Shown here piece by piece: positions 1 to 37,087 of a DNA stretch of 37,087 bases. The notes under the pieces were generated by a model, which worked only from the letters and a program-made list of their open reading frames with translations, was not told the origin of the DNA and did not search any database. The translations under genes and the position numbers were made by a program. This stretch comes from Bryobacterales bacterium. GTDB taxonomy: Bacteria > Acidobacteriota > Terriglobia > Bryobacterales > Bryobacteraceae. The stretch is from positions 882-37,968 of the forward strand of contig PMTT01000888.1 in the NCBI GenBank assembly GCA_003167275.1, written 5' to 3'. Within the stretch, counting starts at the first letter, position 1. Each line of letters opens with the position of its first letter.

Positions 1-788
1 GCACGCGCCCTGGTGATCGATCCCACACTGGCTTATTCCACCTTCCTCGGAGGCTCGGATCTGGACCAGGCTTTCGCCATCAAGGTAGATTCCCTGGGCA
101 ACGTCTATGTTGCGGGCCTCACCTGCCCCAGCAATTTCCCGGTCTCCCCGTCGCCGCAACCGATCTTCGAACGGACCCAACTCCCGGTTGCAGAAGGGTC
201 TAGCTGCCCGAACTCCAACGACCAGATGGACGCCTTTGTCACCAAGCTGAACCCCACAGGCACCGCGCTGGTCTATTCCACCTACCTCGGCGGCAGCGGC
301 ATCGATTTTGCCACGAGTCTGGCGATCGACACCTCGGGGAACGCGTACGTGGGCGGGTTGACTTATTCGCCCAATTTTCCCACCACCCTGGGGGCGCTGC
401 AGACCATTTGTGCGCCCGCATCCACCTATAATCCCGCACTCAGTTGTCTACGTTCCGTCTCCAGCGCGTGCTCCTTCGGGAATGGAGTCTATAACGGGTT
501 TGTGACGAAGCTGAATTCCACCGGGTCCGCACTGGTTTATTCGACGTTCATCGGCGGAACGGGAGGCGACTTCGTGGCCGGTCTGGACGTGGACACGGCG
601 GGCCAAGTGTATGTCACCGGTAACGCCACCTCAAAAACATTCCCACACTCGGCTATCTGCAGCGCACGGTCCTGGCCCCGCTGGCGGTGACCGTAGGCCA
701 GTCCAATCTCGCCATCACAGGCCGCCTGAACGTCCAAGGGACGGGTTCGTTCGGCGAAGTCCTGCATCTGAATCTGGCGCCACAGTGA
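1..788 (+). pseudogene. SBBP beta-propeller repeat protein, 3' part, frameshifted
   Basis: The reading frame is open from base 1 with no convincing start, so the 5' end lies outside the window. The protein carries tandem SBBP-type beta-propeller repeats, seen as recurring LAYSTFLGG, LVYSTYLGG and LVYSTFIGG blocks, each followed by a DxxGNxYVxG strand and an NFP/TFP turn. Such proteins are usually large and secreted in Acidobacteria. Frame 1 ends at 690 in a non-repeat tail after TSKTFP. Frame 3 continues the expected repeat (TLGYLQRT) from about 645, runs through LAPLAVTVGQSNLAITG and stops at 786-788. Adding one base in the C run near 643 would restore F-P-T-L-G-Y-L-Q and join both parts. 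It is therefore either a real single-base deletion or a sequencing error. Ligand and role are unknown. Confidence 0.75.
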
Positions 789-796
789 GCCCCTAG

Positions 797-840
797 GTGG
801 GGCAGCCAATCCTGGCTGCGGACGGCTTCCAGCCGGCCCT
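797..840. repeat. Dispersed hairpin repeat, copy A
   Basis: GTGGG lead-in followed by a perfect 7-bp stem (gcagcca / tggctgc) with a 4-base loop at 802-819, then a second short stem (cggct/agccg). It lies just after the SBBP stop codon and is one of a family of similar units in this window. Confidence 0.6.
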
Positions 841-872
841 TGCCGCGCGATGATTCGCCCTGAAAGAGCCTT

Positions 873-916
873 GCGGGGCAGGATTCACATCCTGCTACGC
901 CGGTTGAAAGCCGGCC
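873..916. repeat. Dispersed hairpin repeat, copy B
   Basis: Same layout as the copy 76 bp upstream: GCGGG lead-in, a perfect 7-bp stem (gcaggat / atcctgc) with a 4-base loop at 878-895, then a second stem using ccgg/ccgg around 901-915. The stem sequence differs from copy A but pairing is kept. Confidence 0.6.
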
Positions 917-945
917 GACGTCGGCGTAAACCGGCGGGCCTTCCC

Positions 946-1602
946 CTACTGCACCGTCCATTGCAGGAAGTTGCCCCGCGGATCGAATTCGCTGCTCACG
1001 TGGTATTCGGTATGCCGCCGGAACGGCCAGCCGAGAGGGAAATACGAGATGACAACCCGGAATTCCACATTCCTGAGCCGCATCCCAGACAAATCCATCT
1101 TACCCACGCAGGAGACGGGTATCGTTTCCTTGGAATGGACAACCGGTTGCATCTGGTTCGGATTGGGCGCAGCTTCAGTTGGCGCGGTAGAGAACCCCGA
1201 TTGGTCTACCACGTCGGCTAAATCACATGCGGTGTCGACTCTATAGATGGGCAACGGGCTCGCGTTCACGACGCCGAGTAGCGGCGCAATGGATCTCATG
1301 AATTGGCTTGGCACGGGCAGGGACGGCGGCACAATAAACGATGTGATGCCGGAGAGGCACGAAAGCACCGCCAGAACTGCCACGCTCCGCAAGGTGATGA
1401 CCAGCCATTTGGGGCGACGCTTGAGAGACCCCCCCCGTCGGCTGCCGGAGGCTCGTGCCGGTTTCTCGTCCGGAACGACAGTTCCACTGGCCTCTTCCGG
1501 GCCCTTGAGAGGTGATGCGGCCCGCTGCTTCTCTACCCGAGCCTTTTGCTCGCTCTTCTTTGACATAGGTTTGCCTGATTTGCTTTCCGCTGCGTTCGCC
1601 AT
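946..1602 (-). CDS. Unknown single-pass membrane protein
   Basis: A 218-residue protein I do not recognise. The first ~70 residues are hydrophilic and rich in Lys, Arg, Glu and Ser (MSKKSEQKARVEKQR). One hydrophobic segment follows at about 70-95 (LVITLRSVAVLAVLSCLSG), then a ~120-residue outside domain containing three cysteines. By the positive-inside rule the basic N-terminus should be cytoplasmic and the C-terminal domain periplasmic. The ATG at 1602 is preceded by a G-rich stretch that could act as a ribosome binding site; the internal ATG at 1566 has none obvious. Both neighbours are on the other strand, so it is probably transcribed alone. The C-terminal domain has a beta-rich look (VEFRVVISYFP, HTEYHVSSEF), but no family can be named. 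Confidence 0.6.
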   Translation of the reverse strand: MANAAESKSGKPMSKKSEQKARVEKQRAASPLKGPEEASGTVVPDEKPARASGSRRGGSLKRRPKWLVITLRSVAVLAVLSCLSGITSFIVPPSLPVPSQFMRSIAPLLGVVNASPLPIYRVDTACDLADVVDQSGFSTAPTEAAPNPNQMQPVVHSKETIPVSCVGKMDLSGMRLRNVEFRVVISYFPLGWPFRRHTEYHVSSEFDPRGNFLQWTVQ

Positions 1603-1994
1603 CGCGCCCCGATTCCGCCGCGACGGCGTCCGGACCCCAGCCCGAGGGCGCCCTTGCCGGACCCTCCAGGCGGCCCCGAAGTGGCAGGTGGCCGGGCAGG
1701 CCTAAGCCTGCTGCCTTTCAGCAACAACAAGTATAACGTAGGGTGTGGTTGAAAATGCTTCTACCGCCTGCCCTCGGGTGTGGTGTGACAGGCGCTTCAG
1801 CCTGTCTTCGCCCGCTTGCGGGCGATTCTTTTAAAAGCCTCCTCAGCCTCCTTAGCCGCCGCAGTTTTGAGGCCCGGGTGGTGCAGGCGGTGCTCGCCTG
1901 CGCATCCAGCCCCCCGGCCCCTCGGTCGCCCCTTGAGCCGCTCCCGCATCCCCTCACGCCCACCAGCCAATCGCCAGGATGTCATAATAGTCTC
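1603..1994. other. Intergenic region with hairpin repeats, divergent promoter space
   Basis: This 392-bp gap lies between divergent genes and must hold both promoters. It contains repeat units (see 1787-1824) and another partial palindrome around 1700-1720 (ggcaggcctaagcctgctgcc). The reading frame that is open upstream of the Sel1 gene (from 1743) reads through these repeats in low-complexity residues and is probably not coding. I saw no RNA gene. Confidence 0.5.
1787..1824. repeat. Dispersed hairpin repeat, double stem
   Basis: Two adjacent perfect stems: gacaggc/gcctgtc with a 6-base loop (1787-1806) and cgcccgc/gcgggcg with a 2-base loop (1809-1824), preceded by GTGGT. It resembles the units near 800, 880 and 9921. 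Confidence 0.55.
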
Positions 1995-2804
1995 ATGGCA
2001 CTCGCCGTGACCCGCACCCGCCGCCCGTGGCCGGCGGGACCTCTGTGGGCTACCGCCGTCGCTGCCGGGTTGCTCTGCGGCTCATCGGCCATGGCTCAAT
2101 CCGGTGCTCCCACTCCTCCACCCGAAGCCTCACTCAAAGCCCAGATGACTCGCGGGGTGCAAGCCTTCGAGGCCGGGAACTACTCCGTCGCATTCGACGT
2201 TTTCCGCCTCGCCGCGGCCAGCGGGGACGTCGATGCCATGATGTATCTCGGCGTCATGTATGGGAGCGGTCACGGCATCGCCGTGGACTATTCGGCGGCC
2301 ATGGGTTGGTTCCGCCGGGCGGCGACTGCCGGAAACAGTCAAGCCATGTGCAATATCGGCCTGCTGTACCTGCAGGGGTTAGGCGTGGCGAAGAGCCCCA
2401 CCGAGGCCATGGGCTGGTTCCTGAAGGCCGCCTCTTCCGGCAACGCCGAGGCGATGTTCAACGTGGGCGTGCTCGAGCGCGATGGCATGGGAGTTCCCGC
2501 GAACTTTGCCGAAGCCATGAGATGGTTCCGAAGGGCAGTCGGCGAAGGCGACGTCACCGCCGCCAACGCCATCGGCGTGCTGTACCAGCAGGGTCTGGGC
2601 GTCCCCGTGGATTACGCCGAGGCCATGAGCTGGTACCGAAGAGCCGCCGATGCCGGCAGCGACGCCGCGATGTACAACGTCGGCGTACTCTGGGAGAGTG
2701 GATTGGGCGTCGCCAAGGACCGGGACCAAGCCATCGAGTGGTATCGCAAAGCCGCCGCCGCCGGCAACGACCGCGCCCGAGAAGCCCTGAAAACTCTTAT
2801 GTAA
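1995..2804 (+). CDS. Secreted Sel1-repeat protein
   Basis: 269 residues from the ATG at 1995. This start places a signal peptide at the N-terminus (basic TRTRRP, hydrophobic ATAVAAGLLCGSSA, cleavage near AMAQ); the same frame upstream lacks plausible coding character. The mature part is about six Sel1-like (SLR) repeats of ~36 residues, each with the AMxxxGxLYxxGxGVxxDxxEAMxWxRxAAxxG pattern, for example AMGWFRRAATAG, AMRWFRRAVGEG and AIEWYRKAAAAG. SLR solenoids are protein-binding scaffolds; the partner cannot be told here. Neighbours do not suggest an operon, and a hairpin directly after the stop looks like its terminator. Confidence 0.85.
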   Translation: MALAVTRTRRPWPAGPLWATAVAAGLLCGSSAMAQSGAPTPPPEASLKAQMTRGVQAFEAGNYSVAFDVFRLAAASGDVDAMMYLGVMYGSGHGIAVDYSAAMGWFRRAATAGNSQAMCNIGLLYLQGLGVAKSPTEAMGWFLKAASSGNAEAMFNVGVLERDGMGVPANFAEAMRWFRRAVGEGDVTAANAIGVLYQQGLGVPVDYAEAMSWYRRAADAGSDAAMYNVGVLWESGLGVAKDRDQAIEWYRKAAAAGNDRAREALKTLM

Positions 2805-2831
2805 CACGGGCATCCTTGCCTGTGTTGGTTT
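2805..2831 (+). terminator. Likely intrinsic terminator after the Sel1-repeat gene
   Basis: Immediately after the TAA, an 8-bp stem (cacgggca / tgcctgtg, one G-T pair) with a 4-base loop at 2805-2824 is followed by ttggtttt. The T tract is interrupted. It lies between convergent genes, where termination is expected. Confidence 0.5.
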
Positions 2832-2862
2832 TGACGCGTGTTCTTTTTGCGGAGCCGTGCCC

Positions 2863-3774
2863 CTACCGCCTCCCCATCTCCACTTCCACAAAGTCTCCCA
2901 ACTGCTCGGCCGTAAACTCATTCCCCTCGAAGTTCGCCGCCAGCTTTCCCTGCCGCCCGATCACGACGGTGTGCAGCGTGTGTGTCAGGGAGCCCTCCTC
3001 CTGCCAGAAGTTCAAGCCGAACTGCCGGCAGACCGCCTTCACGTCGGGCAACGACCCGGTCAGAAAGTGCCACGACTTCGGATCGGCCTTCCACGTGGCG
3101 CCGTACTTGGCCAGCACTTTGGGCTGATCGTGCACCGGATCGAAGCTGATGCTCAGGAGCACCAGGTCGCGCCCCATGCGGTCCGCGAAGCGCTTGCTGA
3201 GGCGTCCGAAATTATTGGAGAGGCGGAAACAATAGTCCGGCAAAGGGCAGCTCGTATAGATGAACGTGAGCGCCACCACCTTGCCCGCGAATTGGGAAAG
3301 CGCGACGCGCTGTCCAGTCTGGTCGATCAGGGCGAAATCGGCCACGGGCTGTCCCAATGTCAGCTTGCCCGCGCCCGGATCCGCGGCTGCCGGGTCCGCC
3401 AGGAGTTGTAAGCGCCGTGCGCGGAGCGGCTCCTGTTCCATGCTCTCGTAGCGGTGGATCCGAATCCCTTCGGCGTAAGAATGGTCCCCATCCACCACCA
3501 GCGTGAACTCCACCGGCATGCTCGGCTCCAGCCCATCCAGCGCTTTCTCCTCCCGAACCGTGAAGGGCATCGCCATGGCCTCCATGTATCCCGGGATCGC
3601 CGCACAAGACGCGACGAACGTTAGATGGGCCCGGTCGATTTTCAAAATAACGCCAGTGACCGGATATCGCTTCGCCGCCGCGAAGCAGAGACACGCGAGC
3701 GTAAGTATGATCGCCACTTTTGTACGGTATGCTTTAGCTTGCCCAGTCTTCTTCTTTAAGCAACCTTTACTCAC
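2863..3774 (-). CDS. CusF-like / SCO1-SenC copper-chaperone fusion protein
   Basis: 304 residues from a GTG at 3774 that overlaps the stop of the upstream gene (gtgagtaa) and is preceded by a purine-rich ggaaggggggg; this start gives a basic n-region and a hydrophobic signal/anchor (VAIILTLACLCFAAA). Residues ~37-105 resemble the CusF_Ec copper-binding fold (YPVTGVILKID, IPGYMEAMAMPF, with several Met). Residues ~137-300 are an SCO1/SenC thioredoxin-like domain: GKVVALTFIYTSC, Cys176 and Cys182 in CPLPDYC, and conserved-type His at 265 and 268 in THTLHTVV. SCO proteins deliver copper to cytochrome oxidase CuA or act in periplasmic thiol redox. The cysteines are separated by five residues, not the three of classical CxxxC; family members with CPLPDYC are, to my knowledge, common. 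Co-transcribed with the parvulin-UnbV gene. Confidence 0.85.
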   Translation of the reverse strand: MSKGCLKKKTGQAKAYRTKVAIILTLACLCFAAAKRYPVTGVILKIDRAHLTFVASCAAIPGYMEAMAMPFTVREEKALDGLEPSMPVEFTLVVDGDHSYAEGIRIHRYESMEQEPLRARRLQLLADPAAADPGAGKLTLGQPVADFALIDQTGQRVALSQFAGKVVALTFIYTSCPLPDYCFRLSNNFGRLSKRFADRMGRDLVLLSISFDPVHDQPKVLAKYGATWKADPKSWHFLTGSLPDVKAVCRQFGLNFWQEEGSLTHTLHTVVIGRQGKLAANFEGNEFTAEQLGDFVEVEMGRR

Positions 3775-6340
3775 GCCCCCCCTTCCCCAACCGGACCGCC
3801 CGCCGCTCCAGCTTCTTATACTCGCGCCCACCTTCCGTAATCTCCAAAGCCTGATTCTTTCCCACATTCGCAAACACTTGCGGTTCGATCGTCCCCGGCC
3901 ACCGAATCTCCACACTCACAATCTGTGCCGACTTTCCGAGCCCGATATGCTGCTCCAAAGGCGACGCGCCGAATGACCCCCCGCTTCCCACCGTGCGATA
4001 AATCGAGCGCGCCGGCCCGCCCTCATTCTTCACCGTCACCTTTACGCGCGCCCCGATCGCCGATCGGTTAGCCTTCACGCCCCTCAGCTTAAGAGAAACC
4101 CAGTCGTTCCCCTGCCCCGGGTTTTCGAACAGACGGAACGCGTGGCTGTCTCCCTGCGTCGCACCGCCAATCACAGTCAGAATGTCTTCGTCGCCGTCGT
4201 TGTCGATGTCGGCGAAGGCCACGCCGTGTCCCTTGTGTAACTCGCCCGTCCCCGACGACGTGGTGATGTCCACGAAGCGCTTCCCCTCCTTGTTATGCAG
4301 TAACACGTTCGGAACCATGGAGGCGTAGGATGGATCGCCCGTGCCCAGATAGATGTCAAGGTAGCCGTCGTTATCCACGTCTCCGAAATTCGATCCCATC
4401 GGCATGAAGACCTTGTCGAGCCCCGCTTCCACAGTCACATCGCGAAACGCCCCATTTCCCAGATTCTTGTAGAGCTTCATCGTCCCGGCGTTGTGCGGCA
4501 GCCCCAGGTAAGTCCGGGCGGTCTCTTCCACCGACATGTAATAGCTGCTGACGAACAGGTCGGGCCAGCCGTCGTTATCGTAATCGAAGAACCATGCGGG
4601 GAAGCCGTGCCCGCTTCCCAGCACGCCGGCCTGTTTGGCGATGTCCGTGAACGTCCCGTCGCGATTGTTGTGGTAGAGCGCATTGTCCCCGCGGTAGTTG
4701 GAGACGTAAAGATCTACGTACCCGTCGTTGTCGTAGTCGTCCGCCACCACGGCCTTTGTGAAGGCCACCAGGTCAACCCCGGCGGCGTGTGAGACGTTCT
4801 GGAAAGTCCCATCCCGCTTGTTGAGGAAGAGTTGGTTGGGTCCGTTCTCATTCCCCACATACAGGTCCAGCCAGCCATCGTTGTTGATGTCCGCCCAGAC
4901 GGCGGTTTGGGAACTCATGGCCGGCTCCGCCAGCCCGCTTTCCTTAGTCACATCCGTAAAGGTCCCGTTGCAATTGTTCCGCAGCAGCGACCTCCGTTGG
5001 GGAATCTCCCAGCCACCGCGCAGAACCAGTATGTCGACACAGCCATCGTTGTTATAGTCGGCCTGGATGATATTCAGTCCGCCCACCTGCCCCGAGAGCC
5101 CAGCTTTTTCGGAACGATCCGTGAACGTGCCGTCGCCATTATTGTGAAAGAAGTGCATGGGCACGCACATGTCGAAACTCGAAGTGACAATGTCGAACAG
5201 TCCGTTATTCTCGAAGTCATCCACGATGACGCCCGCGGCCATGGAAAACAGGTTCAACCCGGCTTCCGTGGCCACGTCCTTGAATCGGCCGATATCCTCG
5301 GCGGAGGCGAATGACGCCGGCGGCAGCAGATACTCCTTCGGCACGCCGGCCGGCCACGTCCCCAACGTCATGTATGTGAGGTTCAGCAGCCACTTCACTT
5401 CCAGGTCGTCCGGCCGCCCCTTGAGGAAATCGAGAAAGTACTGAACAGCCTTCTCGGAATCCGCGGGTTTCCCATACCGGACCGAAGGCCCCATCGGGAA
5501 GAGGCAGCGTTCGCCAGGCTTGCGGTAGACGTCGTTTTCGATTTCCGACTTATGCAGGTACCCGATCCCCAGGAGTTCCTGCAGGTACGGCAGTGCGCGC
5601 GGCAGGTCCGTCGACGCCATCTTGTAAGCCAGTTCCCACGGCTCGATGGCTTGGGCCATCTCGCCCCGGTAGGCGTGCACCTGCCCCTGGGCCACCCGCA
5701 TCGACATCACGTCGATGGCCTGCCGCCCGGCGATGTTAGCCGGGTCGAGCAGCGCGGCGACGCGTTCCTGGACGGCCGCCAACGACTGCTTGCGAACTTC
5801 GCAGGCCCCGCGCAGGTCCAGGTACCAGCCGGCGGGTTTGGCGATCCCGGCCAGCGCGGCCTCGGTCTCATTGATTCCGGAGATGTCGAAGTCGAATCGC
5901 ACGCTCCCCTCCGCGCTGATGGCGGTCCGGCGGGCCTTTTCGGTATTCTCGAGCTCCGCGACCTCATTGGGCGGGAGCACCTTGAGGATAGCGAAGCCCG
6001 CCGGCAGCCTGAAGACGCGGGAAATCCGCCCCGGCGCCACTCCCTGCAGGGCCTCTCGCAACTCGGCCCGAAGGGTAGTGGTATCCACGTTACCGAGGAA
6101 TCCGCCGTCCACGGACGTAGCGTCCACGGATTTCTCCCGCGCCAGCACGGCGAAGTCCGCGCCGCCGTTGAGTTGCCCCAGGAGTTTGTCGGCCTCGGCT
6201 GCGGAATTCACGACGATTAGCCGCAAAGGAATCGTGTTGGCGGAGGCATCCTGTCCCGCGCGGGCGCTGAAGAAGCAGAACGTAAGAACTGCCGCCACCA
6301 CGGGCCACACGGCCACACGAAATATCCTGGCGAATGACAT
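3767..6340 (-). CDS. Secreted parvulin-like / TPR / FG-GAP-UnbV (CRTAC1-like) protein
   Basis: 857 residues with a signal peptide (VAVWPVVAAVLTFCFFSARA). Residues ~35-125 match a PpiC/parvulin rotamase domain (GADFAVLAREKSVD, GGFLGNVD, GRISRVFRLPAGFAILKV). A helical, TPR-like segment spans ~130-330. About seven FG-GAP/VCBS repeats follow at ~345-740, with calcium-loop motifs DYNNDG, DINNDG, DDYDNDG, DYDNDG, DVDNDG and DIDNDG. An ASPIC/UnbV domain ends the protein (NRSAIGARVKVTV, GSFGASPLEQHIGLG, VEIRWPG). The C-terminal half is the CRTAC1-like architecture abundant in Acidobacteria; the parvulin-like head is the unusual part. It should act outside the cytoplasm; the catalytic status of the rotamase is unknown. 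It is the first gene of a two-gene unit with the SCO1 fusion. Confidence 0.88.
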   Translation of the reverse strand: MSFARIFRVAVWPVVAAVLTFCFFSARAGQDASANTIPLRLIVVNSAAEADKLLGQLNGGADFAVLAREKSVDATSVDGGFLGNVDTTTLRAELREALQGVAPGRISRVFRLPAGFAILKVLPPNEVAELENTEKARRTAISAEGSVRFDFDISGINETEAALAGIAKPAGWYLDLRGACEVRKQSLAAVQERVAALLDPANIAGRQAIDVMSMRVAQGQVHAYRGEMAQAIEPWELAYKMASTDLPRALPYLQELLGIGYLHKSEIENDVYRKPGERCLFPMGPSVRYGKPADSEKAVQYFLDFLKGRPDDLEVKWLLNLTYMTLGTWPAGVPKEYLLPPASFASAEDIGRFKDVATEAGLNLFSMAAGVIVDDFENNGLFDIVTSSFDMCVPMHFFHNNGDGTFTDRSEKAGLSGQVGGLNIIQADYNNDGCVDILVLRGGWEIPQRRSLLRNNCNGTFTDVTKESGLAEPAMSSQTAVWADINNDGWLDLYVGNENGPNQLFLNKRDGTFQNVSHAAGVDLVAFTKAVVADDYDNDGYVDLYVSNYRGDNALYHNNRDGTFTDIAKQAGVLGSGHGFPAWFFDYDNDGWPDLFVSSYYMSVEETARTYLGLPHNAGTMKLYKNLGNGAFRDVTVEAGLDKVFMPMGSNFGDVDNDGYLDIYLGTGDPSYASMVPNVLLHNKEGKRFVDITTSSGTGELHKGHGVAFADIDNDGDEDILTVIGGATQGDSHAFRLFENPGQGNDWVSLKLRGVKANRSAIGARVKVTVKNEGGPARSIYRTVGSGGSFGASPLEQHIGLGKSAQIVSVEIRWPGTIEPQVFANVGKNQALEITEGGREYKKLERRAVRLGKGGRE

Positions 6341-6697
6341 GGACGAAAGGACAACCCGGTCCAGCGAAGTATTGATATGTTATCACCCCCAGCGCCAGCG
6401 TGCGTTTTTGGTGGGACAGGCAGGCCGCCCAATCGGCACTTCCACCCGCCGGTCTTTTCGATGGGCGCGATAGAAACTTTTTGCGCGACAGGTTCAGCGT
6501 GCCTTGGCATACTGTGACCATGTCCCTGGCGAACCCCGAGCGCATCACGCGGGCGCGGATTTCTATCCGCGTGTTCCTTCGCCTCACCGCCATGGACGTG
6601 TGCTGCGGGCCTCCCTGCCATTCCCTTTCCTGATCGCCGGACCACGCACGGATTTCTCCGCGCCTGGCCGCAAATGAAAGCTGAAAGGTGGGAGCGT
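6341..6697. other. Intergenic region between divergent genes
   Basis: This 357-bp gap separates the parvulin-UnbV gene from the carboxylase operon and should carry both promoters. It contains a partial repeat copy (gtgggacaggc at 6411) and a perfect hairpin at 6554-6571. I looked for the conserved boxes of the guanidine-I (ykkC) riboswitch and for a sigma-54 -24/-12 element and did not find convincing matches. No small gene is supported. Confidence 0.5.
6554..6571. repeat. Hairpin repeat in the leader region of the carboxylase operon
   Basis: Perfect 7-bp stem (cgcggat / atccgcg) with a 4-base loop, preceded by cgggcg. It has the same design as the dispersed hairpin family. Its position 127 bp upstream of the first operon gene means it may lie in the 5' leader. 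Confidence 0.5.
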
Positions 6698-7414
6698 ATG
6701 AGCGAATCGTCCGTCCTCTGGGAAGAGATAGTGCAACCGGGCGCGACCTGGTCGCACGTGTTGAAGCGCGGCACGGCGTTGCGGATCACCGATGTGGAAG
6801 GCGGCGCGAATGCCGGCGCCATCTTCTATAACTTTGAGTGCCCCACCGAGCGCTACAACATGCCGGACACCCTCAAAGCGCAGCACATCGCGCGGCTCAC
6901 CGAGGGATTCGTCCTCTATTCGGATATGGGCCGGATTCTGTGCTCCCTCACCCGCGATACGGTGGGCTGGCACGATCCGCTGGCAGGATGTTCCAACCGC
7001 GCGATGGTCGCCGCCCGCTACGGCGAGGCGCGCTATCAGGATTTCCGGAACGACTGTCACAAGAATGCGCGCGACAGCTTTCTGGTGGAGTTGGGGAAAT
7101 GGGGGCTGGGGCCGCGCGACCTGATCGCCAACGTGAATTTCTTCAGCCGCGTGGATGTGGCGGAGGACGGGAGCATGTCGTTCCACGCGGGGAACTCCCA
7201 GCCAGGCGCGTACGTGGATCTTCGCGCCGAGATGAACGTGCTGACCCTTGTGAATACCTGCCAGCACCCTCTCGATCCGAATCCGAAATACGACCCGAAG
7301 CCCGTCCACCTGTCGATCCGGCGCGTGCCGCCCGCCGGACCCGACGATCCATGCCGCCTGTCGCGGCCCGAGAACGGACGCGGCTTTACGTTGACCGAAC
7401 GCTATTTTCTGTAG
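6698..7414 (+). CDS. DUF1989 urea carboxylase-associated protein 1 (carboxyguanidine deiminase subunit candidate)
   Basis: 238 residues from the ATG at 6698, preceded by ggtgggag; an in-frame ATG at 6674 is the alternative. The protein is DUF1989, UAAP1 type: ALRITDVEGGANAGAIFYNF, ERYNMPDTLKAQHIARLT, VLYSDMGRILCSLTRDTVGWHD, and NFFSRVDVAEDGSMSF. DUF1989 pairs next to urea-carboxylase-like genes have been shown in other bacteria to form a carboxyguanidine deiminase that turns carboxyguanidine into allophanate and ammonia. The gene is followed 12 bp later by the second DUF1989 gene and then by the carboxylase and allophanate hydrolase, the full expected set. Function is inferred from family and context; a role only in urea metabolism is the alternative. 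Confidence 0.88.
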   Translation: MSESSVLWEEIVQPGATWSHVLKRGTALRITDVEGGANAGAIFYNFECPTERYNMPDTLKAQHIARLTEGFVLYSDMGRILCSLTRDTVGWHDPLAGCSNRAMVAARYGEARYQDFRNDCHKNARDSFLVELGKWGLGPRDLIANVNFFSRVDVAEDGSMSFHAGNSQPGAYVDLRAEMNVLTLVNTCQHPLDPNPKYDPKPVHLSIRRVPPAGPDDPCRLSRPENGRGFTLTERYFL

Positions 7415-7426
7415 GGGAGGAGGAGC

Positions 7427-8080
7427 ATGAGCGGGATCGTAGAGAGCAATCTGGACGCAGCGAACGCCGTCTACCGCGCCGTCATTCCGGCGGGCGAGCC
7501 GTGGGTCCGCGAAGTCCGCAAGGGGCAGTACTTCCGGATCGTCGATCTCGGCGGCAACCAGGCTGTCGACACGCTGTTCTACAACGCGCACGACTATTCC
7601 GACCGTTTCAGCGCGCAGGACACCATTCGCGAACAGCGGAATATCTACCTCACTACGGGCACGCGCCTGATGTCCAACGGAGGCACGGCCCTGCTCACCA
7701 TCGTTGCCGATACCTGCGGACGCCACGACACGCTGGGCGGCGCCTGCGCCAACGAAAGCAATATGGTCCGCTACGCCATCGAGAAGCGGCACATGCACGC
7801 CTGCCGCAGCAGTTTCCTAAAGGCCGTCACCGAATGGAACCAGGGCATGACCAAGCGTGACATCACCAGCAACATCAACTTCTTCATGAATGTCCCGGTG
7901 ACGCCGGAGGGCAAGCTCACTTTCGAGGACGGAATCTCCGAACCCGGCAAATACGTCGAGATGCGCGCCGAAACGGACGTGCTGGCCATGATCAGCAACT
8001 GCCCGCAGCTCAATAATCCCTGCAACGGGTACGATCCCACCCCGGTCGAGGTGTTGATCTGGGACGGGCCGGGAAACTGA
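7427..8080 (+). CDS. DUF1989 urea carboxylase-associated protein 2 (carboxyguanidine deiminase subunit candidate)
   Basis: 217 residues from an ATG with a strong ribosome site (ggggaggagg). The DUF1989 UAAP2 signature is clear: [60 protein letters not shown], and [21 protein letters not shown]. The cysteine and histidine in DTCGRHD and the GGACANESN loop are the most conserved part and likely active-site or metal-site residues. It should pair with the preceding UAAP1-type protein as a heteromer acting on the carboxylase product. Its TGA overlaps the ATG of the carboxylase by one base, so translation is coupled. Confidence 0.88.
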
Positions 8081-11000
8081 TGTTCCGCAAGGTCCTGGTC
8101 GCCAATCGAGGCGTTATCGCAGTTCGGATTATCCGCACGCTGCGGCGTATGGGAGTCGGTTCGGTGGCTGTCTACTCGGAGGCGGACCGGCATTCCCTGC
8201 ATGTGGAGCGCGCCGATGAGGCGGTCCTGATTGGCCCTGCGGCAGCGGCCGAGAGCTATCTCTCGGTTGAGCGATTGCTGGAGGCAGCGCGAAAAACAGG
8301 GGCGGAAGCGATCCATCCGGGCTACGGATTTCTGAGCGAGAACGCCGGTTTCGCCGAGGCCTGCGCGGATCGCGGTATCGTCTTCATCGGGCCGTCTCCT
8401 GACCAGATGCGGGCGTTTGGTTTGAAGCACACGGCGCGGCGGATCGCGGGCGAGAACGGAGTGCCGGTGTTGCCGGGCACGCCGCTTCTGGGGTCGCTGG
8501 CCGAGGCGCTGTCGGCCGCCGCACGGATCGGCTACCCTGTGATGCTCAAGAGCACCGCGGGGGGCGGCGGGATCGGCATGCGATCGTGCGACCGCGCGGC
8601 GGAGCTGACGGAATCGTATGCCGCCGTCCAGCGCTTGAGCCAATCCAGTTTCGGCACCGGCGGGATGTATCTGGAGAAATTCGTGGCTCGCGCGCGGCAC
8701 ATCGAGGTACAGATCTTCGGAGACGGCGCGGGCGCCGTGGTCGCGCTGGGGGAGCGCGATTGCTCGGCGCAGCGGCGCAATCAGAAGGTCATTGAGGAGA
8801 CGCCCGCCCCCGGCATCGACGAGGCCACTCGCGCGCGGCTTCTGGACGCCGCGGTGCGGTTGGGCGAGGGCGTGAACTATCGATCCGCCGGCACGGTGGA
8901 ATTCATCTACGACGCCGATACGTCGCAGTTCTACTTCCTGGAAGTGAACACGCGGCTGCAAGTGGAGCACGGAGTCACCGAGGAAGTCACAGGCGTCGAT
9001 CTGGTGGAGTGGATGGTGCGCCTGGCGGCGGGGGATAGACTTTGTAGCGCCGGCGCTACAGGCTGCTCCCTCCAGGTCCGCATCTACGCCGAGGACCCCG
9101 CCAAGAACTTCCAGCCGAGCGCCGGCAAACTTTCGCAAGTGTCCTGGCCGGCACGGGCGCGCGTGGAGACCTGGGTGGAGTCGGGCACGGAGGTCACCCC
9201 GTACTACGACCCGATGCTCGCCAAGATCATCGTGCGCGGCGTCGACCGCGCCGCGGCGCTCGCGGCAATGCGCGCGGCACTGGCGGAGTGCCGCATCGCC
9301 GGCATTGAGACCAACCTGGAGTACTTGCGCCAGGTCTGTGCCGACCCGGCCTTCGAAGCTGGTGGCATCACCACTTCGTTTCTCCGCGCCTTCGATTACC
9401 GGCGCCATGCCGTCGAGGTGCTTGACCCCGGCACGCAGACCACGATTCAGGATTATCCCGGCCGCGTGGGCTACTGGCACGTCGGCGTTCCCCCCTCCGG
9501 TCCGATGGACGCCCTGTCCTTTCGCGTGGGCAACCGCCTGGTGGGAAACGCCGAGGAGGCAGCCGGGCTGGAGATCACGGTGACGGGCCCCGCGCTGCGG
9601 TTCGGCTGCGATGCCACGATCGCGCTCACCGGCGCGGATTTCGGAGCGCGGCTGGACGGCGTGGCACTCGCTCCCTGGCAGGCCGTCGAGGTGAAGGCCG
9701 GTTCGGTCCTGGAACTGGGTTCGGCGCAGGGACCCGGCAGCCGCGCGTATCTGGCGATCGCCGGAGGATTCGACGTGCCGGTGTATCTGGGCAGCCGGAG
9801 CACATTCATCCTAGGCAAATTCGGCGGCCATGCCGGACGAGTGCTCCGGGCAGGCGACGTGGTGCACTTGCTCCCCCGTGGCGCGGGCACTCGTGCCTGC
9901 CGCATCGACTCCCCTGGTGGGACAGGCGGTTTCGCCTGTCCTCCCGCCTGTATGAGGCCCACGCCAACAGAACAGTACCAAACCCACACAGGCCAGAATG
10001 CCCATGTCACAGCGTGGGAAATCGGCGTCCTCTACGGCCCGCACGGTGCGCCCGATTTCTTCACCGCCGCGGACATCCAGACCTTCTTCTCCAACCCGTG
10101 GAAAGTCCACCACAATTCGGACCGCACCGGCGTCCGCCTCATCGGGCCCAAACCGGAGTGGGCGCGCAAAGACGGAGGCGAAGCCGGCCTGCACCCATCG
10201 AACATTCACGACAACGCCTATGCCGTCGGCACCATCGATTTCACGGGCGATATGCCAGTGATCCTGGGTCCCGATGGCCCCAGTCTGGGCGGGTTCGTCT
10301 GCCCGGCCACGATAGTCCAGGCCGAGCTCTGGAAGATCGGCCAACTGAAGCCGGGCGACCTGGTTCGCTTCCGCGCCATTTCCCTGGAACAGGCGCGCGA
10401 AATGGAAAGGCTCCTCGACGACTATGTGCGGACGCTGGACGGACGGCCACCGGGTTTGCCACCGGTGCCGGTTCGCGAGGAGCCGATATTGCGGAGCACC
10501 CCCCAATTGCTGGGCAAGCTAAAGCATACCCTACGGGTTTGCCGGGCCGATGGCGATCGCTACCTGCTGGTCGAATACGGGCCCAACGTCCTCGATCTGA
10601 ACCTCCGCTTCCGTGTCCACGCGCTCGAAAGCCAACTGCGCGGCGCGGCACTTCCGGGCATCCTCGACATCACGCCCGGAGTCCGCTCCCTGCACATCCA
10701 TTACGATGGCAGACTCCTGGCGCGCGAGTCCCTGCTCGAAGCACTGGACGCCTGCGAGCAGCGCATCCCGGATCTCGACGATCTGGTGGTGCCCTCGCGC
10801 ATCGTCCATTTGCCGCTCTCCTGGGACGATCCGGCCACCCAGTTGGCCATTCGCAAATACATGCAGGGGGTCAGGCCCGACGCGCCCTGGTGCCCTAGCA
10901 ACATCGAGTTCATCCGCCGCATCAACGGCCTGGAATCCGTCGATGCTGTCCGCCGTATCGTGTTCGGCGCGAACTACCTGGTGCTAGGCCTGGGCGACGT

Positions 11001-11763
11001 CTACCTGGGCGCGCCGGTGGCCACGCCGACCGATCCGCGCCACCGCATGGTCACCACCAAGTACAATCCGGCGCGCACCTGGACTCCCGAAAACGCCGTG
11101 GGGATTGGAGGCGCCTACCTCTGCGTCTACGGCATGGAAGGGCCGGGCGGATACCAGTTCGTGGGCCGCACCGTCCAGATGTGGAACACCTGGCGCGCCA
11201 CGCGCGAGTTTGAACCCGGTACGCCGTGGCTTCTCCGCTTCTTCGACCAGATCCGGTTTGAGCCGGTCTCCGCCGCCGAACTGCTGGAGATCCGCGACCA
11301 GTTCCCGCATGGGCGCTATCCGCTACGCATCGAGCACCAGGATTTCCGCCTGAAGGACTACCACGCCTTCCTGGCCTCCACCGCAACAGAGGCCGCGGAA
11401 TGCAAGCGCCGCCAGCAGGAAGCCTTCGATGCGGAGCGCGAGCGCTGGGCTCGCGCCGGCGCGGACAAGGTCTTCGAAGCGCCCGACGAAAGCGCCGACC
11501 CAGGTGGCGTCCGCGCAGAAGAGATGCCCGAGGGTTGCCGGTCCGTCTGCTCCCCGGTCACCGCAAGCGTCTGGAACATCGCGGTGGAAACCGGCCAACG
11601 TGTGGAAGCCGGGCAGAAACTGGTGGTCCTGGAAGCCATGAAGATGGAGATTGCCGTGGCATCTCCCGCCGCCGGGACTATCGAGCGGCTGAATTGCATC
11701 GCCGGCGCGTTGGTGATGGCCGGGCAGCACCTGGTCACGCTGCGCCAGGAGGTGAGAACATGA
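8080..11763 (+). CDS. Biotin-dependent urea/guanidine carboxylase
   Basis: 1227 residues, the full length of a single-chain urea-carboxylase-type enzyme. Order: biotin carboxylase (1-445; ATP-grasp glycine loop GGGGIGM near 160-166, [10 protein letters not shown] near 288), carboxyltransferase (about 445-1130; [78 protein letters not shown]), and biotin carrier with EAMKMEI, Lys1188 being the biotinylated residue. It uses ATP and bicarbonate to carboxylate urea or guanidine in the cytoplasm. The two DUF1989 neighbours favour guanidine. Two oddities: an 18-bp palindrome (9043-9060) codes part of a biotin-carboxylase loop, and a hairpin repeat from 9878 codes about 45 foreign-looking residues (600-645) in the carboxyltransferase linker. 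The frame stays open. ATGA overlap with the next gene. Confidence 0.92.
9043..9060. repeat. 18-bp perfect palindrome inside the carboxylase gene
   Basis: tgtagcgcc followed directly by its exact reverse complement ggcgctaca. It lies in frame in the biotin carboxylase part and codes CSAGAT, just before the conserved [10 protein letters not shown]. The encoded residues do not look like the family consensus at this loop. Confidence 0.55.
9878..9940. repeat. Dispersed hairpin repeat in frame inside the carboxylase gene
   Basis: Begins gtggcgcgggcac and matches the start of the 15761 element at about 29 of 33 positions. It contains two hairpins: ggcac/gtgcc (9886-9897) and gacaggcg/cgcctgtc with a 4-base loop (9921-9940). 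The coding frame runs through it, giving [20 protein letters not shown] and then a Thr/Gln/Pro-rich stretch up to about 10008. Confidence 0.7.
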
Positions 11764-13541
11764 CGTCGGATCTCGCGCTGGACCTGGCATCTTTGCGCGC
11801 ACTCTATCAATCGCGGTCGGCCAAGCCCACCGACGTGGTGGCGGCGGTCTACGACCGGATCGGCAGCGGCCCTCTGGCCCCCGTTTGGATCTCCCTGGTG
11901 CCGCGCAAATACGCCATGGCCCAGGCGCGCGAACTGGAGAACGACCCGCTGGCGGCCGCCCGTCCGCTCTACGGCGTCCCGTTCGCCATCAAGGACAACC
12001 TCGACCTGGCCGGCCTCGCGACCACCGCGGGATGCCCCGCCTACGCCTATCAACCGTCCCGCAGCGCGACCGTCGTACAATCGCTGGTCGATGCCGGAGC
12101 GATCCCCATCGGCAAGACCAATCTCGATCAATTCGCCACCGGCCTGGTGGGCACCCGGACACCGCACGGGGCCTGCTCCAGCGTCTTCGACCAGCGGTAC
12201 ATCTCGGGCGGATCCAGTGCGGGCTCGGCCGTGGCAGTCGCCAAGGGGTTGGCCAGTTTTGCGCTGGGCAGCGACACGGCCGGGTCGGGCCGAGTCCCGG
12301 CGGCCTTCAACAACCTGGTAGGTCTGAAGCCCTCGCGCGGCCTGTTGAGCACCCTGGGACTGGTGCCCGCATGTCGGACCTTAGACTGTGTTTCCATCCT
12401 GGCGGCGACCTGTCATGACGCCTGGACCGTGTGGGACTCCGCCCGTGGATTCGATGCCGCCGACCCGTTTTCCCGCGTCCCGTCGTCCGGCCAGTCCGCC
12501 GCGCCCTGGGCCAGCGGGACCTTCCGATTCGGCGTCCCGGCGGCCGACCAGCTTCAGTTCTTTGGCGATGACGAGGCCGCCGCCCTGTATGAAAAGGCGG
12601 TGGCGGCGCTGGAGGGCGTAGGCGGGCAGAAGGTGGAGATCGATTTCGCGGTCTTCCGCGCCGCCGCCGACCTGCTCTATTCCGGCCCGTGGGTGGCTGA
12701 GCGCCTGGCGGCGATCCGCCCATTCCTCGAACAGCATGCCGACCAGATGGACCCGGTGGTGCGCGAGATCATCTCCGGCGCACGCCGCTATACCGCGGTG
12801 GACGCATTCGAGGCCGAATACCGCCTGCGGGAGTTGCGCCGCGCCACCGAATCGCAATGGGAGCGCATGGACGTCCTGGTGCTCCCCACCACCGGAACCA
12901 TTTACACGCACGAAGCCTTGGCCGCCGAGCCTTTCAAACTGAATACCAATCTGGGCTACTACACCAACTTCGTGAACCTGCTGGACCTTGCCGCGGTGGC
13001 GGCGCCCGCCGGTTTTCGTGCCAACGGTTTGCCCTTTGGCGTATCGTTTATCGGCCCGGCGTTCAGCGATGAAGCCCTGCTGGCGGTGGCCGACCGGTAC
13101 CATCGCACGTGGGCCCAACTGCCCGGCCCGGCCATCGACCTGGGGGCGTGCCCTCCAGGCTGCATCGCGGTGGCGGTGGTGGGCGCGCACCTGAAGGGGC
13201 AGCCCTTAAATCGCCAGCTCACGGAGCGCGGAGCGCGCCTGATCAAATCGTGCCGCACCGCGCGCGGCTATCGTCTGTACGCGCTGGATCGGACCATGCC
13301 TCCGAAACCCGGCCTGGTGCGCGACGATAGTTTCGACGGGAAAGGCATCGAGGTGGAGGTGTGGGCGGTGCCCGAAGATCGCTTCGGCGGATTCGTCGCG
13401 GACGTGCCGCCGCCGCTCGGAATCGGGAACGCCACTCTGGATAGCGGCGAGACGGTGAAGTGCTTCATCTGCGAGCCCTATGCGATTCGGGGCGCCACCG
13501 AAATCACCCACTTCGGCGGCTGGCGGAACTATTTGAAGTGA
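11760..13541 (+). CDS. atzF: Allophanate hydrolase
   Basis: 593 residues from the ATG at 11760, which overlaps the carboxylase stop as ATGA; the longer open frame upstream is carboxylase in another frame. Residues ~20-440 are an amidase-signature domain: [11 protein letters not shown] with Lys78, [10 protein letters not shown] with the cis-Ser at 152, and [18 protein letters not shown] with the nucleophile Ser176, the expected Ser-cisSer-Lys triad. The C-terminal ~130 residues ([44 protein letters not shown]) are the allophanate-hydrolase C domain, which in studied enzymes helps convert the intermediate to ammonia and CO2. Length and both domains are normal. It completes the pathway: carboxylated substrate to allophanate to 2 CO2 and 2 NH3. 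Symbol by family; atzF/dur2 naming varies. Confidence 0.93.
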
Positions 13542-13557
13542 GGCTTACCATCCCTTT

Positions 13558-13581
13558 CTTTGGGGCTGATGATGCCCAAAG
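13558..13581 (+). terminator. Possible terminator hairpin after the carboxylase operon
   Basis: A stem ctttggg(g)c / gcccaaag with a 7-base loop and one bulged G lies 16 bp after the allophanate hydrolase stop. There is no T tract, so it may be only a pause or mRNA-stabilising hairpin. Confidence 0.3.
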
Positions 13582-13596
13582 CTGGACAGGGTCTAT

Positions 13597-13625
13597 TTGC
13601 GCAAACCATGGACCTCCGATATGAT
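13597..13625 (+). promoter_or_regulatory. Candidate promoter of the HTH/PIN pair
   Basis: ttgcgc, a 17-base spacer, then tatgat, close to a sigma-70-type promoter and 60 bp upstream of the antitoxin ATG at 13685. An AT-richer stretch with short inverted motifs (atgccac...gtagcat) just downstream could serve as the autoregulatory operator. Based on pattern only. Confidence 0.35.
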
Positions 13626-13684
13626 GTTTATGCCACTTGTAGCATTTGCGGCATTTGGCGCGTCTGTACCAAAGGGGAATCTAA

Positions 13685-14149
13685 ATGGCCCTTCAGGAGC
13701 AACCGCAAGCGCCCGTCGCGCTCTCGGAGAGCGACCAGCGGCAGGTCCTGGCACTTTACCAGAAAATTCAACGCAGCCGCGCCAAACTGGTCGGGCCGGA
13801 CGGAAGAACCCAAAGCATGCCTGCTTCCCTCTGCGAGTTTCTGACGACGCTGACCGCCGACCTCTCCGAAGGCCAGTCCGTCGCCATCGTGCAGAACGAC
13901 GCTCAGCTAACAACGGTGGAGGCCGCCCGAATGCTCGGCGTGTCACGCCAGTTTCTCATTGGACAACTGGAGAGAAACGAGATCCCATTTCACTTGGTCG
14001 GTACTCACCGGCGTGTCTATGCGCGGGACGTGCTGGCGTATAAGATGCAGCGCGACGGCAAGAGGCGCCGGATTCTGGATGAGCTGACTCGTGCAGAAAC
14101 GGCGGAAGGCCTCTACGACCGGGAACCGCCGGATGATCGCACAGACTAA
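13685..14149 (+). CDS. Excisionase-type HTH antitoxin of a PIN toxin pair
   Basis: 154 residues. The central part (~78-125) is a MerR/excisionase-like winged HTH of the kind found in small DNA-binding antitoxins: LTTVEAARMLGVSRQFLIGQLERNEIPFHLVGTHRRVYARDVLAY. The N-terminal 70 residues carry helices and a FLTTLTADLSEGQSVAI segment common in this antitoxin type; the charged C-terminus (DGKRRRILDELTRAETAEGLYD) likely binds the toxin. The stop lies 17 bases inside the following PIN gene, so the two are translationally linked. By family it should neutralise the PIN nuclease and repress the operon. A ribosome site (aaagggga) precedes the ATG. Confidence 0.82.
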   Translation: MALQEQPQAPVALSESDQRQVLALYQKIQRSRAKLVGPDGRTQSMPASLCEFLTTLTADLSEGQSVAIVQNDAQLTTVEAARMLGVSRQFLIGQLERNEIPFHLVGTHRRVYARDVLAYKMQRDGKRRRILDELTRAETAEGLYDREPPDDRTD

Positions 14150-14687
14150 CGAATTGGTCCTGCTCCTGGACACTTGCGTCCTGGTTTCCATGCCGTTGTG
14201 TGACACGCTGCTGCGGCTGGCCGAGGAACCGGCGTTTTACATGCCGCGTTGGAGCGCAGATATTCTCGGCGAATTGCGACGAGGCCTCCGCAGGATGAAG
14301 TATAGCGAGGCCCAGGCCGAGCGGCGGGTTACCGCTATGCAAGCAGCATTTGAAGATGCCTGTGTCACCGGTTACGAGAAGCTCATCCCGTCCATGACGA
14401 ACGACACGAAAGACCGTCACGGACTGGCGGCTGCCGTCTGCGCAGGCGCGCATGCCATCCTCACGGAAAACGTGAAGCACTTCCCCGCCAGGTCCGTCGA
14501 GCCCCACAAGATCGAAGTGCTCACACCCCACCAGTTCCTGGTACACGCATTCCACTTCAACCGGGAACTGCTCGAAGACAAGCTGCGGGGACAAGCAGTG
14601 GCCCGCGGGATTCGCTTTGAGGATCTCGTTCACAAGCTGGCGACATGGGCGCCGCCGTTGCCGAAACTCCTCCTCGACGAGATGTAG
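14133..14687 (+). CDS. PIN-domain ribonuclease toxin
   Basis: 184 residues from the ATG at 14133 inside the end of the antitoxin gene; the longer open frame from 14091 would overlap further with no better start. PIN features: LVLLLDTCVLV with the first acidic residue, ILGELRRGLRR with a conserved-type Glu, TNDTKDRHGLAAAVCAGAHAILTENVKHFP with the later Asp residues and the TxN strand. PIN toxins are Mg-dependent RNases. The ~60 C-terminal residues after the PIN core (HQFLVHAFHFNRELLEDKL) are typical of the longer PIN toxins paired with excisionase-HTH antitoxins. The acidic set appears complete, so the toxin is probably intact. Target RNA unknown. Confidence 0.82.
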   Translation: MIAQTNELVLLLDTCVLVSMPLCDTLLRLAEEPAFYMPRWSADILGELRRGLRRMKYSEAQAERRVTAMQAAFEDACVTGYEKLIPSMTNDTKDRHGLAAAVCAGAHAILTENVKHFPARSVEPHKIEVLTPHQFLVHAFHFNRELLEDKLRGQAVARGIRFEDLVHKLATWAPPLPKLLLDEM

Positions 14688-15311
14688 CTACTCCAGATAC
14701 AACACCTTCCGCTTCTTCTCCACGAGCTTGATGAAATTCCGTTTGATCTTGTATTTCGCCCGCAGCGCCTCCAGATGTTGTACGAACTCCACACTCTGGC
14801 CCATTCGCTTCATCGCGGCCGCCGCCTTCACCAACAAGCCGACGGCCTCTTCGTACCTTCCGGCGCTCTCGCGTGCGACGCCCGCCTCGCCATACCTCAA
14901 ATAGATCGGCGCAGCGTCTTCGGGATGTTCCTTCTCGCGAACGGCGGCAAGCCGGAGCCACAGAGCGTCCGAACATCCCCCAACCCCGGCCTCGCGCCAA
15001 GCATCTTCCGCGTTGCCTTCATCCAGGAAGATCTCCACCAGGACAGAATGGTCCTCGGCCAGCCAGCGGGTCCTGGCCAACCCCGGGGGCTTCTCCTTGG
15101 ACTTCGCGATGCCCGACCGGATCTCTCGAAGCGCGCGCTCCCGGTAATCCGGCCACGCGCCCGCCTTCTTCGCGTGTCTTTGCAGCGTTTTGAATTCCTG
15201 CGGAGATGGGCGCTCCACAAACGCGGCCCACATCACCTGCATGGCCTCATCGTAGCGCTGGCGGCGGTGATACTCTTCCGCGGCGTTCCTCGGGCGCATT
15301 GGGGAACTCAC
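14688..15311 (-). pseudogene. C-terminal remnant of a SWIM-finger/TPR-like protein
   Basis: The frame codes ~200 residues resembling the C-terminal helical-repeat part of SWIM zinc-finger family proteins: AAEEYHRRQRYDEAMQVMW, FKTLQRHAKKAGAWPDYRERAL, LVEIFLDEGNAEDAW, YEEAVGLLVKAAAAMKRMG and LRAKYKIKRNFIKLVEKK. The expected N-terminal several hundred residues with the CxCx(n)CxH SWIM finger are missing. At about 15285-15300 the sequence switches to the start of a nucleotidyltransferase-like gene read in another frame. A GTG at 15311 or ATG at 15299 could still allow translation, but the protein would be only a tail. I call it a remnant left by a deletion. The stop abuts the end of the convergent PIN toxin gene. 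Confidence 0.6.
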
Positions 15312-15405
15312 CGAGGATGGCCTGACTGCCGATCACCACGATGTCATTGTCATCGGCGATGGTTCCGGCAGCTCGAATGATGTGCTCCAGTTGGGCGCGG
15401 GTCAC
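15247..15405 (-). pseudogene. Truncated head of a nucleotidyltransferase-like (DUF6036-type) protein
   Basis: From a GTG at 15405 (overlapping the upstream stop as GTGA) the frame codes VTRAQLEHIIRAAGTIADD followed by NDIVVIGSQAILGEFPNAPEE. The IVVIGSQAILG segment is the start of a nucleotidyltransferase-like fold seen in DUF6036-type proteins, where the G-S motif opens the active site. After about 40 residues the match ends, the frame enters the SWIM-type remnant out of frame and stops at 15247. Catalytic acidic residues lie beyond the break, so it should be inactive. Family assignment is from memory of the motif and rests on a short piece. Confidence 0.6.
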
Positions 15406-15740
15406 GGCTGGCCGGCTGGTTGCGGCGCAAACCGCGAGTAGACGGCCCAGCGTTCCGCCGGCTCTAGGACGCCCGCAAAAGGCGTCGCCTGGCGCATCGC
15501 ATTCATCCGCTCGCTGTCCTCCTCCAGCAATGCCAGGACCTCGGATATCGGACGGTCCAGAATCTCACGCCAGGCCTCCCAGTAGGGCTGCGACCGCCCG
15601 GCGGATGCGCTCCAACGCGCCAGATTTTCGCGCGCAATTTCGATGAGTTCCGGATGAGCTTGCAACTTGGCGGCGATGGCGCGGTGCAATTCCAGGCTGC
15701 GCCGGTCAATCCGCCGATGCCCTTGAAGAGGCAAGTTCAT
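15402..15740 (-). CDS. Small protein, upstream partner of the truncated nucleotidyltransferase-like gene
   Basis: 112 residues from the ATG at 15740 (MNLPLQGHRRIDRRS). The open frame extends to 15932, but that part is the inverted-repeat element and looks non-coding. The protein is helical and charged: LELHRAIAAKLQAHPELIEIARENL, YWEAWREILDRPISEVLALLEEDSERMNAMRQATPFAGVL and EPAERWAVYSRF. I recall similar small proteins sitting directly upstream of nucleotidyltransferase-like genes, in an arrangement like a toxin-antitoxin pair, with the second gene starting at a 4-base stop/start overlap as here. The role is therefore inferred, not shown. With the partner truncated, this gene is probably an orphan. 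Its promoter must lie in or beyond the 15761-15932 element. Confidence 0.6.
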   Translation of the reverse strand: MNLPLQGHRRIDRRSLELHRAIAAKLQAHPELIEIARENLARWSASAGRSQPYWEAWREILDRPISEVLALLEEDSERMNAMRQATPFAGVLEPAERWAVYSRFAPQPAGQP

Positions 15741-15760
15741 GCCCACATTGTATCGCCGAT

Positions 15761-15932
15761 GTGGCGCGGACACTCGTGTCTGCCGCGTCGAGACTCGTCT
15801 CGACGCATTTCGCGCCCGGCCCGAAATGCCACGAAGAGCAACGGGATTGCTTTCCCTTGCAGCGTAGATGACGTGCTGCGCCAACTGCGTCGAGACGAGT
15901 CTCGACGCGGCAGACACGAGTGTCCGCGCCAC
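15761..15932. repeat. 172-bp element with 46-bp perfect terminal inverted repeats
   Basis: Bases 15761-15806 are the exact reverse complement of 15887-15932. Each arm also folds on itself: gacac/gtgtc and gtcgaga/tctcgac hairpins. The 80-bp centre shows no coding signal. Arm starts match the repeat at 9878. No clear target-site duplication flanks it and no transposase is present, so it is a MITE-like or paired-repeat structure. It lies between the divergent small gene (15740) and the cytochrome gene (15957), in the promoter area of both. Confidence 0.85.
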
Positions 15933-15956
15933 CGGTTCTATGGGACAATCTGATCC

Positions 15957-18245
15957 ATGCGCGGATCATCGGGAGGCTTTAGGGCGCATCTCGCGACCTC
16001 GGCGGTCGTGTTGGCTGCCGCGGCCTTGACAGGCCGGGCGTATACGCAAGCGACGGCGCGCTCCCCAATATCGAGTCCCGCGAACAACTATGTAGATCCC
16101 GCCCTGTGCGCCCAATGCCACGCGGAGATCGCGAACAATTTCCGGAAGACTGGCATGGGGCGCTCCTTCTACCGCCTGTCGTCTGTGGATCTCACGGCTG
16201 TCAAGCCGTTCTATCACCAGGCGTCCGGCTGTTACTTCGCCATGATCGAGCGCGGCGGCAAGTATTATCAGCGCCGCTGGCAAATGGGATTCGATGGCAA
16301 GGAAACCAACGTGGACGAGCGGCAGGTGGACTTCGTTCTGGGCTCCGGCAATCACTCGCGGACGTATCTTCACCTCACGAGCCGAAACACGCTGCAGCAA
16401 TTGCCACTCGGCTGGTACGCGGAAAAAGGCGGCTACTGGGGAATGAATCCGGGCTACGACCGGCCGGATTTTCCGGGGGCTACCCGCCTGATCGGATACC
16501 AGTGCATGTTCTGCCACAACGCTTATCCCCGGATTCCGAATGGGCATTCAGAGGATGGCGCGGAGGCGCAGTATGTTCTGCCCCTGCCCCCGGGCATCGA
16601 CTGCCAACGATGCCACGGCCCCGGGGAGCGGCACATCGCGGCGCTGGGCAAGCCGGGCGCCAGGCCGGAGGAGGTTCGCGCGGCCATCGTGAATCCCGGC
16701 CGTTTGAGCCCGGAGCGCGAAATGGAGGTGTGCCTGGAGTGCCATCTGGAGACCACGAATCTGCCGCTGCCGGGCTCGCTGCAGCGCCGGAGTCGGGGAC
16801 CGTTTTCCTATGTGCCGGGACAGCCGCTGGCGGACTTCCGGTTGTCCTTCGACCGCGCGGCTCCCGAAGACCGGTTGGAAGTGGCGCACGCCGGCTACCG
16901 ACTGCTCGAATCGCAGTGCTATCTGAAGAGCGCGGGAAAACTGCGGTGCACCACGTGTCACGATCCGCACAATATCCCGCGCGGTGAGGCCGCCGCCGCG
17001 CACTACAACGGCATTTGCCTCACGTGCCACCAGGCGTCCCTTCAGAGCGCGGTTGCCACGGGCGCGCATCCCGCCGATTCCGCCTGCGTGGGCTGTCACA
17101 TGCCCAAAGGTAGAACCGATGACGCGGTGCATATCGTGATGACCGATCACTACATCCGTCGCCGTCCCCCTAGCACCAGCGATCTGTTGGCGGAGAAGGA
17201 TACCTCGCGCGAATTGCCCGTTGTTCCGTATCGCGGCGAGGTGGTTCCCTACTATCCCGCGCATCTCCCTGCGACGGCGGAAAATGCCCTGGATGCTGCG
17301 GTCGCGCAGCTTCGCGACCGCAGCAATCTGAAGGATGGTTTGCCGCGGCTTGCGGGCCTGATCGAGAAGTACCATCCGGCGGCAGCGGGCTACTATTCGG
17401 ACCTTGCCGAGGGATACCTGGCGGCAGGAGACGCAGCGCGGGCGATGCTCTATTTCGGGCAAGCCGTGCAGCATGTGCCCACTTCTGCCGTCGTGCCGCT
17501 GCGATATGGAAACGCTTTGGTGGAGACGCAGCAATGGGCGAAGGCAGAAGCAGTCCTGCGCGGCGTTACCACGCGGTCGCCTGACGATGCCGAGGCGTGG
17601 GGACTGCTGGGCCATGCATTGTGGCAGCAAAACAAGCTCGCGGAAGCGAAGGCGGTGTTGGAGAAAGGATTGAAGCTGAATCCCGACTTGCCCGAGCCGC
17701 ACAATTACCTTGGCGGCGTGCTGGTGGCCACCAGAGATTTTGCTGGGGCGGAGAAGGAATTCCGCGCGGCGCTGCGGATCGAACCTGGCATTGCGGAGTG
17801 GCAGGCGAATCTGGCGAATCTCCTGGCGTCGCGCGGCGAACTGTCCGAGGCCACATATTACTTCGAGTTGAGTATCCGATTGAAGCCCGGATATGCCGGT
17901 TCGCGGCTCGGGTACGCCCGCTTGCTGGCCAACACGAATCGTTACGCCGAAGCCGAACCGCAGGCCAAGGCAGCGGTGGAAGCTGATGCGGGCGTGGCCC
18001 CCGCGCACGAGCTGTGGGGCTATCTCTTGGCCGCCAAAGGCGACATGGATGGCGCCGCGCGCGAGTTGCAGGCCGCTGTGCGCTTGCAGCCCGATTTCTG
18101 GCGCGCCCAATACGAACTCGGCGCAGTGCTCGACCGCAAGGGCGACACTGCCTCCGCCGTGGAGCATCTGACGCTCGCGGCGAAGGGCGCGGACCCGGAC
18201 ACCAGGGCGGCAGCACTGCAATTGCTGCAGAAGGTCAAGCGCTGA
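15957..18245 (+). CDS. Secreted seven-haem c-type cytochrome with TPR domain (paralogue 1)
   Basis: 762 residues with an N-terminal signal peptide (ATSAVVLAAAALTGRAYTQA). Residues ~45-385 hold seven CxxCH haem motifs: CAQCH, CMFCH, CQRCH, CLECH, CTTCH, CLTCH and CVGCH, in a layout like cytochrome c554/paired-CXXCH proteins. Residues ~440-755 form a TPR array (AEAWGLLGHALWQQNKLAEA, PEPHNYLGGVLVATRDFAGA and others). The protein should be exported and given covalent haem in the periplasm, where it may move electrons; donor and acceptor are unknown, and whether it has enzyme activity cannot be seen. The 18417-20687 gene is a close paralogue facing it tail to tail. The start lies 24 bp from an inverted-repeat element. 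Confidence 0.88.
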   Translation: MRGSSGGFRAHLATSAVVLAAAALTGRAYTQATARSPISSPANNYVDPALCAQCHAEIANNFRKTGMGRSFYRLSSVDLTAVKPFYHQASGCYFAMIERGGKYYQRRWQMGFDGKETNVDERQVDFVLGSGNHSRTYLHLTSRNTLQQLPLGWYAEKGGYWGMNPGYDRPDFPGATRLIGYQCMFCHNAYPRIPNGHSEDGAEAQYVLPLPPGIDCQRCHGPGERHIAALGKPGARPEEVRAAIVNPGRLSPEREMEVCLECHLETTNLPLPGSLQRRSRGPFSYVPGQPLADFRLSFDRAAPEDRLEVAHAGYRLLESQCYLKSAGKLRCTTCHDPHNIPRGEAAAAHYNGICLTCHQASLQSAVATGAHPADSACVGCHMPKGRTDDAVHIVMTDHYIRRRPPSTSDLLAEKDTSRELPVVPYRGEVVPYYPAHLPATAENALDAAVAQLRDRSNLKDGLPRLAGLIEKYHPAAAGYYSDLAEGYLAAGDAARAMLYFGQAVQHVPTSAVVPLRYGNALVETQQWAKAEAVLRGVTTRSPDDAEAWGLLGHALWQQNKLAEAKAVLEKGLKLNPDLPEPHNYLGGVLVATRDFAGAEKEFRAALRIEPGIAEWQANLANLLASRGELSEATYYFELSIRLKPGYAGSRLGYARLLANTNRYAEAEPQAKAAVEADAGVAPAHELWGYLLAAKGDMDGAARELQAAVRLQPDFWRAQYELGAVLDRKGDTASAVEHLTLAAKGADPDTRAAALQLLQKVKR

Positions 18246-18306
18246 TTGCCCGGGTGCTTCGTGGCGCAGGCGGTCGCGAGCCCCTGATAACTCATTGGTT
18301 TTTCTT

Positions 18307-18338
18307 ATCCGTGTTCATCTGTGTTCATCGGTGGCTAA
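18307..18338. repeat. Short interspersed repeat between convergent cytochrome genes
   Basis: Contains gtgttcatctgtgttcatcg followed by gtggctaa, an internally repetitive sequence (gtgttcatc twice). I recall near-identical stretches as dispersed intergenic repeats in many environmental bacterial genomes. No coding role. Confidence 0.5.
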
Positions 18339-18416
18339 CGCTTTTTCTCGACTTGTGAGCTGAGGAGTTTGGCTGGGTGAGGGCCTCGCCAAAACGGTCA
18401 GCACGCTCGATCTCCA

Positions 18417-20687
18417 TCAACGGCCCAGTTTCTGCAACAACTGCTGCGCCGATGCCTTCGCGTCCGGATCCGTTCCCTGTGCCGCCAGCTTCAGATGTTC
18501 CTCCGCGCCCGCGAAGTCGCGCAAACGCCCCAGCACCACTCCCAGTTCGAAATGCGCACGCCCAAAATCCGGCTGTAGCCGCACGGCCTCCTGCAACTCT
18601 CGCCGGGCGCCCTCCAGGTCGCCGCGGGTGGCCAGCAGCGCGCCCCACAACTGGTGAGCACCCGCCATGCCCGGGTCCGCCGCACTGGCCGCCTGGACCT
18701 GCTTTTCGGCTTCGCCCGTGTCGTTGTTCAACGCCAGCATGCGCGCATAGTTCAGCCTGGCCTCACCGTAATCGGGCTTCAACCGGATGGTCTGCTCGAA
18801 TTGATAGCGCGCCTCGGCGACCGCGTTCCGCGATGCCAGCACGCTCGCCAGGTTCGACCGCACCTTGGCGTTGCCAGGCTGAATCCGCACCGCCTCGCGG
18901 AACTCCTTCTCAGCCGCCGTGCGGTCGCCCTCGGCCAGCAGCAGCGACCCGAGCGAATCGTGCCATTGTGGCAATTCTGGATCGAACCCGATGCCTTTCT
19001 CGAAGGCCGCCTTCGCCGCTGGGTTCTTGCCTTCCCGCCACAAGACCTGGCCCAGCATGCCCCACGCCCCGGCATCGCCGGGCGCGAGCGCGATGACGCG
19101 CCGCAACGTCGCTACCGCTTTCGCCAGTTGCCCCGCCTCCATCTGCGCGCTACCCAGCTTTCGCAGGATGATAGCCGAGCCCGGACGGTGCCGCACAGCT
19201 TCTTCAAAATAGGGCAGAGCCTTTGCGAGTTCCCCGGCATTATTCAGCCCTTCCGCTAGAGCCGCATAATAATCGGCACGCTGCGGACGATACTTCGCTA
19301 TCAAACTCTCAAGCCGCGGCAATCCGTTCTTCAGATTGCTCCACTCCAGGACCTGCGCCAGCGCCAGGTAGAGCGCCGCCTCCTGCTCCGTCGACGCCAG
19401 TTTCGCCGGATAGTAAGGAACCACTACACCGCGATAGGCAGTCGCGAGCGATTGGCGCACCTCCGGTTTCTCCGCCAACAGGTCCCCCGCGGGCTGCCTT
19501 CTACGGATGAAGTGGTCGGTCATCACCACATGCACCACGTCGTCGGTCCTCCGCTTGGGCATGTGGCAGCTCACGCAGTTCGCGCCGCCGGCGTGTGCTC
19601 CGGAAGCGACCGGCAGAGTCGCATGGCAATCCCGGCAAATGGCGTTGTAGCGGACCGTGGCCGCTTCTCCGCGCGGGATGTTGTGCGGATCGTGACAGGT
19701 TGTGCATCTCAGCTTTCCTTCGCTCTTGAGGAAGCACTGGGATAGGCGCATCCTGTAGGCCCCGTACGCGATCTCAAACCGGTCGCCCATTCCTTCCGCA
19801 CGGTCGAAGGTCAAGTGGAAATCCCCCAAAGGCTGTCCCGGTATGTAGGAAAACGGTCCGCGATCCAGCTTCCGGATGGCATGCGGCAACGGGGCAGTGG
19901 TGGTCTCCAGATGGCATTGCATGCAGACCTCTAATTCGCGGTCGGGAGTCAGGCGCTTAGGATTCACGATGGCCGCGCGAATCTCCGCGGCCTTCGCGCC
20001 CGCCCGGGCGACCGCCTCGATATGCCGCTGTCCAGGCCCATGGCACCTCTGGCAATCGATTCCCTCGGGGATCGGCGGCTGGAACTCCGCCCTCGCGCCG
20101 ACTTCCTCGTGGCCCGGCGGGGTCTTAGGGTAGGCATTGTGGCAGAACATGCACTCGTAGGTCACCACGCGGGTCGAACCGGGAAAATCCGACCGCTCGA
20201 ATCCCGGCGACATGGCCCAATAACCGCCCTTCTCCGCGTACCAGCCGAGCGGCAATTCCTCGATCGTATTGCGGTTCGTTAAATGAAGATAGGATCGGAC
20301 GTGATTGCCCGAACCCATGACGAAGTCCACCTGCTTCTCATCAACATTGGTTTCCCGGCCATCGAATCCCACCTGCCAACGGCGCTGGTAATACCTGCCT
20401 CCACGCTCGATCATCGCGAAGTAACAGTCGGACGCCTCGTGATAGAACGGCTTCCCCGGCGTGAAGTCCTCGATCGCGTTTTCGGCTCCCAATCGGTAGA
20501 ACGAGCGTCCCATGCCGGTCTTCCGGAAATTGCTCGCAATTTCCGCATGGCACTGCGCACACCTAGCCGCATCTACATACTGGTTGATGCCTGAAGTGGA
20601 AGCCAGTTGCGTCTGTGCCCGCCCGGTCATGAGAGCGGCGGCCGCAATCCCCAGCGCCGCAATCGTAATCCGCGATTTCATCCGCAT
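18417..20687 (-). CDS. Secreted seven-haem c-type cytochrome with TPR domain (paralogue 2)
   Basis: 756 residues from the ATG at 20687 (MRMKSRITIAALGIAAAALMTG), chosen because it places a standard signal peptide at the N-terminus; the open frame reaches 20747. Seven CxxCH motifs occur in the same order as paralogue 1: CAQCH, CMFCH, CQRCH, CMQCH, CTTCH, CRDCH and CVSCH, and many blocks are identical, such as NFRKTGMGRSFYRL and LRCTTCHDPHNIPRGEAA. A TPR region follows (~440-750). Exported electron-transfer function is inferred from haem count and location. The pair forms a diverged 2.3-kb inverted duplication, so both proteins may be parts of one system or alternates. The start region faces the 20768 gene with an 80-bp divergent promoter gap. 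Confidence 0.88.
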   Translation of the reverse strand: MRMKSRITIAALGIAAAALMTGRAQTQLASTSGINQYVDAARCAQCHAEIASNFRKTGMGRSFYRLGAENAIEDFTPGKPFYHEASDCYFAMIERGGRYYQRRWQVGFDGRETNVDEKQVDFVMGSGNHVRSYLHLTNRNTIEELPLGWYAEKGGYWAMSPGFERSDFPGSTRVVTYECMFCHNAYPKTPPGHEEVGARAEFQPPIPEGIDCQRCHGPGQRHIEAVARAGAKAAEIRAAIVNPKRLTPDRELEVCMQCHLETTTAPLPHAIRKLDRGPFSYIPGQPLGDFHLTFDRAEGMGDRFEIAYGAYRMRLSQCFLKSEGKLRCTTCHDPHNIPRGEAATVRYNAICRDCHATLPVASGAHAGGANCVSCHMPKRRTDDVVHVVMTDHFIRRRQPAGDLLAEKPEVRQSLATAYRGVVVPYYPAKLASTEQEAALYLALAQVLEWSNLKNGLPRLESLIAKYRPQRADYYAALAEGLNNAGELAKALPYFEEAVRHRPGSAIILRKLGSAQMEAGQLAKAVATLRRVIALAPGDAGAWGMLGQVLWREGKNPAAKAAFEKGIGFDPELPQWHDSLGSLLLAEGDRTAAEKEFREAVRIQPGNAKVRSNLASVLASRNAVAEARYQFEQTIRLKPDYGEARLNYARMLALNNDTGEAEKQVQAASAADPGMAGAHQLWGALLATRGDLEGARRELQEAVRLQPDFGRAHFELGVVLGRLRDFAGAEEHLKLAAQGTDPDAKASAQQLLQKLGR

Positions 20688-20767
20688 GATGCCCCACATC
20701 TGTCCGGACTCTCGTCTGCAATTCCGGCGGTTGCCGCGCCGGATCATACCTGATAGATTAGCGGCAA

Positions 20768-23614
20768 ATGAAACGCCTTGTCCTGTTTGCGGTTGTGGCG
20801 GCGGCGATTGCGTTCTTCAGCTTTAGCCTGGGGCAAAACCAGGCGCCTCGGCCAAGTGGCGTGGCGCCCGCGGCCCGCACGGCCATTCGCATCGCCTTTG
20901 GCGAGAGGCAGGAACGGGAAACCGACTATTCCGGCACCATCTCGCTCAGCCAGGGGAGAGTCGCGGAACTGATTCCCTGGCGTTTCTACGGTACCGATGC
21001 GATCGTGGGCGAAAACGGATGGAAGCTTGTTACCGCGCGCGCCAACCTGGAGAACCAACCCGATCAGCCGCGCCATCTCGCGACTGCCGGGGCCGATCAG
21101 AACATCGTTATGAAAGCGGTGTCCGCGGTCCTGGATGCTCCGCCCACGGCGAACGTCACGGTCGAGACCACCCGCGGCGCTTATCGGTTCGCCTTGGACT
21201 CTTTGCAGAACGGCCGCACGCTGGTGTTCGAAGATGGCGACGTGACGGTGCAGGCCGTGCCCGCTACCGCGCGCATCTCTCCAGCATCGCCTCCCAACGC
21301 CATCCCCGATCACGATTATCCTTCGCTGGCGATGGCATCCGACGGTTCCGCGTGGATCGCCTGGCAGGTGTATGAGAATGGCGGCGACCGCGTGCTGGCG
21401 GCACATTCCACAGCGGGCGGATGGTCCGCGCCCGAACCGTTGACCGCGACCGGGCAGGATATCTTCCACACCGCCGTCGCGCAGGACGCGGGTGGCCGGG
21501 TGTGGGTGGTCTGGTCGCAGCGCGAAGGCGAGGTGTGGAACCTGGTGGCGCGCAGCAACGACGGCCGTGGCTGGAGCGCACCGCGCAGACTCACCAACGG
21601 CAACGGGCCGAACTTCTTCCACAAGCTGGTGCGCGATCGCGCGGGCAACCTGCACCTGGTGTGGGTGGGCCACCTGAACGCGCAATCGCACGTCATGTGG
21701 AGCAAGCTCGCGGGCGACCAGTGGAGCGCGGCGCAGGAGATCAGCGGCGCCAGCGCTTGGATGCCGGACGCCGCGGCCGATTCCAAAGGCAATCTCTACA
21801 TCGCCTGGGACAGCTATCGCACCGGGAACTACGACATCTTCCTGCGGCGCGTCGGGGCGGATGGCGACCTGGGGCCGATCCAGCAGGTCACCAAATCGTC
21901 GCGATTCCAGGCGCACGCTTCCGTGGCGGTGGACGGGAGCGACCGCGTCTGGCTCGCCTGGGACGAGTCCGGCGCCAATTGGGGAAAGGATTACGCCCGC
22001 GACGATACCTGGCGCGGCACCACGCTCTATGCCGACCGCCGTCCGCGAGTGGCCGTGCTGGAGAACGGCAAATGGTCGGCTCCGGCGGCCGACCCCATGG
22101 CCGCCATGCCGCGTCGCTATGACCGCTACGTGGAGGGTCCACAACTGGCCGCCGACGGCGCCGGCCGCATCTGGATGGCGCTGCGCGCGCGCACGTCTAC
22201 CGCTATGAACCGCGCGGATTTCTGGGCGAACAACGGACGCTGGGACATGTTCCTCACGGCCTACGAAGGGGACCGTTGGCGTCCGGCCGCGCAGATCCCG
22301 CGCTCCAGCACACGGCCCGATGGACCTTTTCAACTGGCGCCCGCGGGTGCCGGAGTGTGGGCGGTGTGGACCCACGACAATCGCCTGTTCCCGGCAGCGG
22401 CGGGCCAACCGAACAAGCGGCACAACGAGATCGATTTCGCGCGCGTGGACGGTGCTGCCGCAGTTCCGCCGCCGGTCTTCGCGGCGTTTACCGAGGGGCC
22501 GGCCAACGCAGGTTTCCTCCCTCCCGGCGAGGCCGCCGATATCCAACGCGCCCGTGCCTATCGCATGCAGACAGGCGGCGCCGAACTGCGCATTCTGCGG
22601 GGCGACTTCCATCGGCACACGGAGATCTCCCCGGATGGCGCGGGCGACGGCTCGCTGGAAGACTACTTCCGCTACATGATCGACGCCGCCGGCATGGACA
22701 CCGGGATCGTCTCCGACCACAACGCGGGCCCCGATGAGTACACCTGGTGGCGCACCGAAAAGGCCATCGACCTGTTCAAAATCCCGGACGGTTTCACGCC
22801 GCTATTCGGATACGAGCGCAGCGTGCCTTACCCCAACGGCCATCGCAACGTGGTCTTCGCGCAGCGCGGCGTTCCGGTGCTGCCGATCTCGCCCGCGGAG
22901 AACCAGGGAACGGTCAACACCGGACCCATCCTGTACCCATATTTGAAGCAGAATCGCGGCATCTGCATGTTGCATTCGCTGGCCACCGACCAGGGCAGCG
23001 ACTATCGCGATAACGATCCCGAAGTGGAACCGCTGGTGGAGATTTACCAGGGCTACCACGCCAATTATGAATACGAAGGTGCGCCGCGCGCCGAGTCCAA
23101 GGACTACCAGGTGATGGCGCACGGCCCGTTCCGTCCGGCGGGCTTCTATTGGAACGCGCTGAACAAAGGCCTCAAGCTGGGAACGGAATCGAGCTCCGAC
23201 CACATCTCCACGCACACTTCGTACACCATGATTTACTCGCCCTCCGCGGACCGCCGCGACATGGTGGAGAGCATGCGGAAGCGCCACGCCTACGGGGCCA
23301 CCGACAACATCGTGCTGGATTTTCGCGCGCGCGACCGGCAAGGCAAAGAGTGGATGATGGGCGACGCGTTCGACGCCACCGCCCCGCCCGTGCTGCACGT
23401 GAAAGTGCTGGGAACGGCCCCGATTGAGAGCGTCGAGGTCATCAAGGATGGCGCCTTCATTTACAAGACGGAGCCGAACGCCCCCAACGCGGAGTTCGAC
23501 TACACCGACACCGCCGCCCGCAACGGCGCAAGCTGGTATTACGTACGCGTGATGGAAGCAGACCGCAACATGGCCTGGTCCAGCCCGATCTGGGTAACCT
23601 ACACCGGACGATGA
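20768..23614 (+). CDS. Secreted beta-propeller protein with C-terminal PHP-like domain
   Basis: 948 residues with a signal peptide (MKRLVLFAVVAAAIAFFSFSLG). After a ~150-residue beta-rich head, residues ~175-560 contain sialidase/propeller-like repeats with recurring Trp blades: AWIAWQVYENGGDRV, VWVVWSQREGEVWN, LHLVWVGHLNAQSHVMWS, LYIAWDSYRTGNYDIFLR and VWLAWDESGANWG. Residues ~605-870 look like a PHP-type metal-binding domain: GDFHRHTEISPDG (His615, His617), TGIVSDHNAG, and later HSLATDQGSD and ESSSDHIS. PHP domains are metal-dependent phosphoesterase folds; a secreted version joined to a propeller suggests an extracytoplasmic hydrolase, substrate unknown. The last ~80 residues are a beta domain (VLHVKVLGTAPIESVEVIKDG). 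Apparently a single gene. Confidence 0.78.
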   Translation: MKRLVLFAVVAAAIAFFSFSLGQNQAPRPSGVAPAARTAIRIAFGERQERETDYSGTISLSQGRVAELIPWRFYGTDAIVGENGWKLVTARANLENQPDQPRHLATAGADQNIVMKAVSAVLDAPPTANVTVETTRGAYRFALDSLQNGRTLVFEDGDVTVQAVPATARISPASPPNAIPDHDYPSLAMASDGSAWIAWQVYENGGDRVLAAHSTAGGWSAPEPLTATGQDIFHTAVAQDAGGRVWVVWSQREGEVWNLVARSNDGRGWSAPRRLTNGNGPNFFHKLVRDRAGNLHLVWVGHLNAQSHVMWSKLAGDQWSAAQEISGASAWMPDAAADSKGNLYIAWDSYRTGNYDIFLRRVGADGDLGPIQQVTKSSRFQAHASVAVDGSDRVWLAWDESGANWGKDYARDDTWRGTTLYADRRPRVAVLENGKWSAPAADPMAAMPRRYDRYVEGPQLAADGAGRIWMALRARTSTAMNRADFWANNGRWDMFLTAYEGDRWRPAAQIPRSSTRPDGPFQLAPAGAGVWAVWTHDNRLFPAAAGQPNKRHNEIDFARVDGAAAVPPPVFAAFTEGPANAGFLPPGEAADIQRARAYRMQTGGAELRILRGDFHRHTEISPDGAGDGSLEDYFRYMIDAAGMDTGIVSDHNAGPDEYTWWRTEKAIDLFKIPDGFTPLFGYERSVPYPNGHRNVVFAQRGVPVLPISPAENQGTVNTGPILYPYLKQNRGICMLHSLATDQGSDYRDNDPEVEPLVEIYQGYHANYEYEGAPRAESKDYQVMAHGPFRPAGFYWNALNKGLKLGTESSSDHISTHTSYTMIYSPSADRRDMVESMRKRHAYGATDNIVLDFRARDRQGKEWMMGDAFDATAPPVLHVKVLGTAPIESVEVIKDGAFIYKTEPNAPNAEFDYTDTAARNGASWYYVRVMEADRNMAWSSPIWVTYTGR

Positions 23615-23705
23615 GCGTGGCGACCGGGTCGGGTGACGGGGATTGCGCCCCGGCACCCTCCCACACCGCCGGCGCGAAATCCCTGGCTGGTACGAGAATG
23701 GAATT

Positions 23706-24086
23706 ATGACTGGCGTGAGAATGGACAAGTGGCTGTGGGCCGCCCGGTTCTTCAAGACGCGATCGATCGCACAACGGGCATGTGAACTTGGCAGGATCGA
23801 ATCCAACGGACAGCCTGCCAAGCCTGCTCGGGAGGTCAAGGCCGGCGACCTGTTGCGGGTGAAGAACGACAGCGGCGAATTCCAGGTGGAGGTGCTGGGC
23901 CTCAGCGAGATGCGCGGTCCGGCGGCGGTAGCGCAGACGCTCTACCGGGAGACTGAGACGAGCCGGGAGTTGCGGCTGAAGCTTGCGGAAGAGCGCAAAG
24001 CGGATCCATATTTCGAAGGGTTCCGGGATGGCAGGCCATCGAAACGCAATCGCCGCGACATGGACCGTCTTCGGGGCAGGGCGTAG
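23706..24086 (+). CDS. S4-domain RNA-binding protein, Hsp15-like
   Basis: 126 residues from the ATG at 23706; the ATG at 23721 (MDKWLWAARF) is an equally good start. Residues ~6-70 are a classic S4 RNA-binding domain: MDKWLWAARFFKTRSIAQRACELGRI and AKPAREVKAGDLLRVKNDSGE. The charged tail (LRLKLAEERKADPYFEGFRDG, then KRNRRDMDRLRG) matches the Hsp15/HslR type, which in E. coli binds stalled 50S subunits with attached peptidyl-tRNA. Cytoplasmic ribosome rescue is thus the best guess. Length is normal for the family. It stands between unrelated genes. Confidence 0.88.
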   Translation: MTGVRMDKWLWAARFFKTRSIAQRACELGRIESNGQPAKPAREVKAGDLLRVKNDSGEFQVEVLGLSEMRGPAAVAQTLYRETETSRELRLKLAEERKADPYFEGFRDGRPSKRNRRDMDRLRGRA

Positions 24087-24153
24087 CGACAGCAACGGCG
24101 GCGAGACCACCAGGCGTTACAATCGACTAAAGTTGAAACATTAGAGGACTAAT

Positions 24154-25566
24154 ATGAGTTCCCGCACCGCTTTCCCTTTCCTTCTTGCTATCGGCGGAAT
24201 GCTTCGGGGTACGGCCGCCTTCTCGCAGGCTCCGGCGGAATCGCCGGTGCCGACCGACGCCGAGATCCGGCGAATTCTGGCGGATCGCATCGGTGGAGAG
24301 AACCTGGGCGTCGGCATCGTGGTTGGAGTCATCGACGCGAAGGGACGGCGAGTGGTCGCGTATGGCAGTCTTGCCAAGGACGATAAGCGGCCCCTCAACG
24401 GCGACACCGTCTTCGAGATCGGTTCGATGACGAAGGTGTTCACCTCCCTGGTGCTGATGGACATGGTACAGAAAGGCGAAGTCGCCTTAACCGATCCGGT
24501 GTCGAAGTACCTGCCTGCGAGCGTCAAGATGCCGGAGCGAAACGGACGTAAGATCACCCTGCAGGATCTGTCGACCCAAAGTTCGGGCCTGCCGCGGATG
24601 CCCTCGAATTTTAACCCCAAGGATGCCGGGAACCCCTACGCCGACTATTCGGTGGAGCAGATGTATGCGTTTCTATCGAGCTACCAACTGACGCGCGACA
24701 TCGGCGAGAAATACGAGTACTCCAATCTGGCAGTCGGTCTGTTAGGGCACGCGCTGTCACGTCGCGCGGGCATGGACTACGAAGCGATGGTCAGGTCCCG
24801 AATCTGCGAACCGCTGGGGATGAATAATACGCGTGTGACCCTTACGCCCGAAATGAAAGCGCGGCTGGCGACGGGCCACAGCGCCACGCTGAATCCGGTG
24901 GCGAATTGGGATATTCCGACGCTGGCCGGCGCGAGAGCCCTGCGGTCCAACGCCAACGACCTGCTGATCTTTATCGCGGCGAACCTGGGCTACACCAAGA
25001 CGCCGCTGGCCGCCGCCATGGCCGCGGAAGTTTCGATTCGACGGCCCGCCGGGGCCCCCGACATGGAGATCGCTTACGGTTGGCACGTGCAGACGAAGGA
25101 AGGAAGATCCATCATCTGGCACAACGGAGGCACGGGCGGATACCGGACGTACATGGGCTATGACCCGAAGAGCCGCGCCGGCGTGGTGGTATTGTCGAAC
25201 CTCTCAACCGCGGCAGGTCCGGACGACATTGGACGGCACCTGCTCGACGCAAGCTATCCATTGGTGAAGGCGCAACCGCTCAAGGAGCATAAAGAGGTCA
25301 CGGTCGACACGAAGAGTTGTGACGGGCTTGTGGGGAACTACCAATTGGCGCCCAATGCGATTCTGGCCATCTCGCGCGAAGGCGATCAGTTGTTCGTACA
25401 GCTCACGGGCCAGCAGAAGTTCCCGATGTTCCCCGAAGGGGAGCTGGCTTTTTTCCTAAAGGTGGTGGACGCCCAGATCATCTTCGATGTGGATCCTCAG
25501 GGTAAGACGACTCAGGCAGTCCTTCACCAAAACGGGAGGGATATGCCGGCGAAACGGCTGGATTAG
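24154..25566 (+). CDS. Secreted serine beta-lactamase-family hydrolase
   Basis: 470 residues with a signal peptide (FPFLLAIGGMLRGTAAFSQA) and a clear ribosome site (gagga) before the ATG. The beta-lactamase/penicillin-binding fold (class C-like, PF00144) has all three motifs: Ser91-M-T-Lys94 in GSMTKVF, Tyr189-S-N191 in YEYSNLAVGLLG, and His323-N-G in WHNGGTGGYRTYMGY replacing KTG. This HNG version is usual for esterases and peptidases of the family, so antibiotic hydrolysis is not implied. A C-terminal ~100-residue beta domain (VGNYQLAPNAILAISREGDQ) is also common in these enzymes. It likely acts in the periplasm on a peptide or ester. No neighbour links it to a pathway. Confidence 0.9.
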   Translation: MSSRTAFPFLLAIGGMLRGTAAFSQAPAESPVPTDAEIRRILADRIGGENLGVGIVVGVIDAKGRRVVAYGSLAKDDKRPLNGDTVFEIGSMTKVFTSLVLMDMVQKGEVALTDPVSKYLPASVKMPERNGRKITLQDLSTQSSGLPRMPSNFNPKDAGNPYADYSVEQMYAFLSSYQLTRDIGEKYEYSNLAVGLLGHALSRRAGMDYEAMVRSRICEPLGMNNTRVTLTPEMKARLATGHSATLNPVANWDIPTLAGARALRSNANDLLIFIAANLGYTKTPLAAAMAAEVSIRRPAGAPDMEIAYGWHVQTKEGRSIIWHNGGTGGYRTYMGYDPKSRAGVVVLSNLSTAAGPDDIGRHLLDASYPLVKAQPLKEHKEVTVDTKSCDGLVGNYQLAPNAILAISREGDQLFVQLTGQQKFPMFPEGELAFFLKVVDAQIIFDVDPQGKTTQAVLHQNGRDMPAKRLD

Positions 25567-25695
25567 GCCGCTCTGTGTCAGTTTCGGGAGAGCAACGTTA
25601 GAACAGAATGACACGGTCGAGCGAAAGAAAGTGCCGGAGAGGGGCCGCGCTTCCTTCGCCAGCATCGAGCAACTGTCGTTGTTTGGAGGTGAGCT

Positions 25696-26385
25696 TCACA
25701 TTGGCTGTCCAGCTTGAAGGCGCCGGAATTCAACGATGAGGTCACGAACTCTTCCCGCAGTCAACAGTTCGAGAGGTACCCGTCCGCCGAAGGCATCTTT
25801 AGCCGTTCGGAGCCATTCATGCTGCTGTTCGGGACGAATGTAGTCGTTCAAGAGATCTACGAACTCGGCGACGTCGCCCGCGCGCTTCTCGAGTTGGCTG
25901 AGCCCAAGTCCAGCTTCCCAGTTTTGGATGGTCCGCGGACTCAGCTTAAGGGCCAAGCCAAGCTGCTCTTGCGTCAACCCCAACTGCTGCCGGATAGCCG
26001 CAACGTCAATCACTGGCTTGGTGGATCCCTTGAGCTCCAGGATGTTCGCAACCTGGTCGGCTTCGAAACACAGGTGCGCGTGCTTTTGACGCATTTGGCC
26101 GAGTATCATCCCCCATTTAGCGGCAGTCTCCGGAGCGCGGGCCGCCGAGTACAGGACCAGGACTTCACAGCGGCTCTTAGAAACGGCGCGAAGCACCCCC
26201 TTAAGAGCTTCGGCGGGTTCGCCGCCCGCAAGGTACACCAGGAAACGCCGGTCCAGCGGGGATGGCTTCAAATTCCCAAACTCAACCGCTCTTGGAACAG
26301 CGCCGAGGCGACGGGCAAACCGCACCGCCGCAGCCTTGACCGGCGGCTCTGCCAGAAGAAGAAGGTCGTGCACGGTTGTACCCAT
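25696..26385 (-). CDS. Xre-HTH / DUF2384 (MbcA/ParS-like) antitoxin-type regulator
   Basis: 229 residues from the ATG at 26385, picked because the earlier ATG at 26397 lies within a tataat box. The N-terminal ~120 residues are not recognised (LLLLAEPPVKAAAVRFARRLG, FLVYLAGGEPAEALKGVLRAV). Residues ~125-180 form an Xre HTH: IDVAAIRQQLGLTQEQLGLAL followed by LSPRTIQNWEAG. The C-terminus (HEWLRTAKDAFGGRVPLELLTAGRVRDLIVEF) matches the DUF2384 toxin-binding domain of MbcA/ParS/Xre antitoxins, whose partners are RES toxins. No RES toxin or other small gene sits beside it: downstream is only a 129-bp gap. It may be an orphan or have another role. A palindrome over its promoter suggests self-repression. 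Confidence 0.75.
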   Translation of the reverse strand: MGTTVHDLLLLAEPPVKAAAVRFARRLGAVPRAVEFGNLKPSPLDRRFLVYLAGGEPAEALKGVLRAVSKSRCEVLVLYSAARAPETAAKWGMILGQMRQKHAHLCFEADQVANILELKGSTKPVIDVAAIRQQLGLTQEQLGLALKLSPRTIQNWEAGLGLSQLEKRAGDVAEFVDLLNDYIRPEQQHEWLRTAKDAFGGRVPLELLTAGRVRDLIVEFRRLQAGQPM

Positions 26386-26395
26386 ACCTGAGCCC

Positions 26396-26419
26396 ATTAT
26401 ATCACGCAGAAATGCGTGA
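26396..26419 (-). promoter_or_regulatory. Candidate -10 box and operator of the Xre/DUF2384 gene
   Basis: On the minus strand a perfect tataat (26401-26396) lies 10 bases before the ATG at 26385. Directly upstream is a perfect inverted repeat, tcacgca-4-tgcgtga (26402-26419), in the spacer position. An HTH dimer bound there would block RNA polymerase. Pattern-based, no -35 box is obvious. Confidence 0.5.
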
Positions 26420-26459
26420 GCACGAATAAATGCGGGCCGGCAATGTGGGCGAGCCCGGG

Positions 26460-27947
26460 CTACTTCACCAGCGTCGCCGACTTGACGGCGAAGTCCAGCA
26501 CCCAATTGGGGAAGATGCCGAGGAACAGTGTGCCAATTGCCGGAATCATCAGGGCGGTTCCCAGGCCCAGGGAAAGAGGCTCCACTTCGGAGCTGGCTTT
26601 GCTGGGCTCGTGCATGTACATCATCACCAGGATTCGCAGGTAGTAGTATGCCGCCACCGCGCTAGTAAGCAATCCCAGGACGGTGAGCCACACCAGGTGC
26701 GACTCCAGCGCCGCCTTGAAGATGTAGAACTTGCCAAAGAATCCCCCGGTGAGCGGCACGCCGATCAACGAGAGCATGAAAATCGTGAGCAGGGCCGCGG
26801 TGAGCGGCTGTTTCTGCGCCAGTCCCGCGAAATCGTCCACAGTCTGATACCGCTCACCCTTCCCGGAAAGATGGCTCACCACCGCGAATGCCCCGACGTT
26901 CATGAAGGCGTAGGCGGCCAGGTAAAACATGGCGGCCGAAGTGCCGATTTCCGAGCGCGCCGTGAGCGCCACCATCACGTAGCCGGCATGCGCGATCGAG
27001 CTATAGGCCAACATGCGTTTGACGTTGGATTGCAGAAGCGCCGCGAAATTCCCGATGACCATGGAGAGCAGCGCGGAGATCCCGAACAGCCACGGTTGCC
27101 AGGAGGCCGACATCGGCTCGAAGGCGGTCATGAAGATCCGCAGGAACACGGCGAAGGCCGCGGCCTTAGGACCGGCCGAGAGGAAGGCTGCGACGGGGGT
27201 GGGCGCTCCCTGGTAAACATCCGGCGCCCAGATCTGGAAGGGGGAGGCGGAAACCTTGAAGGCCAGCCCGACGAACATCAGCGCCGCCGCCAGGCCAATG
27301 AAAACGGACGAGGGAACATCCGGCCCCATCAGGATGCCGCGGACCGTGCTCAGATTGATGCTTCCGGTGGCGCCGTAGATGAGGGCTACGCCGTACAGGA
27401 AAAAAGCTGTCGCAAACGAGCCTAGCAGGAAGTACTTTAAGGCGGCCTCATTGGCGCGCTTATCGTCGCGCAGATAGCCGGCCATCACGTAACTGGCGAT
27501 GGAGGAAATCTCGATGCCGATGAACACCATGATCAGGTCGTTCGAAGCCGCCATCAGGCATTGCCCGGCGATGGAGAACAGCAGCAGTGCGTGATACTCG
27601 CTGGTCTCGGCATCTTCGCGCTGGAGGAAACGGTAGGAGGAGAGCACCGTCAGGATGCCGACCACGATCACCAACACCCGGAAAAAGGTGGCGAAACCAT
27701 CCACCATCAACATGCCGCCGAAGGCCGGGCAGGACTGCGGGACCGAGCAGCCTCCCTCGGTGTACGCATACACCGAGCCACCCAGCGCGCCGACGAGGGC
27801 CAGCAGGCTCAAGTGGCCGAAAGCGTAGGACGAGCGCCGCTGCAGGATGGGGTCCATCACCATCAGGAAAGTGCCCATGATGGTCAGGATGATCTCGGGC
27901 AGGAAGCGGATGAGGTCGGGCGTGCTCACGAAGGAATTAACGAGCAT
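26460..27947 (-). CDS. nuoN: NADH-quinone oxidoreductase subunit N
   Basis: 495 residues from the ATG at 27947, which overlaps the end of nuoM by 11 bases. It is an antiporter-like complex I membrane subunit with about 14 hydrophobic segments. Family blocks are clear: IGIEISSIASYVMAGY, EAALKYFLLGSFATAFFLYG, GLAFKVSASPFQIWAPDVYQGAP (with the key lysine), LQSNVKRMLAYSSIAHAGY and SLIGVPLTGGFFGKFYIF. It forms part of the inner-membrane proton-pumping arm. It is the last gene of the operon; no strong terminator is seen after it. Confidence 0.95.
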   Translation of the reverse strand: MLVNSFVSTPDLIRFLPEIILTIMGTFLMVMDPILQRRSSYAFGHLSLLALVGALGGSVYAYTEGGCSVPQSCPAFGGMLMVDGFATFFRVLVIVVGILTVLSSYRFLQREDAETSEYHALLLFSIAGQCLMAASNDLIMVFIGIEISSIASYVMAGYLRDDKRANEAALKYFLLGSFATAFFLYGVALIYGATGSINLSTVRGILMGPDVPSSVFIGLAAALMFVGLAFKVSASPFQIWAPDVYQGAPTPVAAFLSAGPKAAAFAVFLRIFMTAFEPMSASWQPWLFGISALLSMVIGNFAALLQSNVKRMLAYSSIAHAGYVMVALTARSEIGTSAAMFYLAAYAFMNVGAFAVVSHLSGKGERYQTVDDFAGLAQKQPLTAALLTIFMLSLIGVPLTGGFFGKFYIFKAALESHLVWLTVLGLLTSAVAAYYYLRILVMMYMHEPSKASSEVEPLSLGLGTALMIPAIGTLFLGIFPNWVLDFAVKSATLVK

Positions 27948-29546
27948 TGGCGGCCTCCGCAAGCACGGAAAGGTGGGGCGGACGCCCTCGTCCGCGCGCG
28001 ACCCCCTGGTCGTGCTCTTCTTGGCCGACGGGCGGCGCTGCTTGCACGCGGGTGGTGACGTTGATCTTGCTCTGCTCCAGCACGAGCGCGCTCACCTTGC
28101 TGACCGGCGGCAGGAAGCTTTGGGAGTACACGCCCATCCACACCATCATGGCGATCAGCGGAATCACGGCCGCCCATTCGCGCGGGTTGAGGTCGGGAAT
28201 GTGCGACCGGACCTCGTGGCCGGCCTCACCGTAGAACACGCGCTGGTACATCCACAGCATGTAGCAGGCTGAAAGAATCACGCCGATGGACGCGTAGATG
28301 GTCCACTGGTAATGCTCCATCGCCGTGCCCTGAAGCACCAGGAATTCGCCCACGAAGTTGTTCAGGAGGGGCAGGCCGATGCTCGCCAGGGTGGTGATGA
28401 GGAAGGCGGTGGAGAGCCACGGGGCCACCGTAGCGACTCCGCCGAAATCGTCGATGGCCAGTGAATGGCGCCGCTCATACAGCAATCCGACGATCGCGAA
28501 GAGCGCGCCGGTCGAGATGCCATGGTTGAGCATCTGGTAGACCGCTCCATCCAGACCCATCTGGCTGAACGAGAAAATCCCCAGGACGACAAAGCCGAGG
28601 TGGCTGACCGAAGAATACGCCACCAGTTTCTTCATATTGGGCTGCACCATCGCCACCAGCGCGCCATAGATGATCCCGATGATCGCCAGCACGGCGATCC
28701 AGGGGGCGCAACTGTGGGCGGCCCGGGGGAATAGCGGCAGGCAGAAATGATAGATTCCGTAGGTGCCCATCTTCAGCATCACGGAGGCCAGCATGATGGA
28801 GCCGGCGGTGGGCGCTTCCACGTGCGCATCGGGCAGCCAGGTATGCAGCGGGAAGAGCGGGACCTTGATGGCGAACGCCACGAAGAATGCCAGGAAGAGC
28901 AGCATCTGCTCGCCCGAAGTGAACGACAGATCGCCGCGGGAGAGCATGTCCAGGATCTTGGGGTAGCTGAATGTGTGGGCCTGATTGTAGAGGTAGATAA
29001 TTGCCGTCAGCATCAGCACCGAACCGGCCATGGTGTACAGGAAGAACTTGACGGCGGCGTAGATCCGGCGGTCGTGGCCCCAGATGCCGATCAGGAAATA
29101 CATGGGTACCAGGGAGACTTCCCAAAACACGTAAAACAGGAACAGGTCCTGCGCCAGAAACACGCCGATCAAACCGAACTCGAGCAGCAGCAGGAAGGCG
29201 TAGAACTCTTTCGCGCGGTTCTGGATCGAGCGCCAGGAGACCAGCACGCAAAGCGGGGTCAGGAAGGCGGTGAGCACGATCAGCCACAAACTGACGCCGT
29301 TCACGGAAGTTGCGAAGTGGATATCAGGTGATGTGATCCAGGGGATGTCGATGGAGAACTGCTCGCCGCCTTGTCCCCGGTCGAACTGCGCCACCAGCAT
29401 CAGCGCATCCAAAAAGGCCAGCAGAGACATCGTCAACGCCAGTGCCCGGCTGTTCTCGGGCCGCCGCCTTGGGACGCAAAGCGCGGCAAGAAAGCCGATC
29501 AACGGCACGACTAGGACGGAAAGCATCCGGACTGAGGTAGCCGAGT

Positions 29547-29550
<4 letters not shown>
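27937..29550 (-). CDS. nuoM: NADH-quinone oxidoreductase subunit M
   Basis: 537 residues. Antiporter-like proton-pumping subunit with ~14 membrane segments; motifs include LLEFGLIGVFLAQDLFLFYVFWEVSLVPMYFLIG (membrane Glu), AFAIKVPLFPLHTWLPDAHVEAP (essential Lys and the discontinuous helix), VQPNMKKLVAYSSVSHLGFV and ASIGLPLLNNFVGEF. The ATG overlaps the nuoL stop as ATGA. The last ~30 residues (from about VQAAPPVGQEEHDQ to the end) are polar and unlike the family; they are coded by a copy of the dispersed hairpin repeat (27973-27995), so the native C-terminus seems to have been replaced or extended. The core should be functional. Confidence 0.95.
27973..27995. repeat. Dispersed hairpin repeat within the 3' end of nuoM
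   Basis: gtgggg lead-in and a perfect 7-bp stem gcggacg/cgtccgc with a 4-base loop (27978-27995). In plus orientation it has the same layout as the copies at 797 and 873. It is translated on the minus strand as part of the nuoM tail. Confidence 0.6.
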
Positions 29551-31394
<1,844 letters not shown>

Positions 31395-31403
31395 CAGGTT
31401 TTC

Positions 31404-31712
31404 TTAGTTCTTCATCGAATCGATTTCATCGATATTCAAAGTCGCCCGGTTCTTGAAAACCGTCAGGATAATCGCCAACCCCACGGCCGCTTCGGCCGCC
31501 GCGACCACCATGACGAAGAACGCCAGCAGGTGCCCGTCGACCTTCTGGAGCTTGTACGAAAACGTGATAAAGCTCAGGTTCACGGCGTTCAGCATCAGCT
31601 CGATGGACATGAACACCGTGATGATATTGCGCCGGAACAGGAAGCCGGCCACGCCCAGGGCGAACAGGATCGCGCTCAGCGTCAAAAACCACGAAATAGG
31701 AATCTCGGACAT
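31404..31712 (-). CDS. nuoK: NADH-quinone oxidoreductase subunit K
   Basis: 102 residues, the normal size, with three membrane helices. The two conserved membrane glutamates sit in MSIELMLNAVNLSFITF and VMVVAAAEAAVGLAI. NuoK carries protons at the base of the membrane arm (MrpC-like). The ATG is one base after the nuoJ stop, with gatgga/gagat sequence from the end of nuoJ serving as ribosome site. Confidence 0.96.
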   Translation of the reverse strand: MSEIPISWFLTLSAILFALGVAGFLFRRNIITVFMSIELMLNAVNLSFITFSYKLQKVDGHLLAFFVMVVAAAEAAVGLAIILTVFKNRATLNIDEIDSMKN

Positions 31713-31713
31713 C

Positions 31714-32247
31714 TCAATCCATCTCCTTTCGTGCCAGAACGATTGCGCCTAAGATTGCGATCAGGATGAGGACGGAGGTTACCTCAAAGGGAAGAAGATA
31801 GGTGGTAAACAGCGCCATGCCGACCTGGTGCGCCGAGCCCCCTGATTCCGCGACCTTTCCAGGAAGCGCAGGCAGGCTGAATCCGCCGAAGTGTACCGTG
31901 GTGTTGGCCGGAAACCAGCCCTGCAAATACCAGGACATCACGATCAGCAGCCCGGCCAGCAGCGGCACACCCAGAAACAGCGCCATGGTCGACTGCCCCT
32001 TCTTGGTCTCTGCCCCCGCATTCAACAGCATGATCACGAATACGAACAGCACCATGATGGCGCCGGCGTAGACGATCACCTGCGCGGCCGCGATGAATTC
32101 CGCGCCCAACAGAAGATACAGGACTGCCAGCGAGCCCATAACGCCGACCAGCGAGATCGCGCTCGAGATCGGATGCGTCTGCACCACCACGTTGATGGCG
32201 CAGACTACCGCGATAATCGCGAAGATCAGAAAGAGAATGACATCCAT
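31714..32247 (-). CDS. nuoJ: NADH-quinone oxidoreductase subunit J
   Basis: 177 residues from the ATG at 32247 (MDVILFLIFAIIAVVCAINVV); the open frame upstream to 32388 is inside nuoH and not coding. Five hydrophobic segments; the conserved helix 3 motif YLLLGAEFIAAAQVIVYAGAIMVLFVFVIMLL with the pi-bulge Tyr/Gly region is clear. The C-terminal half has the usual variable loop (QGWFPANTTVHFGGFSLPALPGKV) and the final helix (YLLPFEVTSVLILIAILGAIVLA). It starts 14 bp after nuoH, leaving no space for nuoI, which in most operons lies here. Confidence 0.95.
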   Translation of the reverse strand: MDVILFLIFAIIAVVCAINVVVQTHPISSAISLVGVMGSLAVLYLLLGAEFIAAAQVIVYAGAIMVLFVFVIMLLNAGAETKKGQSTMALFLGVPLLAGLLIVMSWYLQGWFPANTTVHFGGFSLPALPGKVAESGGSAHQVGMALFTTYLLPFEVTSVLILIAILGAIVLARKEMD

Positions 32248-32261
32248 TTCAGGCAGCCATC

Positions 32262-33446
32262 TTAGGAAAACCAGGCGACCAGAAAACCGGTCACCAGCAG
32301 ATTCAAAATCGCGACCGGGAAGAGAAACTTCCAGGTGAAGCCCATCAGTTGGTCGTAACGGAATCGCGGCAGCGTGCCGCGAACCCACATGAACGTGAAC
32401 AGAATCGCGCCCGTCTTGGCGCAGAACCAGAACAACGGAATCAGCCAGATTTGCGTAATGGGCAGAACGAAGACCACCGCAATGAGCAGGAAGATGATCC
32501 CGAAGACCGGCAGCGTCTTCTTATCGCGCCGGCGCGCAGCATGCATCCCGTGATACAGCGCCACCACACCCGCGAACGCGAAGATCACGGCCGGCACAAA
32601 GCTCGATCCATACTTTTCCGGCCACGGCGCCATCCAGCCGCCTAGAAACAGCAGCGTCGCCATGGAGCTCACCGTGATCATGTTGGCGTACTCGGCCATG
32701 AAGAATGAGGCGAATTTCATGCTGCTGTACTCGGTGTGAAAACCGGCCACCAGCTCGTTTTCAGCCTCGGGCAAGTCAAACGGCACGCGGTTGGTCTCCG
32801 CGAATGCGGCAATCAGGAAAATGATGAAGCTGAAAATCTGCGGAAACGGTCCGTGCAGCAGGTTCCAGCTCAAAATGCTGCCTTCCTGCCGCATCACCAG
32901 GTCGTGCAGGCTCAAGGTGTTGGAGATCAGCAGCGGCGCGGCGATCGCCAGCGACATCGGCAATTCGTAGCTGATCATCTGCGCCGAGCTGCGCAGCCCG
33001 CCGATGAGCGCGTACTTGTTGTTCGAAGACCATCCCGCGAGGGCAATCCCATACACCCCTAGCGACGACACGGCCAGCACGAACAGCACCCCGATATTGA
33101 GGTCCGTGAGCTGCATCAAGGTCTGGTGGCCGAACACCGTGATCTCGGGCCCGAACGGAATCACCGAAATCGAAAGCAGCGCCATGGTGATCGCCAGGAA
33201 CGGCGCCGCCAGGTAGAGCGCCTTATTGACGTACGGCGGCACCAGGTCTTCCTTAGTGAGAAGCTTGATCACGTCCGCCAGCGGCTGCAGCAGGCCGTGC
33301 GGACCCACGCGATACGGCCCCGGCCGCACCTGGATGTGCGCGATCACTTTGCGCTCCACCCATTGGAGGTACGCCAAGGTGGTCATGAGCACGGCAAAGA
33401 CTACCAGGATCTTGATCAGGCTGATGACAACGAATGTTAGGTCCAT
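32262..33446 (-). CDS. nuoH: NADH-quinone oxidoreductase subunit H
   Basis: 394 residues with eight or more membrane segments. NuoH joins the membrane arm to the peripheral arm and forms the quinone chamber. Conserved pieces: YLQWVERKVIAHIQVRPGPYRVGPHGLLQPLADVIKLLTKED, AGWSSNNKYALIGGLRSSAQMISYELPM, FDLPEAENELVAGFHTEYSSMKFASFFMAEYANM and MWVRGTLPRFRYDQLM. All acidic loop residues of the family (ERK, EAENELV, EY) appear present. The ATG overlaps the nuoG stop by one base (taatg). Confidence 0.96.
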   Translation of the reverse strand: MDLTFVVISLIKILVVFAVLMTTLAYLQWVERKVIAHIQVRPGPYRVGPHGLLQPLADVIKLLTKEDLVPPYVNKALYLAAPFLAITMALLSISVIPFGPEITVFGHQTLMQLTDLNIGVLFVLAVSSLGVYGIALAGWSSNNKYALIGGLRSSAQMISYELPMSLAIAAPLLISNTLSLHDLVMRQEGSILSWNLLHGPFPQIFSFIIFLIAAFAETNRVPFDLPEAENELVAGFHTEYSSMKFASFFMAEYANMITVSSMATLLFLGGWMAPWPEKYGSSFVPAVIFAFAGVVALYHGMHAARRRDKKTLPVFGIIFLLIAVVFVLPITQIWLIPLFWFCAKTGAILFTFMWVRGTLPRFRYDQLMGFTWKFLFPVAILNLLVTGFLVAWFS

Positions 33447-35611
33447 TAGCGGCTCGCGCGACTCTCCAGCACCGAGTTCAGAACCTTAGAATAGCGCCCG
33501 AGCGTCCCGGACGCGAATAAACCGTTGTGATCCGAATGCACCAGGTCCGGGCGGCCTTCCACGGGAATTCGCCCGTTGACCGGCACGGTTTGCGCGGCGC
33601 CTCCGGTGGAAATCACCGGCAGGGGAACGTCGTAGCCGCGAACCTTCTTGCGAATCTCCTCGAAAACCACGTCGGGCACCCAGGGCCCCAGGGTCGCGGC
33701 AACGCCCATTTCGCGCGCGATGAAACCCATAATTTCGAGATCCGGCTTGGCGCCCATGGTGTTCACGGCGCGCTTCATGCGCTGCACTTCGCCCGTGACG
33801 TTGGTAATGGTCCCATTCTTCTCGTATGCGCAAGCCGCCGGAAGCACCACGTCAGCTAGCCGCGCAGTTTCCGTGAGGAACATGTCCTGGACCACCAGGA
33901 ACCCGCACTTCTTCTCGCCGGCCCCCTTGTAGGGATTCGACCCCACCACCCAGAGCACGCCTAGATCGGCGCTGACCATCTCTCCGGCGTGCATGCCGGG
34001 TTGACCCGACGGCCTGTAGCCTGGCAGCAGTTCCGGCGCCAGGCCCATATCGACTGCGCCTCGCGAGTTCGAATAATCCACCAGACAAATGTACTTCACC
34101 GCGATGCCGAGCGATTCGCCGAAATCCACCAGCCTGCGGATGTCGTCGCCTTTGAAGGAGTCGTCGAACACCATCACCAGTTCCGCTTCGGCTTGCAACT
34201 TCTCGCGGAGGGATCCGAGTGCCGCGAAGTAGTCCGCCGGGACCGCAGTCACGCTGTGCGGATGGACGAATCCCGAGGGGTTGCCGAGCGCCAGGTCCTC
34301 CGCGGCGACGAGTTGCCAGCCACCGACGGGGCCGCCCACGCGAATACTTGCGACCGAGTACTTGTCCTCGCGCACCGGTCCCGGCGTCACCGCGTACACA
34401 TGGGCCTGGTGATGCCGGTAATTCGCCCGAACCTGGAAGGAGAGCAGCGGATGCTCCAGGGCCAGATCGGCCCCAAGCACCAGCACCGCCTTACTTTCGT
34501 ACAGGTCTGCGACCGTGGCCAACTTGCCGGCCTTGCCGCTCAAGGCATCCAGCAGCGCTACAACATCGCCGGTGCGGTGGTGGTCGATGTGGTTGGTGCG
34601 CAACACCTCGCGCGCAAACTTCTGCAGATAGAAATTCTCTTCGTTGGTGGTGTGGTTGGAGCCGATCACGCCGAAGCTTCCGCCATCCGCCAGGGTCTGG
34701 TTGAACTTCTTCGCGACGGTGTCAAGCGCCTGAGCCCAGGAGACTTCTTCGAGCTTGCCGTTGACGCGCACCAGCGGGGCCTGCAACCGTTCCGCATGAT
34801 CGTAAAAATCGAATCCGTAGCGGCCCTTGATGCACAGGAACTCGCCGTTCACGCCCGAATGATCGCGGTTGTTGCCGCGGATGATGCGGTCGTTGCGCGT
34901 CCCGAGCGTGGTCTTACAGCCGTCGGCGCAGTGCGTGCAGATGGTGCCGACGTGGGTCATCTCCCACGGCCGCGTTTGATAGCGGTAGATCCCGCTGGTC
35001 AGCGCCCCTACCGGGCAGATGTCGATGCAGGCGCCGCACTCGTCGCATTCCAGGTGGTCGCCCTGGTTCGGCCCGATCTCCGATAGCACTCCGCGGTTGA
35101 TCACGCCCAGCGCGCCCACGCCCAGCCCCTCATTGCAGATGCGCACGCAGCGGAAGCAGAGGATGCAGCGCGGCGCATCGAAGAACACCACCGGGGAGAA
35201 CTGCTTCTCCGGCGTGTGGACCTTCTCTTCGGTGTAGCGGCTTTCCCCGGCGCCGTAGCGGAACACCATGTCCTGCAGTTCGCACTCGCCGCCCTTGTCG
35301 CACACCGGGCAATCCAACGGGTGGTTGGTGAGCAGCAGTTCGAGCATGGATTTGCGCGCCTGCGCCACCTGTGGAGTCTCGGTGCGAACCACCATGCCCT
35401 CGGCGACAGGGAGCGTGCAAGCCGTCATCAGCTTGGGCATCTTCTCCACTTCCACCAGGCACATGCGGCAGGCCGCCTGCAGGGTCAAGCCTTCGTAATA
35501 GCAGAACGCCGGGATCTCGGTGCCCATCGTTTTGGCGGCATCGATCACCAGGGTTCCCGGCGGAGCCTGCACCTGCCGGCCGTCGATCGTGAGTTTTATG
35601 AGATCAGCCAT
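33446..35611 (-). CDS. nuoG: NADH-quinone oxidoreductase subunit G
   Basis: 721 residues, shorter than E. coli NuoG (about 900). N-terminal [2Fe-2S] ligands Cys37, Cys48, Cys51 and Cys65; then HPLDCPVCDKGGECELQ (His/Cys-ligated [4Fe-4S]); then CILCFRCVRIC and CDECGACIDICPVG for the next cluster(s). A further motif CTHCADGC followed after 27 residues by Cys in FLCIKGRYG fits the CxxCxxxCx27C pattern of the extra cluster N7 found in some bacteria. The remaining ~480 residues are a molybdopterin-oxidoreductase-like domain that in complex I binds no molybdenum. It passes electrons in the peripheral arm. A 252-bp gap with a repeat element separates it from nuoF. Confidence 0.95.
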   Translation of the reverse strand: MADLIKLTIDGRQVQAPPGTLVIDAAKTMGTEIPAFCYYEGLTLQAACRMCLVEVEKMPKLMTACTLPVAEGMVVRTETPQVAQARKSMLELLLTNHPLDCPVCDKGGECELQDMVFRYGAGESRYTEEKVHTPEKQFSPVVFFDAPRCILCFRCVRICNEGLGVGALGVINRGVLSEIGPNQGDHLECDECGACIDICPVGALTSGIYRYQTRPWEMTHVGTICTHCADGCKTTLGTRNDRIIRGNNRDHSGVNGEFLCIKGRYGFDFYDHAERLQAPLVRVNGKLEEVSWAQALDTVAKKFNQTLADGGSFGVIGSNHTTNEENFYLQKFAREVLRTNHIDHHRTGDVVALLDALSGKAGKLATVADLYESKAVLVLGADLALEHPLLSFQVRANYRHHQAHVYAVTPGPVREDKYSVASIRVGGPVGGWQLVAAEDLALGNPSGFVHPHSVTAVPADYFAALGSLREKLQAEAELVMVFDDSFKGDDIRRLVDFGESLGIAVKYICLVDYSNSRGAVDMGLAPELLPGYRPSGQPGMHAGEMVSADLGVLWVVGSNPYKGAGEKKCGFLVVQDMFLTETARLADVVLPAACAYEKNGTITNVTGEVQRMKRAVNTMGAKPDLEIMGFIAREMGVAATLGPWVPDVVFEEIRKKVRGYDVPLPVISTGGAAQTVPVNGRIPVEGRPDLVHSDHNGLFASGTLGRYSKVLNSVLESRASR

Positions 35612-35660
35612 GTAGACCGGCGCCTCTTGCTAAACCAAAGTACCTGCATCCCCGGGCATT

Positions 35661-35859
35661 CATTTCAACGCCGAGGCGCCAAGACGCAGAGGAGAAAACG
35701 GGACCTCGGCGAACTCTGCCATCTCTGCGCCCTAACCCCGGCTCGGAACCACGGCTGTTGCTGAATCCTACTTCCATATGGGCCGCAGAGGAAGCCGAGA
35801 GCGCAGAGCAAAGCAAGACTCTCTCTTCTCCGCGTCTCTGCGCCTCGGCGGTGAAAATG
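35661..35859. repeat. Inverted-repeat element between nuoF and nuoG
   Basis: Left arm (35661-35700, catttcaacgccgaggcgcc...) and right arm (35817-35859) are imperfect inverted copies of about 40 bp; the shared core is ccgaggcgc...gacgc...gagaa. A third partial copy (gccgcagaggaagccgag) lies between. This cgcagagacgc-type sequence is, as I recall, a widespread intergenic repeat in environmental bacteria. The gap carries no gene and interrupts an otherwise tightly packed operon. Confidence 0.7.
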
Positions 35860-35863
35860 TTCT

Positions 35864-37087
35864 TCATGCCATCACCATATGCGTGGCATGCTCGTACGGA
35901 CACGGCTTGCCGTTCAGGTGGTCTTCGAACTCGCTCCGGAACTTCTCCACAATCGAAATGGTCGGCATGGCGGCCGCGTCACCCAGCGGGCAGAACGTAC
36001 GCCCCAGCATGTTCTTCGAGATGTCGCCGATCAAGTTGATGTCGGTGCGCGTCCCGTAACCATCGTGGAAGCGCTGCAGGATCTTGCGAAGCCACGTGGT
36101 GCCCTCGCGGCACGGAATGCACCAGCCGCAGCTTTCATGCGCGTAAAACCGCATGATCCGCAGCGCGGCCTTCACCATGCAGGTGTCTTCGTCCATGATG
36201 ATCACGCCACCCGACCCCAGCATGGTCTTCCGCTGGGCCATGGAGTCGTAATCCATGTTGGCGCCTTCGAGTTCGGCCGCCGTCAGCACCGGGCAGGACG
36301 ATCCGCCCGGAATGAAGGCTTTCAGTTTCTTTCCGTTGCGAATGCCGCCGCCCACCTCTTCGATCATCTGCTTCACCGGGAAGCCGATCCGCAATTCGTA
36401 GACACCCGGTTTATTCACGTGGCCCGTGAGGCAGGTCATCTTCGTCCCGCCGGACTTCGGTATGCCCAGGTCTGCAAAGGCCTTCCCACCGTCCAGGATG
36501 ATCGACGGCACTGCGCAAAACGTCTCTACATTGTTCAATATCGTGGGGCACTGGAATGCGCCCGAGACCGCCGGAAACGGCGGCCGGATGCGCGGAATCC
36601 CCCGCTTGCCCTCCAGCGATTCCAGCAGCGCCGATTCCTCGCCGCATTCGTAAGCGCCCGCGCCGGTGTGGGTGTAAAGATCGAAATCGAACCCGGTGCC
36701 CTGAATGTTCTTCCCCAGCCAGCCATTGGTATAGGCTTCAGCGATCGCCTTGTCCATGATGTCGATCAGGTAGCGATACTCGCCGCGAATGTAGATGTAG
36801 CCTTTGTGGGCATCTACCGCCAGCCCCCCGATCAGGCAGCCTTCGATCAACTGGTGCGGGTCGTTCTCGATCAGGACACGGTCCTTGCAGGTGCCCGGCT
36901 CGCTCTCATCGCCGTTGACGACGATGTATTTCGGCTTGGGCGAGGTTCGCGGCACGAAACTCCACTTCATTCCCGTAGGGAAGCCCGCCCCGCCGCGACC
37001 GCGGAGATTGGAGACCTTCACCTCATCGATGATCTGTTCCTGCGTCATGCCGGCGGCCTTCTTGAAAGCCTTGTAGCCGTCAGTCGC
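35864..37087 (-). CDS. nuoF: NADH-quinone oxidoreductase subunit F, 5' end outside the window
   Basis: The frame is open to the right edge (ATDGYKAFKKAAG precedes MTQEQ), so the first few dozen residues are missing. FMN site: NLRGRGGAGFPTGMKW; NADH site: VVNGDESEPGTCKDR; TGAGAYECGEESALLESLEGKRG is the conserved loop. The C-terminal cluster N3 motif ESCGWCIPCREGT with a later Cys in TFCPLGDAA is complete. NuoF oxidises NADH and feeds electrons to the iron-sulfur chain. nuoE is expected just upstream, beyond the window. Confidence 0.95.
   Translation of the reverse strand, partial: ATDGYKAFKKAAGMTQEQIIDEVKVSNLRGRGGAGFPTGMKWSFVPRTSPKPKYIVVNGDESEPGTCKDRVLIENDPHQLIEGCLIGGLAVDAHKGYIYIRGEYRYLIDIMDKAIAEAYTNGWLGKNIQGTGFDFDLYTHTGAGAYECGEESALLESLEGKRGIPRIRPPFPAVSGAFQCPTILNNVETFCAVPSIILDGGKAFADLGIPKSGGTKMTCLTGHVNKPGVYELRIGFPVKQMIEEVGGGIRNGKKLKAFIPGGSSCPVLTAAELEGANMDYDSMAQRKTMLGSGGVIIMDEDTCMVKAALRIMRFYAHESCGWCIPCREGTTWLRKILQRFHDGYGTRTDINLIGDISKNMLGRTFCPLGDAAAMPTISIVEKFRSEFEDHLNGKPCPYEHATHMVMA

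Follow-up and report, generated by a model that had tools for sequence, protein, structure and literature searches.

A gene encoding a CRTAC1-type propeller protein and the gene for a CusF-SCO1 copper chaperone-like protein form a conserved unit in Acidobacteriota, and this pairing suggests an undescribed copper-dependent protein system in soil Acidobacteria. The pair was analyzed in a 37,087-nucleotide stretch of DNA from a Bryobacterales bacterium (the window), where both genes lie on the minus strand. We favor, at a probability of about 35%, the explanation that the two proteins are a secreted unit in which the propeller has a candidate soft-metal site, SCO-CusF would serve as the metal donor, and a pseudo-parvulin domain would act as a binding module. 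The features of the pair are listed below.

3767..6340, minus strand: ORF of the propeller protein, 857 aa (ORF, Pfam, AlphaFold2 model, fold match to CRTAC1 9etn)
6260..6340, minus strand: signal-peptide-like N terminus, residues 1-27 (sequence read by eye; helix at 7-27 in the model)
5978..6226, minus strand: parvulin-type (PpiC) domain, residues about 39-121 (Rotamase match, 68-homolog alignment, fold matches to 3gpk, 2kgj and PrsA)
5306..5968, minus strand: TPR-like helical region, residues about 125-345, containing H263 (model helices, profile match)
4121..5278, minus strand: seven-blade FG-GAP propeller, residues about 355-740 (Pfam, motif count, conservation, model)
3845..4060, minus strand: UnbV/ASPIC domain, residues 761-832 (Pfam)
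2863..3774, minus strand: CusF-SCO1 copper chaperone-like protein, 303 aa (Pfam, start and stop read, conserved ligands)

An earlier note on this DNA, made from the sequence without database searches, had described a secreted protein with a PpiC-like rotamase domain at its start and a CRTAC1-type propeller with ASPIC/UnbV at its end. Each of these assignments was borne out. The N terminus is hydrophobic and helical, with a possible cleavage site at ARA-GQD as judged by eye, and the HMM check that the note had proposed returned all three families in the 857-aa protein: Rotamase PF00639 (residues 47-121, E=2.5e-10, above the gathering score), FG-GAP_3 PF13517 (six stretches, E=1e-46) and UnbV_ASPIC PF07593 (residues 761-832, E=1.6e-13). 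The same trio was present in all 46 relatives scanned with Pfam. An AlphaFold2 model built from 67 sequences had a mean pLDDT of 91.7 and was helical from about residue 124 to 345 and mostly beta elsewhere. Its top fold match in the PDB was murine CRTAC1 (9etn, E 4.7e-27), and its N-terminal domain superposed on the parvulin domains of PpiC, PrsA and PpiD at 1.5-1.8 Å rmsd. Seven blades were counted by eye from the repeats and the model strands, and six exact Dx[DN]xDG motifs were located in the propeller, at residues 428, 484, 535, 586, 654 and 711. This motif is a known calcium-blade motif (PMC3123361), and the propeller, of the CRTAC1 type, is predicted to bind calcium.

The TPR region named in the earlier note is best called TPR-like. 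Pfam returned no TPR match at E<=1 in the window's 857-aa protein, and TPR families matched fewer than half of the relatives (14 of 46 for TPR_2). On the other side stand the helical model and a match of the family profile to designed TPR proteins at residues 214-335 (E 3.7e-17). Compared with the CRTAC1/ASPIC-UnbV proteins (PF13517 + PF07593; 9etn), which gave the best PDB match by both sequence and fold, the protein shares the Dx[DN]xDG propeller and the C-terminal UnbV domain but differs in its N-terminal pseudo-parvulin and TPR-like regions, its clade-specific His and Cys residues, and its coupling to SCO-CusF. The combination is unusual, as had been claimed, in that few members of the phylum sample have it, yet it is common to dozens of Acidobacteriota.

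The partner gene was listed as an ORF at 2863..3915, within which the likely start was placed at GTG 3774, other starts being possible. From this start (3774-3772), the gene overlaps the propeller gene, with its TAA stop (3769-3767), by 8 nt (GTGAGTAA), which is consistent with the translational coupling suggested earlier. In Pfam the 303-aa protein matched CusF_Ec (E=5.6e-7) and SCO1-SenC (E=7.7e-18), along with the thioredoxin-fold families Redoxin and AhpC-TSA. The protein resembles SCO1/SenC in its SCO1-SenC domain, its two Cys and its distal His, both Cys and the His being invariant (57 of 57 partner proteins). It differs in the spacing of the Cys pair, which is CX5C (CPLPDYC) whereas the known Cys motif of SCO1 is CX3C. 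The Met triad of CusF was retained in 54-55 of 57 partners. In contrast to CusF, the His position of this domain was occupied by Cys in most paired members (37 of 57; His in 7 of 57), and the same position was mostly His in more distant CusF-SCO proteins.

Conservation of the gene pair, which the earlier note had proposed as a check, was evident in a genome scan that retained 80 loci (L numbers), nearly all labelled Acidobacteriota. An SCO gene lay directly downstream on the same strand in 47 of the 64 homologs that had the parvulin domain by a strict criterion. Of the other 17, four were at contig ends, two had an SCO gene at another place in the locus and 11 had none, so that leaving out the contig-end loci gave 47 of 60 testable homologs. 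SCO was also downstream of all six N-terminally truncated homologs, and the spacing between the two genes had an estimated median of -19 nt. The source genome contained only five SCO-like matches in 11.5 Mb. Among class genomes, the propeller gene adjoined the SCO relative in all eight regions around relatives of at least 50% identity, and it was detected in none of 12 regions around distant CusF-SCO proteins (<=46%), where the ORF caller missed some SCO genes. The record for L130, titled Nevskia soli (a gammaproteobacterium), carries the otherwise acidobacterial pair and is likely a mislabelled genome. Three homologs were split into two frames, L063 (5920-6690 and 6590-8722), L112 (5446-6333 and 6433-8307) and L123. 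The split in L063, which matches L031 of the same-genus genome G001, falls in the N-terminal helical part, and these cases could reflect assembly error or real gene fission.

Clustering of the neighbors at the 80 loci yielded SCO at 53, a TPR cluster at 22 and a TonB-receptor-like cluster, identified by eye, at 18; no other neighbor occurred at more than six loci. These counts bear on a rival explanation, that the two genes share regulation without a biochemical link between their products, the propeller being a generic CRTAC1-type surface or periplasmic binder that works with TonB receptors and TPR proteins while SCO serves respiratory copper sites. In its favor, several of the loci have TonB receptors, TPR proteins or further CRTAC1 paralogs nearby, and the genome holds many CRTAC1 paralogs. 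We nevertheless consider it somewhat unlikely, given that the TonB and TPR neighbors were each found at 18-22 of 80 loci against 53 for SCO, and that the partner SCO proteins form their own group, at >=50% identity, beside the propeller gene.

The explanation that we favor, a secreted metal-handling unit, draws on residues that distinguish the SCO-paired proteins. In a tree of 93 sequences, the SCO-paired group formed a clade of 71 rows with an SH-aLRT value of 100. Within this clade 259 positions were conserved, of which 17 were rare in the 21 relatives without SCO, and five of these 17 were His or Cys (H263, C434, C457, H702 and H733). His, Cys or Met occupied 9 of the other 242 conserved positions, compared to 5 of 17 (odds ratio 10.8, Fisher p = 0.0009); this test was run after the pattern had been seen and treated positions as independent, and its p-value is descriptive, not predictive. 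The SCO-less relatives carry R263, C270, H289, Q702, Y or F733 and usually H700, and almost every protein in either group has H705 and M648. The SCO-less relatives (L116, L139 and others) also conserve, at the equivalents of residues 269-289, the motif NC-x3/4-H-x4-C and a His after it. The motif is lost in the SCO-paired clade, and in L138 both Cys and the later His were lost together; it may represent another metal or disulfide site.

The correspondence between residues and pairing had exceptions. One SCO-paired subclade (L113, L121 and L130) lacked both H702 and H733, and four loci (L094, L102, L105 and L128) had P702 and kept H733, with SCO nearby and inverted in three of them. At six loci that do not belong to the SCO-less sister group, the clade residues were present with no adjacent SCO. 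When SCO pairing was compared on the tree with the H702/H705/H733 pattern, about one independent pair differed in both traits, too few informative pairs for an independent-pairs test. Counts of parvulin state on the tree were unreliable and were not used, since split or truncated ORFs and three members with an altered parvulin motif (L094, L102 and L128) had been scored as lacking the domain. The residue swap cannot be counted as repeated coevolution because it is confined to one or a few deep branches.

In blade 7 of the model, H705 sits on strand A and H733 on strand C; by the strand limits they should be level with one another, two strands apart, and H702 lies three residues before H705. 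A candidate metal site formed by H702, H705 and H733 is plausible but unproven. The large protein would be a calcium-stabilized CRTAC1-type propeller that holds a site for copper, or for another soft metal, built from clade-specific His, to which M648 and, from the TPR region, H263 may also contribute. SCO-CusF would deliver the metal to the propeller protein or set its redox state, and the pair, periplasmic or exported, would act as one unit. We infer a copper step between SCO-CusF and the propeller protein. Since the SCO-paired clade has its specific His and Cys in the propeller and TPR part, the copper link appears better placed there than in the parvulin domain. A bolder version, in which this CRTAC1-type clade of Acidobacteriota is an unrecognized copper protein or enzyme with a blade-7 His site, perhaps shared with the TPR region, and is matured by a dedicated CusF-SCO protein from the same operon, strikes us as rather unlikely.

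The two clade-specific Cys residues allow for a different partnership. In the model, C434 lies in the A-B loop and C457 in the C-D loop of blade 2, and a disulfide between them is plausible. Instead of donating copper, SCO-CusF might be a thiol-disulfide partner that forms or reduces C434-C457 during folding of the propeller, with copper in a tuning role only. Both Cys are specific to the SCO-paired clade, and the partner, with its invariant Cys pair, matches Redoxin and AhpC-TSA. C457, however, was missing in several SCO-paired members, and a CusF domain with a Met triad points to copper, and we consider a thiol-disulfide role unlikely.

The parvulin-type domain is probably not catalytic. Parvulin catalysis uses two conserved histidines, and at neither of the corresponding positions (40 and 117) was His found in any of the 68 homologs aligned. 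These positions are presumed to be equivalent to His8 and His83 of E. coli Par10, in part from an alignment with SurA, in which the second catalytic His lies in GFHILKV. Position 40 was R, G, Q, E, S or A and position 117 was A, V, M or G across the homologs; the window protein has R40 and A117 and retains D73. Asp73 was present in 68 of 68 homologs, as was a GG motif that had also served as a selection criterion for the alignment. In L094, L102 and L128, AG replaces GG, and both catalytic His are likewise absent. The nearest solved parvulin in a single-sequence search was the domain of E. coli PpiD (2kgj; E 3.4e-7, rmsd 1.7 Å), which has the parvulin fold without the catalytic His; this domain is reported to lack PPIase activity and to be dispensable for the chaperone function of PpiD in vivo (PMC2956729). 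Here the domain is instead fused to TPR and propeller regions, and identity with PpiD was rejected, the NCBIfam PpiD model scoring 40.9 bits against a cut-off of 493. With neither catalytic His in any of these 68 homologs, the domain is best described as a probable pseudo-parvulin similar to that of PpiD, and it may be a peptide- or protein-binding module. The folding catalyst proposed in the earlier note is therefore not supported by the sequence, and the name peptidylprolyl isomerase, which the Rotamase match invites, is likely an annotation error that is corrected here.

Nor is the domain specifically tied to copper, because a sister group (L116, L117, L118, L131 and L134) has the parvulin domain and no SCO neighbor. 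The same five loci contain tandem paralogs, of which one has the pseudo-parvulin and the other lacks it, followed by two opposite-strand TPR proteins. This sister group weakens the rotamase half of the proposal that the two proteins jointly mature a secreted metalloprotein; a copper link and the conservation of the pair are supported. The original form of that idea, an active parvulin isomerase or chaperone that folds a third secreted client which SCO loads with copper, has significant rotamase homology and fold and the coupling to a copper chaperone behind it, but is very unlikely given the missing catalytic His, the sister group and the lack of a third conserved gene beside the pair. Such a client gene in the operon had been considered and was rejected upon clustering of the neighbors at the 80 loci.

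Our literature searches found no report linking UnbV with SCO1, none on SCO1 with CusF and Acidobacteria, and no function for CRTAC1/ASPIC-UnbV proteins, which are numerous in Acidobacteriota; in the Solibacter genome paper, ASPIC/UnbV appears in a list and nowhere else. A CRTAC1-family gene is reported to adjoin hydrazine-synthase-like genes (PMC12758564), which is another unexplained link of CRTAC1-type propellers to redox proteins. An operon with a copper chaperone, together with clade-specific His and Cys, offers a concrete handle on this family, in that the metal, the residues and the partner can each be named. Elsewhere in the window, the plus strand at 6674-13541 encodes DUF1989 proteins, transcribed divergently from the pair, a urea-carboxylase-type biotin-dependent carboxylase and, after it, an amidase-like ORF at 11400-13541; this region is unrelated to the propeller-SCO pair.
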